Source: an uncultured Pseudomonadota bacterium
GTDB lineage: Bacteria > Myxococcota_A > UBA796 > GCA-2862545
Direction of reading: 5' to 3'
Assembly (NCBI GenBank): GCA_913061235.1
Contig: CAJXTB010000004.1
Span: 62,001 to 126,000, forward strand
DNA length: 64,000 nucleotides
Position numbers and translations under genes: made by a program. Shown here in pieces: positions 1 through 64,000 of this stretch (the stretch's first letter is position 1; each line of letters begins with the position of its first letter). A model generated the notes under the pieces. That model ran no database searches and was not told the origin of the DNA. It saw only the letters and a program-made list of their open reading frames with translations.

Positions 1-3000
1 GGCTGCGACCTCTGCAAGTACACCGACAATACCGTCGTTATCGGGGTCGGACCCTTCTTCCCATAGACCAATATTGTCCAGGTAGACCCCGGAGTCGACG
101 AGCCGGTCGTCGCTGACGAAGGTGAAGCGGGTGCGCACTTGCTGACCGGCCCACGGGGAGAGGTTGAAGGCCATGAGCACGTAGTCGTTGAGGTAGCCTT
201 GGTCGGTCCAAGCCGGGTGTCCGCCGGCCACGGTGCTGTCGTACTCCGGGAATGCGGGCTCAACGTCGAGCCAGCCGCTTCCGGCATCAATCTCTAGGCG
301 GAATCCGTCTCCAGACTCGCCGCGGCTGCTGAAGCGCGCGGTGAGGATGGGCTGCGTGGCAGAGGTCAGGTCGAGTGGCGGCAGGAATAGGTGTTCGTGC
401 GCGAATGAGAAGTAGTTGCCCTCTAGGTTGGTCGCCCAGCCGCGGGTGCCGGAGAACGCTTCACCTGGACCGGAACGAATGGGACCGAGCTGCCAGAGCT
501 GGTGCCAGGGCAGGGTGGCGACCCCTCCAGAACCGTTGTCAAAGTCGAGCCGTTCACCGGGTTGTAGGGGGTCTGCGGACGCGAACCATGCTGGGTTCAG
601 GGCGTCTGTCAGGTCGGACAGCTCAACACTATCGCTGGTTCCGTCGTTGTCGGTGTCTGCGACGAACGGGTCGGTCTGTAGCTGTTCGAACTCGCCAATC
701 ACGCCGAGCAGGCCGTCGTTGTCGGGGTCGCTCGACTCTTCGTGTACGCCGATATCATCAATGTAGACCCCCTCTTCAGTGAGTCTGTCATCTGACGTGA
801 AGGCAATTCGAAGCTCGACTTGCCGGCCGACGTGGTCTGCGAGGGAGACGGCGGCGAGCTCGTATTGGTCGAGGTAGAAGTGGTCTCGCCAGCCTGGGAA
901 GCCGTCCACGCCGATGTCGTGGTACTGGGGGAATGCCGCCAAGACCGGCTCCCACTCGCCGTTTGGCCGGCGGACCTCAACCCGAGTGGTGTCGCCGTCT
1001 TCAGAGCGGTTGTGCATGCGGAAGGACAGCGTGGGGTTGATGCCGTCCGTTAGCTGTACTGGAGGAAGGTACAGGTACTCTTCGGCATCGCTAAAGTAGG
1101 TGCTGTCGAGGTCCGTTCCCCAGGCGAAAGACCCCGTGTGGCCGCCGGATGCGCCGGAAGTCGGTGTGCCATACTCCCACAGCTCACCAATGGTCGCGAG
1201 CCCGCCGTTGTCGAGCTGCAGGCTCTCTTCATGGTCGAGGGGCCATGGAATGGTATCGGGTGTCCAAGCAGGATTGTCGCCAGAGCTTCCGGCGATGACT
1301 TCGGCGCCATCTGTGAAGCCGTCGCCGTCTGTATCGGGTAGGAAGGGATTGGTATTGTGGACCACGACTTCGTTGAGAATGCCTGGCAGTCCATCATTGT
1401 CCGGGTCGTCGGACTCATCATAGAAACCCATGGTGTCGACGTAGGCGCCTAGGCTGGTGCTGTTGGCATTGGCGCGAAAGGTGACGCGGAGCAATGCGCG
1501 TTGTCCGGCGTACTCGGCCAAGGATGCGACGATGATGTCGTAGTCGTCTCGGTAGCCGAGGCGTTGCCAACCGGGTTGTCCGTCCGCATCGAAGCCTTCG
1601 CGCCGAGGAAGGGTCTCCACGAGCGGGCTCCAGCCGTTGTCTGGGTCTAGGACCTCGACACCTAGGGCATCTCCGCTTCCGGTACGAACCCATGCTGCCA
1701 TGACGAACGACGGTTCCGCTGCCGTTGACAAGTCCACAACCGGCAAGCACAGCACACCCGTCTCATTGCTCGAGTAGTTGCCGGACAGGTTGGTCGCCCA
1801 GGCGCGAATCCCGGAGAAGGCGCGGAAGGGGCCGCTGATTGGGAGGCCAAGCTCCCAGACGCCGCCATCGACCTGGACGCCGTCGGTGTCTTCTTCAAAG
1901 TCTAGGATGGTATTGGTCTGTACGACGGGGCGGTTGACGCCGCTGATGACCACGCCGATGTCGTCGGTGTCGGTCAGGCCATCGTTGTCGGTCACGGTCA
2001 GGCGCAGTCGGACGACCTCACCACAGGCCGTTGGGGGCGCTTGCAGGCCGGTTGTTGCGGCGTTGGTGGCCAGCAATTCTACGGGAGGACCATCGATCTG
2101 CTCCCACAGGTAGCTGACGATGGTTCCGTCTTGGTCGCTTGCCATCCCTTCGATGACCACGAGCTGGTCACTGTCGACGAACTTGTCGTCTCCGGCGTCT
2201 GCGACGGGCGGGAACAGCTGTGCACGGACGTGGACGTCGACGGTGTCCGTGCCGGATGCCCCCTCGTTGTCGATGCCGGTCAGGCTGAACGACAGTGTGG
2301 CGTCGTTGGCAATGAGGGGGGCTGTAAATCCGCTGGTGGGGCCGTCCGCATTGGAGAGGGTGACGGATGGACCGGCCGTCTGTTCCCACTGCCAGCTGAC
2401 GATACTGCCGTCGGGGTCTGTGCCCGAGCCGAGTAGGTTGACTTGGCTGGCAATGCGCACGTTCTGTGTGGGGCCAGCATCTACGATGGGCTCTTGATTG
2501 CGCGGGCGTACCGTGACAGTAACCTCGTCACTTCCTTCGTTACCGGCGTCATCTGTAGCGGTGAGTCGGAAGGTGAGCAGGGTCTCGTCGAGAACGTCTG
2601 GAAGCACCAAGACTGTGCTGGGCGAGTCCGGGGTGACGAGAGTCGCAGAGACGCCGCCGAGCTGAGTCCACAGGTAGGTCTCAATGACGCCGTCTACGTC
2701 GTCGGCGCCCCCGTTCAGGTCGACTTCCGTCTGCTCGAAGGCGGTGAAGTCGTCTCCGGCGTAGGTAGATGGGCCTTGATCAAACGGCAATACCAAGATG
2801 ACAGTGTCGTCGAAGGACGAGGCGCCATCCGTGTCTGTGGCGGTCAGGCGCAACGTGAGTGTGGTCTCGACGTCTACCGGCGGAGCGATGAACGTGGCGG
2901 AAGCGGAGCCGGTCTGGGTGAGGATGACGGAGGGGCCGTTGATCTGAGTCCACAGAGTCGAGGCGATGCCCCCGTCCACATCAACAGCGTCTCCGAGTAG

Positions 3001-3711
3001 CTGGACTTCGGTGTTCTCGTTGACGGTCTGGTCGTCGTTGGCGTTGACCAAGGGTGGGTCGTTGGCGTCCAAGATGGTCACCACAAGCTGGTCGGTTGCG
3101 GTGCCGCCTTCATCGTCGGCCACCGTCAGTGAGAAGGTCAGCTCGGTAGGCTCGTCGACATCCGGTGCGCGAAACGAGGTAGCGGGTGCACCAATGTTCG
3201 CGATTGTGACGTCAGGTCCGGCGGTCTGCTGCCAGTCCCAGGACACAATGAAGCCATCGTCGTCTGAGGCGTCTCCGGTGATGACGACGTCTGTGCGCTC
3301 GTTGGCGTCAAAGGCCTCTCCGGCATCCACGACGGGGTCTTCGTTGACCGGTAGGACGACGACATCCACGTCGTCGAACAGCTCGAAGCCATCGTTGTCT
3401 TCGGCTTCAAAGCGGAAGGTGTAGGTCACGCGGTCTTTGGTGGCCGGGGCCTCAAATGTGGCGGTCTCGCCGGTGACACTCAGTTCGATGTCTTCGGGAC
3501 CCGTCAGCATGCGCCAGGAGGTCGCGACGATGTCTCCATCGGTGTCGTCTGCTTGGCCAATAAGCACGACGGTGTCGGTCTCGTCCACCTCTTGATCGGC
3601 GCCAGCGTTGGCGGTGGGAAGCCCCTCAAAATCTTCGAAGTCAATCGGGGCGACGGTGATGTCGGGGCCCTTGCATGCAGTGAGGGCGAGGAGAATGACG
3701 AGCGTGCGCAT
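1..3711 (-). CDS. Large PKD-repeat surface lipoprotein, 3' end missing
   Basis: The reading frame is open from an ATG at 3711 to the left edge (1237 codons), so the C-terminus is outside the window. The first 16 residues are a lipoprotein signal with lipobox LTAC, so it should be lipid-anchored and envelope-exposed. Residues about 30-600 hold six PKD/REJ-like repeats of roughly 95 residues, each with a DAGxDQ-type start and a DxDG...W.Q..GP core. After that come three modules of about 230 residues, starting near 600, 830 and 1060. They resemble the MAM-like domain of immune-inhibitor-A peptidases (ATNLxGNY) and are linked by DPDNDG calcium-binding motifs. Family knowledge suggests adhesion or polymer binding. 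No catalytic domain is visible in the part present. It is transcribed away from the secreted-protein gene at 3947. Confidence 0.88.
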   Translation of the reverse strand, partial: MRTLVILLALTACKGPDITVAPIDFEDFEGLPTANAGADQEVDETDTVVLIGQADDTDGDIVATSWRMLTGPEDIELSVTGETATFEAPATKDRVTYTFRFEAEDNDGFELFDDVDVVVLPVNEDPVVDAGEAFDANERTDVVITGDASDDDGFIVSWDWQQTAGPDVTIANIGAPATSFRAPDVDEPTELTFSLTVADDEGGTATDQLVVTILDANDPPLVNANDDQTVNENTEVQLLGDAVDVDGGIASTLWTQINGPSVILTQTGSASATFIAPPVDVETTLTLRLTATDTDGASSFDDTVILVLPFDQGPSTYAGDDFTAFEQTEVDLNGGADDVDGVIETYLWTQLGGVSATLVTPDSPSTVLVLPDVLDETLLTFRLTATDDAGNEGSDEVTVTVRPRNQEPIVDAGPTQNVRIASQVNLLGSGTDPDGSIVSWQWEQTAGPSVTLSNADGPTSGFTAPLIANDATLSFSLTGIDNEGASGTDTVDVHVRAQLFPPVADAGDDKFVDSDQLVVIEGMASDQDGTIVSYLWEQIDGPPVELLATNAATTGLQAPPTACGEVVRLRLTVTDNDGLTDTDDIGVVISGVNRPVVQTNTILDFEEDTDGVQVDGGVWELGLPISGPFRAFSGIRAWATNLSGNYSSNETGVLCLPVVDLSTAAEPSFVMAAWVRTGSGDALGVEVLDPDNGWSPLVETLPRREGFDADGQPGWQRLGYRDDYDIIVASLAEYAGQRALLRVTFRANANSTSLGAYVDTMGFYDESDDPDNDGLPGILNEVVVHNTNPFLPDTDGDGFTDGAEVIAGSSGDNPAWTPDTIPWPLDHEESLQLDNGGLATIGELWEYGTPTSGASGGHTGSFAWGTDLDSTYFSDAEEYLYLPPVQLTDGINPTLSFRMHNRSEDGDTTRVEVRRPNGEWEPVLAAFPQYHDIGVDGFPGWRDHFYLDQYELAAVSLADHVGRQVELRIAFTSDDRLTEEGVYIDDIGVHEESSDPDNDGLLGVIGEFEQLQTDPFVADTDNDGTSDSVELSDLTDALNPAWFASADPLQPGERLDFDNGSGGVATLPWHQLWQLGPIRSGPGEAFSGTRGWATNLEGNYFSFAHEHLFLPPLDLTSATQPILTARFSSRGESGDGFRLEIDAGSGWLDVEPAFPEYDSTVAGGHPAWTDQGYLNDYVLMAFNLSPWAGQQVRTRFTFVSDDRLVDSGVYLDNIGLWEEGSDPDNDGIVGVLAEVAA

Positions 3712-3946
3712 GAGGCCTCGGGAGAGTCGGCGGGGGGCGCACTCTAGCGGGAAAGCGAGGCGAGCGAACTGAAAACTTCTGTGGGGTCGACACGGGGGTT
3801 GGTCGCTTGTTTTGAGATGTGGCTGGCTGGCGTGGATGACGCGGCAGTCCATGAGCGGGGTGCGACTCACCTTCAGGGGCGCCTCGCCGAGGATGGCGTG
3901 GTACTGGCTGTTACCCACGGTGGACGTTGGTCTTGGAGGGCGAGAG

Positions 3947-4912
3947 ATGGTTCGCGTATTGGGTTGTTTGTTGCTGTTGTTACCCTCCGTTGCACTGGCT
4001 GTTCCTTCGGTTCTCACCCACCAGGGACGGGTCCTGGCTGCGGATGGAGGGCCGATAAATGGCACGGTCGATATCACCGTCTCCTTGTTCGACGAAGTGG
4101 ACTCCGCAGCGTCGTTTTGGACCCGGACGTACTCGGATGTCTTCGTTGAGGACGGCTACTATGCGCTGCGCCTTGTGACGGATGACACCGGAAATCCCAT
4201 CCGTGTATTGGACCTGGCGGATGGCGAAGTCTGGCTTCAGTCGTCCGTTGCCGGGCAGGTAATGGGTGCGCGCCAGGCCATTGTGAGCACGCCGTACGCC
4301 ATGATGGCTGGCGGCGTTCAGCTGCCCGCTGCCGAAGCCGGTGAGTGTGAGACGCCGGGCGTCTTGGGATACGACGCTGCCACTGGCGACATGCTGCTGT
4401 GTCACGGCGGTACCTTCCAGACAATCGCCTCGGCCGACGACTCTCCCGGTGGCGGTTCTGGCACTATTGTTGGCGTTCGTAATCCCGGACGGGCTGCGGA
4501 ATGGGCACTGTTGCAGGTCCAGGAAACAACGCCAGTCCCCAACATGGCCGCGTGGCGTGATGTGTGCATCGCAGCTGGCCTTGGCGTTCCAGCATCCATC
4601 GAAAACAACGTGAATTGCCTAGGGAATGTAGGGGAGCCTCGGTACCTAGTGACCTCCGAGTGCAACATGCTCGACCAAGGCGGGGACACGTGGCGGGCGA
4701 ATGCAGCGGTGTTCCAGTCTGACTTCTCGGGTGGCCTGCTTCACTTCCTTCGCTATGCGAACTCGGGCAACGCGCAATGGACCAAGATGCAGTGCAACGC
4801 CGCTCAGCCAGGAGCGCGCAGTGAGAGCACGTGCGCGTCGAACCAGGGCAGTGGCACCAGCGCCCTTTTGCTGAATGCGGGTGATTGGTTGACCTGCGCG
4901 CGACCCATCTAG
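3947..4912 (+). CDS. Secreted protein of unknown function
   Basis: A 321-residue protein. I chose ATG 3947 because a GGAGG-type ribosome site lies about 8 bases upstream and the protein then opens with a clean signal peptide (hydrophobic stretch ending VALA). Residues about 20-120 form a beta-rich domain opening with LTHQGRVL and ending in a STPYAMMA motif, a pattern I associate with secreted proteins of Myxococcota-like bacteria. A glycine-rich linker follows. The last 130 residues contain several cysteines (at least six), suggesting disulfides. I do not recognise the C-terminal domain. The gene converges on the lipoprotein gene ending at 4937, with 24 bases between them. Confidence 0.8.
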   Translation: MVRVLGCLLLLLPSVALAVPSVLTHQGRVLAADGGPINGTVDITVSLFDEVDSAASFWTRTYSDVFVEDGYYALRLVTDDTGNPIRVLDLADGEVWLQSSVAGQVMGARQAIVSTPYAMMAGGVQLPAAEAGECETPGVLGYDAATGDMLLCHGGTFQTIASADDSPGGGSGTIVGVRNPGRAAEWALLQVQETTPVPNMAAWRDVCIAAGLGVPASIENNVNCLGNVGEPRYLVTSECNMLDQGGDTWRANAAVFQSDFSGGLLHFLRYANSGNAQWTKMQCNAAQPGARSESTCASNQGSGTSALLLNAGDWLTCARPI

Positions 4913-4936
4913 GGGCTGCATTTTCAAAAAAAACCC

Positions 4937-5626
4937 TTAGAATGGGCCTTCGTCAATGTCCGCGCCTTCGTCGTCTTGCAGCCGATCGAAGGTGAGGTCG
5001 GCGGTGATGGTGCCGAGTGCTGCGCCGCTGAGCGACTGAAGGTCGAGCGACGACAGCGCGGTGCCTGTCACCGAGGTCTCCGCCACCATGCGGACGAAGT
5101 CGTTGTCGCACTCGACCACACAATCGCTGCTGTAGGTGGTCGTAGTCTCCATGCGGCATGTGGCTTCATCGGCATTGCCTTCGCACTCGGTGTCGGCGTA
5201 TGCCGCGCCTTTGCTGTCGCAGTAGGCCTCGCAGCTTGCTGTAGTGGCCTGCACTTCGCCGCGAACCACAATGTCGGTCACCAGCGCGACGTCGAGGTCG
5301 GGAACGTCACATCCACTAGGGGGCTGTGCTTCGACAACGGCCATGGAGGCTACGTAGGTACCGTCGTTGTTGACCTCTGCGTTTCCTTCATACAGCGCGG
5401 TGAAGGCCCCAGTCACGCTGTCTGCGGCGCACTCTGCTCCGGGTACTGCGAACTCACCTGTGCCTTCAGCACGGACTTCAACGAAGAAGCCGTCTGGTCG
5501 TGCCGGCTCATCTGCGGTCTGGGACGACTCGACGTACTGGGCGTTGCCCGTAGACTCAGTCTCGGCGTCTTCATCGGCGCAGGCGGTCACGAGGGCAATC
5601 AGCAAGAGCGGGGTCAAGCGGTTCAT
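4937..5626 (-). CDS. Small acidic lipoprotein of unknown function
   Basis: A 229-residue protein starting at ATG 5626 with a lipoprotein signal peptide and lipobox LVTAC, so probably membrane-anchored in the envelope. The linker after the Cys is acidic and low-complexity. The body has about ten cysteines, including a CEAYCDSKGA cluster, suggesting a disulfide-stabilised extracytoplasmic domain. The C-terminus is very acidic. I recognise no family. It is divergent from the secreted-protein gene at 5825, with a shared upstream region of about 200 bases. Confidence 0.8.
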   Translation of the reverse strand: MNRLTPLLLIALVTACADEDAETESTGNAQYVESSQTADEPARPDGFFVEVRAEGTGEFAVPGAECAADSVTGAFTALYEGNAEVNNDGTYVASMAVVEAQPPSGCDVPDLDVALVTDIVVRGEVQATTASCEAYCDSKGAAYADTECEGNADEATCRMETTTTYSSDCVVECDNDFVRMVAETSVTGTALSSLDLQSLSGAALGTITADLTFDRLQDDEGADIDEGPF

Positions 5627-5824
5627 GTCATCTCTCTTCGGCGGTCAGTGGGGACGTGTGTGGGCATGACACGGATGACGGAAGAATGCTCCCGGAGTGA
5701 AATGTGGGTGAGTGGTCCGCCTTTGGGTCTGCCATCGCAATGGTTTTCATGTGGATGCGAGCCGGGACTTGAATCAATAAGAGGTGGCCGCACGATTTCA
5801 TGTGTATTGTTGAGGAGCTGTCGT

Positions 5825-6388
5825 ATGTGGATGAAAAGCCTGTTTTTGACCATTCTTTTGGTTGGTTCCGCCCCTGTGCAAGCCGCTGATGTGGGCGCTT
5901 TGGACGGGGATGTGGTGCTCTCCCGAGCTGATGTCCTTCAGATCTACTCTGCCATCGTCTCGGATTCACTTGGTGACGTCTTGAGTCGTAATGCTCAACT
6001 CTCCATGACCATCCAGGAAATGGAAATGACTTTGGCCGACGCCAATGGTCGAGTCCACTTGGACGTGATGTTGACCATTCCTGTCGCCAGGCACCTACAA
6101 AAAACCCCGCCGGCGGAGCAGATGGCAGCCGTTGCTTCCATGCGCGAGGCCTTTGCCGACATGATTCTGTCGCTTGGAGAGCGGTCGGACGGCCAAGCAG
6201 GAATGTTCAACAACATCCCTGTGGCCAGGTCATCCAGTGATGCATCGCTTGGCAAGTATATGGCTTCGATCACTCGGAGCGACGTGGTGGTCAACATTGG
6301 CTTTCTGTTCGAGGGAGACGCGAAGCTGTACGCATCCGCCACGGCACAAGGCGTACAATTCGCGCCGGATGCGCCTACAATTCCCTAA
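5825..6388 (+). CDS. Small secreted protein of unknown function
   Basis: A 187-residue protein. ATG 5825 is preceded by GAGGAG at a good distance and begins a signal peptide ending PVQAA; a much longer upstream extension in the same frame runs antisense through the neighbouring lipoprotein gene and is not credible. The mature part is soluble, with a helix-rich middle (about residues 75-130) and no recognisable catalytic motif. Its last four bases overlap the end of ileS on the other strand. I do not recognise the family. Confidence 0.75.
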   Translation: MWMKSLFLTILLVGSAPVQAADVGALDGDVVLSRADVLQIYSAIVSDSLGDVLSRNAQLSMTIQEMEMTLADANGRVHLDVMLTIPVARHLQKTPPAEQMAAVASMREAFADMILSLGERSDGQAGMFNNIPVARSSSDASLGKYMASITRSDVVVNIGFLFEGDAKLYASATAQGVQFAPDAPTIP

Positions 6389-9300
6389 GCCTTACTCAGA
6401 TGCAGCCCAATCACCGACTTGCCAAGCTTGCTCTCGCTCGCGTCGGCGTGGTCGGCTTGCTCGAATGATGTCGCGAGTGTCCACTCCATCAGTGCGTCTC
6501 GATGCTCTGTGATGGCCGCGACAATCACGTCGTCTTGGCTCTGCCAGGTCACGCTGATGCGGTCGCTCACTTCGAAGTCGTTCGCTTTGCGGGCGTCTTG
6601 AATGAGACGGTTCACATCGCGTGCGATGCCGGCGCGCTTGAGCTCGGGTGTGATGGTCGTATCCAACAAGGCGATGGTGTCGCCTTGGGAGACGTGGACC
6701 AGGTGCTTGGGAAGTTCGGTGCTCACCAAGATGTCACCTGGCTCAAGCAGGATGGCCTGACCGTCGAGGTCTAGTGTTCCGCCTTCCAGCAGGGCTGTGA
6801 CGTCCTGCGTGGCAATGTGCGTGGCAATGGCCTTCATGAACTTGCCGTACTTCCTACCCAGGGTCTTGAAGTTGGCCTTGTAGCTCTCGCTGACCAAGTC
6901 GCTGACGTCGTCCACCAGCTTAATCCCCTCAAAGTTGCACTCTTCGAGGATCTGGGCGGTGGAGTTCGGGTCTAGCAAGACAGCGCGCTCGGCGTCATCT
7001 GCGGGCTTGACGGTCATGATGCCGAGCGGTTGACGGATCTTGATTTTGCTATCATTACGAAGGGCCAAGCCCATGTTCTTGATGCGCAAGACGGTCTCGA
7101 CTCGGGCTTCCAGTGGTGGATTGACAAACTGCTCTTGAACCTGTGGGAACGGTAGCAAGTGAACGCTCTCGGGTGAGGCGTCGTCATGGCTTCGGACGAG
7201 GTTCTGGTACATGTCGTCGGTGAAGAATGGCAGGATGGGAGCCATCAAGCGGTTGAGCGTGGTGAGCACCGTGTAGAAGGTGAAGTACGCGCTCTGCTTG
7301 TCTGGTGAGTCGGCGCCCCAGAAGCGATTGCGACTCCGGCGAAGCCACCAGTTGGACAGCTCGTCCACGAAGCGCTCGAAGCTCTTGATGAACACATGCA
7401 GACCGAACTTGGCGTACGAGGTGTGTGCATCTGCAACCAAGCCCTGTAGACGGGACAAGACCCACGCGTCGAGCTCGGACAGTTCGGGTTGGTCGGTCGT
7501 CGGCGTGTAGTTGTCAGCGATTGCGTACGTGAGGAAGAAGCTGTAGCAGTTCCACCAGGTCAGCAGCTTCCGACGGACATCGCTTGCGAGCTTGGCAGGT
7601 TTGCCACCCTCTTTTGGAAGGTCCGGAAACGAGAGGTTCTGAACAGGATTCTGAGCGCAGAACAGGTAGCGCATGATTTCAGCACCCAGCGCATCTGCCG
7701 CTTCGTCAAAGGCAATCGAGTTGCCCGTGGACTTGTGCATCTCGGCGCCGCGTTCGTCGCGAACCAATGCATGGCCGAGGAGGGTCTTGAATGGGGCGCG
7801 GCCGGTCATCATGGCGCTCATGGAGAGCAATGCGTAGAACCAGTTGCGGAACTGACCGGGGAAGCACTCAACGACGAAGTCGGCCGGGAACCACTTTTCC
7901 CAGTGCTCGGGGTCTGTTTGGGAAAACAGGGTCGAGTAGGGGACGATGCCGGCGTCAAGCCATGGATTGCCAACGTCTGTGGTGCGGTGGCAGGTGCCTC
8001 CACACTTTTCGCAGTCGATGGTGACCGCATCTACCCACGGACGATGGGGGCTGTTGCCTTCGAGAACGTCCAGGCCGGCGGTTGCCTTTTCATGAAGCTC
8101 GGCTTCGGAGCCAAGGACATGGAAGTGCTCGCAGTCGTCACAGACCCAGAACGGCAGTGCCAAGCCCCAGAAGCGCTTTTTACTGATCATCCAGTCGCCC
8201 ATATTCATGAGCCAATCGCGCTCCCGCGCTTCACCATCTTGCGGAATCCAGCGGACGTCGCCGACGATGTCTTGGATGCGTTCCCGCCAATCCATGCGAA
8301 TGAACCACTCGTCTACCAAGCGGAAGACAAGCTCTTCTTTGCAACGCCAGCAGTGTGGGTAGACGTGTGGGTAGCTCTCTTTGGCCAAGAGCAAACCGCG
8401 GTCTTTGAGGTCTTTGATGATGTCGTCTGCGACGCCATGGACGCTGCGACCGCTCCATTCGCCGAACCCGTCGATGTACTCGCCAGCTTCGTTGAGTGGC
8501 GCGATGATTGGAAGGTCTAGCTCACGGCCTAGGTGGCCATCTTCTGCGCCACAGCCAGGGGCAATGTGAACAATGCCGGTACCTTCGCCTTCGCCGACCA
8601 TGTCCCAGGCAATCACCCGGTGGGCTTGCTTAGACGTGGGTTTGTTGGCGGCAGTCTCGTCCGTGTAGGGAGATAGCCCGCCCGGGGTGTTTTGTGCTTC
8701 CAACGCGTCAAACGGGCCGTCGTAGGTCAGGCCAATGAGGTCGCTACCCTTCAGCTCTTCCAGGATTTCGACCTCTGCCGTCCCTTTGAGAATGGTGTTG
8801 AGGCTGTGCAGCGTGTGCTTTTGACGCTCGCCTGCGGCTTCTAGGTTTTGAATCCGCGCGGCTTCGTAGTTGCCCTTGCCCACGTACAGAATCCAGTCCC
8901 CGTGCCGAATCTTCAGGTACGTAGACTCGGGATTGACCGCTGCTGCAACGTTGCTGGTGAGGGTCCACGGTGTGGTTGTCCAGACGAGCAGCGCCTCATT
9001 CTCTCGGTCGTGCAAAGGAAACCGCACGAAGACACTGGTGTGCTTCGTGATTTTTCGCCCTTCGGCGACTTCCATCTGAGACAGCCCGGTTCCGCAACGA
9101 CTGCACCACGGCATGATGTCGGTGCCACGGTAGACATGCCCACCTTCGTGGCACTTCTTCAGGAAGCTCCAGATGGTGTAGTTGTTCTCTTTTGCGAAAG
9201 TGAAGTAGCTACCGCCGTTGCCCTTCGCGCCGAGCTGACCAATGACTTCTGCCGGCGTGCCGGACATCGTGGCTCCGCTCGGGGAGGTGATGGTGATTTT

Positions 9301-9786
9301 GTCGGCGCCGTCCTTGAGAGCCTTGGCGAGCTCCCGAAGTGTGTCGGGGTCGTCCCAGTCGGTCCAGTAGCCTAGGCGGACGGACTGCTCTGTCTGGCGC
9401 GCGGCGAACGTCAGTACGCGTTCTTTGCAGCGGTTGACGAACTTGTCGATGCCATACTCAACAATGTCCCGCTTGGTCTCGAAGCCGAGTTCCTTTTCAA
9501 CTTCTACTTCAACCCAGAGGCCCTGGCAGTCGAAGCCACTTTGGTAGCGCAGTTCCTTGCCGTGCATTGCGTGGTAGCGCTGGAACACGTCCTTGTAGGT
9601 ACGACCCCATGCGTGGTGAACGCCCATTGGGTTGTTCGCGGTGATGGGGCCGTCCTGGAAGGACCAAGTCTCGCCGCCTTCGTTCTGCGCGCGCAGAGCA
9701 GTGAAGATGGCTTTGTCCTGCCAGAACGCGAGCATCTTGTGTTCGATGGCGGGAAAATCAGGGATGCGGTCGGCGGGCTTGAACAT
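6385..9786 (-). CDS. ileS: Isoleucyl-tRNA synthetase with altered HIGH and KMSKS motifs
   Basis: An 1133-residue class I synthetase that charges tRNA-Ile in the cytoplasm. Architecture, length and the CP1 editing region (WTTTPWTLTSN) fit the long, eukaryote-like IleRS type (IleRS2). The first signature, normally HxGH, reads G55-V-H-H58 within NPMGVHHAWGRTYKD. The KMSKS loop reads EMHKSTGN (bases 7729-7743). In studied IleRS2 enzymes, exchange of the first His and the Gly (GxHH) goes with extreme mupirocin resistance. I chose ATG 9786, with GAGG nine bases upstream, over a GTG eight codons earlier. It lies 48 bases after a lipoprotein gene on the same strand. Confidence 0.97.
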   Translation of the reverse strand: MFKPADRIPDFPAIEHKMLAFWQDKAIFTALRAQNEGGETWSFQDGPITANNPMGVHHAWGRTYKDVFQRYHAMHGKELRYQSGFDCQGLWVEVEVEKELGFETKRDIVEYGIDKFVNRCKERVLTFAARQTEQSVRLGYWTDWDDPDTLRELAKALKDGADKITITSPSGATMSGTPAEVIGQLGAKGNGGSYFTFAKENNYTIWSFLKKCHEGGHVYRGTDIMPWCSRCGTGLSQMEVAEGRKITKHTSVFVRFPLHDRENEALLVWTTTPWTLTSNVAAAVNPESTYLKIRHGDWILYVGKGNYEAARIQNLEAAGERQKHTLHSLNTILKGTAEVEILEELKGSDLIGLTYDGPFDALEAQNTPGGLSPYTDETAANKPTSKQAHRVIAWDMVGEGEGTGIVHIAPGCGAEDGHLGRELDLPIIAPLNEAGEYIDGFGEWSGRSVHGVADDIIKDLKDRGLLLAKESYPHVYPHCWRCKEELVFRLVDEWFIRMDWRERIQDIVGDVRWIPQDGEARERDWLMNMGDWMISKKRFWGLALPFWVCDDCEHFHVLGSEAELHEKATAGLDVLEGNSPHRPWVDAVTIDCEKCGGTCHRTTDVGNPWLDAGIVPYSTLFSQTDPEHWEKWFPADFVVECFPGQFRNWFYALLSMSAMMTGRAPFKTLLGHALVRDERGAEMHKSTGNSIAFDEAADALGAEIMRYLFCAQNPVQNLSFPDLPKEGGKPAKLASDVRRKLLTWWNCYSFFLTYAIADNYTPTTDQPELSELDAWVLSRLQGLVADAHTSYAKFGLHVFIKSFERFVDELSNWWLRRSRNRFWGADSPDKQSAYFTFYTVLTTLNRLMAPILPFFTDDMYQNLVRSHDDASPESVHLLPFPQVQEQFVNPPLEARVETVLRIKNMGLALRNDSKIKIRQPLGIMTVKPADDAERAVLLDPNSTAQILEECNFEGIKLVDDVSDLVSESYKANFKTLGRKYGKFMKAIATHIATQDVTALLEGGTLDLDGQAILLEPGDILVSTELPKHLVHVSQGDTIALLDTTITPELKRAGIARDVNRLIQDARKANDFEVSDRISVTWQSQDDVIVAAITEHRDALMEWTLATSFEQADHADASESKLGKSVIGLHLSKA

Positions 9787-9834
9787 GGAGACCTCGGAAG
9801 GGACGGCCACATAATCCGTCTACGCAGCGGTTGG

Positions 9835-10644
9835 TCAGCCCGGGTCTGGGAATGCGATGTCGGGTGGGCAGGTGTCGGTGAACGTCAGCCTCCCGCTGAC
9901 CTCACCATTGGCGTGGTACACGATGCCGGAGGCTCTTCCGTTGTCCTCCCACACCATTTGTCGTCCACCGAAACTGGCGTCTTGACCAAGCAATCTACCA
10001 TCTTCTGTGCGTCGGAATACAACAGGTGAGCCGGTTGGGTCGATGATGAGTTGCGTTGTGGATGGATAACCAATGTCGACCTGTTTGTAGGCGGTGTTTT
10101 CGCCAGGTCGGGTAGTGGACACCGCGCTCATTCGGTCGCCATCATAGGCAAAGTCGTAGGTCTTTCCTTCGGGAGTGACGCGGTCGCGAAGGGCGGAATT
10201 TGTGCCCATGGGTGCGGCACGACTGGTCCTATTCACTAGGCGATTACCGTCGTAGGTGAGGGTGTCTTCCTCTGCTTTGTAGGGCTCACCTTCGGACGTC
10301 CAGATGTGAAGCACTGTGATTGGGCACCCCACAATGAACAGCACAGGGTCCAGGGTGCACTCGTCTACGTCTCCGTAGGTGTACTGGATGATGTCACCGT
10401 CTTCAGTGGTGGCACCGCAGGGCCAAAGGTCTCGGGAGATGGAGGTCAGGGGCAGCGCGTCGGTGACATGTTGTACGAGTGGTACATCTTCGACCGGCGG
10501 CGGTGCCGGGTCGAGTTCTGGCGTGCCGTGCTCGATGTGCACACCCTCATCTAGAAGGTCGGAGTGGTCTGTCTGCGTTCCGCCACAGGCCAATGCGACA
10601 GCGAGACCTAGCGGGGCCGCCAAGAGAAGGAACCGTGTGCTCAT
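9835..10644 (-). CDS. Lipoprotein with YD/RHS-like beta repeats
   Basis: A 269-residue protein starting at ATG 10644 behind GAGG, with a lipoprotein signal peptide and lipobox VALAC. A proline- and glutamate-rich linker follows the Cys. From about residue 85 there are several short YDGNRL / YDGDRM segments of the kind seen in YD (RHS) repeats, so the mature part is probably an extended beta structure. It is far too short for an RHS toxin and has no toxin domain. It precedes ileS by 48 bases on the same strand and may be co-transcribed with it. Function unknown. Confidence 0.8.
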   Translation of the reverse strand: MSTRFLLLAAPLGLAVALACGGTQTDHSDLLDEGVHIEHGTPELDPAPPPVEDVPLVQHVTDALPLTSISRDLWPCGATTEDGDIIQYTYGDVDECTLDPVLFIVGCPITVLHIWTSEGEPYKAEEDTLTYDGNRLVNRTSRAAPMGTNSALRDRVTPEGKTYDFAYDGDRMSAVSTTRPGENTAYKQVDIGYPSTTQLIIDPTGSPVVFRRTEDGRLLGQDASFGGRQMVWEDNGRASGIVYHANGEVSGRLTFTDTCPPDIAFPDPG

Positions 10645-10707
10645 TGAGATGCCTCTTGGAGGAACGCTAGCACAAGATGATGCGATTCTTGGCGATGTGG
10701 CACATGT

Positions 10708-11604
10708 TTAGGGAAGGACCAAACGGCCGCTCTTGGGGGCATGGTCCGACAGTCCAGCGAACGGACCTGCACCGTCTACGCCATGAGCCTTGAAGTCTGT
10801 CCACAGAATGTTCGGCGTGGCAAACACATGGTCTAGGTGCATGCGCAGGTGCATGAAGCGGGCCGTGGCAATGTGACCAAGGAGGTCCGGAGCTGCCCCG
10901 GTGAACGACGCGTGTGCGTCGACCCAGCCATTGTCGATGATTGCGTTGTACGCGGGGGATGCGGGTGCGGTGTTGAGGTCCCCCATGAGCACCGCGTGAT
11001 CTCCGGTACGGCACTCTTCGATGACGCTCTGCAGCTGTTCGACCTCGGCGAGTTGGTTGCTCCCGTGGCCCATCTTGCTGTGAATACGATGGGGGCCCAC
11101 CTCGAAGAAGGCTGGCAGTGACATGTGGGTGTTGAACAAGTCCAGCGCCTTGCCCCCGACGCCGAGGCGAACATGGGCCACAATGCGCGCTTGCTTGAAC
11201 GCCGACAGCCGGCCAGCTCGAATGTGGGTGATGGCATGGGGGTCTTCGCTGTTGTCGTGAAGGACCTCTACGTGGTCGCTCACAAGCATGGCCAGGCCTG
11301 TGGTGTACAGCGCAGGCCCGTCTCCAATCGCGTACCTATGCGCTGGGTAGTACAGAGGCCGGTAGGTGCGGTCGGGAATGGCGAGGGAGAGGTGCTCTGC
11401 GAAGCGCTCTAGCTGTGTCGGACCGCTGAGACCCACGCGTAGGGAGCGGGTCTCAACCTCTTGTAGGGCGATGACATCGGGCAGCTGCTGCATTCCGCCA
11501 ACCGCCGAGGCAACTCTGCGAATCCAGCCGTCGAAGGCACGCAGCCCCCGCGTGCCGTGGCCGAAATAGCGCACGTTCCATGTCATGATGTTGAGTCCGC
11601 TCAC
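10708..11604 (-). CDS. Endonuclease/exonuclease/phosphatase-family protein
   Basis: A 298-residue protein with the EEP fold signatures in order: TWNVRYF near the N-terminus, LQEVE with the metal-binding Glu49, NTHMSLP, MGDLNTAP, and the terminal SDHAP His. Members hydrolyse phosphodiesters in DNA or RNA, or phosphate esters such as sphingomyelin and inositol phosphates. No signal peptide is visible, so it is probably cytoplasmic. GTG 11604, five bases after GGGAG, keeps the complete first beta strand; ATG 11586 would cut it. It diverges from the cardiolipin synthase gene, 54 bases away. Its substrate cannot be told from sequence. Confidence 0.9.
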   Translation of the reverse strand: MSGLNIMTWNVRYFGHGTRGLRAFDGWIRRVASAVGGMQQLPDVIALQEVETRSLRVGLSGPTQLERFAEHLSLAIPDRTYRPLYYPAHRYAIGDGPALYTTGLAMLVSDHVEVLHDNSEDPHAITHIRAGRLSAFKQARIVAHVRLGVGGKALDLFNTHMSLPAFFEVGPHRIHSKMGHGSNQLAEVEQLQSVIEECRTGDHAVLMGDLNTAPASPAYNAIIDNGWVDAHASFTGAAPDLLGHIATARFMHLRMHLDHVFATPNILWTDFKAHGVDGAGPFAGLSDHAPKSGRLVLP

Positions 11605-11658
11605 TCACTCTCCCAACGCCCGCTATGTGGCGTGTAGATTGGAGATGACCACAACCCC

Positions 11659-13071
11659 ATGATTGACAATGCCGTAATCGCGGGCCTGCTAGGCGTCCTA
11701 CTGCTGGTGTTGCCCATTCTGGGCACGTTGCACGTCGTTCTCCACAAGCAGAGCAGTCGCGCGGCGGTCGGTTGGATTGGGTTGCTGTGGCTCGCGCCTG
11801 TCGTTGGCGCTGCGCTGTACGTCGTCTTTGGTATCAATCGCATTGATCTGAAGATGAAGCGGCTTGGGGTCACGGCATCACGCTTCGCCCACCGTGGCGC
11901 ATCCAGCCGGGAAGTCAGCGTGGGTTCAAAGGCTGGATTGGCGAGAGCCATCTCGCTCATCAGCGAGCGCCCGCTTCGTTCGGGCAACCACATCACCCTC
12001 CTAAGGAATGGTGACGTTGCCTACCCTCGCATGATTGCCGCGTTCAATGAGGCGGAGCACAGCATTGGCTTGCAGTCGTACATGATTGACAACGACGTTG
12101 TGGGGAACGAGTTCGTAGACGCGTTGCGGCGTGCGCACGACCGTGGTGTTGCCGTGCGAGTCCTTGTCGACGGAATCGGCTCCCTCTACAGCTTCCCGCC
12201 AATCTCCGTGCGTCTTCGCCGTGCGGGTCTGACGTTTCAGCGCTTCCTGTGGTCGTGGGTCCCGTGGCGTATGGGGCTCATCAACCTACGCAACCACCGA
12301 AAGCTGTGCGTCGTAGATGGCCGAACGGCGTTCGCAGGTGGCATGAATATTCGGGCGAACAACCGGCTGGCAGACAGTCCCAAGGGGCCGGTTCAGGACC
12401 TGCATGCTGAGATTCGCGGTCCGGTTGTGGCAGACCTGATGGCGGTGTTCAACAACGACTGGGCGTTCTCGTCGGGTGAAGAACTGACCGGCGAGGCGTG
12501 GTGGCCAAGTCTGAAGCCGGCTGGAACGCAGACCGCTCGCGCCCTACCTGCTGGCCCTGATGCTGACATGGATGCCGTTCGTTGGACGTTCTTGGTCGCT
12601 ATCGCCGAGGCCCGCTCTCATCTGCGAATTGTGACCCCGTATTTCCTCCCAGACGATGACCTGCTGTCCGCCCTGAGCGCTGCGGCTCTTCGCGGAATCA
12701 CGGTGGACCTGTTTCTGCCATCGGACCACAACGTTGGCTACCTGTGGCTGGCCACTCAGACCGAACTGCCGGCGCTCATCAAGACCGGCGTTCGCGTCTG
12801 GATCTGCCCCCCACCATTCGCGCACACAAAGCTGATGGTTGTGGACGATGACTGGGTCATGTTTGGCTCAGCCAACTGGGACGCACGCTCGCTACGTCTG
12901 AGCTTTGAGCTGAACGTTGAGAGCTACGATGTTGAGCTTGTTCACCAGGCCATCGAGACCATCAACGCCTACTCGGAGGGCGCCGAGAGGCTGTTGGAGC
13001 CCGGCACATCCAAGTCGTGGCCGAAGACGCTGGCGGGTCGTGCGGTTCGGCTGTTGCAGCCCTTTCTCTAG
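11659..13071 (+). CDS. cls: Cardiolipin synthase (phospholipase D family)
   Basis: A 470-residue membrane enzyme that makes cardiolipin from phosphatidylglycerol at the inner membrane. Two N-terminal membrane helices (about residues 5-27 and 38-58) are followed by two phospholipase D halves. Each has an HKD motif: H213-x-K215-x4-D220 in NHRKLCVVD, followed by GGMN, and H389-x-K391-x4-D396 in AHTKLMVVD, followed by GSAN. Length and layout fit bacterial ClsA-type enzymes. The Shine-Dalgarno-like GGAG lies unusually far (14 bases) from ATG 11659. A five-codon ATG-TGA reading frame fits exactly in that space and overlaps the start. Confidence 0.93.
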   Translation: MIDNAVIAGLLGVLLLVLPILGTLHVVLHKQSSRAAVGWIGLLWLAPVVGAALYVVFGINRIDLKMKRLGVTASRFAHRGASSREVSVGSKAGLARAISLISERPLRSGNHITLLRNGDVAYPRMIAAFNEAEHSIGLQSYMIDNDVVGNEFVDALRRAHDRGVAVRVLVDGIGSLYSFPPISVRLRRAGLTFQRFLWSWVPWRMGLINLRNHRKLCVVDGRTAFAGGMNIRANNRLADSPKGPVQDLHAEIRGPVVADLMAVFNNDWAFSSGEELTGEAWWPSLKPAGTQTARALPAGPDADMDAVRWTFLVAIAEARSHLRIVTPYFLPDDDLLSALSAAALRGITVDLFLPSDHNVGYLWLATQTELPALIKTGVRVWICPPPFAHTKLMVVDDDWVMFGSANWDARSLRLSFELNVESYDVELVHQAIETINAYSEGAERLLEPGTSKSWPKTLAGRAVRLLQPFL

Positions 13072-13215
13072 GAGACAGTCTGAGAATAGTCGGTCGTCCT
13101 TGGAGGCGCGTCCCGAATAGCGCTGGATAAAGGGTGCAATACCTCGAACGGTAGACCCGCGTGAGGTGGCAGAAGGGAGCGGTGGCCTTATCGCTTGTGT
13201 AGTCACGGAGACCTC

Positions 13216-15360
13216 ATGCGCCCTGTTCTATTCGCCTCCATTGCATTGTCCGCAACCCTCGCCACGGCATCCGCCAATCCTTGTGACCCCGCTTACCCAA
13301 ACGCGTGTGTCAGTCCGCTTGCCACGGTGGACCCAAGCGCCGTCATCTTGCCGGGTGCTTCTGTCGCTGACTATGCGGTAGTCGGTCCAAATGTGGAGGT
13401 TGGAGCCGGTGTTGTGGGTTTGCGAGCGGTGCTCACCGGGAGAGTGAGCGGAGCTACGGTGCAGCCATTCGGCGACAACTCTGTGCTGTCGCGTGGTGCA
13501 GTCATCGGTGCAGACGCAGACATTGCCGATGACGTCATTGTGGGTAGGAATGTCGTAGTAGGAAGCGGTCTTATTGCAGGGAATTCCTCTTCGGTAGGCT
13601 ACGCGAGCACACTCGGTGACGACGTGACCTTGGGCGCGGGTGCAGTCATTGGCAACCTAGTGACGGTGGGCGACGGCTCGACGGTCAGCGGCGTCTTGGC
13701 CCGTGGCATCACCCTTGGGACAGATGTCGATGTGGACGGCATTCTAGGGCCAAATGTTCAGGTAGACGACGGAGCTACCGTCGATGGTCGTGTGCGGAAA
13801 GCGGTTGTCATTGGCGCGCTCACCGAGGTGGATGCCGGAGCGCGCATCGGGCGAGATTCAACGATTGGGTATGGCGTAATTCTTGGAGATAATGTCGATA
13901 TCGAAGCAAGCGCGGTTGTTCCAGACTGTGCGTGGCTCCCGGGACCAGAGACTGTTCTTCGTGGTCAGACCTGGTCTGGTTCCTTGTTCGTTCCTGGGTG
14001 CGTTCCGCCGCCTGTGCTGCCGGACGTCTTCCCGTTTGCGACCACGACGAGCCTGTCGATCCGCGACACTGTCTACGACGCTGCTGGAAACCTCTATTTG
14101 GTCGCAAGTTCCTACGGAGACAGCACCTACGACGGAGCGACGGTGGCAAGCGCTGTTTCTGGGCAAGGAGCAGGCCTCATTATTAAGTTTGACCGTCAGA
14201 TGAACGTCGTCTGGTCACACACATACGTTGGCTCGGGTCAGATGGAACTTTACGGCGTGTCTGTGGTTGGCAATGATGTCTATGTGGCGGGCCAACTGTC
14301 TGGCGGGTGGCTGGCCGGAAAGCTCACCGCGGACACTGGAACGCCGCAGTGGACTCGCACGGGAACGCTGTCCGGATATTCATATGGTCGACACGCGGTC
14401 GCTGACGCCGGTGGTGTGACCATTGGTGGTGCGTACACGGGCTCGGCGAACTTTGGCAACGGCGTGAGCGTTCCGAGCACCCCAACCAACGACTACGACG
14501 TTGCACTGGTTCGGTATGACACCAACGGAACAGTCGTTTGGGCCAAGCGGGCGGGAGGAGCGGGGGGCGACTCAATCGCTGGCCTTCAACTGCTCCCGAA
14601 CGGAAACCTCGCTGTGGGCATTGGCGTATACGGAAGCGCAAAGTCGGCAGGAAGTGAATTTGCTCCTGGTTTAGTCGGGTGTTCGCAGGGCTGTGGTGCT
14701 CTGGCGATTGTGAGTTCATTGGGCAGCAGCGTCGCAGTACACCAATTGGCGACGGGCAGTGGCGGCGTGGGGTTGGTCTCGATGACCCAAGAAAGTGGCC
14801 GGGTCTTCATGTCCGCAGCCGTCTACGGTTCATCTCTTACATTCGCCGGTCAGACGCTATCGGCGGCCTCAGGCGGAGGGGCCGAGAGCCATATTCTGGA
14901 GTACGACTCGGGTGCTGTGCCGGTGGAGGCGTGGTCGGCCGCAACGTCATCGGGAAGCTCGTCGCTCATGGCAATCGCGGTTTATGGGGGAGTGGTCTAC
15001 GCAACTCCTCAGATCAGCGGCTCAGCTTCATTCGGAGGCTCGACCATCTCGCACCCAGGTGGCTCCGCGAATGGAAACTACGCCCTAGGCGTGGCAGCCT
15101 TGGACTCCAATACCGGGGCGTGGCTTTGGGCCCGAACCGCCAGAGTTGAAGGGCCGACCGGGGGGCCAAACAACGTGGCGCCTTTGGGCTGGAACCGCTC
15201 TATCGCTGTCTTTGACGACGCCGGAACGGTAGAGTTGAGCTACGGAATGGGCATGCAGGGAGTCGATGGTCTGTTGTTCGACGGTCTGCAGACTCCCTTC
15301 GCAAGTCCAAATGGGGACGCCGTTATTCGCTCGGGCGTCGGCTCAACCTGGGCGCCGTAG
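13216..15360 (+). CDS. Secreted hexapeptide-repeat plus beta-propeller protein
   Basis: A 714-residue protein. ATG 13216 starts a signal peptide ending TASA. Residues about 25-230 are left-handed parallel beta-helix hexapeptide repeats (runs of the V-G-x-x-A/V type, such as IGADADIADDVIVG), as in acyltransferases or gamma carbonic anhydrases. A short Cys-containing linker (PGCVPPPVLPDVFPF) follows. From about 255 on come repeated LVRYDTNGTVVWAK-type strands, resembling secreted SBBP/PQQ-like propellers. The hexapeptide part lacks the histidine set of a carbonic anhydrase as far as I can see, so it is probably structural. It converges on tRNA-Arg. Confidence 0.78.
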   Translation: MRPVLFASIALSATLATASANPCDPAYPNACVSPLATVDPSAVILPGASVADYAVVGPNVEVGAGVVGLRAVLTGRVSGATVQPFGDNSVLSRGAVIGADADIADDVIVGRNVVVGSGLIAGNSSSVGYASTLGDDVTLGAGAVIGNLVTVGDGSTVSGVLARGITLGTDVDVDGILGPNVQVDDGATVDGRVRKAVVIGALTEVDAGARIGRDSTIGYGVILGDNVDIEASAVVPDCAWLPGPETVLRGQTWSGSLFVPGCVPPPVLPDVFPFATTTSLSIRDTVYDAAGNLYLVASSYGDSTYDGATVASAVSGQGAGLIIKFDRQMNVVWSHTYVGSGQMELYGVSVVGNDVYVAGQLSGGWLAGKLTADTGTPQWTRTGTLSGYSYGRHAVADAGGVTIGGAYTGSANFGNGVSVPSTPTNDYDVALVRYDTNGTVVWAKRAGGAGGDSIAGLQLLPNGNLAVGIGVYGSAKSAGSEFAPGLVGCSQGCGALAIVSSLGSSVAVHQLATGSGGVGLVSMTQESGRVFMSAAVYGSSLTFAGQTLSAASGGGAESHILEYDSGAVPVEAWSAATSSGSSSLMAIAVYGGVVYATPQISGSASFGGSTISHPGGSANGNYALGVAALDSNTGAWLWARTARVEGPTGGPNNVAPLGWNRSIAVFDDAGTVELSYGMGMQGVDGLLFDGLQTPFASPNGDAVIRSGVGSTWAP

Positions 15361-15388
15361 CGTCACTATCGACATGAAGGGGGGTAGG

Positions 15389-15465
15389 TGGCGACCCCGG
15401 CAGGATTCTAACCTGCGACCTATCCCTTAGGAGGGGATTGCTCTATACAGCTGAGCTACGGGGCC
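15389..15465 (-). tRNA. tRNA-Arg (anticodon CCU)
   Basis: The minus strand folds into a complete cloverleaf with CCA encoded. The 7-bp acceptor is GGCCCCG with CGGGGTC, one G-U pair, and discriminator G. The D stem is GCTC/GAGC, the anticodon stem ATCCC/GGGAT with loop CTCCTAA giving anticodon CCT, and the T stem GCAGG/CCTGC. The T loop is TTAGAAT instead of TTCGAAT, and the D loop reads AGCTGTATA, so bases 19 and 56 are T and A rather than the usual G and C. It reads AGG codons. Confidence 0.95.
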
Positions 15466-15555
15466 ACGCAGGCGAGCTAACGCGTTTTTCCCCCTAGTTG
15501 TAGCCACAGGTGAAGGCCGGGGGCACGATAGACGTATGTCCGGTGCGGAGAGACC

Positions 15556-16272
15556 ATGCGACCGTGGATGACAATCGCCCTTGTGGGCTGTGTGAGTGCG
15601 AGTGAACCGTTCGAGCGTACAGTGGATGCGGAGGGGCTCACTGGCCTGCGCGTCGACATCGAGCGCGGAGACGTCTTCTACGACGTTGGCAATGAGGGCA
15701 CCTTCGTCATTCAAGGCAGCTCGAATGCAAGTGCATCCTCGGAGACCCGAGCCGACGACCGCTTGGACGACAATGACTGGCGAATCAACATTGACTCTCC
15801 AGATCTGGTTGTAGAGGCGACATCAGTTCAGCGGCGTGCCTCTGTGGACATCGATGTTTTTGGGCCCTCCGTGGTTGATCTCAACATCACTGCCAATCAA
15901 GGCGTGGTGACGTTGGTGGACGTGGAGGGAACACACGTTGTTCAGGCTGGCCGTATTCAGACAACCCGCCTGCGTGGGTCCGTCCAGCTGACTGGAACGG
16001 GCGGCGGCATTGACGCGGAGATCTACCCGTTCTTGAATGGAAGCGTCACCGTGGAGGGCACATCGGGGGACGTCATCGTGCGCCTGCCATTCGGCGGGAA
16101 CTACGATGTTGAAATTCTCGGAGACCCGGACTTCGAGATGTTCGTCTCTGAGTTCGGGTTCGTCGGTAGTATTGCCCAGCCTGGCTACTTCACTGGCGTA
16201 GCGGGGGACGGTAGCATCCCCGTGCGCATCACAGCCCAGGGTGGCTCAGTCCAGCTGCTGGAAGCCTTGTAG
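15556..16272 (+). CDS. DUF4097-like beta-helical lipoprotein
   Basis: A 238-residue protein starting at ATG 15556 with a very short lipoprotein-type signal (lipobox LVGC). The mature part has the repeated short beta strands with alternating V-x-V patterns and Gly/Asn turns typical of DUF4097/DUF2807-like putative adhesins, for example ITANQGVVTLVDVEG and VEGTSGDVIVRLP. Such proteins form a right-handed beta fold of unknown role in the envelope. It stands alone between tRNA-Arg (divergent) and the repeat region at 16288-16382. Confidence 0.75.
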   Translation: MRPWMTIALVGCVSASEPFERTVDAEGLTGLRVDIERGDVFYDVGNEGTFVIQGSSNASASSETRADDRLDDNDWRINIDSPDLVVEATSVQRRASVDIDVFGPSVVDLNITANQGVVTLVDVEGTHVVQAGRIQTTRLRGSVQLTGTGGGIDAEIYPFLNGSVTVEGTSGDVIVRLPFGGNYDVEILGDPDFEMFVSEFGFVGSIAQPGYFTGVAGDGSIPVRITAQGGSVQLLEAL

Positions 16273-16287
16273 TTTACAGCGGTGTCG

Positions 16288-16382
16288 CCCCGGGTTGCCC
16301 CGGGTTGCACCGCTCATGCACGCACCTGGTTTCCACGGCGCAACGCACTGTGTCCCGACACAATCACGTTGCGCCGGGTTGC
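16288..16382. repeat. Direct repeats and nested hairpin upstream of the SUMF1-fold operon
   Basis: The decamer CCCCGGGTTG is repeated perfectly in tandem (16288-16297 and 16298-16307). A related GCCGGGTTG follows at 16373-16381. Between them is a nested inverted repeat: arms GGCGCAACG (16337-16345) and CGTTGCGCC (16367-16375), enclosing TGTGTC-CC-GACACA (16349-16362). The structure has no T tract, and it sits about 120 bases before the start of the next gene. It could be an operator array or a structured leader. Confidence 0.6.
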
Positions 16383-16497
16383 TAGGCACACCTGAACGAT
16401 GCATCCCACAAGTACGCCTGTTGGGGCAACGCTTTAGTGAACGGCTCGCACTGTGCTGGCACGGGTTACAGCCACGGCATCTTACTGGAGGCTCGCG

Positions 16498-17334
16498 GTG
16501 AGCGGATCTGACCTTGATACGGCCCTTGACCTTCCCCCTGCAGAGCGCATTCAGGCACTCATCGCCTTTGCTGCTGCAGCTACGGACCCGAACCCCAAGC
16601 TTCAACAGGCCATGGTTGCCCTCATCGAAGGCGGTGCTGGTGCTGGCAAAGACCGCTTGGCGTTGGGCGAGGCACTCGGCAACTTGGGCGACCCCCGATT
16701 GTCGGCGCCTACAGAAGAGCGCTACTGGATTGAAGTGAGCCATGACGATGGTCCGGTCCAAGTTGGCCGCTACCCCGTCACCAATGCCGAGTTCCGCACC
16801 TTCGTCAATGATGGAGGCTACGACCGCCCGGAGCTTTGGGGACAAGACGGAAAGCTGTGGCTCGATCAGGCCAAGACCAAGTGGGTCGACATGGCGGATC
16901 AGGCAGACAGCGGTCCGTACGTTGTTCCGAATCAACCAGTCGTCGGTGTCACCTGGTTTGAGGCCCGCGCGTACGCTCGCATGTTCGATGCACGCTTGCC
17001 ACGCTTTGACGAGCGCTTGTGGGTCACCCGTGGTTCTGACAAGCGTCCGTACCCTTGGGGCTCGCCGTTTGGCGAAGGCAACGCCAACACCCAGGAAGAG
17101 GTGATTGGTCGCCCCTGTGCCGTTGGCCTGTTCGTCAAAGATGCCACACCCGAAGGCGTCAGTGACTTGGCCGGCAACGTGGCTGAATGGAACGATGACG
17201 GAGTCGGTTCCCAGCGCTGGATTCATCCGGGTGCGTGGGACCAGCCCTCTATGGCAGCTTGGGCCAAGGCCCGGTTCTTGGAGCCTGCTGACTCATGCTG
17301 GGCCGGTCTGGGCTTCAGACTCGCGAAGGACTAG
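16498..17334 (+). CDS. SUMF1/formylglycine-enzyme-fold protein
   Basis: A 278-residue protein starting at GTG 16498, six bases after TGGAGG. Residues 1-80 are helical and may be HEAT-like. From about 85 on it matches the FGE-sulfatase (SUMF1) fold: VGRYPVTNAEFRTFV, a PVVGVTWFEARAYARMF segment, the GVSDLAGNVAEW signature and a GFRLAKD-like end. I see no paired active-site cysteines of true formylglycine-generating enzymes, so catalysis of that kind is unlikely; many bacterial members are binding or accessory proteins. No signal peptide is visible. The next gene starts three bases after the stop, so it heads a probable operon. Confidence 0.85.
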   Translation: MSGSDLDTALDLPPAERIQALIAFAAAATDPNPKLQQAMVALIEGGAGAGKDRLALGEALGNLGDPRLSAPTEERYWIEVSHDDGPVQVGRYPVTNAEFRTFVNDGGYDRPELWGQDGKLWLDQAKTKWVDMADQADSGPYVVPNQPVVGVTWFEARAYARMFDARLPRFDERLWVTRGSDKRPYPWGSPFGEGNANTQEEVIGRPCAVGLFVKDATPEGVSDLAGNVAEWNDDGVGSQRWIHPGAWDQPSMAAWAKARFLEPADSCWAGLGFRLAKD

Positions 17335-17337
17335 AGG

Positions 17338-17952
17338 GTGAGCAAGGGGCGCCGTTCGCAGGGACCGCGTCAGGCGCCTGCGGACAAGACTGTGACGAGT
17401 GAGACGACTCACGAGGCACAGCTTGGCAATGCAGCCCAACAGGCCGACCTCGATGGTCGCTACATTCCGATGGACGCTGCGGGAGACGGTGCAAAGCCGG
17501 TCGTGGAGCGGACTCGGCTTGCGCTAGAGATCCGCTACGAGGGGGAGACCCCGCTTGCCCGACTGCTGAAGCTGCTGGCGGACAGCGATCTGGAGCCTGA
17601 TCAGGTCGCGGACATGACCCATCACCTGTCGTCTACCCAGGCCACGCAAGACCGCGTAGATGCCGTAGTTGTGGAGCATTTTGGGGGGACGCCAGCCACT
17701 GCCCGAGCCGCAGCTGAGGCGGCACTTCATGGTGTGGCCACCGCACTGACCGAGGGTGGGGCGACTGCCACCGGTTGGCAGCACGGTGATGAACAGATCG
17801 ATCTAGCATCTACCACGACCGTTCGTGCCGCCGTTGATGGGCTGATTGGCGGACTCGCCGGCAAGCAGGGCGTGGCGGCGGTCGGTCTGTGCCGGGCACT
17901 GTCGGGCACGGTGTTCTTCGATGATGACGAGGAAGAGGAGCCGATTTCGTAG
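17338..17952 (+). CDS. Unknown protein, second gene of the SUMF1-fold operon
   Basis: A 204-residue protein with GTG start three bases after the preceding stop, which strongly suggests translational coupling. The first 55 residues are polar and probably disordered. The rest is alpha-helical, alanine-rich and soluble. The C-terminus is a run of acidic residues (DDDEEEE). No signal peptide, membrane segment or catalytic motif is visible, and I do not recognise a family. Its only clue is context: it lies between the SUMF1-fold protein and another helical unknown. Confidence 0.7.
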   Translation: MSKGRRSQGPRQAPADKTVTSETTHEAQLGNAAQQADLDGRYIPMDAAGDGAKPVVERTRLALEIRYEGETPLARLLKLLADSDLEPDQVADMTHHLSSTQATQDRVDAVVVEHFGGTPATARAAAEAALHGVATALTEGGATATGWQHGDEQIDLASTTTVRAAVDGLIGGLAGKQGVAAVGLCRALSGTVFFDDDEEEEPIS

Positions 17953-17983
17953 CCAGTAGGGCTGTGACGTGCGAGGAGAGCGC

Positions 17984-18778
17984 ATGCTGACGCCCACTGA
18001 ACGTACCGCTCTTGCTTCTCTCGCTAGCCACCTTGCACCCGGTGCTGACAGAGATGTGCTGACATCCTTTGTGATGTCCAACCTAGCTGCTTGTCTTGCC
18101 GAGATGGTGGACGGGGGGGGCAGCGATCAGCACCGCACCGTGCTGTACCGTGTGCTTGCTGACCATCCCGAAGCGCAGGAGCATCTGTCTGCGTTCGACG
18201 AGGTGCTGGCCATGTATCCAACACAGGTTGCAGAAGAAGGCCGTGGCTTGCTGCTTCGTCGGCATCCGGCTTGGGTCGGTTTGGCTCGATTGGAGCGGTC
18301 CGGAGGACCACAAGCTGCCGACGAATCTGACACCGCCGAGGCGATTGCCCTCACCAATGCAGGCTTCGCCGCCGCTGCTGCCGCCAATGAACTGGGCCGG
18401 GGCGAGGCATTGTGGGCCATGGCCGAGCAGGCCGAGACTGTCGGGTGGACCGATCGGTACGAAGCATTGATAGATGCGGCGGTGGACGCCGAGTTTGCCG
18501 AACCGGCACACCAAGCCGAGGTTCGTTTGCTCGTTGGAATGCACCGCACATCCAATGGTCGTTCCGATGGGCAAGAGCTTCTTCGGTTGGTGGTCAGCGA
18601 TGACGAGGCTGAGGTTCGTTCACGGGTTCATGCAGCATGGGTCTTGGCCCACGAAGACACTGCTGAGGCTACCCATTGGCTCAGCCAAGCCCTCGACGTG
18701 TTGAACGAAGAGGATGATGCGGATGTGCGCGCTCGACTCGAGGCTGCGTTGGCAGCGGTGCACGGAAGCGACGCCTGA
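17984..18778 (+). CDS. Unknown helical-repeat protein, third gene of the operon
   Basis: A 264-residue soluble protein. ATG 17984 is preceded by GAGGAG at a good distance and is preferred over a GTG five codons earlier. The sequence is made of alanine- and glutamate-rich helices with a spacing that looks like a TPR or HEAT-type solenoid, especially from residue 110 to the end. It has no cysteine-rich, membrane or nucleotide-binding motif. It follows the previous gene by 31 bases. Function unknown; a scaffold or binding role is only a guess. Confidence 0.72.
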   Translation: MLTPTERTALASLASHLAPGADRDVLTSFVMSNLAACLAEMVDGGGSDQHRTVLYRVLADHPEAQEHLSAFDEVLAMYPTQVAEEGRGLLLRRHPAWVGLARLERSGGPQAADESDTAEAIALTNAGFAAAAAANELGRGEALWAMAEQAETVGWTDRYEALIDAAVDAEFAEPAHQAEVRLLVGMHRTSNGRSDGQELLRLVVSDDEAEVRSRVHAAWVLAHEDTAEATHWLSQALDVLNEEDDADVRARLEAALAAVHGSDA

Positions 18779-18870
18779 TCACCGCGAAAAGTACCGGTTC
18801 CCGTGGCCAGTGGGACGTGTTTGTCACATCGGCCTCACCGACAAGAAAACAGCGTTAAGCCGGGCGCGCT

Positions 18871-19917
18871 GTGAGACTACCCCCTTCACTTTTGGCTGAA
18901 CTGGGAGGCGGCACACCGTCGGACCGTTGGCCCGAGGTTGTCGCGTCGAATGCGGACGTGCGCGCATCGGTTGAGCGGGCACTTGAGAACGCGTCAGACG
19001 AGCTTGCAGGCAGACTCTTAGAGAAGCTCGTCGCTGGCACGCCGAACACCTGGCATGGCGTTCGTGCTGCGTTGTGGACAGATGCGCTGGCCAGGCGCGC
19101 TGGAGCGTCGTTCGTTGACGTCGGCAAAGGGCCGCTTCTGCACTACAAGACGGCGCTCGGCCAGGACGTTCAGTTCGCACCTCTGTCGTTCCGCACCCTG
19201 GAGCATCTTGCAGGTCCGCCAGCAGCGGTTGCTCGTGTTGTTTCTGCACTTGAGACGGTCTTGCTGCCACACCGCTTCGCTGTGTACATTCGCGAGCCGA
19301 TTGGCGAAGAGGTGGACCCGTCGGGCTTGGTTGCTGCGACCTACGGCTGGGTGCGTCAGGCAGAGCGCGGCGTTGCCGCCCGATACGCATCCTTCGATGA
19401 CGCCGAATCTGGCCTGCACTTGGACATCGACTTGCTCCCGCAGGGCACCGGTCCTGCAGTCGGAGCGATGTTCGTCATGCCTCCGTGCCGAGGGCCAGAG
19501 TGGCTTGGCCTCATTGACCGGCGGCTACAGCAACTGTTGACCACGCACTCCGGGACAGCACCGCTGATCCCCGTTCTTTGCGCGGATCCAAAGTGGAATC
19601 TTGGTCGTGGCTTTCCGTGCCAGTGGTTGTACGGGACCCCCTCAATGGTAGACGTCCAGGCGGTTGGGTCCGCGAGAATCCGTTGGGCAAATGATGGCAT
19701 TGGGTTCTTTGCTGACCCTGTCAACCAGCGCATCCCAGCGGTGTGGTGGGTTGAGCGGGGGACCGACAACCCCATGAGCTGGTGCGGGTGGTCACACGGC
19801 AACCCGTCAGGACCGTCGCTGGATATTGAGTTTCCTGGCGCTCGCTTGGCTGTTCATCACGATGACGGCACGTGGTCGTGGGATAGTGCCCCCCCAACAT
19901 CCTGGGAGGCGCCGTGA
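18871..19917 (+). CDS. Unknown protein, fourth gene of the operon
   Basis: A 348-residue protein. GTG 18871 is the first usable start, since an in-frame TAA lies 15 bases upstream; its ribosome site is weak. The N-terminal 90 residues are helical. From about 90 to 340 it is a mixed alpha/beta soluble domain with many tryptophans in the C-terminal half. No signal peptide or recognised catalytic motif. It is 92 bases after the third gene, and its TGA overlaps the GTG of thymidine kinase, so both are likely on one transcript. I do not recognise the family. Confidence 0.7.
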   Translation: MRLPPSLLAELGGGTPSDRWPEVVASNADVRASVERALENASDELAGRLLEKLVAGTPNTWHGVRAALWTDALARRAGASFVDVGKGPLLHYKTALGQDVQFAPLSFRTLEHLAGPPAAVARVVSALETVLLPHRFAVYIREPIGEEVDPSGLVAATYGWVRQAERGVAARYASFDDAESGLHLDIDLLPQGTGPAVGAMFVMPPCRGPEWLGLIDRRLQQLLTTHSGTAPLIPVLCADPKWNLGRGFPCQWLYGTPSMVDVQAVGSARIRWANDGIGFFADPVNQRIPAVWWVERGTDNPMSWCGWSHGNPSGPSLDIEFPGARLAVHHDDGTWSWDSAPPTSWEAP

Positions 19918-20534
19918 AGCCGCATCTTCGACCGCGCGACATTGGATGGATTGAGGTCATTGCCGGCTGTATGTTCAGCGGCAAGACCGAAGAACTCATC
20001 CGGCGTATGCGCCGAGCGCAGTACGCCAAACAGTCGATTGTGGTGTTCAAGCCTCGCATTGACGACCGATACTCGGAAGACGAAGTGGGGTCCCACGGTG
20101 GACATCTACTTCCGTCGGTTCAGATCAACCGTGCCGAGGAGATCCCGGCGTTGGTTCGGGACGCATTGGTGGTTGGCATTGACGAAGCCCAGTTTATCGA
20201 GGGCGACCTGGTAAGAGTGGCCGAGGACCTCGCCAATAGCGGGCGTCGCGTGATTATTGCCGGCCTGGACCTCGACTATAGGGGCATTCCCTTCGACCCC
20301 ATGCCACACCTGATGGCGGTGGCTGAGTACGTCGAGAAGGTCCTCGCGATCTGTGTGATCTGTGGAAATCCAGCAGACCGCTCCCAGCGAATTGTGGAGA
20401 GCTCGAGTCGTGTGTTGGTAGGCGAAACAGACGCCTACGAGCCCCGCTGTCGTGGCTGTTGGGACCCGAACGACCCGTCGCCGCGGCAAGAGCGCTTGCC
20501 GTTCGGCAAGAACCTGGCTGAACAGCGCCGGTAG
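19914..20534 (+). CDS. tdk: Thymidine kinase
   Basis: A 206-residue cytoplasmic enzyme that phosphorylates thymidine with ATP in the pyrimidine salvage pathway. It shows the type II bacterial TK features in order: P-loop GCMFSGKTEELI near residue 18, Walker-B-like DEAQF, a GLDLDYRG lasso segment, and the structural zinc cysteines CVIC and CRGC. The length is normal. The GTG start overlaps the stop of the preceding unknown gene by four bases (GTGA), so translation is probably coupled. Confidence 0.96.
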   Translation: MKPHLRPRDIGWIEVIAGCMFSGKTEELIRRMRRAQYAKQSIVVFKPRIDDRYSEDEVGSHGGHLLPSVQINRAEEIPALVRDALVVGIDEAQFIEGDLVRVAEDLANSGRRVIIAGLDLDYRGIPFDPMPHLMAVAEYVEKVLAICVICGNPADRSQRIVESSSRVLVGETDAYEPRCRGCWDPNDPSPRQERLPFGKNLAEQRR

Positions 20535-20720
20535 TTTGGCAGCTTGGCGCTGGGGCGCAGCGCGGATGGCTGTGAGCTGTGAGAGGTGGGGTTCTTCAAC
20601 GGGTCGAACGTCTGCCGTCGTGGTGTTCATGCTTGGGTACAGGGGTCAGCGTCAGACCATAGTGATTGTTTGACGTCGATTCTGTCGCGTCTCACACCCG
20701 GTCGCGCCAAGCTCCCCGAG

Positions 20721-21644
20721 TCACTCCTGCCATTCGCCAATGAAGTGGACTTCTCGCTGTAGTCGAACACCGTGCTGCCGTTCTACTTCGTCTTCAACGT
20801 GCTCAATGACAGCCCGGATGTCATTGGCGGTGCAGGGGGCGTCGTTCACCACGAAGTTCGCGTGCTTCTCAGACACGCAAGCGCCTCCCACTCGGTACCC
20901 CTTGAGACCGCTGACCTCGATCAGTCGCCCGGCGTGGTCACCGGGAGGATTTCGGAAGGTAGAGCCGCAGCTCGGCAGATGTAGGGGCTGCGTGGCCTTT
21001 CTGCGTTCCAAGAACGTCTTGAGCACGGCTTGCTCCGCATCTGCGTCAGCACCCGTCGTCTGGAACGTGGCTGTTGCGATGATGGAGCCGTCTGGAACAT
21101 GGCTGGTGCGGTAGCTCATCTGCAGATCGACTGTGGTCAGGCGCTGCGGTGTGCCGTCGCGGTGGACCAGGTCCACATGCACCAAGGGGACGTCTGTCTC
21201 GCCCAGCGTAGATCCGGCATTCATGCGCACGGCACCGCCGACGGATCCTGGAATACCAGCGAAGCAGCCAAGCCCGGTCCAGCCATTCTTCTTCGCCCGA
21301 GACAGCAACACAACCAGGGGCATGCCGGCACCTACGGTGACTTGAGGCCGGTCGCCTTCGGTCGCTGTTGTGTCTGCGAGCTCCCCCTTGAGCAACACAA
21401 CAATCCCGCGGATTCCAGCGTCGGAAATCAGTAGATTACTGCCTTTTCCAAGGACGAATACTGGAGTTTGGGTCTTGGATGCCACCTGCTGTAAGCGTAC
21501 AAGCGCTTGGTGTGATCCAACGGTAACGACAGCATCTGCTGGGCCGCCCACTCGCCAGTACACCCGCTTTGCCAAGGGCACGTTGAGGTCGAAGGGTAGT
21601 TCTGCGTCGGTCAGTGCGCGAGCAGTGGATTGTGACAGTGTCAT
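20721..21644 (-). CDS. murB: UDP-N-acetylenolpyruvoylglucosamine reductase
   Basis: A 307-residue flavoenzyme that makes UDP-N-acetylmuramate for peptidoglycan in the cytoplasm. FAD-binding motifs are clear: VLGKGSNLLISD and the GIPGSVGGAVRMNAG loop with its Arg. The proton-donor Ser is in CGSTFRNP, and the late Glu in REVHFIG matches the catalytic Glu. It lacks the extra C-terminal insertion of the E. coli type, so it is a type II MurB. It is isolated from other mur genes. Its start codon is only 17 bases from the start of a divergent gene. Confidence 0.97.
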   Translation of the reverse strand: MTLSQSTARALTDAELPFDLNVPLAKRVYWRVGGPADAVVTVGSHQALVRLQQVASKTQTPVFVLGKGSNLLISDAGIRGIVVLLKGELADTTATEGDRPQVTVGAGMPLVVLLSRAKKNGWTGLGCFAGIPGSVGGAVRMNAGSTLGETDVPLVHVDLVHRDGTPQRLTTVDLQMSYRTSHVPDGSIIATATFQTTGADADAEQAVLKTFLERRKATQPLHLPSCGSTFRNPPGDHAGRLIEVSGLKGYRVGGACVSEKHANFVVNDAPCTANDIRAVIEHVEDEVERQHGVRLQREVHFIGEWQE

Positions 21645-21661
21645 CGACTACGCCATACCCC

Positions 21662-22447
21662 ATGCACATCATCGGAGCAGGACGGGTCGGCGTGGCCTTG
21701 TCGGAAGCGGCTGACGCTCACGGACAACCGTGTACGTTGTGGTCGCGTGGAATGGACCTTGGCTCGCTGAAAGCGGGGGAGGGGCCCATTGTCGTGGCAA
21801 CACGGAACAACGACCTGGCGGACGTACTCGCCGCGCTTCCCCCCAGTCGGCACTCCGACGTGGTGTTCGTTCAGAACGGGATGCTACGACCTTGGCTTGG
21901 CCAGGCTGGTGTCGCCGAGGCAACGCGTGGCTTGCTGTTTTTTGCTGTCGCATCCCGAGGCGCGCCCATTCAGCCGGGTCCACCCAGTCCATTTGTTGGA
22001 CCCCATGCGGCTGCGGTTGTTGCCTTCCTGACAGCCATTGCGGTCCCAGCCGAGGTTGTCTCAACGGCCGCGTTCACGAACCTTGAACATGAAAAGCTGC
22101 TGTGGAACAGCTGCTTTGGCCTGCTCTGCCAAGCCTACAATGCGCCAGTTGGCACGATTGTTCGAGACCACTCGAGTGAGCTTGCCGAACTTGTCCACGA
22201 GCTGGATGCTGTGGCTCGGCTGGAGCTTGAGGTCAGCGTGACAGTGCCTGACCTGATCGCTGCATTGTCAGCCTATTCACTGACGATCTCAGAGTACCAG
22301 GGCGCCGTCAAGGAGTGGCCATGGCGCAATGGTTGGTATGTACACGTGGCCGCGAAATACAATCGTCTGTTGCCCGTACACGCACGGCTGTGTGCACTCG
22401 CGGGACATGACGCAACAACCGGTATAGTCGCGTCACCAATCGCGTGA
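21662..22447 (+). CDS. Ketopantoate-reductase-like Rossmann protein
   Basis: A 261-residue protein. It opens directly with a dinucleotide-binding loop, MHIIGAGRVGVALS, and has VATRNNDL and VFVQNG segments like those of ketopantoate reductases (ApbA/PanE). The Asn and Lys region in the C-terminal helical domain (NLEHEKLLWNSC) is also similar. It is somewhat shorter than typical PanE, and I cannot confirm pantoate synthesis; it may act on another 2-keto acid. ATG 21662 lacks a ribosome site, and upstream alternatives would run into murB. The gene is followed, 12 bases later, by two small membrane protein genes. Confidence 0.75.
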   Translation: MHIIGAGRVGVALSEAADAHGQPCTLWSRGMDLGSLKAGEGPIVVATRNNDLADVLAALPPSRHSDVVFVQNGMLRPWLGQAGVAEATRGLLFFAVASRGAPIQPGPPSPFVGPHAAAVVAFLTAIAVPAEVVSTAAFTNLEHEKLLWNSCFGLLCQAYNAPVGTIVRDHSSELAELVHELDAVARLELEVSVTVPDLIAALSAYSLTISEYQGAVKEWPWRNGWYVHVAAKYNRLLPVHARLCALAGHDATTGIVASPIA

Positions 22448-22459
22448 TGAGGAGTTGGC

Positions 22460-22828
22460 ATGGCCGACGGGTGGGACGAAGCGGAAGACTGGGAAGTCGA
22501 CCCAGAAGAGATGGCCCGCCTGGAGCGGAACGGTGCCTTTGCCGTCATCCTCGGCATCTTGGGAATGACATCAGCCATGTTCGTCTACCCGAGCTACGGC
22601 CTGATGGCGCTGCCGACGATGGCCATTGGCATCACCGGTGCTTTCATGGGCAAGATGACCGTTGATTCGGGGGTGCAAGGCGCTCCGCGTGCCTACGGTC
22701 TGATGGCCATGGCGACTGGCATTGTCAGCTCTGCCTGGGCCGCGATTGTTCTGTGCTTCTGTGCAACGATGGTCGCACTCTATGCGTTCATGCTGTTCAT
22801 GATCTTTGCCGCCGTGGGGATGCAGTAA
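22460..22828 (+). CDS. Small membrane protein, DUF4190-like, copy 1
   Basis: A 122-residue protein with a charged N-terminal 25 residues and three predicted membrane helices (about 28-42, 45-65 and 83-118). A conserved core KxTVDSGVQGAPRAY sits between helices two and three. It is a paralogue of the next gene, which has DSGVDGAPGAY in the same place. The stop and the next start overlap (TAATG). The layout resembles DUF4190-type small membrane proteins. No function can be assigned. Confidence 0.78.
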   Translation: MADGWDEAEDWEVDPEEMARLERNGAFAVILGILGMTSAMFVYPSYGLMALPTMAIGITGAFMGKMTVDSGVQGAPRAYGLMAMATGIVSSAWAAIVLCFCATMVALYAFMLFMIFAAVGMQ

Positions 22829-23208
22829 TGGCGAACGACACACATCGAGGCATCTCCAGTGAGCGCCTGGCTGAGCTGGGACTCGACACTGAAGACTACG
22901 ACCGCATCGAGCGAAACGCGATGTTTGCTGCGATTCTGGGTCTGCTCTGCCAGATCTGCGCCGTGATGGCGTGCTGCGGAACCATCTTCATCAGCGTTCC
23001 TGGCCTCGCCCTGGGCATCGTCGCCTTGGTGCTGTCCAAGGGCGTGCTCGACTCGGGCGTTGATGGTGCTCCCGGTGCCTACGCGCGGACCAGCATCGCC
23101 ATGAGCGTCATCGGTATTGGCTGGAACGCCCTAGTGAGCTTGGCCTGCTGTGCGTACATTGGCATGTACGCATTCTTCGGCATGATGGGCGCACTCGGCA
23201 ACTTCTAG
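22828..23208 (+). CDS. Small membrane protein, DUF4190-like, copy 2
   Basis: A 126-residue paralogue of the gene just upstream, starting at an ATG that overlaps its TAA stop. The N-terminal ER-N-A-F/M-A-I-L-G motif, the three membrane segments and the DSGVDGAPGAY loop are all shared. Several cysteines occur in the first and third helices (CQIC, CC, CC). The pair is a tandem duplication and probably forms a hetero- or homo-oligomer. A hairpin follows the stop. Confidence 0.78.
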   Translation: MANDTHRGISSERLAELGLDTEDYDRIERNAMFAAILGLLCQICAVMACCGTIFISVPGLALGIVALVLSKGVLDSGVDGAPGAYARTSIAMSVIGIGWNALVSLACCAYIGMYAFFGMMGALGNF

Positions 23209-23213
23209 GCAGA

Positions 23214-23239
23214 GTGAGGGGCGGATTCTCGCCCCTCGC
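23214..23239. terminator. Hairpin between convergent genes
   Basis: A perfect 8-bp stem, GAGGGGCG (23216-23223) with CGCCCCTC (23230-23237), around a 6-base loop; it extends to 10 bp with one G-T pair. It sits 6 bases after the second small membrane protein gene and 8 bases before the end of tldE on the other strand. There is no clear T tract, so it may be a weak two-way terminator or an mRNA 3' stabiliser. Confidence 0.5.
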
Positions 23240-23247
23240 AACGCGCC

Positions 23248-24582
23248 TTAGGTACCCGAGAACTGAACGTCTTCGAAGACAAGAGTCGGGGACCGCGTGC
23301 TGCTAAACGTCCATGTGTCGTTGGCGACGGCAGACAGCTTGTGGAAGATGTCCAACACGCCCCCGGCCACGTTCATTTCGGACAGGTTCTTTGTCGGAAC
23401 TCCGTTTTCGAGAAGTACGCCACGGACACCGAAGCTGAAGTTTCCGGTCACGCCGTTGCTGTTTCCGCCTAAGAAGCCAGTCACCAAGATGGCCTTGGGG
23501 AATGCCTTCGCGATTTCCTGCCAAGACTGGTCACCGCCTGGAATCACCCAGTTGCTGCGACCACCCGTCGTCGGGGCCATGTCGAGCTTACGACCGTAGT
23601 AGGTGTTGAGGTAGTAGCTCTCAAGAACGCCGTTCTTGACGATGGTGCGGGGCTTTGCAATGAGCGTGTCTCCGTCCCAGGCGCGCGAGCCGAGTCCACG
23701 CGGAATCGTGGGGTCGTCCACAATCGTAAACAACTTGCTTCCGATGCTCTCGCCGAGCTTGCCCTTCAAGCAGCTGCGGTCGTGGTGCAGGGAGCCGCCA
23801 GAGAGAGGGCCACCAATGACACCCAAGATGCGTCCTGCCACCTGATTGAGTAAGATCATAGGGTATTTACCCGACTCAATCGGGCCCGAGTTCAGACGTT
23901 CGTTTGCCCGGCGGACAATCTCGGCCTGGATGGTCTCGATACTCGGTAGGTCTGACAGGTACCGACCTGCGTAATAGGCACTCGCTTCTGGACGCTTGCC
24001 ATCTGGCGTTGCCAGAGTGGTCTCTCCACCAAGGGCGAACCAGGCACCGTGGGTCTCTTCGGCAAAGCCGGTGCTGGTGACGCGGGCCGATTTTGACGAG
24101 CCGTCTGCGATGTAGGCCGACGAACTGATGACGTTGTCGAGGCCGGATGCAACGACGGCAGCTTCAATTTCCTGGCCCGTCTTGGAGCGATCCGCTGGCG
24201 TGTAGTCGTTGAAAGCGGGGTCGAAGACGTCCAGCTCGGCGTCCGTTGACCCACGACCACACAGGGCGGGGTCGGGCAGTGCACGGTCGGGGTCGGGCTC
24301 CAAGAAGCGCGTTGCGGCAATGGCGTTCTTCAGGAACTGGGTCAGTGCCTCGGGACGCAGGTCGCTGGTGCCGTGGCTTGAGTAGCGGTCGTCGACCATC
24401 AACGACAGGGACAAGCCGCGTGTCGTCGCTTCCGTCGCTTGCTCGACTTTGCCGTCGCGTCGCTGAACGGTGGTGTGGCTACCCTGGCTAACAGAGACGC
24501 TGACTTCGTCGGCCCCAAGACCGAGGGTCTCGCGGACGGTGCGCTCGGCGAGGTCGATTTGCTCGGAGGTAGTCGGGTTCAT
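23248..24582 (-). CDS. tldE: TldE/PmbA-type subunit of the TldD-TldE metalloprotease
   Basis: A 444-residue protein of the PmbA/TldD superfamily and the non-catalytic partner of TldD. Family features are the N-terminal DGKVEQATEATTRGLSLSLMVDDRYS segment, the RILGVIGGPLSGGS region and the C-terminal NFSFGVRGVLLENG motif. It lacks the HExxxH metal site. In characterised bacteria the heterodimer degrades unfolded peptides and processes some microcins and CcdA. Its ATG overlaps the TGA of tldD (ATGA), so the two are co-translated. Confidence 0.93.
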   Translation of the reverse strand: MNPTTSEQIDLAERTVRETLGLGADEVSVSVSQGSHTTVQRRDGKVEQATEATTRGLSLSLMVDDRYSSHGTSDLRPEALTQFLKNAIAATRFLEPDPDRALPDPALCGRGSTDAELDVFDPAFNDYTPADRSKTGQEIEAAVVASGLDNVISSSAYIADGSSKSARVTSTGFAEETHGAWFALGGETTLATPDGKRPEASAYYAGRYLSDLPSIETIQAEIVRRANERLNSGPIESGKYPMILLNQVAGRILGVIGGPLSGGSLHHDRSCLKGKLGESIGSKLFTIVDDPTIPRGLGSRAWDGDTLIAKPRTIVKNGVLESYYLNTYYGRKLDMAPTTGGRSNWVIPGGDQSWQEIAKAFPKAILVTGFLGGNSNGVTGNFSFGVRGVLLENGVPTKNLSEMNVAGGVLDIFHKLSAVANDTWTFSSTRSPTLVFEDVQFSGT

Positions 24583-26009
24583 GACTGACCTCCAACCGAC
24601 AGACTGGCAACGCGAACGGTCGGCATACCTTGCGAAACAGGCACGCTCTGACCGTCTTTACCGCAGGTCCAGCCGCCGTCGTCAATCTTCAGGTCGTTTC
24701 CGACCATATCAATGGTCTCAAGAACCTTCGGGCCGTTGCCGATGAGGTTTACGTCCTTGATGGGACGGGTCAGCTTGCCATTCTCAATGAGGTAGGCTTG
24801 GCGAACGTAGAAGGCGAAGTCGCCGGCGCCAATCTGCACTTGGCCGTTGCTAAAGGTCACGCAGTAGATGCCCTTTTCGACACTAGCGATGATTTCGGCG
24901 GGGTCGTGCGGACCCGACTCCATGTAGGTGCTGCTCATGCGTGGCAGAACCGTGCTGCGGAAGGACTCGCGCCGGCCGGAGCCGGTGGGGTCGACGCCGT
25001 AGTGACGGGCACTGATGCGGTCGTGCAGGTAGCTCTTGAGCACACCATTCTGGACCAAGGCGGTCTTCTGGGTGGGCGAGCCTTCGTCGTCTACGTTGAT
25101 GGCGCCACGGTCGTGCGGCAAGGTGGCGTCGTCGACAATCGTGACTTCGTCGCTGGCAATGCGGCTGTTCATGCGGTCTGCAAAGATGCTGATGCCCTTG
25201 CGGTTGAAGTCCGCTTCGAGGCCGTGGCCAATCGCTTCGTGCAGCAGAATGCCAGAGCTTCCAGCGGCGAGGACAACCGGCATCTCTCCTGCGGGAGCGG
25301 GTCCGGCGTGAAGGGCATCGACACTGCGCTTGACGGCTTCGTCGACCAAGCGGTCTTGACGCTCTTGGGTGAAGAAGTCGATTCCTGCACGGCCCGCCAA
25401 GTTGAATCCGCCGGCTTCGGTCTTGTCGCCTTCAGAGCTGGTGACGGAGACGTAGGCGGTGGTCATGGGACGGTAGTCGGCAACGCGGGTGCCGTCTGCG
25501 CGAACAATGAGAATGTGCTTGTCGGCATCCGAGAGGCCGACCTGGACGTTCTTGACGCGTTCGTCGCGGGAGAAGGCTTGGGACTCCCACTCACGAACCA
25601 GCGGGACACGCTCGGCCACGCCTACGTCTGACCACTGGCGCTTGACTGGGTAGAAGTCGTGCACCTTGCCGGAGCGGATCTGCTGTGGAGGTACGCTTGC
25701 GTGGCCGTCTCGCGCAATCTCAGCGGCGATGGCTGCGGCGCGCTTCATGGCGACTTCGGACAGGTCTTCGGTGTACGCGTAGCCGACTTGGTCGCCAATC
25801 ACGACCCGGACGCCAACGCCGAGGTCCACGCTGGTGTGTGCGCGGTTGACCTTGTGGTCGGACAAGCCAACCGAGGTGGAGACGCTGTGCTCAAAGTACA
25901 GGTCGGCGTCATCTGCGCCGTGCTGAGTCGCGGTTGCGAGCACCCGGAGAGTAAGGGCGTCATCAACGCCGAATTGCTCGAACCAGCGTTCGGGAGACAG
26001 GGTGTGCAT
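24579..26009 (-). CDS. tldD: TldD catalytic subunit, metalloprotease
   Basis: A 476-residue protein with the TldD zinc motif H257-E258-x3-H262 in HEAIGHGLEADF, followed by the N-terminal-nucleophile-like fold of the family. DGTRVADYRPMTTAYV and FYVRQAYLIENGKLTRP segments also match. It forms a heterodimer with TldE and cleaves small or unfolded peptides in the cytoplasm. Length is standard. Divergent from the membrane protein gene at 26107. No RiPP precursor gene was seen next to it. Confidence 0.95.
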   Translation of the reverse strand: MHTLSPERWFEQFGVDDALTLRVLATATQHGADDADLYFEHSVSTSVGLSDHKVNRAHTSVDLGVGVRVVIGDQVGYAYTEDLSEVAMKRAAAIAAEIARDGHASVPPQQIRSGKVHDFYPVKRQWSDVGVAERVPLVREWESQAFSRDERVKNVQVGLSDADKHILIVRADGTRVADYRPMTTAYVSVTSSEGDKTEAGGFNLAGRAGIDFFTQERQDRLVDEAVKRSVDALHAGPAPAGEMPVVLAAGSSGILLHEAIGHGLEADFNRKGISIFADRMNSRIASDEVTIVDDATLPHDRGAINVDDEGSPTQKTALVQNGVLKSYLHDRISARHYGVDPTGSGRRESFRSTVLPRMSSTYMESGPHDPAEIIASVEKGIYCVTFSNGQVQIGAGDFAFYVRQAYLIENGKLTRPIKDVNLIGNGPKVLETIDMVGNDLKIDDGGWTCGKDGQSVPVSQGMPTVRVASLSVGGQS

Positions 26010-26106
26010 GGATTCCTCTAGGTTTGCAGCCGACGTAACCGCGCGTCTGCCAAACGGAAGGGGAGCATCCAGTTAGGGCAGCGCTCATGACGCCAACGGA
26101 CATTCT

Positions 26107-26616
26107 ATGAAACGCTATCTGCCCTTCATTCTCCCATTTTCAGCTGTGCTTTTGGGAGCAGGTCTTGTCTTCGCCATACAGGGCTGGTTGTTCTCTCGAA
26201 CTCCACCCACAGACGTACCTTGGGTGCCATTCGCTGAGCTGGATGCCTCGCAAGAGTACATTCGCACCAGCGGAATGGGGCACTACGGCGTTGTGATGGA
26301 GCAGACGGCTCCCGGAAACCTGGTGCGAAAAGAGCAACACTATTGGCTGTTTCCACTGACCGAGCCGTACGACACCGAACAGGGACCTGTCCGAGTAATG
26401 GTCCGTAGCGAAGTTCCCCCCGAAGACCTGGTCACCTACGAGCTGATGACGGTGGAGGGGTGGCTGTCACGCTCGACGCCAGACGATATTCCGTACGAGG
26501 TCGAAATCGCCATGGGTCGTCGTAGTAACTACTACTTCGGCGACCAGATGTTGTTCTTGGAGGCAGTGGTCGTGGAGTCGGGACTCGACCCACGAGCCGA
26601 GCCTGCCGCAGAGTAG
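26107..26616 (+). CDS. Membrane-anchored protein of unknown function
   Basis: A 169-residue protein with one N-terminal membrane helix (about residues 5-28) that is probably an uncleaved anchor. The rest is soluble and mostly beta; it is likely extracytoplasmic. A YGVVMEQTAPG...YWLFPL core is followed by a VMVRSE segment and a strongly acidic tail. I do not recognise a family. It stands alone, divergent from tldD and convergent, at ten bases, with a lipoprotein gene. Confidence 0.72.
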   Translation: MKRYLPFILPFSAVLLGAGLVFAIQGWLFSRTPPTDVPWVPFAELDASQEYIRTSGMGHYGVVMEQTAPGNLVRKEQHYWLFPLTEPYDTEQGPVRVMVRSEVPPEDLVTYELMTVEGWLSRSTPDDIPYEVEIAMGRRSNYYFGDQMLFLEAVVVESGLDPRAEPAAE

Positions 26617-26626
26617 GGCGACTGGC

Positions 26627-27676
26627 TTAGAAGGCTGGGTTGGGCACGACGTACAGTCTGCCGGTTGAGAGCCCCGCGATGGTCTCGCCGGCTCCAACGA
26701 AGGTCACGTCCCACAGGAAGTCGGTGTCGGTCTGTGGAACCTCGAAGCTCTCGCCGGAGTCAACGTCGAGGATGTTTAGACGTCCGTTCTCTCGGAATGC
26801 CAGCCATCGGCCGTCGCTTGAAAGGGCAAGAATGTACACGTCATCCAGCGAGAGTCGAGTGACTCCCCGGTACACGGTGTCTGTGCGTCCGCCGAAGCTG
26901 CTGTACGGAGTAAAGGAATTGCTGCCAATAGCAATGGTCGTGCCGTCGGCGGAGTAGGTGATGCCGTTGAAGCCGGCGGTGGTCGTGCTTGTGGGGTGCG
27001 CATTTGCGCTGCCGATTGCTTGGGTGTTTCGGCTAGACCGCCGCCAGCGATAGTGGGTCTGGGTGATGTCAGCCTCTGATGGAGCCAGCCATTCGTAGAC
27101 CTGGTCGTAGAACAACACGGTTCGGCCATCACTGCTCACGGCATACGGCACGGGGTCTCCGAAACGGCTCACCTTCGCCAGCACTGTCGCCGTCTGGTTC
27201 TGGTTCAGGCGAACCGCTGCGGCGACGTCCTCGACCACAAGCATCCAGCCATTCGCGGTGCGGTTGCTCACACTGCGAGTAGGGGTGTCGGAGGTAAAGC
27301 GTAGCGTCCCATTGTCACCGTCGACCTCGACGTCGTAAGCGTAGCGACGGGCGGTACAATCGGACGACAGTTGGCGTAGGCCCGGTCGCTCCACGTCAAC
27401 CACGTCGCCGTCCAGTGAGACCACATAGCTCGAGACACTCGTTTCCAGAACGATGCTTGTACCTACGTGCTGGGCGAATGAGGGGCTGTCGTCTTCCCAG
27501 GGGCCACGAATCGCTCTCGTGCCTGTCACCACGACGTCTGTGGGCTGGCATGCGGCTTGGAGGTCGGGTGTATTCACGACCTGTGGGACCGATTCAATCA
27601 CGCCCACGTCAATGGCATCCCGCGAGTTGGGGTGACAGGCAACGGCCAAGACAAGCAGGCAAGAACAGATGCGCAT
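26627..27676 (-). CDS. Lipoprotein with WD40-like beta-propeller
   Basis: A 349-residue protein starting at ATG 27676 with a lipoprotein signal peptide and lipobox AVAC. The mature part shows repeated strand patterns of TolB/WD40-like propellers: YAVSSDGRTVLFYD, TYSADGTTIAIGS and ILALSSDGRWLAF, roughly 40-50 residues apart. It is probably an envelope binding protein. It follows the acetyltransferase gene by 43 bases on the same strand and may share the enolase transcript. Confidence 0.78.
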   Translation of the reverse strand: MRICSCLLVLAVACHPNSRDAIDVGVIESVPQVVNTPDLQAACQPTDVVVTGTRAIRGPWEDDSPSFAQHVGTSIVLETSVSSYVVSLDGDVVDVERPGLRQLSSDCTARRYAYDVEVDGDNGTLRFTSDTPTRSVSNRTANGWMLVVEDVAAAVRLNQNQTATVLAKVSRFGDPVPYAVSSDGRTVLFYDQVYEWLAPSEADITQTHYRWRRSSRNTQAIGSANAHPTSTTTAGFNGITYSADGTTIAIGSNSFTPYSSFGGRTDTVYRGVTRLSLDDVYILALSSDGRWLAFRENGRLNILDVDSGESFEVPQTDTDFLWDVTFVGAGETIAGLSTGRLYVVPNPAF

Positions 27677-27719
27677 GGGAGCTCCCGATGCGCCTCAGTG
27701 TCTCCGGCAAACCCACCCT

Positions 27720-28195
27720 TCAGTCCTCACTCCGCCTGAGCTGAACCCGCATGTCCACAAAGCCCATCGCACGCCAGAACGCCACCGCTCGCGTGTCCCG
27801 CGTCAGCGTCTCGACAATGATGTTGGTGTAGCCAACCGCCTTGGCCACAGCGATTTGCTGCTCGACCAAGCGCCGCGCAACCCCTTGGCGTCGCGCGCGC
27901 TCAGCCACGAACACATCACCAATACGCAGGCCCTTGGGCTCGTCCAAGACCGGACTCCCGGGGTCGGGAAATCCGCTAACGAATCCCGCAATGCCATCGT
28001 CGTCTTCGTAGACATGGCCGTGCGGGAAAGGGGACGGGTCTAGAAACACATCGCGCGCCCAGCCCGCCATCCACGCATCCGCTGTGGGCGCGACAGACCA
28101 TCGCGACTCTACCGCCGCGCCGTTCGCCATCAGCTGACGCCACAGGTCGAGCACCGCGGGTAAGTCCCCGCGGGCCATGGTCCGAATCACAGACA

Positions 28196-28196
<1 letters not shown>
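27720..28196 (-). CDS. GNAT-family N-acetyltransferase
   Basis: A 158-residue cytoplasmic enzyme of the GCN5-related acetyltransferase fold. Motif A is present as VFVAERARRQGVARRLVEQ, the acetyl-CoA pyrophosphate loop, followed by IIVETLTRDTRAVAFWRAMGF. The acceptor substrate is unknown. The GTG start overlaps the TAG stop of enolase by one base (TAGTG), so the gene is translationally coupled to eno. Confidence 0.9.
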
Positions 28197-30356
<2,160 letters not shown>

Positions 30357-30366
30357 ACCCCAGGGC

Positions 30367-30693
30367 ATGGGATTCTGCAACGCCTTTGACGAACATCTCT
30401 CCACGGCCGGACCGGCTGCAATCTTCCTTCGTGATCACGAAGGATTGTACAGGTTTGACGCAAGCTGGACGCGAGACGCCTGGCAACGAAATCCGGGGCC
30501 ACACCCGCTCGAGACGGTCTTTGTCTTGGTGCGGGACCACGACACTGGCTTCGTGGCGCGGCTCTTGGTCTCCTCACCAACGCTCTTGCCGACCCACCCG
30601 CGAGGAGACGTGAAGGCCTTTGGCAGCGAAGAAGACGCGAATGCATTTCTCGCCACCTTGGGAGCGTTGGCGGTGAGTGCAGAGGCGTGGTGA
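30367..30693 (+). CDS. Small unknown protein
   Basis: A 108-residue protein at ATG 30367, 10 bases after the DUF547 gene. It has no signal peptide or membrane helix. It is a small alpha/beta protein with a HPLETVFVLVRDHDTGFVARLL core and a helix-rich end. The next gene starts inside its stop (GTGA), pointing to coupled translation. I do not recognise it. Confidence 0.6.
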   Translation: MGFCNAFDEHLSTAGPAAIFLRDHEGLYRFDASWTRDAWQRNPGPHPLETVFVLVRDHDTGFVARLLVSSPTLLPTHPRGDVKAFGSEEDANAFLATLGALAVSAEAW

Positions 30694-31487
30694 GTACTCT
30701 TCTGCTCGTGCTTACCGGGCTCGCGCTGGCGCAAGACCCGGACTCTGATGGTGCGTCAGTCGTAGATGACGATGATGCCTACGAGATCATTGTGTATGAC
30801 GACGTCGCCGCGGAATTTGCCCGCCAGGCGGTAGTCGAGCGGCTGGACGAGATTGGCTACTCGGAACGTATTGAACGCAATGGCTACGTCATCTACCGGC
30901 ACCCCGACAACTGGCGTGGCGACGTTCGTATGTATGACGAAGGCTACATCCGTATTCGTCGCCAACCGGTTCAGGTCGAACCCGTCTTTGGAAAGGCGGG
31001 AACCCCGCTAGGTACGGCGTCCTGCGTGTTGTTGCTGCCACTCTGTACGCGTCTAGGCGGCCAAACGGTTGGACGACGCAAGCTGCAGGCCCAGAAGACC
31101 GGCATTGCCCAGTTCCTCGACCCCGAGATGGACGTGTGGGGCGACCGGATTGCCGACCGCGAAGTCGGCAGTCGCATTGCTGTCCTGCCTGATGAGCTCG
31201 AGAAGTTGTGGTTTGAAGGCGTGCCTCTCGAAGGTGGGGAAGAGGCTGTCGCCGTGGTGGGGCCGGACGCTAAGAAGGCCGCCATCCTCGCCTTCTGGGA
31301 CTCGCGCACGAACACCATTTGGGGCAACCGGGTCCGGCTGACGGTCGAAGGGTTTATCCGTGCCGTGGTTCAGAACAGCGAGCAGGGGTTTTCAAACGAC
31401 GAGGTCGCCGCGTTCAACACCACCCGAACCTCTGAGCGGCAGCTAGATCTGACCAGCCCATGGGAGACGGTTGCCGAGGGCTTGTAG
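30690..31487 (+). CDS. Secreted protein of unknown function
   Basis: A 265-residue protein. GTG 30690 overlaps the upstream TGA by four bases, has GAGG four bases ahead, and gives a signal peptide ending ALAQ. The mature N-terminus is acidic (DPDSDG, DDDD). The domain that follows repeats the motif YRHPDNWRGDVRMYDEGYI and contains one short hydrophobic Cys segment (CVLLLPLC) near residue 112 that may be a membrane or packing helix. The family is unknown. It ends 79 bases before cydA. Confidence 0.7.
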   Translation: MSTLLLVLTGLALAQDPDSDGASVVDDDDAYEIIVYDDVAAEFARQAVVERLDEIGYSERIERNGYVIYRHPDNWRGDVRMYDEGYIRIRRQPVQVEPVFGKAGTPLGTASCVLLLPLCTRLGGQTVGRRKLQAQKTGIAQFLDPEMDVWGDRIADREVGSRIAVLPDELEKLWFEGVPLEGGEEAVAVVGPDAKKAAILAFWDSRTNTIWGNRVRLTVEGFIRAVVQNSEQGFSNDEVAAFNTTRTSERQLDLTSPWETVAEGL

Positions 31488-31544
31488 GGGCGAATCGGCG
31501 CTGTGCAACCGATGATTGCGCGAGTCTGTGCAGGTGCTGGCGCA

Positions 31545-31559
31545 GTGGTATTGTACCAC
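31545..31559. promoter_or_regulatory. Palindrome in the leader of cydA
   Basis: GTGGTATTGTACCAC is a perfect 6-bp inverted repeat with a 3-base spacer. It ends 7 bases before the cydA ATG, where a ribosome site would be expected, and no Shine-Dalgarno is present. It may be an operator or a small stem that controls translation. No regulator can be assigned. Confidence 0.45.
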
Positions 31560-31566
31560 AGATCTT

Positions 31567-32871
31567 ATGACTGACCTGTTTGCCGCACGCTCCCAGATGG
31601 CCATGTCCCTCGCGTTTCACATCGTGTTCGCGGTGGTGGGTATTGGCATGCCGCTGTTGATGGTGGTTGCCGAGGGGTTGTGGCTACGCACTGGGAATCC
31701 AGTCTTTCGCGAGCTGGCGCGTCGGTGGAGCAAGGGCACCGCCATCTTGTTCGCCGTGGGTGCGGTCAGCGGGACGGTTCTGTCGTTCGAGCTCGGCCTT
31801 CTGTGGCCTGGATTCATGGAGTTTGCAGGCCCCATCATTGGCATGCCGTTCTCTTTGGAGGGCTTCGCCTTCTTCACCGAAGCCATCTTCCTAGGGGTCT
31901 ACCTGTACGGTTGGGACCGCATTTCGCCGCGGCTGCACTGGCTTGCAGGCATCATGGTGATGGTCTCCGGAATGCTGAGCGGCGTGTTCGTTCTTGCCGC
32001 CAATGCGTGGATGAACAACCCGGTTGGCTTCGAGATGGCCGACGGCGTGGTCACGTCCATCGATCCGGTCGCCGCCATGTTCAATCCGGGCATGTTGCCG
32101 ACGGGACTCCACATGACGGTGGCCTCCTTCGAAGCGGTCGGCTTCGCAGTGGCGGGAATCCACGCGTTCGTGCTTCTGCGCAACCCAAACAGCGCGTTTC
32201 ACAAGGCGGCGTTGGCCATCGCACTGACCGTTGGTGGCATCGCAGCCGTCGCTCAGCCCGCCACTGGGCACTTCTCAGCACAGCACGTTGCGGAACACCA
32301 GCCCGTCAAGCTCGCGGCCATGGAGGCTCTGTGGGAGACCACCACAGACGCGCCCTTTACCATTGGGGGCCTGCCCGATGCCGCGACCGAGACCACACCC
32401 TACGGCCTAGAAATCCCGTACCTTCTGTCGTTTCTAGCCTTTGACGACTTTCACGCCGAGGTCCAAGGCTTGGACAGCGTTCCGGTAGAGGACCGTCCCA
32501 ATGTCGCGGTGGTCCATGTCGCCTTTGAGATCATGGTTGGCATCGGTATGTGGTTGATGGGGCTGGCCCTGGTCTCGGGATTCATGGCCTGGCGAGTCCG
32601 CGGCGTACCCACCAGCCGACCGCTGCTTTGGGCGTTGGCCCTGTCGGTGCCGTTGGGCTTCATTGCTGTCGAGGCGGGCTGGACTGTCACCGAAGTGGGT
32701 CGTCAGCCATGGGTGATCTACGAGGTGATGCGCACCGCAGATGCTGTCACGCCGGTACCGCACCTCGTCGTCCCATTCCTTACGTTCTCCGCCCTGTACC
32801 TGTTCCTCGGAATTGTGGTGCTGGTGCTGCTCAAGAATCAAGTCTTTGCGACGGTGGACCATGAGCCCTGA
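31567..32871 (+). CDS. cydA: Cytochrome bd-type quinol oxidase subunit I
   Basis: A 434-residue inner-membrane protein, the heme-bearing subunit that oxidises quinol and reduces oxygen. ATG 31567 gives the standard N-terminus with the heme-ligand-like His18 in LAFH. The next heme ligand is in GLHMTVASFEAVGF, and the GRQPW quinol-site motif is near the end. The Q loop is short, as in the CIO/CydA S-type. Nine or so membrane helices are predicted. Its stop overlaps the cydB start by 11 bases. Confidence 0.97.
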   Translation: MTDLFAARSQMAMSLAFHIVFAVVGIGMPLLMVVAEGLWLRTGNPVFRELARRWSKGTAILFAVGAVSGTVLSFELGLLWPGFMEFAGPIIGMPFSLEGFAFFTEAIFLGVYLYGWDRISPRLHWLAGIMVMVSGMLSGVFVLAANAWMNNPVGFEMADGVVTSIDPVAAMFNPGMLPTGLHMTVASFEAVGFAVAGIHAFVLLRNPNSAFHKAALAIALTVGGIAAVAQPATGHFSAQHVAEHQPVKLAAMEALWETTTDAPFTIGGLPDAATETTPYGLEIPYLLSFLAFDDFHAEVQGLDSVPVEDRPNVAVVHVAFEIMVGIGMWLMGLALVSGFMAWRVRGVPTSRPLLWALALSVPLGFIAVEAGWTVTEVGRQPWVIYEVMRTADAVTPVPHLVVPFLTFSALYLFLGIVVLVLLKNQVFATVDHEP

Positions 32872-33871
32872 GTGGATGGTCGCAGGCGTCATCTTGGTGG
32901 CGCTCGTCGTGTACACGCTGACCGGCGGCGCCGACTTCGGTGGCGGTGTGCTGGACTTATTTGCTCGCGGCAAGACTGGAAGCGCACAGCGAAAAGTCAT
33001 CGACAACGCCATTGGGCCGGTCTGGGAAGCGAACCACGTCTGGCTCATTCTGGTCATCGTATTGATGTTCGTGTGCTTTCCTCGGGCCTTTGCCGCTGTC
33101 TCCACGGTTCTGCACATCCCACTGACCCTGATGCTCATTGGGATTGTGCTGCGTGGAACCGCCTTTGTCTTCCGACACTACGACCAGCCGCGCTGGCACC
33201 ACAGCTGGAGTCGGGTGTTCGCGCTGGCCAGCGTGTGGACCCCGTTCTTTCTGGGCGTGTCGCTCGGCGCGGTGGCCTCGGGGAGCTTTGCGTTCGACGC
33301 GACTGGGCACGTTCAGTCCAACTTTGTCAGCGAGTGGCTTGCGCCGTTTCCGCTGTCAGTGGGCGCCTTCACCGTGGCCCTGTTCACCTTGCTCGGAGCA
33401 ACCTATCTGACGGTAGAAGCCGAAGAAGCAGATGTCCGTGAGGCGTTCCGGTCGCGGGCATTGGTCGCGGCTGTGGTCACCGCTGGGTGTGCCTACGTGT
33501 CGTTGGCGCTTGCAGCCTCGGGTGCGCCAAGTTTGTTTACCGACCTGACCCAGCATGTGTGGTCGTGGGGTTTTCAGGCGCTCACGCTTGCCCTGGGTAC
33601 TGGGTTATCCGCCTCGTTGTGGAGTCGTCGCTACAAGATGGCACGAGTCCTTGTTGTACTGCTGGTCGTGGCCGTGGAACTGGGCTGGGCGGCGTCTCAT
33701 GTTCCGTACATCTTGCCGCCAGACCTGACCCTGGCAGATGCTGCGGCGCCGAGAAACATCCTTGTGAACACACTGCGCCTGCTCGCCATCGGTAGCGTGG
33801 TACTGGTGCCTTCGTTCGTGGTGCTGTACCGCGTATTCAAGGGACCTCGCTTCTGGTCACTGTCTCAATAA
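32861..33871 (+). CDS. cydB: Cytochrome bd-type quinol oxidase subunit II
   Basis: A 336-residue membrane protein that pairs with CydA. The conserved start region VLVALVVYTLTGGADFGGGVLDL and the VWEANHVWLILVIVLMFVCFP segment are typical, with about eight helices. ATG 32861 overlaps the end of cydA; ATG 32876 is a possible alternative. Its TAA stop at 33869-33871 touches the next coding frame (TAATT). No cydDC genes, used for heme and thiol export in E. coli, are present here. Confidence 0.96.
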   Translation: MSPEWMVAGVILVALVVYTLTGGADFGGGVLDLFARGKTGSAQRKVIDNAIGPVWEANHVWLILVIVLMFVCFPRAFAAVSTVLHIPLTLMLIGIVLRGTAFVFRHYDQPRWHHSWSRVFALASVWTPFFLGVSLGAVASGSFAFDATGHVQSNFVSEWLAPFPLSVGAFTVALFTLLGATYLTVEAEEADVREAFRSRALVAAVVTAGCAYVSLALAASGAPSLFTDLTQHVWSWGFQALTLALGTGLSASLWSRRYKMARVLVVLLVVAVELGWAASHVPYILPPDLTLADAAAPRNILVNTLRLLAIGSVVLVPSFVVLYRVFKGPRFWSLSQ

Positions 33872-34797
33872 TTCGGCAGCTCTGGCATCTAGCGCGTCCG
33901 CGCGGACTGTTCTGGGTGATGTCGGTGCCCCTGATCGGCTACGGATTTGCCCATTGGGATGGTGCGTTTCGCGCACGAGCAGTCTCAGACGTGCTGATGT
34001 TGTGCGTTGCGTGGGCGCTGCTGCATGCCGGGACGCTGTGGCTGAACGCTGTGTTGGACGGTGACGACGGCGAGGTGCTCTGGGGCGGCTCTGGAACAGC
34101 GCCCCGGGGGACAACTGCCATTGCGTTGGTCGCGCTCGGCCTCGCGGTCGGGTTTGCGATGGCGGCCGGCACTGTGGCGGGATGGTGTACAGCGCTTTGT
34201 GCCCTTCTAGCCGTGTTGTACAGCCACCCAACCACGGCTTGGAAAGGCCATCCGGTCATGGGACTCGCGGTCAACGTTGTTGGGTATGGCGCTCTGTCCG
34301 TGATCGCTGGGTGGTCGTTGCCCCAAGTCACTCTGACTCTGCGAGGTGTTGGCAGCCTGCTCGCACTCATGGTCTGGGTCGCTGGGGCCACGCTTCTTGC
34401 TCAGGCATTCCAAGAAGACGCGGACCGAGCTCGTGGCTACCGGACGCCGGTTGTGTTGTGGGGGGCGGAGAAGACGGCAAACGTATCTCGTGCTCTCTTT
34501 GCACTCGGTACGCTCTCTTTGCTCCTATTTACGGCGATAGGCTGGTATCCACGAATCGTGCTGTTGTGCGCGCCTGTGTGGCTGTGGGTCGATTCACAGC
34601 TCGCTGCACGTCCGGTCAGTTCGGAGTGGGCGTCTACGGGATTTCGGCGGGTCTGTCTCTTCGGGCTGATGGTCTTGGCGACTGTGCTTGCAGCGCATCT
34701 TGTGTCGTTGGCCAGTGATGGACCGACAGCAGGACTGGATACGGCTCGAGGCTGGCCCGCTGATCGCGTTTGGGTTCGTGAGCGACGGATGCAATAG
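33871..34797 (+). CDS. UbiA-family prenyltransferase-like protein, copy 1
   Basis: About 308 residues. It has seven to nine membrane helices and the two aspartate motifs of UbiA prenyltransferases: NAVLDGDDGEVLWG and QEDADRARGYRTP, each with Asp-rich metal and diphosphate sites. Members attach polyprenyl chains to aromatic acceptors for quinones, heme or chlorophyll. The start is unclear. GTG 33916 is the first standard start, yet the frame upstream encodes RQLWHLARPR, matching SLWHLSRPR of the next gene, so translation probably begins earlier, perhaps at ATT 33871 overlapping the cydB stop. The substrate is not known. Confidence 0.8.
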   Translation: MRQLWHLARPRGLFWVMSVPLIGYGFAHWDGAFRARAVSDVLMLCVAWALLHAGTLWLNAVLDGDDGEVLWGGSGTAPRGTTAIALVALGLAVGFAMAAGTVAGWCTALCALLAVLYSHPTTAWKGHPVMGLAVNVVGYGALSVIAGWSLPQVTLTLRGVGSLLALMVWVAGATLLAQAFQEDADRARGYRTPVVLWGAEKTANVSRALFALGTLSLLLFTAIGWYPRIVLLCAPVWLWVDSQLAARPVSSEWASTGFRRVCLFGLMVLATVLAAHLVSLASDGPTAGLDTARGWPADRVWVRERRMQ

Positions 34798-34805
34798 GCG
34801 GCGGC

Positions 34806-35783
34806 GTGACTACCCTCCGCTCGCTCTGGCACCTGTCGCGTCCTCGCATGGCGCCCTACCTTTGGCTCATTGTCTTGGGCGGGTTTGGCTTTGCTCATTG
34901 GGACCGCGCGTTGACCGGGCAGGGGGGCACCGCGGTCTTGGTGACCCTGCTGGCGTGGACGTTTCTTCACGCGGGGACCCTGTGGCTGAATGCGGGTCTG
35001 GACAGGGACGAAGGCGAGGTGCTCTGGGGGACGGCTGCTGCTGTACCGCCGGGCATCGAGCGCTGGGCCTACGCGGCACTGGTCGCGTGTGTTGGCATTG
35101 CTGCCGTGGCCGGTCCGGTCGTGTTTACGTGTGCGGTGGGATGCGCGGTGCTCGCAGTTGCCTACAGCCATTCGTCGACCGTGTGGAAGGGCCACGCTCT
35201 TGGCGGCCCCGTTGTCAACGGCCTCGGCTACGGCATTCTTACGCCCATCGCAGGCTTTGCGTGTGTTGGCGTCTCCCCAACTCCGCGTGCTGGAGTCACA
35301 CTGGTCATCGGCCTGTGCGGTGTGATGGCGGCGTACTACGCAGCTCAGGCCTTTCAGGGAGACGAGGACCGAGAGCGCGGCTATCGAACCTTGGTCGCAC
35401 GACATGGCATGGCGGCTGCTGTTCGAGCAACGCGACTGTGGATGTGGGCTGGGTTCGTTGGGGCGGTGCTGTGTGCTGCAATCGGCTGGGTTCCTCGCGC
35501 CGTACTTGTACTTCTGCCACTGTTCGTGTGGGTGGATGCTCATGCTCGCCGCTGGCAGTACAGCGGTGATGACAAGAACAGCGCGTGGGCAAAAGGGTTC
35601 GCGGCGCGACTGCTGGCCGGCGCTCTGACGTCACTGGCGCTACTCGTTGGCGTGTACCTCGATGACTCGTGGCACAACCGTCCCGTTGCGGGACTTGGAA
35701 CCGCATCCGGGCATCCCACCGACCGGCCGCTGTTGCCTCCCCACCAGATGCGTCAGTGGGAGCGGCAGCACGGAGTCGACTAG
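34806..35783 (+). CDS. UbiA-family prenyltransferase-like protein, copy 2
   Basis: A 325-residue paralogue of the preceding gene, starting at GTG 34806, eight bases after its stop. It carries the same motifs: N62-x3-D66 in NAGLDRDEGEVLWG and QGDEDRERGYRTL, with about eight helices. The two paralogues keep the same order of helices and an identical GFAHWD near the N-terminus, so they arose by duplication. Context after cydAB suggests a role in quinone or heme supply for cytochrome bd, but this is inference. Confidence 0.85.
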   Translation: MTTLRSLWHLSRPRMAPYLWLIVLGGFGFAHWDRALTGQGGTAVLVTLLAWTFLHAGTLWLNAGLDRDEGEVLWGTAAAVPPGIERWAYAALVACVGIAAVAGPVVFTCAVGCAVLAVAYSHSSTVWKGHALGGPVVNGLGYGILTPIAGFACVGVSPTPRAGVTLVIGLCGVMAAYYAAQAFQGDEDRERGYRTLVARHGMAAAVRATRLWMWAGFVGAVLCAAIGWVPRAVLVLLPLFVWVDAHARRWQYSGDDKNSAWAKGFAARLLAGALTSLALLVGVYLDDSWHNRPVAGLGTASGHPTDRPLLPPHQMRQWERQHGVD

Positions 35784-35805
35784 GCCGCGGCGGCAACCTG
35801 CGGCC

Positions 35806-35919
35806 ATGCTCTGGTACCCACTCTTGGTGATGGGGTTGATGGCTGTTGTGAACACTCTGGAAGGCCGGCTTTCGGCCATTTTCAGGACCTTGATCGACCG
35901 ATCTCGCCGCGGCTGGTAG
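35806..35919 (+). CDS. Possible small membrane protein downstream of cydAB-UbiA
   Basis: A 37-residue frame with a single hydrophobic helix (WYPLLVMGLMAVVNTL) and then a basic amphipathic tail ending RSRRGW. The size and the W-Y start with a Glu after the helix recall the small CydX subunits of cytochrome bd (E. coli CydX is 37 residues). There is no ribosome site. It lies 22 bases after the second UbiA gene and 10 before the kinase gene. It may be non-coding; treat as a candidate only. Confidence 0.3.
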   Translation: MLWYPLLVMGLMAVVNTLEGRLSAIFRTLIDRSRRGW

Positions 35920-35929
35920 GATCCGCGCC

Positions 35930-37675
35930 ATGGACACCCTTGAACCCGGTACGCCGTTCGGCGCGTACACTATTGAAGGACTCATCGCCGGCGGCGGTAT
36001 GGGTTCTGTGTACGCTGCCCGCCACTCCGTGTACGGCACGACGTGTGCGCTCAAGGTGCTGCATCCCAAGCTCCACGGAGACGAGTCGTGGCGTAAGCGC
36101 TTCGAAGCGGAAGGATTCGCAGGGACTACACTCAAACACCCCCATGTGTTGGCAGCGCGCGAAGTCGTCCTGGAAGAAGACCATCAGATTGGTCTGGTCT
36201 TGGACCTCGTCAAGGAAGGGCTGACGCTGCACCGGGTCATGTCTCGTGAGTACCGAACGGGCGTGCCGTTGGCGCAGGCGCTCCGTGTCTTTCTGGGTAT
36301 TGTGCAAGGCATTGAGTACGCCCACTCCAAGGAAATCGTCCATGGAGACATCAAGCCCGAGAACGTTCTGATTCAGGGCGAGTTCCGCGACCCAACCACG
36401 TGGCGCGCAATGGTCACGGACTTCGGGACCATCGGTATTCTGGCCCATCCGGTTGAGATTGACGGCATGCCCGCCGTTGTGGTGTCGCCCCGGTACGCGT
36501 CCCCCGAGCACCTCAAGGGAATGGTGCACTTGGAGCCGCGGTCGGACATCTACTGCCTCGGGCTTCTTCTGCACTACATCGTGACCGGCAAGCACGCCTC
36601 GACTGCCAAGACCGTTGAAGCGGCTGCCACTCAAGTGTCGAAACCTACGTCTACAACAAGTTTGTTGAACCTACCGGAAGCTGTCGGGGTGTTGTTCAAG
36701 ACCGCCACCCGTCGCAACATCGACAAGCGCTTTCAGTCCGCTCGAGAGCTTGCCTTGGCGGTCCGCGACTTGCTCGACCAGCTGGGCGAAGGGCTTGAGC
36801 TGGCCGACCTGCAAGCCGACCTGGCCACCGAGATTGTAGAAGAACAACAGCAGGCCGCCAAAGAGCAGCGTGCAACAGCCGCTCGAGAGGCACGAAAGGC
36901 CGCCGCGGAGCTCGCCGAGCAGTCGGATGCACCTCTGCCCCCACTCGAAGCAGACCACCAAGTCAGCGAAGTCGCGACACCCTTAGGCGACCTTCCAGTA
37001 GACGACTTTGAGGACAGCGAGGTCCTGTCTGTCGCTGGAGTTGCGGACATTGACCCCTTTGAAGACGAAGCCCAGCTCTCCGGTGTGGTCTCCGTGTTGG
37101 GAGATGATCCCGCGACGGAGGAAGCGAGCAAGGTAGCGGCTGAGGTTGAGCCGGTTGAGTCTACGACCTTCAACGATGAAGCCGACTCTCCAGACGATTT
37201 GGATGAGGCCAGCGAGCTTGCGACCAGCGGCGTCGCAGTTCTCCCAGACACTGACGCACCTGCAGATGTTCGTCGTCATCTTCCGGACGACTCCACAGAG
37301 GACGCCGCCCGAGCAGAGCCATTCTCATTCTCCTACGACGCTGTTCAAGAGGACGCCATGGAGCTGCCCTCTGCGAGCGGAGCAGGGGATGTCTGGGTGG
37401 GGGACCCCGATACCTCCGAGGACTACCGACTCGAAGACGACAACTCCAGCGACGACCGCATGGGTGAGCCTGGGGCGCAACTGCCTGCGTCGGAGCTATC
37501 GGAGTCCGAGACAGACGTTGCTGAGGATGAACCCGAGCCACCAGCGGCAGCACCCACCCCCATGTTCGAGGCCGTTCAGTCCTCTGGCATGTCGGTGGGG
37601 ATGATGGTCACCATCGCCGTCTTGGTCTTGCTGGTTTTGGGTGCGATTGTCGGCGCCGTGCTCTTCGCGAGCTAG
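35930..37675 (+). CDS. Hanks-type Ser/Thr protein kinase, non-RD, with C-terminal TM
   Basis: A 581-residue kinase. The catalytic domain (about 10-285) has the glycine loop AGGGMGSVYAA, the ATP-binding Lys42 in CALKVL, catalytic loop H138-G-D140-IKPEN and DFG at 164-166. Arg is replaced by Gly in the HRD motif, so it is a non-RD kinase, usually less dependent on activation-loop phosphorylation. A coiled, Gln- and Ala-rich region at about 290-340 is followed by a 220-residue acidic, disordered linker and one membrane helix (about 555-580) at the very end. The bulk of the protein is therefore cytoplasmic. Converges on ettA. Confidence 0.93.
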   Translation: MDTLEPGTPFGAYTIEGLIAGGGMGSVYAARHSVYGTTCALKVLHPKLHGDESWRKRFEAEGFAGTTLKHPHVLAAREVVLEEDHQIGLVLDLVKEGLTLHRVMSREYRTGVPLAQALRVFLGIVQGIEYAHSKEIVHGDIKPENVLIQGEFRDPTTWRAMVTDFGTIGILAHPVEIDGMPAVVVSPRYASPEHLKGMVHLEPRSDIYCLGLLLHYIVTGKHASTAKTVEAAATQVSKPTSTTSLLNLPEAVGVLFKTATRRNIDKRFQSARELALAVRDLLDQLGEGLELADLQADLATEIVEEQQQAAKEQRATAAREARKAAAELAEQSDAPLPPLEADHQVSEVATPLGDLPVDDFEDSEVLSVAGVADIDPFEDEAQLSGVVSVLGDDPATEEASKVAAEVEPVESTTFNDEADSPDDLDEASELATSGVAVLPDTDAPADVRRHLPDDSTEDAARAEPFSFSYDAVQEDAMELPSASGAGDVWVGDPDTSEDYRLEDDNSSDDRMGEPGAQLPASELSESETDVAEDEPEPPAAAPTPMFEAVQSSGMSVGMMVTIAVLVLLVLGAIVGAVLFAS

Positions 37676-37687
37676 CGCCGATTTTAA

Positions 37688-39370
37688 TTAGCTTCGGGTC
37701 AGCGGGCGGTACTTGATGCGCTTTGGACTCATGGCATCGGCACCGAGGCGCTTCTTCTTGTCGCGCTCGTACTCGTCGTAGTTACCTTCGAACCAAACCA
37801 CCTGACTGTCACCCTCGAACGCCAAGATGTGCGTTGCCACACGGTCGAGGAACCAGCGGTCATGGCTGATGACGACGGCACAACCAGGGAAGTCGTCTAG
37901 CGCGCCCTCCAGCTCACGGAGGGTGTCGGTGTCGAGGTCGTTGGTGGGCTCATCGAGAAGGATGAGGTTGCCGCCGCTCTGAAGCAGCATGGCCAAGTGA
38001 ACGCGGCCACGCTCACCACCGGACAGGGTCTCGACGGTCTGTGTCTGCTTGCCACCGCGGAAGCCGAACGCGCTGACGTAGGCACGGGCCAAGATCTCGC
38101 GACCGCCCACTTGGAGCTGGTCCCGACCTTGGGCAATGTTCTCAAAGACGGACTTCTCACCGTCGAGCGTGTCGCGCGACTGGTCCACGTGGGCGACTTC
38201 AACAGTCTCGCCAACCTCTAGGGTGCCGCTATCTGGCTGTTCCTGGCCGGTGATCATGCGGAAGAGAGTGGTCTTACCCGCACCGTTGGCGCCAATGACG
38301 CCAACAATGCCGGCACGTGGCAGGTCGAAGGACAGGTTGTCGATGAGTAGTCGGTCACCAAAGCCCTTGGACACGTTCTCAAGGCGAACAACCTTGGTTC
38401 CCAGGCGAGGTCCTGGAGGAATGCCGATGTTGGTGCGCCGGTTCTCCGAGTTGTCCTGTGCGGCGGACATCAGCTCTTCGTAGCGCTTGAGTCGCGCGAG
38501 GTTGCGGTTGTTTCGCTGACGTGCGCCCATGCGCGACCACTCCAGCTCACGGGACAGTGTCTTCTGCTTGGCAGACTCGCTCTTCTCCGACTGCTGAAGG
38601 CGCTTCTGCTTCTGCTCGAGCCAGCCCGAGTAGTTGCCCTCGTAGGGAATGCCCTTGCCGTTATCGAGCTCGAGAATCCACTTGGTGACGTTGTCGAGGA
38701 AGTACCGGTCATGTGTGACGATGATGACGGTGCCTTCGTAGGCGGCGAGGTGGTCTTCAAGCCAGGCCACACTCTCGGCGTCCAGATGGTTTGTAGGCTC
38801 ATCGAGCAGCAGCAGACCGGGCTTAGCGAGGAGCAGCTGGCACAGTGCGACGCGTCGCTTCTCACCACCAGAGAGGTTTTCGATGCTGCTGTCGCCGGGC
38901 GGTACGCGCAGGGCGTCCATTGCGATTTCGACGGTACGGTCGATGTCCCAGGCGTTCTTGGCGTCGATCTGGTCCATGAGCTCCGCTTGGCGGTTCATGA
39001 CTTTGTCCATCTCGTCGTCCGTCAGCTCTTCAGCAAAACGTTCGCTGACGCGCTCGTACTCAAGGATGAGGTCGCGTAGTTCGGCCAAGCCTTCTTCTAC
39101 GTTCTCTTTGACCGTCTTGGTGGCGTCGAGTTCTGGCTCTTGGGCCAGGTAGCCAACGGTGATGGACGGGTCGATCCAAGTGCGCCCCTCAGTGTCGTCA
39201 TCGAGGCCGGCCATGATCTTGAGCAGGGTCGACTTACCCGCACCGTTCTGTCCGACGATGCCGATCTTTGCACCATAGTAGAAGGACAGGTGGATGCCTT
39301 TGAAGACCTCGGTGCCGTCACCCCAGCTCTTTCGCAGGTTCTGCATCTGGTAGATGAACTTGGTATCCAT
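37688..39370 (-). CDS. ettA: ABC-F translational throttle protein EttA
   Basis: A 560-residue soluble protein with two ABC ATPase domains and no membrane part. Motifs: GQNGAGKSTLLK and LSGGEKRRV with LLLLDEPTNHLD in the first half, GANGAGKTTLFR and LSGGERGRVHLA with ILLDEPTNDLD in the second. The linker fits the EttA type, as does the ending KYRPLTR. EttA binds the ribosomal E site and couples the first elongation step to the ATP/ADP ratio. ATG 39370 has GGAG seven bases upstream. Located at the end of the minus-strand run asnS-TPR-kinase-ettA. Confidence 0.95.
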   Translation of the reverse strand: MDTKFIYQMQNLRKSWGDGTEVFKGIHLSFYYGAKIGIVGQNGAGKSTLLKIMAGLDDDTEGRTWIDPSITVGYLAQEPELDATKTVKENVEEGLAELRDLILEYERVSERFAEELTDDEMDKVMNRQAELMDQIDAKNAWDIDRTVEIAMDALRVPPGDSSIENLSGGEKRRVALCQLLLAKPGLLLLDEPTNHLDAESVAWLEDHLAAYEGTVIIVTHDRYFLDNVTKWILELDNGKGIPYEGNYSGWLEQKQKRLQQSEKSESAKQKTLSRELEWSRMGARQRNNRNLARLKRYEELMSAAQDNSENRRTNIGIPPGPRLGTKVVRLENVSKGFGDRLLIDNLSFDLPRAGIVGVIGANGAGKTTLFRMITGQEQPDSGTLEVGETVEVAHVDQSRDTLDGEKSVFENIAQGRDQLQVGGREILARAYVSAFGFRGGKQTQTVETLSGGERGRVHLAMLLQSGGNLILLDEPTNDLDTDTLRELEGALDDFPGCAVVISHDRWFLDRVATHILAFEGDSQVVWFEGNYDEYERDKKKRLGADAMSPKRIKYRPLTRS

Positions 39371-39463
39371 GGCGTACTCCGGGGAAGGGAGCGGCGCGTA
39401 ACCCATGACCTGCAGCACTACACGTGCGGATGCGTCGCCAAACGTGCGGCAGTGCAGGCGAGT

Positions 39464-41002
39464 TTATGCGGCGGATGCCTCGACGGGTATGTCCTTCGGA
39501 GGAACGGACGATGTCGCGTCAATGGGCACCGTGAAGTTGAAGGTCGCGCCATGACCGATTCCAGCACTCGCAACTTCTAGCCGGCCGCTAAGTTCTCTCG
39601 CTGCCAGTGCGCTTGAGTGAAGGCCAAAGCCGTGGCCCTTTGGCTTGGTCGTGAATCCGTGGTTGAAGATGGCCTGGAGATTGTCTTCGGGGATTCCAAT
39701 GCCATTGTCACTCACGGTGAACACCACCTCATGGCCAAGCTTGGTAATCGCAATGCCGATTGTGGGGTTTGGATAGGATTCCACGGCGTCTGCGGCATTG
39801 TTGATGAGATTTAGCAGGACCAGCATGGTCTTGTGGCGGTCGGCTGCAAGAACCACATTCGGCGGCTCTGACACGTCGAGCGACACACCTGTCAGTCGGG
39901 AAGCCACCAATAAGAGAGTTTCTTTCAAGAGATCGGGAACGGAAATGTCGGCGATAAGCCCACCGTGGCGCGCGAAGTGCTGTTGCGCTTGAACGACGGT
40001 GTTCACGTGCTCCACTTGCTGGCGCAGTCTTCTGATCTCCGATTTGTGCAGTGCGTTTTGCTCGGTCGCTACCTGTGCGACGCGACGTAGATACTGGCCC
40101 ACCACCTCCCGAGGTGTTTCCGGGCACTCCACGGCGTCAGCGAGTTTGATGAGTCGTTCGACTTGACCGAGATTGGCGTGTTCGGCCAACAGAGCGACGC
40201 TCACGTTGACACTGTTTAGGCCGTTGCCAACATTGTGCAGCACCCCGTTTGCGACCTCGGCCATCCCAGCCATTCGTGCTGATTCAATGAGGTCTTTCTG
40301 GGTCGAGGCCAAGTGGACTTGTGTCTCGAGGTGTAGGTCCATCTCTTGCTTGAGTGTCGCGCTCACCGACTGTTCTTGGGTAATCGCTTGCTGCACACTG
40401 CGGTGATGGTGAACGATACCTAGAGTCAGAACGAACAGTGCACACAGCCAAGACAGCAGCGGTTGGGCCACTGGGTATGGGGCGTAGGAGGCGGGCAGAT
40501 TGCCGGTGCTCTCTACCACCGCGATGGCGACGCTACCGAGCGCGATGGCGCCCATGATGTATGGCCATTTGCTACGCGCTCCGCCCATCACTGCCACGTA
40601 GGGCACCAAGAGCAGCCAGGCGGAGATCCAGCTGCGCATTCCACCTGTGAAGAGCAACTGGCTAAGCACAGCAAGACCTAGAAGGAGTGCGGCGACAGTG
40701 GCCAAGAGGGTTGGACCCACTCTTGTCCGAACGCCTAGTGGCATTAAGAATCCGTAGACGATGATGGGTAGGTTGCCCAGAATCAGGAGCCAAGGGTAGC
40801 CCACCCAGAGGTAGAACAGCATCCATGCTGAACATACTGCTGCCCCAATCGGACCCACGAACGCCATGAATGCCATGCCGCGCCGCTCTTCAGTTGAGAG
40901 GCGGGACGAGTTGGACAAGCTGTTTTCGTTGGGGGGCTTCAACGGTCGTACCGAGTAGGGGCTGTGCAGCTTTGTTGGGAGCACAACCGCTATCGGCCAC
41001 AT
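39464..41002 (-). CDS. Orphan sensor histidine kinase
   Basis: A 512-residue membrane kinase. Residues about 40-205 hold five or six membrane helices, followed by a coiled coil (about 210-260). The phospho-acceptor helix contains His in VANGVLHNVGNGLNS. The ATPase domain carries the N box NLINNAADAV, G1 DNGIGI and G2 GHGFGLHSS. There is no receiver domain, and no response regulator gene lies in the window. It follows the TPR gene by 11 bases, so it is likely co-transcribed with asnS and the TPR protein. Its signal is unknown. Confidence 0.92.
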   Translation of the reverse strand: MWPIAVVLPTKLHSPYSVRPLKPPNENSLSNSSRLSTEERRGMAFMAFVGPIGAAVCSAWMLFYLWVGYPWLLILGNLPIIVYGFLMPLGVRTRVGPTLLATVAALLLGLAVLSQLLFTGGMRSWISAWLLLVPYVAVMGGARSKWPYIMGAIALGSVAIAVVESTGNLPASYAPYPVAQPLLSWLCALFVLTLGIVHHHRSVQQAITQEQSVSATLKQEMDLHLETQVHLASTQKDLIESARMAGMAEVANGVLHNVGNGLNSVNVSVALLAEHANLGQVERLIKLADAVECPETPREVVGQYLRRVAQVATEQNALHKSEIRRLRQQVEHVNTVVQAQQHFARHGGLIADISVPDLLKETLLLVASRLTGVSLDVSEPPNVVLAADRHKTMLVLLNLINNAADAVESYPNPTIGIAITKLGHEVVFTVSDNGIGIPEDNLQAIFNHGFTTKPKGHGFGLHSSALAARELSGRLEVASAGIGHGATFNFTVPIDATSSVPPKDIPVEASAA

Positions 41003-41013
41003 GCCGCTCGACT

Positions 41014-42792
41014 TTAGCGAATAATTCCGCGCTCCATGGCCCCGTCAATGCGTCCGGCGAGCGTATCGAGTGCGCGCTGTACGCCTTGATTGCCAAGGCT
41101 GTGAGCGCGCAGGCTCTCGACCGTCTGGGCATTTTGACTCAATCCACTCACCGCGCCAGTTCGCGTATTCAAACCGACGCTGTCGGCTAGAACGCTGACC
41201 GCTTCGTTGAGGCTGCCGACATCTGCGAGAACCTCGGCCAATGAATGGGTAGTGATGGCCAAACCAACGTCATCACCGATGTCTCGCTGTAGGTGAACGG
41301 CTTCGGAATAGCGCTTCATGGCACTGACTCCTCGACCGGCCAAGCGCTCCAAGTCACCGAGAGTGCGTGAGACAATCGCCAGGTCCGACGAGCGCCCGAG
41401 GGGCTGCCAGACGTCTACGGCTTTGCGCGCATGCCGTGCTGCTGAGGCAAGAACCGCTGTCTCTCCTCGTTTTTTCGCGAACAGGGGCAAGCGACCCGTC
41501 AGGAGATTGGTCTCTGCGATGGCAAGAGCGGCGCGCGGTGTTGTGTCCTGCTTGAGGAGAGCGCGAGCGCGGGACAAGCAGCGGGCGCCAGCCGGAACGT
41601 CGTCTGCTGCGACTGACAGAGCGGCTTCGTCCGCGAGGCGAAGGGCCTTCTCAACGGCGTCGTCGGTGCGTTTGGCGGCTTCGCGCACATCAGCCAAGGC
41701 GCCTGCGATGTGGTCGCCTCCAACGGCTTGTAGCACCATGGCACGCAGCAGCAGCGCCTGTGTGTGAACGTGTGGCGGGACATCTTGGTGCGTCAGCGAC
41801 ACCAAGCGGTTGGCGCTCTCCGTCGCTTCGACCAGGTTGCTCATGCACAGGTGGAACCACGCCAAGTCTGCTAGGGCTGCGACTGCTTCGTCGTCGTCAT
41901 CTGTGTCGACCGCTTGCTCGGCAAAGGCCACAGCGTCGACGCGCCTGTCCGACAGCCACGCGCGGCGAGCCGCACTGATTCCCCGTTCTGGGGCGTCCCC
42001 TTCCAAGTCGGCTTGCCCGGCAAGGTCTGCGATGACCCAGGCTTCGGTGAGGCTCGGAAGCAGGTCACGGCCGAGCGCGTCTGCGAGTGCTTCTGGGAGG
42101 ACAAACTGACCCGAACCCTTGTCCTGGATGGAGACTCCTTGGTCCGCAGCGTCCTGAAGCGCGAGTAGAACCGACAGTGGGGTCCTGTCCGTCAGGGCAG
42201 CGACTGCCTTGGCGCTAAACGGGGAGCCGAGCCACGCGGCAGCGCGCAGCAAGACCTTGTGCTCCTGGGGAACGTCCACCGACACTGGACCCAGTTTGGC
42301 CTGGCGGATGGGCTCGGCACCGAGGGCGTCTGCGGCGTTCTTGACGGGACCCTGGTCAGGGACTTCGTGAAACACGAGCAGAAGCGGGACCTTCAGCCAG
42401 CCGGGTCTATTGGCCGCGCGAAGGACGAGTCGCAAGGTAGCAGGATCACTGCGTTCGGCGCCATCAATGACCAAGACGACGGGGTCTCCTTGCGTGGCGG
42501 CGTCGTTCAGCGCTTCGACAAGGGCGTGCTCAACGCCACGGTCAGCCGTTCCCCACAGCGAGCGACGCGGCCCGCCAGCGACGTATAGGGAGAGCGGGTG
42601 GTAGGGCGGCAAGCGTTGGTCGCGAACCAACCCATCCAACCCGTCGAGAAGGGTTGTGTAGCGTGCGTTTCCTTCGGGCTCGATGACCACTGGCGAGTGA
42701 CCAAAGCCGTCGGGAAATGCCGGGGCATGTGGGGCGATAACTGCCACCACACGCCCTGTTGATAGTCGCTCCCACCGGGCTTCGTCGCTCAC
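41014..42792 (-). CDS. TPR-repeat protein with ATPase-like N-terminus
   Basis: A 592-residue soluble protein. GTG 42792 follows GGAGAG at a good distance. Residues about 50-200 resemble a degenerate AAA/STAND-like ATPase: a Walker-B-like VVLVIDGAERSD is present, but I find no Walker A loop. Residues 260-560 are tandem TPR helices with the usual A-x3-A-x6-G spacing. TPR/STAND-like proteins usually act as signal-binding scaffolds. It sits 12 bases from asnS and 11 from the histidine kinase gene, in one operon. Confidence 0.78.
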   Translation of the reverse strand: MSDEARWERLSTGRVVAVIAPHAPAFPDGFGHSPVVIEPEGNARYTTLLDGLDGLVRDQRLPPYHPLSLYVAGGPRRSLWGTADRGVEHALVEALNDAATQGDPVVLVIDGAERSDPATLRLVLRAANRPGWLKVPLLLVFHEVPDQGPVKNAADALGAEPIRQAKLGPVSVDVPQEHKVLLRAAAWLGSPFSAKAVAALTDRTPLSVLLALQDAADQGVSIQDKGSGQFVLPEALADALGRDLLPSLTEAWVIADLAGQADLEGDAPERGISAARRAWLSDRRVDAVAFAEQAVDTDDDDEAVAALADLAWFHLCMSNLVEATESANRLVSLTHQDVPPHVHTQALLLRAMVLQAVGGDHIAGALADVREAAKRTDDAVEKALRLADEAALSVAADDVPAGARCLSRARALLKQDTTPRAALAIAETNLLTGRLPLFAKKRGETAVLASAARHARKAVDVWQPLGRSSDLAIVSRTLGDLERLAGRGVSAMKRYSEAVHLQRDIGDDVGLAITTHSLAEVLADVGSLNEAVSVLADSVGLNTRTGAVSGLSQNAQTVESLRAHSLGNQGVQRALDTLAGRIDGAMERGIIR

Positions 42793-42804
42793 GATTTCTC
42801 TCCG

Positions 42805-44160
42805 TCAGTATCCAGCTTGACCTGGGGTACGGGGGTAGGGGATGACGTCGCGGATGTTCTTCATGCCGGTAATCCACATCAGCATGCGCTCAAATCCGAG
42901 CCCAAATCCGCCGTGGGGTGCCGAGCCGAAGCGCCGCAGGTCACGGTACCACTCGTAGTCTTCCCCAGGAACGTTGTGCCGACGGAACAGGTCGTCAAGG
43001 ACGTCGAGGCGTTCTTCTCGTTGTGAACCCCCAATCATCTCGCCAATTCGGGGCACAAGAAGGTCTGTAGCAGCCACTGTGCGCTGGTCATCGTTCAGGC
43101 GCATGTAGAACGCTTTTTGCTCCATGGGGTAGTCGGTGACGAACACCGGGCCCTTGAAGTGCTCTTCCGCCAAGTAGCGTTCATGCTCGGCTTGAAGCGA
43201 TTCGCCGCGCCCCACCTTGAACTCCCACTTCTTGCCAGTTGCGACCAAGATGTCTTGGGCTTCGTCGTGCGTGACACGTGCGAAGTCGGCGGAAATAGCG
43301 GCGTTTAGCGAATCCAGCAGGCCCTTCTCAATGAACTTGTTGAAGAAGGCGAAGTCGTCCGGACATTGTTCAATCGTGGCCTTCGTCACCGTCTTCACGA
43401 AGTCGGTGGCGAGTGCAATGACGTCATCGAGGTTCGCAAAGTAGATCTCTGGCTCGATCATCCAGAACTCACACGCGTGACGGGGCGTGTTGCTCTTCTC
43501 GGCGCGGAAGGTGGGGCCGAAGGTGTAGACGTCCGTGAACGCTTGGCCAAAGGTCTCGACGTTGAGCTGGCCTGAGACGGTCAGGTACGCGGGACCGCCG
43601 AAGAACTCGGGGTCGTCTCCGTGGAGTACGCGGAACATCTCGCCGGCGCCTTCTGCATCTGCCGTGGACAGAATGGGGGTGTGAACCCACATGAAGCCAC
43701 GGTCCTGGAAGAACCGGTGAATGTTGTTGGCCAGCGCGTTTCGTACGCGGAACACCGACTGCATGGTGTTGGTGCGTGGGCGCAGGTGAGCCATGGTTCG
43801 CAGGTTTTCGAGTGACGTACGCTTCTTCTGGAGCGGGTAGTCAGACGGATGTGTCTGGCCGACGATGGTGACGTCTGTGGCGCTCACCTCGAGCGACTGT
43901 TCACCACCTGGGGACTGAACCCAGGCGCCATGAATACGCACGGCGGCACCGATTCCAAGCTCGGCTTTGAACTGTTCGGCAAGCTCTGCGTTCAGAACGA
44001 TCTGCACGGTCTTTGGCGTTGAACCGTCGAACACGTGTACAAAGCTGACGTTCTTAGAGAAACGCGATGTCTTGACCCAGCCGGTGACGGTGACGTCTGC
44101 TCCAGCGTTGGCGTTTGTCAGCAAGTCCCGAATAGGGGTGCGACGGTCGACTCCAGCCAT
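42805..44160 (-). CDS. asnS: Asparaginyl-tRNA synthetase
   Basis: A 451-residue class IIb synthetase that charges tRNA-Asn. An N-terminal OB-fold anticodon domain (VTVTGWVKTSRFSKNVSFVHV) precedes the class II catalytic core, with motif 2 at TFRAEKSNTPRH and motif 3 at GFGLGFERMLMW. The C-terminal ending RTPGQAGY is typical. ATG 44160 is preceded by GGAGG; the Met four codons upstream lacks one. Presence of AsnRS implies direct charging of tRNA-Asn rather than only the amidotransferase route. Confidence 0.97.
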   Translation of the reverse strand: MAGVDRRTPIRDLLTNANAGADVTVTGWVKTSRFSKNVSFVHVFDGSTPKTVQIVLNAELAEQFKAELGIGAAVRIHGAWVQSPGGEQSLEVSATDVTIVGQTHPSDYPLQKKRTSLENLRTMAHLRPRTNTMQSVFRVRNALANNIHRFFQDRGFMWVHTPILSTADAEGAGEMFRVLHGDDPEFFGGPAYLTVSGQLNVETFGQAFTDVYTFGPTFRAEKSNTPRHACEFWMIEPEIYFANLDDVIALATDFVKTVTKATIEQCPDDFAFFNKFIEKGLLDSLNAAISADFARVTHDEAQDILVATGKKWEFKVGRGESLQAEHERYLAEEHFKGPVFVTDYPMEQKAFYMRLNDDQRTVAATDLLVPRIGEMIGGSQREERLDVLDDLFRRHNVPGEDYEWYRDLRRFGSAPHGGFGLGFERMLMWITGMKNIRDVIPYPRTPGQAGY

Positions 44161-44259
44161 GATGCCCTCCAAAAGCCGGGGCTAGCTAACCCAAACCGCA
44201 TGGGCCGGGCTGCAGCTTGGACATTCGTGGGCAGTGAAGTCGTTCCGAAGGACTCTGTA

Positions 44260-45213
44260 TTAACGAGCTGCCTTGCGAACCTTCTTGTGGTCAGCCACCG
44301 CTCGCCAGTCTGCATCGTCGAGCATCGGAAGTGTGCAACCACCGAAGAAAGCGGGGTTTGCACACCAACCGACCTGTGGGCCCCCCTTCTTGACTGCCTT
44401 GTCGAAGCGCTTGGTTGCCGCAGTCCACACGGGCATGAAGGCGTCCGTTCGTAGGCCGGCGATCTGGGCCTCAATGACCATGACCTGCTCGCGCAGTCGG
44501 GCGGTCTCGGAGGCATCCGTGCCGTCTTCCAGTGCCGCCTCGACGGGCAGGCGGGCTTCGTCATCCGCACGGTTGATGCGACGAAGGGTGTCCGTCATGA
44601 CGCGCTCTGCGAAGGGTAGGACAGGAACGACTGCGGTGCCTCCGGTTGCCGTTCGGGCCTCTTGTGAAATGGTCAGAGCAGGCCATTCACGTGTCATGAG
44701 CTCCTCTACGGCCGGGGCGAGTGCGGGGTCCGCGTCCATAGCGGCTGCAATGCTGGCGTTCAGATCTTCACCGACACAGTCGGGGTTGACTTCGGTCCGC
44801 GATGGCATGCCGGGTAGCTGCCGTCCGACCGCAACACGCCCTTCACATTCTGTAGCGGTGCCGTTGTTTGCGGCAATGGCCCGCTCCATAGAGGCGACGA
44901 AGGTGCCGTCGAACTCGTCGATTAGGTCGCCGACGAATCCTTGGAGAGTGGCTTGTTCACGCGCGAACGTCGTCTTGAGCTGGTCTAGGTGGGCTTGCTC
45001 ACCATTTGGAGCGGCGTCTCCTAGAAGGTCGAGCGCTACTTGGTAGTCGTTCAGGGCATCGGCAATCGCGGCACTTCGTCCTGAGACGTCGGCGTACGTT
45101 GTCTGCATGGTGTTGGCGTTCGTGAACGTCGTCGATGCCGCCGCAATCGAGTTGGTGTCGTAGTAGCCGTCGGCAGCAACAGCGGTGGCGACGAGGGCGA
45201 GTAGGGACAGCAT
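44260..45213 (-). CDS. Secreted protein of unknown function
   Basis: A 317-residue protein. ATG 45213, six bases after GGAGG, opens a signal peptide ending VAADG; the in-frame extension before it is not coding. The mature part is helical and alanine-rich, with long amphipathic helices (about residues 25-110 and 195-280) and cysteines at the C-terminal end (GWCANPAFFGGCTLP). No family is recognised. It lies about 100 bases upstream of asnS on the same strand, and 340 bases from the tail-tube gene. Confidence 0.75.
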   Translation of the reverse strand: MLSLLALVATAVAADGYYDTNSIAAASTTFTNANTMQTTYADVSGRSAAIADALNDYQVALDLLGDAAPNGEQAHLDQLKTTFAREQATLQGFVGDLIDEFDGTFVASMERAIAANNGTATECEGRVAVGRQLPGMPSRTEVNPDCVGEDLNASIAAAMDADPALAPAVEELMTREWPALTISQEARTATGGTAVVPVLPFAERVMTDTLRRINRADDEARLPVEAALEDGTDASETARLREQVMVIEAQIAGLRTDAFMPVWTAATKRFDKAVKKGGPQVGWCANPAFFGGCTLPMLDDADWRAVADHKKVRKAAR

Positions 45214-45553
45214 GAAGACCTCCTGACCCCCAGACCCCGACAGGTGGGGTGGGGTTCCAACGAACGCCGTAACCCTCAACGAAGGGTGTCCTGCTGCGAC
45301 TCGCTCGCGACGGTACGCAAACTTCGTGATTGGGCGCACCTTTGGTGGGGGGAGCACACCGCTACGATCAGCTGACCTGCTGTATCTATGAAATGCCGCG
45401 GATTTCTAGAAGAATGGAGTTGACCGGGTCGCGGGGGGCGTGTAGGTTTCCAGAGTCTGAAGGGCGACGGCAATCGCAACATCATCCTCCGGACGCAACC
45501 GTCATTCGTAGAGCCGTCAGCGAAGGGCAAACTCCAAAGTAAGTGAGGCAAGC
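45214..45553. other. Intergenic region between the secreted-protein and tail-tube genes
   Basis: A 340-base stretch without a gene. It holds the ribosome site of the leftward secreted-protein gene at its left end and a sigma-70-like promoter candidate at 45420-45448 for the rightward tube gene, leaving about 105 bases of 5' leader. I found no conserved RNA structure, phage attachment site or other repeat in the rest. Confidence 0.7.
45420..45448 (+). promoter_or_regulatory. Sigma-70-like promoter candidate for the tail-tube gene
   Basis: TTGACC (45420-45425) and TAGGTT (45443-45448) are separated by 17 bases, the optimal spacing for a housekeeping-sigma promoter. The -35 box matches five of six consensus bases; the -10 box is weaker. 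Start would be near 45455, about 100 bases before the gene. Assignment is by eye only. Confidence 0.45.
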
Positions 45554-46000
45554 ATGCCAACAGAAGAACTTTTCGGTTCATACAACTTCCTGCTCGAGAT
45601 TTCGGGCATCACCGGCGAAGCCAAGACCATCGTCGGCGGCTTCAAGTCCGTCAGCGGCATGGACTCCGAGACTGAAGTCATCGAGTTCAAGCAAGGCAAC
45701 GACCGCGTTGTTCGTAAGAAACCAGGTCGCACCACCTACGCGAACATTGTTCTCGAGCGTGGCTACACCGCTACGGACGACCTGTGGACCTGGCGCAACA
45801 ACATCGAGAAGGGTTTGATTGACCGCCGCAGTGGCTCGATCATCGTTCTCGACCAGGACCTTGAGACCGAAGTTGCTCGCTACAACTTCTACGAAGCCTG
45901 GCCAGCCAAGTGGTACGTCCCTGAAATGGACTCCGACAGCAGCAACATGGCGATCGAGAAGATCGAACTCGCCACGGAAATGGTTGAGCGCGCTCGCTAG
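45554..46000 (+). CDS. Contractile-tail tube protein (T4 gp19-like / eCIS Afp1-like)
   Basis: A 148-residue protein matching phage tail-tube proteins of the T4 gp19/TIGR02241 family, also found as Afp1 and Pvc1 in extracellular contractile injection systems. Features: the N-terminal YNFLLEISG start, FKSVSGMDSETEVIEFKQG, KKPGRTTYANIVLERGYT, and the C-terminal YNFYEAWPAKW...NMAIEKIELA pattern. It forms the inner tube through which cargo is ejected. Length is standard. The gene has a promoter candidate upstream and a strong terminator just after, so it looks monocistronic. No sheath, baseplate, spike or terminase gene occurs in the window, so its partners must lie elsewhere. Confidence 0.88.
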   Translation: MPTEELFGSYNFLLEISGITGEAKTIVGGFKSVSGMDSETEVIEFKQGNDRVVRKKPGRTTYANIVLERGYTATDDLWTWRNNIEKGLIDRRSGSIIVLDQDLETEVARYNFYEAWPAKWYVPEMDSDSSNMAIEKIELATEMVERAR

Positions 46001-46020
46001 TCGAACGTTTCTTGATCAGA

Positions 46021-46051
46021 AGCCTCGAAGGTCTCGGCCTTCGGGGCTTTT
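46021..46051 (+). terminator. Strong intrinsic terminator after the tail-tube gene
   Basis: An 11-bp stem, AGCCTCGAAGG (46021-46031) with CCTTCGGGGCT (46038-46048) including one T-G pair, closes a 6-base loop and is followed by TTTT. It starts 20 bases after the tail-tube stop codon. It should end that transcript and argues for a single-gene unit. Confidence 0.85.
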
Positions 46052-46096
46052 GCTTGTCTGGAGAATGCTGGGTGGCATCGCTCCAGGCACCGTCTG

Positions 46097-47419
46097 CTAG
46101 CTGAACAGCGCGTTGGCCAGCGTGGCAGTGTCCCGCTCGACGCCTTCTTGAAGCAGGGGACGCAGCGTTGGCACCACTGCTCGGTCGCCGGTCTCCACCA
46201 GGCAGCGTGCGTAGGCAACCCGCTCATGGGGCTCAACGGGCACCGAGAGTGCGAGCAAGGCCTCGACCACCGCTTCCGTTGTGACCACACCTGCTAGTCG
46301 GTAGGCAAGAACGCGGGTCTCAGGCTGAGCCAAGTAGGTGATCAGGGCATCGGGGGCTTGGGCAGCCGCGCGCAACGCCATGTGTAGGTAGTGGGGGCCG
46401 CTCGCCACGTGACCACCGCAGCGCATCCAGGACGCGAGGACTTCCCGGGCTACTTTCTCGTCGTTCACGTCTAGTGACAGAGCGAGGGCGCCGGGGACAT
46501 CACTCAAGAGGCCGGCGACAATGACGTCGGTGTTGGCCGCTTGTGCTCGCGCACGGCCCAGAACGTCAGGCCTTCCGTGTGCGATGTCACCAATGACGGC
46601 CTGAACAGGGTCGCCAGTGGTGAACGCACGTGCCCAGCCTGCGTAGAGAAGACCAAACTCGCCAAGAGTGGTGTGGCGCTTGGCGGAGAAGACGGCGCGC
46701 AATGCCACGGCGAGTGCACCTTCCGCGTCTGCCAGCACGGATAGGCCGGCGTTGCGTCCGCGGCTGTGGGTGCTTCCGCGTCTGCGCTTGCTGAGTAGAG
46801 ACTTGCGCAGGGTAGCCTGGGGCGTCTGGCTTCCCAGGGTCAGTCCGGCTGCGACCACATCGGCGGGTTCGGTGTCGTCGTCGCTCAAGACCGTGTCCAA
46901 GTCGACTCTCGGTGCACCGAGGTACTCAATGAACGGCAGTAGCTGGGAGTCGTCGAGCTCTGCGACCACAGCCGTTGCAGTGGCGACGGTTGGTGAGTGC
47001 AGGACAACGGTGGCGGCCGTGAGAGGACGGTTGGCGGTCCAGGTCACCACCTTGGCCAGGGTTGCGTTCGGCAAGCGTCCGCACCAAGCGAGCAAGTAGG
47101 CAGCGTAAACAACCGAGGGGGCGTCTCGGCCTTCTAGCTGTGCGAGCAGGCCGTCCATGAGTGCAGTGTCATCTGGGTTGAGTCCGCCAAGGCCGGCGGT
47201 GTACATCAGGGCCACGCCGCGTTCGGAGGCTGTCTTGTTGTTCAAGGCCGCGCGCACACCCGCGCTCCCGAGCAGCGGAGCAAGGGGGCCAACAAGACCG
47301 GTGGCGAGTGCACGTTCGGGGGCGAGAACCGTGAGCCGTTGTCGTGCCCAGGCGCCGATCTCGTCCGTCTGTTCGGCCAAGGATTCAAGGGCATCTGGTG
47401 TGTGAAGCAGCGTCGCCAT
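46097..47419 (-). CDS. HEAT-repeat-like protein of unknown function
   Basis: A 440-residue soluble, helical protein rich in Ala, Leu and Val. Repeated helix pairs of about 40 residues, with recurrent A-x-x-L and D/E-V motifs, suggest a HEAT or armadillo-like solenoid; the C-terminal repeats are the clearest (CLVETGDRAVVPTLRPLLQEG). A short basic segment KRRRGSTHSRGR occurs near residue 215. Such proteins serve as scaffolds. In phage-tail-like gene clusters of Myxococcota helical partners are common, but I cannot link this one to the tube gene. Starts at ATG 47419. Confidence 0.72.
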   Translation of the reverse strand: MATLLHTPDALESLAEQTDEIGAWARQRLTVLAPERALATGLVGPLAPLLGSAGVRAALNNKTASERGVALMYTAGLGGLNPDDTALMDGLLAQLEGRDAPSVVYAAYLLAWCGRLPNATLAKVVTWTANRPLTAATVVLHSPTVATATAVVAELDDSQLLPFIEYLGAPRVDLDTVLSDDDTEPADVVAAGLTLGSQTPQATLRKSLLSKRRRGSTHSRGRNAGLSVLADAEGALAVALRAVFSAKRHTTLGEFGLLYAGWARAFTTGDPVQAVIGDIAHGRPDVLGRARAQAANTDVIVAGLLSDVPGALALSLDVNDEKVAREVLASWMRCGGHVASGPHYLHMALRAAAQAPDALITYLAQPETRVLAYRLAGVVTTEAVVEALLALSVPVEPHERVAYARCLVETGDRAVVPTLRPLLQEGVERDTATLANALFS

Positions 47420-47456
47420 GGGGGCTCCAGGCTATGGATGGGGCATTGGAGGTGCT

Positions 47457-48167
47457 GTGAGCGACCAGGTGTACATTCGACAGCTCAAGGCGGGACGTGA
47501 CTTTGCGGTCGCGGACCCCGTTGCCGGTCAGATGGCGAACTTCGTCTACCTCATCGGAGACCGAGTTTCCCGTGAGTGCCTCGTCGTTGATCCGGCGTGG
47601 GACGTCAGCGGCATTCTGAGCGCCGCACATACAGACGACATGCGCATCACCGGGGCTCTCATCACGCACTACCACCCAGACCATGTCGGCGGAGAGCTGT
47701 TTGGGCACACCGTTGAAGGGCTGGCTGAGCTGATGGCATTGAATCCGTGTGCTGTTCACGTCAACGAGCACGAAGCAGAGGGCGTTGCCGCGTTGACGGG
47801 CCTGTCCAAGTCAGACTTGGTGCGGCACAGCGGTGGCGACATTGTGAAGGCGGGCGATGTCGAGGTCCAGTGCCTGCACACTCCCGGCCATACACCCGGT
47901 TCGCAGTGCTTTCGCTGTGCGGGTGCCTTGATCAGCGGCGACACATTGTTTCTGCACGGGTGTGGGCGCGTTGACTTTCCAGGCGGCGACTCTGAAGAGA
48001 TGTATCGCACGCTGACCCAGCGCTTCTCAACGCTGCCCGACGACCTGATGTTGTATCCGGGGCATGACTACGGCTCGGTTCCGCATGCACCCCTTGGAAC
48101 AGTCCGTCAGACCAATCCGATTCTCAACGTGCCTGACCTCGCCACGTGGCGCCGGACAATGGGCTGA
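47457..48167 (+). CDS. Metallo-beta-lactamase-fold hydrolase
   Basis: A 236-residue cytoplasmic hydrolase of the glyoxalase II / persulfide dioxygenase type. The metal motif is H71-x-H73-x-D75-H76 in THYHPDHVGG, followed by a His in HTPGHTPGS and an Asp in ISGDTLF, then PGHDYG. The substrate may be a thioester, as with glyoxalase II, or sulfane sulfur. GTG 47457, five bases after GGAGG, is preferred over an earlier in-frame start. Its stop TGA overlaps the next ATG. Confidence 0.9.
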   Translation: MSDQVYIRQLKAGRDFAVADPVAGQMANFVYLIGDRVSRECLVVDPAWDVSGILSAAHTDDMRITGALITHYHPDHVGGELFGHTVEGLAELMALNPCAVHVNEHEAEGVAALTGLSKSDLVRHSGGDIVKAGDVEVQCLHTPGHTPGSQCFRCAGALISGDTLFLHGCGRVDFPGGDSEEMYRTLTQRFSTLPDDLMLYPGHDYGSVPHAPLGTVRQTNPILNVPDLATWRRTMG

Positions 48168-48664
48168 TGGAAGGATGGGTGCCGGCGGTCCTTGCCGCCG
48201 TGGTGTTGGGGGGTGGGCTCATCTTCGAGCGGTGGGTGGTTCCGGCCTTACGTCCTGCTTGGTACCTAGGCATCGGTGTACCTCTTGGCGAGCAGCTGGT
48301 ACCGATCTCCCAACTACCGGAAGGCGAGGGGGAGACGGCGACGGTGGCCTGGGAAGTGCGCGAGCTTCAGGTGTTCTTCTGGGCTGCCGCTCGTGGACGA
48401 CGGGTGCCGTTTGGGCTTCACGGAGTGGTGTCCCTGCAGCCTCGCTCGGACGGAAGGGTGGGGCTGGACGTGCGCTGGTCGCCGCCATGGGTCGCGTTGG
48501 TGGCGATACTCTGGCTGGCGTTTCTGGGCGTCATGCGCGGGGAGGCCTACATTGGGGCGCCGGTGTCCGCGATTCTATTGGTTGCTATCTTGCTTGTGTA
48601 CCGGCAGGCGGCCGTCCGTGCTGCGGCCGAGCTACGCTACGCCTTCACTTCTGCGGAGCCGTGA
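48167..48664 (+). CDS. Small two-helix membrane protein
   Basis: A 165-residue protein starting at an ATG that overlaps the stop of the MBL hydrolase (TGATG), so it is translationally coupled. Two hydrophobic stretches are predicted, one near the N-terminus (VPAVLAAVVLGGGLIF) and one pair at about 105-140. A basic, beta-type segment lies between. The family is unknown. Its 3' end overlaps the end of the protease gene on the other strand by 20 bases. Confidence 0.7.
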   Translation: MEGWVPAVLAAVVLGGGLIFERWVVPALRPAWYLGIGVPLGEQLVPISQLPEGEGETATVAWEVRELQVFFWAAARGRRVPFGLHGVVSLQPRSDGRVGLDVRWSPPWVALVAILWLAFLGVMRGEAYIGAPVSAILLVAILLVYRQAAVRAAAELRYAFTSAEP

Positions 48665-49919
48665 ACACTTCGGCGTGCGAGCGAATGTCGCGAATAGCGT
48701 CCGTCCGTAGTTGGGCGTCGAGGGTTCGGCCAAGGCGTCGGGAAGCGCCCAGAATCACGGTTACATCTACGCCTTCCCGGCGGATGGTTGCTTGTCGATT
48801 GCTCGACGTACGCAGCCACCCATCCCGGCGCCAGGACCCACCCGCGATTGCCTCCACCGTTGCGCGTGCCCGAAGCTCGAAGCGCTGGGCGTCATCGGGT
48901 GTGTCCCACGTAGTGAGCCAGGTGAAGAGCACGGAACCGTCGGGCTGGATGTAGGTTGCGTAGCGGTCGCCACCCCATCCGAGCGGTGTTCCTACAACGA
49001 CTTGTCCGCCAACGCCCTCCAGCCACGACAACACTCCGAGCTCTCCCATTGTGTCTTCATCCACTCTCTCTGTGCCGTCCGGCAACAGGTCGTCGGCGGA
49101 CGGAAGCTTGAGAGCGATAGGCCAGTCGGGAGCGACACTTAGGTAGCGTTGTGGATGCAGAATCTGTTCGGTCGAGAGTGGAGGTCGCGACCGATACGCG
49201 GTGTTCACGGCGCGGTAGCCATCGTTGGCGTGTACCGCTTGCACGAATGCGGCTCCTTGCACGTACGGAAAGATGATGCTTCGAGCCAGTAAATCCGGAG
49301 CACGCGCCATGGCGCTTCCTGGGTCTGCTGGACTGAGGGCGCCACCATTGCCGAGTGGGAAACCACTGATGTTTCCAACGAAATCGCCGGCCATGGTCAT
49401 GACGTTGAAGAAGCTGGCATCCCCCTCAACCAGCGAGCGCAATGCGGTCTCCATGTCGCCGTCCCCGAATTCGAAATCTTCGAGGGCCGCTAGACCGAAG
49501 CTCTGGTCTTGCAGGGCGTGCACCAGCTCGTGTTCGACGACGATGTACTCCACGTTGGGGTCGCCGCCTTCTCGCTGCACGAGCACAAGCTGCCGGTCTT
49601 CTGGGTCGTAGAAGCCACCGATTTGCTCGGCGAAGACATCCAAGTAGGTCTGCCGTAGATCAATGTCTGGCGCCGCGAATCCCATGATGACCAAGGTGGC
49701 CGTGTCGCCTCGGATGTCTTGCGCTGGGTAGTCTTCGTCGAGGGAGGTGCGTACTCGGTCGCGCAGCTCGTCCTCGGTGAAGGAGACGGCCACAATGGGC
49801 ATAAGCAGTGGGAGATCACGGCGTTGTGCGACGTCCGCAGCCGTCTCTTGAATCATGACCAGTGGACTCTCACCCAGCGGATTCGCCGCGACCCACGGTA
49901 GCAATAGCAAGGTAAGCAC
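48645..49919 (-). CDS. Secreted HExxH metalloprotease-like protein
   Basis: A 424-residue protein starting at GTG 49919 (GGAG nearby) with a short signal peptide. The zinc motif H130-E131-L-V-H134 in VVEHELVHALQDQ is followed about 30 residues later by EGDA (Glu165), a plausible third ligand. The C-terminal half is beta-rich and ends with an RRDGWLRTSSNRQATIRREG segment. It resembles secreted gluzincin-type zinc proteases without a known family name. The substrate is unknown. It is convergent with, and overlaps by 20 bases, the small membrane protein gene. Confidence 0.8.
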   Translation of the reverse strand: MLTLLLLPWVAANPLGESPLVMIQETAADVAQRRDLPLLMPIVAVSFTEDELRDRVRTSLDEDYPAQDIRGDTATLVIMGFAAPDIDLRQTYLDVFAEQIGGFYDPEDRQLVLVQREGGDPNVEYIVVEHELVHALQDQSFGLAALEDFEFGDGDMETALRSLVEGDASFFNVMTMAGDFVGNISGFPLGNGGALSPADPGSAMARAPDLLARSIIFPYVQGAAFVQAVHANDGYRAVNTAYRSRPPLSTEQILHPQRYLSVAPDWPIALKLPSADDLLPDGTERVDEDTMGELGVLSWLEGVGGQVVVGTPLGWGGDRYATYIQPDGSVLFTWLTTWDTPDDAQRFELRARATVEAIAGGSWRRDGWLRTSSNRQATIRREGVDVTVILGASRRLGRTLDAQLRTDAIRDIRSHAEVFTAPQK

Positions 49920-50054
49920 GCTTTCTCCTGGAGGGTCAACACCTCAACAATAGCAAGGGGTTCCGTCACACTATGTCAGCAAGTGAATGGGAATGGGGAA
50001 CCGCGCGTCTGAAACAGTGTCCCACTGTGACCGCCCCCATGCTCTGGAGTTCCA

Positions 50055-51095
50055 ATGTCCTTTCTACGCACCGCCCTTTGTGTGGCTCTTGCTGTTCCGT
50101 CCGTCGCTCTCGCAACGGTGGGCGCTTCGGATGCAGGTCTTGGTGGTGGGTACACGGTTGGCGCCGGCGTCACGCGCGCGGGTGTGACGGTGTACCCGGT
50201 GATTGCGTCAGGCTCGGCCAAGCTGATGGAAGACGACCAGATCCTTCCGTTTGCCGATGCATTGCTTCAGGGGGCGCTCACCGTCACCGAAGCGGGGCAC
50301 AACATGGAGGTCGCGTCACTGCGTGTTCACAACCGCGGAAAGCACGCGGTGTTGGTGATGGCTGGTGAGATCGTAGAGGGGGGCCAGCAGGACCGGGTCA
50401 TCACTCAGGACCTGTTGCTCCAGCCGTCAGATGAACCCGTGATTGTCCAAGTGAACTGCGTAGAGCGTGGGCGTTGGAGCGGTGGAAGTGGCTTCGCCTA
50501 CGGTGGACGTGCAGAGCTAGGGCTTCGACGTGTGGTGCAAGTTCGTCGCAATCAAGATGCCACGTGGGAAGCGGTTGCCTCGGTGAATCAAGGCAAGGGT
50601 GGCATGCTCAACGCGCTTGGGTACGACAGCTACGCCATGGCGCCGAGCACGGGCACGTACATGGCCTCCATGCGCTCGGGTGTTCTGGAGCGGCAGGTGG
50701 CGAAGGCTGCTGGCGAGCTTAGCGAAGAGATTTCGAAGGAAGGAAACGTTGTCGGTGTGGTCGTTGCAGTCGGCGGAAACATTGTGGGAACCGAGGTCTA
50801 CGGCTACCCAGAGGTCTGGGACCAGGTGCGTGACACAACGCTCGCTGCTGCCGCCCGAGATGGTATGACGCAGCAGACCTACGGGACTTGGACGACTGCC
50901 CCTACCCAACAGGTTGCGGCTTCTTTCCTTCAGTCAGCCGTCGGCGGTGAGGCCGTTGAGGTGACCACCCGAGGCCTCGCCACCCACACGACAATGCACA
51001 GTGAGGATGCGCTGTCGTACGTACTTGCGGATGCGGACGGTGAGCTGTTGCACCTCGCGAGCTATCGTCGTGAGGGCTCTAGCGGGCATTTCTAG
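50055..51095 (+). CDS. Secreted ARPP-1 (DUF6569) domain protein
   Basis: A 346-residue protein with a signal peptide (VALAVPSVALA) at the N-terminus, ATG 50055. The ARPP-1 signature VMAGEIVEGGQQDRVITQDLLL lies at about 95-117, with a CVERGRW segment after it. ARPP-1 is named for its association with ARG and rhodanese/phosphatase-family proteins; its activity is not known. Most described members are intracellular, so the signal peptide is unusual. Monocistronic in the window. Confidence 0.83.
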   Translation: MSFLRTALCVALAVPSVALATVGASDAGLGGGYTVGAGVTRAGVTVYPVIASGSAKLMEDDQILPFADALLQGALTVTEAGHNMEVASLRVHNRGKHAVLVMAGEIVEGGQQDRVITQDLLLQPSDEPVIVQVNCVERGRWSGGSGFAYGGRAELGLRRVVQVRRNQDATWEAVASVNQGKGGMLNALGYDSYAMAPSTGTYMASMRSGVLERQVAKAAGELSEEISKEGNVVGVVVAVGGNIVGTEVYGYPEVWDQVRDTTLAAAARDGMTQQTYGTWTTAPTQQVAASFLQSAVGGEAVEVTTRGLATHTTMHSEDALSYVLADADGELLHLASYRREGSSGHF

Positions 51096-51259
51096 GCGAC
51101 GACGGCCGCCGCAGTCGGCCCATTCGAGCGGGTCCTTGTGGGCTTGAGCACGGCGGCCGATGGCCACATGCACCAATGTGCGCTATTCGGCGGCGACCGT
51201 GGCACAATCGCGGTGCACAGGCCGACCTTTGTCGGTGTGTGCCGCACAAGGATGTAGTG

Positions 51260-52531
51260 ATGCGACTTTCGAGCTTTGCGGATTTTCGATCAACCCTGAT
51301 GACGGCAGTAGTTGCTGGCGTGCTCGCATGCGGTGGGATGACTGCACTGTCTTCGGTCGCCGTCGCCCAAGACGATGTCAGCGAAGAAGCAGCGCAAGCC
51401 GAGTACGTGCGCTTGTCGCGTGAGATCCAACGCTTTGCCGAGCTCAATCGGTGGTCAGGCGTAGAGCGCAGCTACCAAGCCATTCTGGCCAACCCCACCG
51501 CGCCGTCGCAGGCCGACCATCTGTACGGTGCCCGTGCGGCCAAGGAAGTCGGCAATGCTGCTGCGGTGCGCGAACGTCTAGAGGCGGCCATTGAGCTGGG
51601 TGAAAACTCGGAAGCGTATGATTGGGCGTGGGAGTTTGACTCTACCTACGGCCGAGTCGATCTGGCGTGCGACGTCGGCGCGCTCCAGCTCGCCGCAGAG
51701 AGCATGCCCTTCCAGCCGGACTTGGCGGCGTCCGTCCGCTTTGCCCAAGCAGACTTGCTAGAGGATGGGTTGTTCAAGGGGCATCTCCCAGCAGGCAACT
51801 ACACCTTCGGGCCCTACACCATCGAAGTCATTCCACGTGTGCAGAGCGTCCAGATCGATGCTCGTGGAGCCATTCCTGCTGAGCGTCCACCCCGAGAGGT
51901 ACGTCCGCCTCGTGAGACGCCACCGCCGCGCGAAGTCCGTCCGCCCCGTGAGGCCCGTCCGCCTCGGGAAGCGCGCCCGCCTCGTGAGGCCCGTCCGCCT
52001 CGGGAAGCGTCCCCAGAAGATGATGACCCCACCCCCCAACTCGCTGCAGTCTTGGTCGGGGCCGGAACCCGCTTCGGTGCGACCTACGGTGGTGGCGCCA
52101 TGGCGCTCTTGCGGATTCCTGTAGGACCCATCAGTTTGGGCCTAGATGCTGGCATTGGCTACGACCTCATTGCGGAGAGCGTTGGTGGGCACGTAGGTGG
52201 TCGCCTGTACGCTCCAGCGATTGAGGTTGGAGGAGCGAACACGCTGTCGGCTTTCGCTGGCGCCGGCTACTCGCCAATGGTGCAGACGGGTGTGTTGGCA
52301 GAGGGAAAGCTCACCTGTGCGACGGCTGGTTCGTGTGACCAGGTACAGACCTACAGCATCACCCCCATTGGACTCGACATTCGGGTGGGGCCTGTCGTCA
52401 TTGATGGCAGCTGGATGATTACCCACTTGGCTGATGCAGCATTTGAGAGCAAGTTGGGGTACGCGCCCGGACCTCTCGATGCTCGTTGGTTTTCTGGCTA
52501 CAGCGTTGGCTTCGGGATTGGCTTTCCATAG
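51260..52531 (+). CDS. Outer-membrane-like protein with RPPREA repeat linker
   Basis: A 423-residue protein. ATG 51260 follows AAGGATGTAG and begins an unusually long signal sequence cleaved after SVAVA or nearby. Residues about 40-180 are helical and TPR-like. A seven-copy RPPREx hexapeptide linker follows (bases 51884-52009). The C-terminal 160 residues alternate glycine with short beta strands and end in aromatic residues (GFGIGFP), as in outer-membrane barrels. It may span the periplasm, with the proline-rich linker crossing the peptidoglycan. It is followed by a kinase gene on the same strand. Confidence 0.8.
   Translation: MRLSSFADFRSTLMTAVVAGVLACGGMTALSSVAVAQDDVSEEAAQAEYVRLSREIQRFAELNRWSGVERSYQAILANPTAPSQADHLYGARAAKEVGNAAAVRERLEAAIELGENSEAYDWAWEFDSTYGRVDLACDVGALQLAAESMPFQPDLAASVRFAQADLLEDGLFKGHLPAGNYTFGPYTIEVIPRVQSVQIDARGAIPAERPPREVRPPRETPPPREVRPPREARPPREARPPREARPPREASPEDDDPTPQLAAVLVGAGTRFGATYGGGAMALLRIPVGPISLGLDAGIGYDLIAESVGGHVGGRLYAPAIEVGGANTLSAFAGAGYSPMVQTGVLAEGKLTCATAGSCDQVQTYSITPIGLDIRVGPVVIDGSWMITHLADAAFESKLGYAPGPLDARWFSGYSVGFGIGFP
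51884..52009 (+). repeat. Seven-copy 18-bp repeat encoding RPPREx
   Basis: Seven 18-base units encode RPPREV, RPPRET, PPPREV and four RPPREA. The last four are nearly identical at the DNA level, consistent with recent slippage expansion. It forms a rigid, charged proline-rich linker in the protein. The complementary strand reads as SRGGRA repeats, which are not coding. Confidence 0.85.
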
Positions 52532-52619
52532 CCAGACTTACGGCCTCGGCATCGGTTCCTGAACACACGGGTTGTGGTAGGCGCTGTCATTGGCGTTGGT
52601 TCGCGGTAGACTGATCACG

Positions 52620-54413
52620 ATGTCTCGTGGATACCCCCGGCGCTTCGGCGCCTACATTTTGCTGGAACGCCTCGGTGTGGGCGGAATGAGCGAAGTTGAC
52701 CTTGCTCGCCGAGCATCGGACCCAGAGGATTACGTCCGACTGGTGGTGTTGAAGCGCATCAAGGCAGATCGGCATGATGACAAGAGCTTCGTGCGCATGT
52801 TTCGCGACGAGGCACGCATCACGTCGCACCTCCATCATCAGAATATTGCCCAACTGTTTGATTTTGGTCAGGTAGATGACGAGTACTTTCTAGCCCTGGA
52901 GTACATCCCGGGTGTGGACCTGCGAGAGGTTCAGAATGCGGTCATCGAAAAGAAGAAGCGCCTGCCTATTCGTGTGACGCTGACCATCCTTTGCCACGTG
53001 CTCTCAGCCCTGGACTACGCTCACTCGCGCGTGGACAACGTTGGCAAGAGCATGAACATTGTCCACCGCGATGTGAACCCGCGAAACATCATGCTGAGCA
53101 CCCGTGGTGAGGTCAAGCTCATTGACTTTGGTGTAGCCAAGGCGGAAGACCGCTTGGAGCGCACACGTACCGACCACGTCAAAGGCAAGTTCGCGTACAT
53201 GGCGCCCGAGCAGGTGGACGGCAGCGGCATTGACAAGCGAGCTGATCTGTTTGCGATTGGACTGACCCTACACGAGCTGGTCGTCGGCAAGGGGCCCTTT
53301 GCAGGCTTGTCGCAAGTCCAGATTCTGCACAAGTTGATGTCGGGTCGGCTTCCGTCGCTTCCGCCCGTCTCCGACCTGCCGAATCCGGATGCGTTGGCAC
53401 TTATACATGAGCGCGCCTTGGCTCCCGAAAAGGAAGACCGCTACCCGAATGCCAACGCCATGCGCAAGGACTTGGAGACCGTGGCAGAGACAGTAGGGGG
53501 TCTGTGCACTGCTCTGGAACTGATGGCCTTCTTGAGGCGGTTGGACCCCCAGATTGAGCGACGTCTGCAAGACAAGATCACCACGTTTTCGGGCAAGCTC
53601 ACCTTGCCGCCAATCGTGCACGAACCCGCGCCAGTCCAACCGCTTCAGCCTTCGGACATCACTCGGGATGCTCCTCCGCCAATGTCGCTGGACAGCTCTA
53701 CAAGTGGAACGTCCGTCCGGTCGCTTGGCATTGCCTTTGGTGGCGCTGCGGTCGCTGCATCACTCTTGGGTGTGCTGGCATTGCTCGCTGTTTTGGTCGG
53801 CGTCTACGTCTATTCACTGCCTGGTGAGGGCACGATAGCGGTCGACCCGCCGAACACAACGGCTGGCTCAACGCTGCCGGTGACTGTGGAACCGGGTTCC
53901 GTCGACCCTGTGCTCGTGGAGCCCAGGGCCGATACCGCCGCTCCTCAACCGAGCGAAACGCGTCCTGTTCCAGCTGTTGTGGGTGAGCTGGCGACTCCAG
54001 AACCAGTGGTTCCAGTCGTCGTCGTTCCAGACTCAGTGATTCCAGAGCCCGTCGACGTTCCAGAGCCTGTTGAGGCAGACCCCGTCGTGGTCCCAGACCC
54101 CGTCGTGGTCCCAGACCCCGTCGTGGTCCCAGACCCAGTCGACCCAGAAGTCGCGCAGCCTGTTCCGGTCGTCAATGTCCCAGAGCCGGTTGTGCCGGAA
54201 CCAGCGGCCCAACCCGAGGCTGTGTTTGGAATCATTCAAATCGCATCATCCACACAAAATCTCGCCATTTCGATCGACGGTGTGGATACCGGAAGGGTCA
54301 CTCCGGCCAGTATGCAGGCGACGATTGGGGCACACACGGTGCAAGTGGATGGGCACGCTGCGCAAACCATCACCGTTCGCGAGGGTCTCGTGACCAACGC
54401 GCTGTTTAGATAG
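52620..54413 (+). CDS. Hanks-type Ser/Thr kinase with TM and PEGA domain
   Basis: A 597-residue membrane kinase. Catalytic domain (about 9-300): LGVGGMSEVDLAR, Lys45 in VVLKRIK, HRD at 149-151 in HRDVNPRN, DFG at 169-171, and AYMAPEQ. A membrane helix (about 372-395) follows a linker. The extracytoplasmic part is a proline-valine linker with an 18-bp tandem repeat, then a PEGA domain at the end (SIDGVDTGRVTPAS). PEGA domains bind surface or cell-wall ligands. It lies between an outer-membrane-like protein and a substrate-binding protein, so it may sense envelope signals. ATG 52620 has a weak ribosome site. Confidence 0.95.
   Translation: MSRGYPRRFGAYILLERLGVGGMSEVDLARRASDPEDYVRLVVLKRIKADRHDDKSFVRMFRDEARITSHLHHQNIAQLFDFGQVDDEYFLALEYIPGVDLREVQNAVIEKKKRLPIRVTLTILCHVLSALDYAHSRVDNVGKSMNIVHRDVNPRNIMLSTRGEVKLIDFGVAKAEDRLERTRTDHVKGKFAYMAPEQVDGSGIDKRADLFAIGLTLHELVVGKGPFAGLSQVQILHKLMSGRLPSLPPVSDLPNPDALALIHERALAPEKEDRYPNANAMRKDLETVAETVGGLCTALELMAFLRRLDPQIERRLQDKITTFSGKLTLPPIVHEPAPVQPLQPSDITRDAPPPMSLDSSTSGTSVRSLGIAFGGAAVAASLLGVLALLAVLVGVYVYSLPGEGTIAVDPPNTTAGSTLPVTVEPGSVDPVLVEPRADTAAPQPSETRPVPAVVGELATPEPVVPVVVVPDSVIPEPVDVPEPVEADPVVVPDPVVVPDPVVVPDPVDPEVAQPVPVVNVPEPVVPEPAAQPEAVFGIIQIASSTQNLAISIDGVDTGRVTPASMQATIGAHTVQVDGHAAQTITVREGLVTNALFR
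54084..54137 (+). repeat. Three 18-bp tandem repeats encoding VVVPDP
   Basis: Two identical units of GTCGTGGTCCCAGACCCC and a third differing only in its last base encode VVVPDP in the extracellular linker of the kinase. The antisense strand reads as TTTGSG-type repeats. It is probably unstable in length between strains. Confidence 0.85.
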
Positions 54414-54424
54414 GGAGAGAACAC

Positions 54425-55318
54425 ATGCGCTGTCTGATGTTGGGTCTGCTGTGGTCGGCGTCTGCACTCGCTGGACCGCGTGTGGCAGTGGTTCAGTCGG
54501 ATGATCTGGATGTGTATACGGCACCCGTTGCGGCATTCATGGAAGAGCTTGGCGAACCTGCGATGGTCGTCAATCTTCACGGACGGCGAGCAGAAGCAGA
54601 TGCGGCGATTGTTCGTCTGCGACGGGAAGACCCCGACGCTGTGTTTGCCCTAGGCGCGAAGGCCGCGTGGACGCTGGCGCGAGAAATGCCGGACACACCC
54701 GTGATCTACGCTTCTATTTTGGAACCTGGCCGGTACGGCGTCTCCGGAAACCAAGTCACTGGCATTGATGCGACCGTCGACCCCGGGCTGTTCCTTTCCC
54801 AATTCTCCGGGTTCTTCCCTGATGTGGACCAGGTTGCGGTCATCCGTGGCCCAGGTAGCGACCCCGAACGCCAGACGCGTATGCAGGACGCTGCGGGTAC
54901 GGTGGGCATCACATTGACGATTGTGCAAGCCACGTCCCCGAGGGATGTCCGCCGGTCTCTGGGGCAGCTTCCGGACGAGGTGCAGGCGTTGTGGTTGCAG
55001 CCTGACCGAGAGCTCCTAGATGCGGCGACGTTTCGCTATCTGACTAGTGAATCACGCCGTCGTGGGCTGTTGTTGTTGGTCGAGACTGAGAACATGGTGT
55101 CGGCTGGAGCGCTGTTCGCCGTGGTGCCCGATTCTGCGGGAGTGGGGCGCCAAGCAGCGACCCTGGTCAAGCGTGTGCTCGATGGCGCGGCTCCGGCCAT
55201 CTTGCCAGTGGAGGCCCCACAGCGCACCCAGGTCATCCTGAGCACGCGAGCGGCGGCACTCGCCGAGGTGGACATTGACCCGTTGCTGCTCGACTTTGTG
55301 GATGTTGTGGTCGAGTAG
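54425..55318 (+). CDS. Orphan ABC substrate-binding protein (COG2984-like)
   Basis: A 297-residue protein with a short signal peptide (WSASALA), so periplasmic. The two-lobed layout fits the DUF534/COG2984 (TrpX-like) binding proteins: FALGAKAAWTL, TPVIYASILEPGRYGVSGNQVTGID, and VPDSAGVGRQAATLVKRVLDGAAP. Some homologues bind tryptophan or other small ligands. No permease or ATPase gene is nearby, so it may serve the upstream kinase rather than transport. It starts 11 bases after the kinase stop. Confidence 0.85.
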   Translation: MRCLMLGLLWSASALAGPRVAVVQSDDLDVYTAPVAAFMEELGEPAMVVNLHGRRAEADAAIVRLRREDPDAVFALGAKAAWTLAREMPDTPVIYASILEPGRYGVSGNQVTGIDATVDPGLFLSQFSGFFPDVDQVAVIRGPGSDPERQTRMQDAAGTVGITLTIVQATSPRDVRRSLGQLPDEVQALWLQPDRELLDAATFRYLTSESRRRGLLLLVETENMVSAGALFAVVPDSAGVGRQAATLVKRVLDGAAPAILPVEAPQRTQVILSTRAAALAEVDIDPLLLDFVDVVVE

Positions 55319-55323
55319 GGGCG

Positions 55324-58300
55324 CTACTGGCGCGGATTTGCGTCCAGGATGTCTCGCCCGGCTTGCTCGGCGGCAGTCGCTGTGAACCCGAGTCCCCAGG
55401 CAGTCCCTCCGTCTAGTCGAATCCGGGCCGCGTAAACGGGCATCGCAAGTCCGGTCAGCCGCTCGATGACTCCGCCCTGCATCCGGCGTTCTGCTGGGGA
55501 AACACGCTGTGTAGTGGATTCCAATAGTGGGGGAAGCCCATGCTCTCCACCGCGAATGACCACGACTGCCTTGCCCTGTCCTGGCAGGGCCCACGCGACA
55601 ACACCGTCTGCGTCTGCCAAGACGGAGTGGCGTGAGTAGCCGGAAGGTGCGCGCACGGTGGGATTTGGCGTTGCGGTGAATCCACTCGCTTCCGCGACCG
55701 CGTTGGGGGACCGATTCCAGTCACGGACCACCGCAGCGACTGCGTGGTCCTCTAGCGTAGTTGCCGCTCTGGACAGCCCTGGAGTTCCGAGAACAATGCC
55801 GCGGGTCAGGGCGACGGTAGCGGAGACGTCCGAGGTGTCTGAACCGACTGGGGTCTCGGTCATTCGGCTTGTGGTTGCGGCAAGCGTCAGGCTAGCTCCC
55901 CGGGAGTCGTCGTGAACGGTACTGAGCCACAGTCCATCCAAGGCGGCCTTGTGAACATCACCGCGTGCCAAGCGCGCCAGAGCACGATCGGCGAGCAAGT
56001 CTGGATTGTGGCGGACGTCGTTGTCGCGCCACTCCAGGATGGCTGCTCGCTCTTCTAGGGTGGTGTTGGACAGCGTGTCTGCAAGCTCTAGCGGCGCCCG
56101 TGGCGGAGTGCCTAGTCGAGATGTGGCTACGCTCGCGAGCTGGGTGTCATCGGCCAACCAGGCGAGCTGTGCGAGTCGCTCGCTCGCGGGCCCAATGTTG
56201 GGCGACAGGTCTGAAGCGCGCCGTGCCGCTTGTAGTGCGGTGCCCAAGTCTGCGACAGCCAGTGCCTCCTGGCTGACGTCAAGCCACAGCCGTGGGTCGT
56301 CCCCAATCAATCGAGCGGCCTTTAGTCGATAGGCCAGGGCCTTCTGGGGCCGTCCAACGTCCAAGGCGACATCCGCTGCTGCAATGAGCACCGATGGGTC
56401 TGCAGGGGCTTTTTCGACCGCTTCGTCCACCGTCAGAATGGTCTCCTGAACGTTGACTCCCATTGCCGCACCGGCGCGTGCGAACAGGATGGGAAGGTCG
56501 GGCGCGGTTGAGGTGCGCATGGCTTGGATGAGCAACGTCTCTGCAGTCTCGGGGTCCGACGCCGCTAGCGCCGCTTCGGCCTGCAGACGCAAGATGCGGG
56601 GGTCGCCGCCCTCTGGCGTATCTGGAGAAGCAGCAGCGGACTCTACGGCCCACCGCATCAGTAGGTCCGGGGCAAACCAAGCCTGATTGCCGTCTGGATC
56701 GGTGATGGGGTCTGGCTGCGTGGCGGGCTGTGCATCGAGCACCGCCAAGACCACCTCGAGTCGGTCCGCCGCATTGGGAGTGGCAATTAGCTGTGAGAAG
56801 CGGAGCCAGGATGCGCGCTTACTACCGCAAGAAGCCAACGCACGGGCGATCTCTAGGCGCTGGTCGTCTGTTTCGCTGACTTCCCACAGTACGTCCAACG
56901 CTCGGTTGTGCGACGAGTCAGATCGCTCCGCCACTCGCCACGCCAAGGTGCCCCTGTCTACGTCCTCCTTGTTGGTGAGAATCACCTTGCGGGCCCGCCG
57001 GACGTCGCCGGCCCGGACGCTCGCGATGACTACCAAGGCTTGCTGGTCCGCGACGTCGTCGAGCCAGGGTGTCTTGGCGATAGTCTTGGCCAGCTTGCGC
57101 GTGATGGGCGGCAACAGCAACAACGGCAACGGCGCTTGTGCAGCGCGATGGAAGAAGCGCTCGGTCTCGTCGGTCTGAAGGCCAGCGCTGCGGGAGACTT
57201 CGGTTCGCAACCTCACTGTGGGGCCGTCGTTCACGACCGAACGGGCGACCGTACCCATCGTGTCGTTGACCGAGCGAGGCACGGGCGTACCCAGTGCGCG
57301 CAGACTTCCGGGCAACAGGATGGCAATGTCTTCGATGATGCGCGTGTCGTCACCGAGCCACTCGACGAGTGCGGGAGCCAGTACGGCCAAGATATCGCCT
57401 TCAATACCCGGACCTACGGCATGAAAGGCAGACGGCTCCACGAGCTGGAACTCGATGCGAAGTGGCTCCTGGCTGCGTGTGAGGTTCGAGAACCGGACGG
57501 TGGAGCGCGTCTGGTCAGACGGCCGCGCGAAGGAGAGAAGGTCTCGGAAGGTCTGCTGGCGATCCTCTTCGCTAAGTGGAGCGAGCTCTGTTCTCAGACG
57601 TTCTTGGGTGGCCCCACTGGCGGTCAGTGAGACGTCCCACGCGAGTGACCCAGTCAGGGAGAGCGTGGCGCTACCGATAATCGTGACGTCCGAGTCCGTA
57701 GAGGTTGCCCCCTGGATGCGCTCTGGAGAGCGACCACTGACCCAGCCAATACCACCGTTGAACGCCGCGGGTATGCCGCTGGATACCGAAAAATCGCTGG
57801 CCGGATCTAGCCAGAGAGTGCGTTCGTCAGTGACAACAGCAACTGCGGGCAGCGGATAGGCGGAGGGTACAGGAGGAATGGGCGAGACGTCTGCCTCAGA
57901 CTTCGGTCGAACCCATGCCAACCGGGCGTCGTAGCCGGACTCTCGCAGAACAGACACAAGTACCAGCGCGCGTTCCGTCGCGCTTCCGCTCTGGGCGGCT
58001 AGGGTGACTGCGGCGTCTTGTGCGTCGTCCAGAGTGCCGATGTCTCCCGGCTGAACTGAGACTCTGGAGCGAACCTCGTCCAGTAGGCCGCCCATCCCAA
58101 TACCGTCGTTGCGGGCAGCGCTGACCAACTCACGACCCAGGTCCGTGCGTGATGCGAGCTTTTGGGTGACCAGCGTTTCGAGCCGTTCGCCGGGGGACGT
58201 CCACGCGGATTCTGTCGACCACATGGCGTTGCCTGAGTCCGCATACCGCCACTCGGTTGTCACAGTCTGAGTGCCGCGCGAGCGGTCGATGGACAGGGAT

Positions 58301-58713
58301 GCTTGGTCATCTGCCCAGACTAAAGGAGCGGTTCGGCTGGACGAAGCCACGGTGACGGTAGCGGACTCGGTCAGGGCGTCCGGGGCTAGCTCAAACACGC
58401 CGCTGTCCTGCCGCGACACCCGACGCCGAGTGGTCAGAGTGTAGGTGGAGCCTTCTACAGCGTCTTCTGGGATGAGCAGGACGGTCTGCAGGACACGAGC
58501 CTCACCGTCTTCCGACCCGTGCAGGCCAGGGGGAGCAAGCACGCCTGCGGCACAACCAGCGGGGTCATCCACACGAACAGTCCACGATTGTTGGGCGGTT
58601 CCGACACCACGACGGTCCAGTCGGACGTCGAGCGTGTGTTCGGTGACCGTGACCGGGGCTGCGGCCGCAGCGATGGGCAACCAGCCGATGGTGGCAAAGA
58701 TGATGTGTCGCAT
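55324..58713 (-). CDS. Large secreted protein with transglutaminase-like domain and helical repeats
   Basis: A 1129-residue protein. ATG 58713, with AGGA eight bases upstream, opens a signal peptide. Residues about 20-160 are beta-rich (DUF3857-like). About 210-330 resembles the transglutaminase-like core that often follows it: ALVLVSVLRESGYDARLAWV, then WLDPASDF. The catalytic Cys of the core appears to be replaced (SATERALVL), so it may be inactive. From about 530 to 930 there are TPR-type helices, and the last 190 residues are beta-rich. Envelope role unknown. Converges on the substrate-binding protein gene. Confidence 0.75.
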   Translation of the reverse strand: MRHIIFATIGWLPIAAAAAPVTVTEHTLDVRLDRRGVGTAQQSWTVRVDDPAGCAAGVLAPPGLHGSEDGEARVLQTVLLIPEDAVEGSTYTLTTRRRVSRQDSGVFELAPDALTESATVTVASSSRTAPLVWADDQASLSIDRSRGTQTVTTEWRYADSGNAMWSTESAWTSPGERLETLVTQKLASRTDLGRELVSAARNDGIGMGGLLDEVRSRVSVQPGDIGTLDDAQDAAVTLAAQSGSATERALVLVSVLRESGYDARLAWVRPKSEADVSPIPPVPSAYPLPAVAVVTDERTLWLDPASDFSVSSGIPAAFNGGIGWVSGRSPERIQGATSTDSDVTIIGSATLSLTGSLAWDVSLTASGATQERLRTELAPLSEEDRQQTFRDLLSFARPSDQTRSTVRFSNLTRSQEPLRIEFQLVEPSAFHAVGPGIEGDILAVLAPALVEWLGDDTRIIEDIAILLPGSLRALGTPVPRSVNDTMGTVARSVVNDGPTVRLRTEVSRSAGLQTDETERFFHRAAQAPLPLLLLPPITRKLAKTIAKTPWLDDVADQQALVVIASVRAGDVRRARKVILTNKEDVDRGTLAWRVAERSDSSHNRALDVLWEVSETDDQRLEIARALASCGSKRASWLRFSQLIATPNAADRLEVVLAVLDAQPATQPDPITDPDGNQAWFAPDLLMRWAVESAAASPDTPEGGDPRILRLQAEAALAASDPETAETLLIQAMRTSTAPDLPILFARAGAAMGVNVQETILTVDEAVEKAPADPSVLIAAADVALDVGRPQKALAYRLKAARLIGDDPRLWLDVSQEALAVADLGTALQAARRASDLSPNIGPASERLAQLAWLADDTQLASVATSRLGTPPRAPLELADTLSNTTLEERAAILEWRDNDVRHNPDLLADRALARLARGDVHKAALDGLWLSTVHDDSRGASLTLAATTSRMTETPVGSDTSDVSATVALTRGIVLGTPGLSRAATTLEDHAVAAVVRDWNRSPNAVAEASGFTATPNPTVRAPSGYSRHSVLADADGVVAWALPGQGKAVVVIRGGEHGLPPLLESTTQRVSPAERRMQGGVIERLTGLAMPVYAARIRLDGGTAWGLGFTATAAEQAGRDILDANPRQ

Positions 58714-58821
58714 GTGCACATCCTAGCCTGTTGGGAGCCGACGTTGTTGGTTGACGTGTCAACTGTGTTGTCTGTTGCACTACATGAGGGATAGGGTGCG
58801 GATCAAGTAATGGAGTCATTT

Positions 58822-61800
58822 ATGCGCGCTTTGGTTCTCTTTTCACTTTTCGGAGCTGCTCCCGCTTTTGCGTGGCCGCAAAGCAATGAATGGACTGAGC
58901 TGGCCACTGCTGAGGCCGAAGCGGCGGGCGACTTGATGGTATCCGACTTTAGCGGTCTGGATTTGACGGATGGGGCGGGCACCGCGCTTCGTATTGGTGC
59001 GGATGAGACCTACCTATACTTGGGCATTCGCGTGGCCGAAGACCCTCTGGACGGCTTGAGTGAGCTGCCTGGCGGTGGTGTCTGGGCGTTCCTCGTTGAT
59101 TCGGACGACCCACCGGGTGCAGGCGATGCGGCCTACGATTTTGAGGTGAGCGTCACGGGACCTGGAACTGTGTCCGTGCGCGAGAACGTTCTCAACAATC
59201 CAGGCCTTCGTCCGGCCGGCGCGGTTCCTGTCGCGCCACCGATAGGCGGAACCTGGGGAAGTCTGGCCGGTGGGGACATTCGCGTCACGGAAGAGGCCGA
59301 CGGCACGTTTTTCATCGATGTTCAGCTTCTTCGCACCGCAGTCAACGCCACTCTGGGGCTGGATGATGACACACCACTATCCATTGCAGGTGCCACCGGA
59401 GATGGCCGGATTTCGCCCCGCTTTGATGTTGCTGGCTGTGCTTCTGCCTGCACCGAGCTGCTACCCATCCAGACCGAACCCTTCTTCATCGACCTCGATG
59501 GTGACGGCCTGACGGACCTCGAAGAGCTGGCGCTCGGAACCCAACCGGACGATGCCGACTCAGACGACGACGGCCTCACCGATGGCGAAGAAGCAGGGGA
59601 CCTAGACCCGGACGGAGCTCCAGCAGCGCTCAACTGTGACAGCGATGGCGATGGGATTCTCGACGGCACTGAGTCAGGACTCACCGAGAGCCATCCGGAC
59701 ACGGACCTAGAAGCGGGCTGCTTTGTCGCGGACACGGACGGCTTCACCACAGATCCACGAGACCGCGACACGGACGGCGGGGGCTTTGGCGACGGTCGTG
59801 AGGACCGCAACGGCAATGGTTCGGTAGACGTCGACTGCTGGGAGACCGACCCGAACAACGCCGCAGACGACGTCGACACAGATGGAGACGGCGTTCCCGA
59901 TGTTCTGGAGCTGCGTGCGGCCGATGGCGTGATCGACGACGTCGACAGTGACGGCGACGGTGTTGCGGACGCCGTCGAAGGACTCGCAGACCCCGATGGT
60001 GACTGCATTCCCGCCTTCGTTGACGACGACAGCGACGGTGATGGCTACCTAGACAGCGAAGAAGGTGGCGGAGACGCTGACAACGACGGCCTGCCCAACA
60101 ACTTGGACACGGACGCCGACGGAAACGGAACCCTAGACGAAGACGAAGAGGTCGGTGACCAGGACTGCGACGGCATTCCCAACTGGCTCGACGTCAACGA
60201 TGTCGACAACCTGTGCGACGACCCCGACGTGGACACGGACATGGACTCCGATGACATCGACATTGACCCCACACGCACGGGCTACTTTGCCGGCGGTGGC
60301 TGCTCAATGACCGGCGCCTCAGGGGCTGGTGGCTTCAGCCTGCTGTTTGTCTTGGCCGGCCTGATGCGTCGTCGTCGGACCGCCGCTGTGGCTTTGGCGC
60401 TCACCGCTACAACCGCTTCGGCCCAGCAGGTTGACGCCCAACGGTTCCGTCCATCGGTTGACGAGGGCGTACTGCTCGGAGTCGAAGACGGCGTTGTTGG
60501 CGACAGCAAGACCGGGTGGGCGGGGTTGCTGTTCAACTACGTAGACGACCCTCTCGTGTACAAGTATGACGACGCCCAGGGCGGCGAAGAACGCCTGGTC
60601 GGCTCGGTTCTGACAGCGAACCTGCTGGGTGGCGTGAACCTTGGACCGGCACGACTGGGCGTCGATCTACCGGTGCACCCGTACGCGAGTGGGGGCGAGG
60701 TCAATGGACCCGTTCAGATTGGGGACCTGCGCCTGTCCTCCGAGTTTCGTTTGGCAGAGCAGGGGACGCTTCCGCTGAACATTGGCGCCTTGTTCGACGT
60801 GACATTGCCCACAGGGAGTGGTCGCAACTTCCTTGGCGCCTCACGCACCCGCCTGACCCTTGGCGGAGCCGTCAGCCGAACCTTTGGCCCGGTCAAGCTG
60901 GCGAGTCACATTGGATTCCGTACAGGTACCGCCACGAGCGTAGGCGCACTGAAGGTCGCACCCGCTCTGGTGTGGGCCATGGGAGCAGGGGTCCGTGATG
61001 GACGCGTTGGCGTCTCCCTCGAAGCGGATGGCGAGTATTGGATGTCCAATGCCGACCAGCCGGGACGTCGTCCTGCGGAGTGGCGTGCTGTCGCGAGTGT
61101 GTACCCCTTGCCGCGGCTGGAGCTGCGCGCAGGTGGCGGAAGTGCCCTGTCCCAAGGACTTGGTGCCCCAGACTTCCGCTTGTTCCTGGGCGGTCGCTAC
61201 CGCTTCGGAGCGATTGCTGAGGACCCGGTGATTGTGGAGCAGCTCCCACAGGTGGCCCCAGCGGCAACCACCGGAATGCTCGAAGTTCGTGTTCTGGCGC
61301 CAAACGGTGAGCCGGTCAGCAATGCCAGTGTGAGAGTTGGCCCCGAGCGAGCGCGAACGAACGCATCTGGCATTAGTATTGTTGAGCTGGACCCTGGTCA
61401 GTTCGATGTCCTAGTCGAGGCGGATGGCTACAACTGGACCCTCGCAGATGTGGGTGTCGACGCTGGCCAGCGAGTGGTCGTCGTGGCGTCATTGCGCCCG
61501 CAAGCGGTTGAGATTGACCTGGTGTCCAGGCGTATCTACACCACCCAGACCATCTTTTTCGAGCTCGATAGCGACGTGCTCACCAACCAGTCCACGACCG
61601 TGATTGCCGTGTTGGCGGATGCCCTCCGGCAGCACCCTGAAGTCCGACGCATTCGCATTGAAGGCCACACCGACTCCCAAGGAGATGCTGGCTACAATCG
61701 CGAGCTGTCCGACCGTCGTGCGGCATCCGTGCTGCGCTACCTCAAGGCGGTGGGCATTGCTGACGAGCGTCTCGAGTCCGTTGGCTACGGCGAAGAGCGT

Positions 61801-61881
61801 CTGCTGCAGCAAGGCGTCGCCCCCGATATTCACGCTGTCAACCGGCGCGTTGAGTTTCATATTGTGGAGATTGACGAATGA
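58822..61881 (+). CDS. Surface protein with MYXO-CTERM-like tail fused to an OmpA-family protein
   Basis: A 1019-residue protein. ATG 58822, six bases after GGAG, opens a signal peptide ending AFAW. Residues 1-210 are a beta domain; 220-490 hold many DxDxDG calcium-binding TSP3-type repeats. At 494 comes GGGCSMTG, a hydrophobic stretch and RRRR (516-519), which looks like a MYXO-CTERM sorting tail. The next residues (TAAVALALTATTASA, 520-534) look like a second signal peptide, then an OM barrel-like region and a C-terminal OmpA peptidoglycan-binding domain (about 905-1019). It probably matures into two proteins. The following nudix gene overlaps by four bases. Confidence 0.88.
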   Translation: MRALVLFSLFGAAPAFAWPQSNEWTELATAEAEAAGDLMVSDFSGLDLTDGAGTALRIGADETYLYLGIRVAEDPLDGLSELPGGGVWAFLVDSDDPPGAGDAAYDFEVSVTGPGTVSVRENVLNNPGLRPAGAVPVAPPIGGTWGSLAGGDIRVTEEADGTFFIDVQLLRTAVNATLGLDDDTPLSIAGATGDGRISPRFDVAGCASACTELLPIQTEPFFIDLDGDGLTDLEELALGTQPDDADSDDDGLTDGEEAGDLDPDGAPAALNCDSDGDGILDGTESGLTESHPDTDLEAGCFVADTDGFTTDPRDRDTDGGGFGDGREDRNGNGSVDVDCWETDPNNAADDVDTDGDGVPDVLELRAADGVIDDVDSDGDGVADAVEGLADPDGDCIPAFVDDDSDGDGYLDSEEGGGDADNDGLPNNLDTDADGNGTLDEDEEVGDQDCDGIPNWLDVNDVDNLCDDPDVDTDMDSDDIDIDPTRTGYFAGGGCSMTGASGAGGFSLLFVLAGLMRRRRTAAVALALTATTASAQQVDAQRFRPSVDEGVLLGVEDGVVGDSKTGWAGLLFNYVDDPLVYKYDDAQGGEERLVGSVLTANLLGGVNLGPARLGVDLPVHPYASGGEVNGPVQIGDLRLSSEFRLAEQGTLPLNIGALFDVTLPTGSGRNFLGASRTRLTLGGAVSRTFGPVKLASHIGFRTGTATSVGALKVAPALVWAMGAGVRDGRVGVSLEADGEYWMSNADQPGRRPAEWRAVASVYPLPRLELRAGGGSALSQGLGAPDFRLFLGGRYRFGAIAEDPVIVEQLPQVAPAATTGMLEVRVLAPNGEPVSNASVRVGPERARTNASGISIVELDPGQFDVLVEADGYNWTLADVGVDAGQRVVVVASLRPQAVEIDLVSRRIYTTQTIFFELDSDVLTNQSTTVIAVLADALRQHPEVRRIRIEGHTDSQGDAGYNRELSDRRAASVLRYLKAVGIADERLESVGYGEERLLQQGVAPDIHAVNRRVEFHIVEIDE

Positions 61882-62678
61882 GCATTCCCGACGTGCGTCC
61901 AGCAACAACGGTCCTTTTACTACGCGAAGGCGAGCAAGGTGTTGAGGTCTTCTTGGTCAAGCGGCATGGAAAGAGCCGCTTCATGCCGGGTGCCTGGGTC
62001 TTTCCGGGTGGCCGTGTCGATGACGAGGACCACCTGATGCCCGAGAGCATGGTCAGCGGGGGCGAACACACCGCCGCGCGCCTGGGTCTGTCCGAGAAGG
62101 AGGCCACCGGGTTCTTGGTCGCTGGCGTGCGTGAGACCTATGAGGAAGCCGGTATTTGGCTTGGCAAGGGCGAACTGCCCGATGAGCTACGTCACCCGCT
62201 TAACAATGGCGAGGTACGGTTTTGTGACCTGCTTGCGGCGCATCAGGCGTCCATTGACCTAGACGTCCTGAAGCCCTGGGGATGGTGGGTGACTCCGGTC
62301 AGTGAGCCTCGTCGGTACAACACCCGCTTTGTTGTGGCCACCACAGATGCCGATGGTTCGCATGATGAAGGTGAGACAGTGGATAGCGGCTGGTTCCGCC
62401 CTGCGGACGCTCTCGCTGCGGTGGACGCCGGTGAGGTTCGCATGGCGCCGCCGACATGGTGGATAGTGCAGGAACTGAAGCGCTTGGCGCATGTAGAGGC
62501 TGTCCTTGCGCATACGGATGACCGCCCCATTGAGAAGATTCTACCCATCTTGGAGCTGGCTGAAGGTGCTGTGCGGTTGACCCTACCTGGGCATGCGGAC
62601 CACCCGGACGCTGCCATTGCTGGACTGCCGACCGAGATTGTGTTTGAGCAGGGAAAGTGGTGGGCCCCAAAGGTCTAG
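61878..62678 (+). CDS. Nudix hydrolase (NUDT19-like)
   Basis: A 266-residue protein with a Nudix fold. The box is split: FPGGRVD at 42-48, then an insertion of about 35 residues, then VRETYEEAGI with the catalytic Glu pair at about 84-93. This arrangement is typical of the NUDT19-like subgroup, some of which hydrolyse CoA or acyl-CoA diphosphates. The C-terminal half is helical. The ATG overlaps the OmpA gene stop (ATGA), so translation is coupled. Confidence 0.92.
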   Translation: MSIPDVRPATTVLLLREGEQGVEVFLVKRHGKSRFMPGAWVFPGGRVDDEDHLMPESMVSGGEHTAARLGLSEKEATGFLVAGVRETYEEAGIWLGKGELPDELRHPLNNGEVRFCDLLAAHQASIDLDVLKPWGWWVTPVSEPRRYNTRFVVATTDADGSHDEGETVDSGWFRPADALAAVDAGEVRMAPPTWWIVQELKRLAHVEAVLAHTDDRPIEKILPILELAEGAVRLTLPGHADHPDAAIAGLPTEIVFEQGKWWAPKV

Positions 62679-62687
62679 ACCGCCAGC

Positions 62688-62721
62688 CAACTGACAACTG
62701 TCGGCTGACAGTTGTCAGTTG
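62688..62721. repeat. Perfect 15-bp inverted repeat with 4-base loop
   Basis: Arms CAACTGACAACTGTC (62688-62702) and GACAGTTGTCAGTTG (62707-62721) are exact reverse complements around GGCT. No T tract follows, so it is a poor intrinsic terminator. It lies 10 bases after the nudix stop and 78 bases before the start of a Y1-transposase-like gene, a position where a REP-like or operator element would be expected. I did not notice a second copy in this window. Confidence 0.75.
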
Positions 62722-62798
62722 TCACACCGTGTCCGACGGTCCAACGCCTAGTTTGAGTTGGCACCCTTGTTGCTTTGACCCCTCGCAGGAGGTGGTCA

Positions 62799-63542
62799 AT
62801 GGTCGAACGGATTCAGATTGCGCTGGACACGGGCTGGGAAGAACTGGCGACGAGTCGCGAGCGGTACGCACTCTTGGTGCGGTTGTCCGGTGCCTGTGCG
62901 AAACAGGGCGTTAGCCTTCTGGGCTTCGGCCTCGCCGACCGCCAAGTACGCTTTGCCATTGAGGGCGGTGCGGTGGCCATCGCCCATGCCATGCGAGGCG
63001 TACGTGTCGGTACCATTGCGAGTCTGCGTGGCCAGGGGACTGTCGTGTGCCTCGGCGAGACCAAGCGGTGGCGCTCGTCGTGCGTAGAGGATGCCCTGGT
63101 GTGGACCCACCAGGTCTCACAAGTCGATGGCGCACTTGGACCGCTGGCGAGCCCGTGGACGAGTCACCGCGACGTGATGGGGTTTCGAACGGCGAGCTTT
63201 TTTGATGCTGAGCGGGTTCGGTCGCGCATTGATGTTCAGCGGGTTCACCTGCGAAGCGGTGGCCGAGCGCTTCCTGCAGCTATCGTCGAGCCCCAAGCGG
63301 GCGCTTCAGTAGGCTTTTTGATGCGCCTATCGGCGTCGGTGCTGGGCCTGTTGCCATCAGACCGCCGCAGCTTTGCCCTGTTCACGCAGCTCGCTCGGGC
63401 GTGTGGATGGAGCGTTCGCGACGTAGCGGACGCGCTGATGTTGTCGGCGCGTCGGGTCCGTCAGCTGGCGAATGGGCCTGTAGCACCGGTAGACGTAGCG
63501 CTCATCGCTCTGCACGACCCACGTCTGTGCGTCGTTCCGTAG
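62799..63542 (+). CDS. Decayed Y1 (RAYT-like) transposase-related protein with HTH
   Basis: A 247-residue protein at ATG 62799, preceded by AGGAGG. Residues about 20-136 resemble Y1 transposases of the RAYT/IS200-like group: SLLGFGLADRQVRFAIEG aligns with the usual region around MPNHVH, and SPWTSHRDVMG with the PWSSYRAYLG motif. At the metal-binding site, D47-RQV-R51 replaces NHxH, and I see no catalytic Tyr in the expected helix, so it should not cut DNA. The C-terminus (about 197-225) is helix-turn-helix-like (SVRDVADALMLSARRVRQ). Likely a DNA-binding protein, perhaps recognising the adjacent hairpin. Homology is by eye. Confidence 0.5.
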   Translation: MVERIQIALDTGWEELATSRERYALLVRLSGACAKQGVSLLGFGLADRQVRFAIEGGAVAIAHAMRGVRVGTIASLRGQGTVVCLGETKRWRSSCVEDALVWTHQVSQVDGALGPLASPWTSHRDVMGFRTASFFDAERVRSRIDVQRVHLRSGGRALPAAIVEPQAGASVGFLMRLSASVLGLLPSDRRSFALFTQLARACGWSVRDVADALMLSARRVRQLANGPVAPVDVALIALHDPRLCVVP

Positions 63543-63544
63543 GT

Positions 63545-64000
63545 CTACAGCTCGACATCGATGGTGGCGAATACCGCGCGTCCTTCGGCTTGGATTCCAC
63601 GTGGGAAGCGTGGGTCCCCGGGGGCGCCGCGGTCTACCTCGTCTCGATGGAGCGGCGTCTGGTACTGAGTGTTGGAGGCATTGCGTATGGAGAAGCCCAC
63701 GCCAAAGCGCCCGCCGGGACCCAGATCACTGGCTCGCCCTGCGACATGAACAAGTGCGTAAGCGGGGCCGTCCTCAATGCCGACTGTGGGTGCCCAGTCA
63801 CTGCGAGGTCGCGCGCTGTACACTTCGGAGAGCACGGTGGCTGACCAGTGTTCGCCGAGGCGTCCGGTGAGGGAGCCTTTGCCCATGTGTGGCGGAACCT
63901 CAAACTGCTGACGGCCAGCGTAGGGGCCAGCCGAGCCGTAGTTAGACAGGGTGAGCGCGTAGGCGAGGCGCAGGGTGAATGCGGCGTAGGTCAGTGTGGC
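63545..64000 (-). CDS. TonB-dependent receptor, C-terminal fragment
   Basis: The frame is open from the right edge to TAG 63545-63547, giving the last 151 residues. They form antiparallel beta strands ending in aromatic-poor ATIDVEL, with the barrel strand pattern of TonB-dependent receptors: AYALVHVAGR, FGVGFSIRNASNTQYQTP, then GRAVFATIDV. The IRN...TxYxTP motif near the end is typical of receptors for siderophores or vitamin B12. Its plug domain and ligand cannot be seen. It is convergent with the preceding gene, two bases apart. Confidence 0.75.
   Translation of the reverse strand, partial: ATLTYAAFTLRLAYALTLSNYGSAGPYAGRQQFEVPPHMGKGSLTGRLGEHWSATVLSEVYSARPRSDWAPTVGIEDGPAYALVHVAGRASDLGPGGRFGVGFSIRNASNTQYQTPLHRDEVDRGAPGDPRFPRGIQAEGRAVFATIDVEL

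Follow-up and report, generated by a model that had tools for sequence, protein, structure and literature searches.

A scattered eCIS in uncultured myxobacteria: a main inner-tube gene apart from its cluster

The eCIS main tubes Afp1, Pvc1, AlgoCIS Alg1 and All3324 are Cis1 proteins of one family and fold, and in each of these systems the tube gene lies inside the cluster. eCIS clusters have also been described in Myxococcota, mostly UBA796, and the main text of that study calls the tube gene "often linked" to the sheath gene (PMC11937823). T6SSs offer a looser arrangement, in which Hcp, VgrG, PAAR and effector genes have been described from auxiliary loci (PMC10482370), and orphan hcp, a tube gene that lies outside the main cluster and serves it in trans, is the closest precedent we know of for the locus reported here, where one gene stands alone. 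That gene, tube1, is encoded in the window, the 64,000-nucleotide stretch of uncultured bacterial DNA that we analyzed. It shares the Cis1 family and fold and is sheath-adjacent in relatives of this organism, but here it is alone on a different contig from its cluster. The organism and its system, as judged by relatives named UBA796 and UBA2385, are very probably the bacterial group and system of PMC11937823, although the main text of that paper does not describe relocated tubes or empty slots. Nor did we find relocated or unlinked eCIS tubes described in the open-access literature, in a search that was not exhaustive and is no proof of novelty.

As judged from sequence and predicted fold, the product of the window gene is a gp19/Cis1-type main tube and an ordinary one, which bears out the gp19-family assignment of an earlier note on this DNA. 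Pfam Phage_T4_gp19 (PF06841) matched at 120.6 bits (cut-off 28.2, E=5.2e-35) at residues 9-144 of 148, so that it spans the whole protein, and no extra domain was found. The protein also matched the PHROG tail tube and, among PDB sequences, the main tubes All3324 (Anabaena), AlgoCIS, Pvc1 (PVC) and Afp1 (AFP). An AlphaFold2 model (pLDDT 86.4) returned CIS tubes as its top Foldseek matches, with E down to 5e-10. The Hcp family PF05638, the mark of a T6SS-type tube, had no match in the window genome (G000). The gene starts with ATG, 5 nt downstream of a GAGG ribosome site at 45545-45548. Among the more diverged pairs of lone tube1 copies, dN was.006-.025 against dS of.2-.26, indicating purifying selection. 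Features of the locus are collected in Table 1.

Table 1. Features at and beside the lone tube gene, in window positions.
Feature	Position	Strand	Description	Basis
f365	44260..45357	-	left neighbor, 365 aa, no Pfam, adjoins lysS; insertion-site marker, outside the system	synteny in relatives
Candidate promoter	45420..45448	+	TTGACC-17-TAGGTT	-35 element common to lone orthologs at other sites
Untranslated leader	45449..45553	+	about 105 nt, with ribosome site GAGG	no Rfam family, no excess folding
tube1	45554..46000	+	Cis1-type main inner-tube subunit of an eCIS, 148 aa	PF06841, PDB matches, AF2/Foldseek, in-cluster orthologs
Rho-independent terminator	46017..46052	+	closes the single-gene unit	GC-rich hairpin, T-rich end
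f440	46097..47419	-	right neighbor, 440 aa, no Pfam, adjoins metallo-beta-lactamase gene (mbl); insertion-site marker, outside the system	synteny

The surroundings of tube1 have nothing to do with a tube: its neighbors are lysS, the 365-aa and 440-aa proteins and a metallo-beta-lactamase. When components of the two CISs in this genome served as tblastn queries against the window plus 20 kb on each side (L080/L081), no CIS part turned up near tube1, and whole-genome Pfam searches placed no sheath and no other gp19 gene on the 384-kb contig that holds the window. Phage or tailocin genes were likewise absent around tube1, where the neighbors are chromosomal genes syntenic in relatives. The claim that the gene stands alone, away from CIS and phage genes, therefore holds across these searches, and the terminator that it described is real. 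Since gp19 is a phage tail family, the gene could be what chance has preserved of a prophage, a tailocin or a CIS in decay. Against this stand the lack of phage genes nearby, strong purifying selection, near-top codon bias and the occurrence of tube1 in almost every genome of the order, where it is paired with a cluster that is otherwise complete, and we regard a remnant as extremely unlikely. Elsewhere in the window, an AT-skew anomaly at 32-36 kb covers ordinary membrane-protein genes with no tandem repeats, and a 607-aa Ser/Thr kinase-like protein at 52590-54413, matched by PADLOC PD-T4-6 models, is probably an ordinary kinase and not a defense gene.

The window genome is a draft of 7.18 Mb in 72 contigs, 99% complete. 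A whole-genome search for sheath, baseplate and AAA genes, as the earlier note had proposed, recovered them together at C1:124-149 kb, on another contig than tube1 (C4); no complete contractile cluster adjoins tube1 on its 384-kb contig. The C1 cluster encodes a Pvc16-type cap, sheath1, p120, sheath2, a second gp19 tube (tube2), a LysM-containing CIS_tube protein, spike, gp25, Baseplate_J, Tail_P2_I and an AAA ATPase with a winged-helix domain. The sheath, gp25, Baseplate_J, spike, LysM tube initiator, AAA ATPase and Pvc16-type cap among these mark it as an eCIS. In close relatives (L017, L018 and others), sheath1 and p120, a conserved 120-aa protein, enclose a tube1 ortholog with up to 90% identity. 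In G000 this slot is empty, with 115 nt between the sheath1 and p120 matches. Its Cis1 gene thus lies outside its own cluster (C4 versus C1), a variant arrangement that leaves protein homology unaffected. The p120 protein (L076:2480-2839) is highly conserved (about 71-88% identical) and follows the tube slot in every cluster read; it matched nothing in PHROG, and none of its Pfam scores reached the cut-off.

The earlier note had offered two readings of the lone gene, a scattered injection system or a new use of the tube fold. Because the cognate C1 cluster lacks exactly tube1, and relatives carry the ortholog in that very slot, the first reading is supported. The second is not: orthologs in close relatives occupy the ordinary Cis1 slot after the sheath, and the protein has no extra domain and is under purifying selection. 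We put at about 0.9 the probability that tube1 is the main tube of the C1 eCIS, moved into the f365/f440 locus as a one-gene unit. The scattered eCIS is real and well supported; its protein is ordinary, but its arrangement and recurrence are not. Under the model we propose, tube1 would have left the C1 cluster for an unrelated locus with its own promoter, leader and terminator. Assembly would then occur in trans, with tube1 hexamers stacking on the second tube and spike inside the C1-encoded sheath, and sheath contraction would drive the tube out. The tube is thus encoded, and probably expressed, apart from the machine that it would serve by assembling with C1 products.

We then surveyed 63 genomes of the order, with linked and unlinked counts compiled by hand from two tables. 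p120 and tube1 were neighbors (linked) in 28 of the 63 genomes and on different contigs (unlinked) in 27; five had only one of the two and three had neither ortholog. The orthologs in the sheath1-p120 slot of the 28 linked genomes are 69-90% identical to tube1. All 20 unlinked clusters that we read have an empty slot, with sheath1 followed by p120 about 76-256 nt away and no tube between. Shared-neighbor analysis places the lone genes at about ten different sites. A cluster tree built from sheath1, p120 and sheath2 supports two large unlinked clades, family f4 and the f5 trio, at 100/99 and groups G000 with linked G013/G014 at 83/85. At least five changes between linked and unlinked states are needed on this tree or, by our reading, six if re-entry into the exact slot is excluded. 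By this comparison of genomes, the same tube relocation has occurred several times in related uncultured myxobacteria. Four contigs titled as Klebsiella pneumoniae MAGs (L036, L044, L049, L052) carry this myxobacterial tube or cluster, and their record names are evidently wrong.

The census also bears on whether the lone tube has been taken for another role without the eCIS, polymerizing or being exported by itself to act as a pore, a filament or a carrier. Such a role would fit the physical, and probably also transcriptional, separation of the gene from the cluster. However, the cluster has no other tube1, none of the 63 genomes of the order carries a cluster ortholog alongside a lone one, and conservation is equal between lone and in-cluster proteins, neither of which has gained a domain. 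A separate role would also make the repeated convergent loss of the cluster copy hard to explain. We consider it very unlikely, and take tube1 as the main tube of the C1 eCIS in what follows.

The insertion site itself can be followed in relatives. G013 and G014 have the order mbl-f440-peptidase-like-f365-lysS with no tube, and in G016 and G020 f440 and f365 adjoin, again with no tube. G009 has tube1 at the locus that it occupies in the window. There the gene seems to be duplicated in tandem, with damage to one copy and a break in the contig, and the G009 cluster slot is empty, so relocation into the f365/f440 locus is probably older than the divergence of genera g1 and g7. Another explanation would be an assembly or binning artefact, whereby the gene in fact belongs in the cluster or its contig to another organism: these are metagenome-type drafts, and contig ends hold some of the tube copies (G009, G027, G032, G034). 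Yet the window gene is well inside its 384-kb contig, G009 shares the locus with its tube, lone sites are syntenic across about 11 genomes and the slot is continuous sequence in all 20 clusters, making an artefact highly improbable.

Several genomes hold states that could be intermediates (INTERMEDIATES). In the operonic state, sheath1 is followed after about 75 nt by tube1 and then p120. Linked clusters have a covarying hairpin before tube1, with compensatory changes in 8/8 pairs and a covariation score of 0.70 versus 0.28 in shuffles (0/500); covariation was supported only at this position, between sheath1 and tube1 of linked clusters. The conserved loop of the hairpin is GYAAGCCACC-like (L017-L041 and G-handle relatives). 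The empty slot of G029 keeps a hairpin relic with the GCAGGCCACC loop typical of linked clusters. In G003, G004 and G007, tube1 remains in the cluster with terminator-like hairpins on both sides, making it autonomous in place. Tandem duplicates of tube1 occur in the cluster in G010, outside it in G039 and probably in G009, and G069, which is outside the order, has both a cluster copy and a lone copy. From these sequences we infer a route of duplication, autonomy and then loss of the cluster copy, leaving aside the order of steps in any single lineage.

We also asked what the lone units share upstream. TTGAC occurs 60-220 nt upstream in 15 of 26 lone orthologs compared to 2.2 expected in shuffles and, counting one ortholog per site, before 7 of 11 compared to 1.2 expected (0/500 shuffles). 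It is not comparably present before sheath1, and a promoter common to the lone tube and sheath1 was not seen. For the promoter proposed in the earlier note, this enrichment favors the -35 hexamer, while a strict sigma-70 scan of 45420-45448 was negative and the -10 hexamer TAGGTT is only a weak candidate. Rfam searches of the leader and five lone loci returned only tRNA and nothing at the leader. A stabilizing 5' hairpin common to lone units was rejected (mean fold z +0.19 over 25 leaders), and with lone leaders free of excess folding no travelling RNA element was found.

G000 has a second CIS, and its main tube also appears to have been relocated. Eight relatives have this system in the order spike-sheath-tube-(second tube)-p120b-418aa-tube2, with p120b not detected in all. 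The G000 cluster at C22:93-103 kb has spike, sheath, p120b, 418aa and tube2, and its main-tube slot is empty. Because C22 lacks a main tube and two lone tubes lie at C2:248615-249061 and C11:167677-168123, the main tubes of both CISs appear to have moved. The two lone proteins are 98.6% identical to each other, 38% identical to the window gene and 39-52% identical to second-CIS main tubes of relatives. The second CIS is like the C1 system in its empty main-tube slot and lone tubes elsewhere but is a distant subtype of it (sheath 35%, tube 38% identical).

DNA similarity between C2 and C11 is 92% over 596 bp only, starting 67 nt ahead of the start codon and stopping at the terminator. Its limits, just past a leader hairpin and at the terminator, look like those of a copied transcription unit; we considered RNA-mediated copying from these homology ends and found the evidence too thin. 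Two other lone genes in G000 encode CIS-like parts. A 405-aa protein (C1:426753-427970; L074:9253-10470) combines a repeat region at its N-terminus with a gp19 tube domain, which shares 51% identity with the second tube of the eCIS, and an OmpA domain at its C-terminus; G013, G015, G016, G019 and G020 have lone genes like it, and the protein could tie a tube-like part to peptidoglycan. A 523-aa sheath (PF04984; PHROG tail sheath, E=2e-49) lies at C17:72201-73772 (L079:9201-10772), with no obvious CIS genes among the ORFs of the surrounding 20 kb.

High expression of the window gene, which the earlier note had also suggested, is supported indirectly. In a sample of about 118 genes (median ENC 47.6), tube1 has an ENC of 34.2 and a C-ending fraction of 0.92, second only to GroEL (ENC 32.6). 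sheath1 has an ENC of 38.6, and the low-copy parts gpJ, tube2 and sheath2 have ENCs of 45-52. In a published metatranscriptome, gp19 was transcribed more than any other gene in two Myxococcota MAGs, and it was also active in seven more, of which most are UBA796 (PMC11937823).

Why the tube moves is less clear than that it moves. Duplication followed by loss of the old copy would be the route, and the reason may lie in selection for making the tube separately and at a high level. We tentatively propose, well short of an even chance, that unlinking is adaptive: the tube would be moved repeatedly from the eCIS operon to its own strong, separately regulated promoter, tube supply would set the timing or number of particles, and the same pressure would act on both CISs of G000. 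A pure stoichiometry argument does not explain why sheath1 stays put, as only one major subunit moves. Neutral drift by duplication and loss, with the same gene and system and no benefit of separate expression, falls only somewhat below even odds; tandem and dispersed duplicates exist, and therefore either copy could go by chance. The bias toward the tube gene, with p120 and both sheaths staying put in the clusters read, speaks against drift, as do the involvement of both CISs in G000 and the TTGAC shared by lone units and not comparably present before sheath1, but none of these points is decisive. Any expression benefit of the relocation is something we infer.

eCIS surveys detect systems by genes in close proximity (e.g. 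PMC8213781), and therefore such clusters would look tube-less and lone tubes would look like phage debris. The recurrent move of one major subunit, and of the tubes of two CISs in one genome, shows that the genes of a contractile machine do not have to lie together. The linked, autonomous-in-place and relocated states form a natural comparison for asking whether tube expression controls particle production, and codon bias together with the published metatranscriptome makes the question of tube expression testable without culture.
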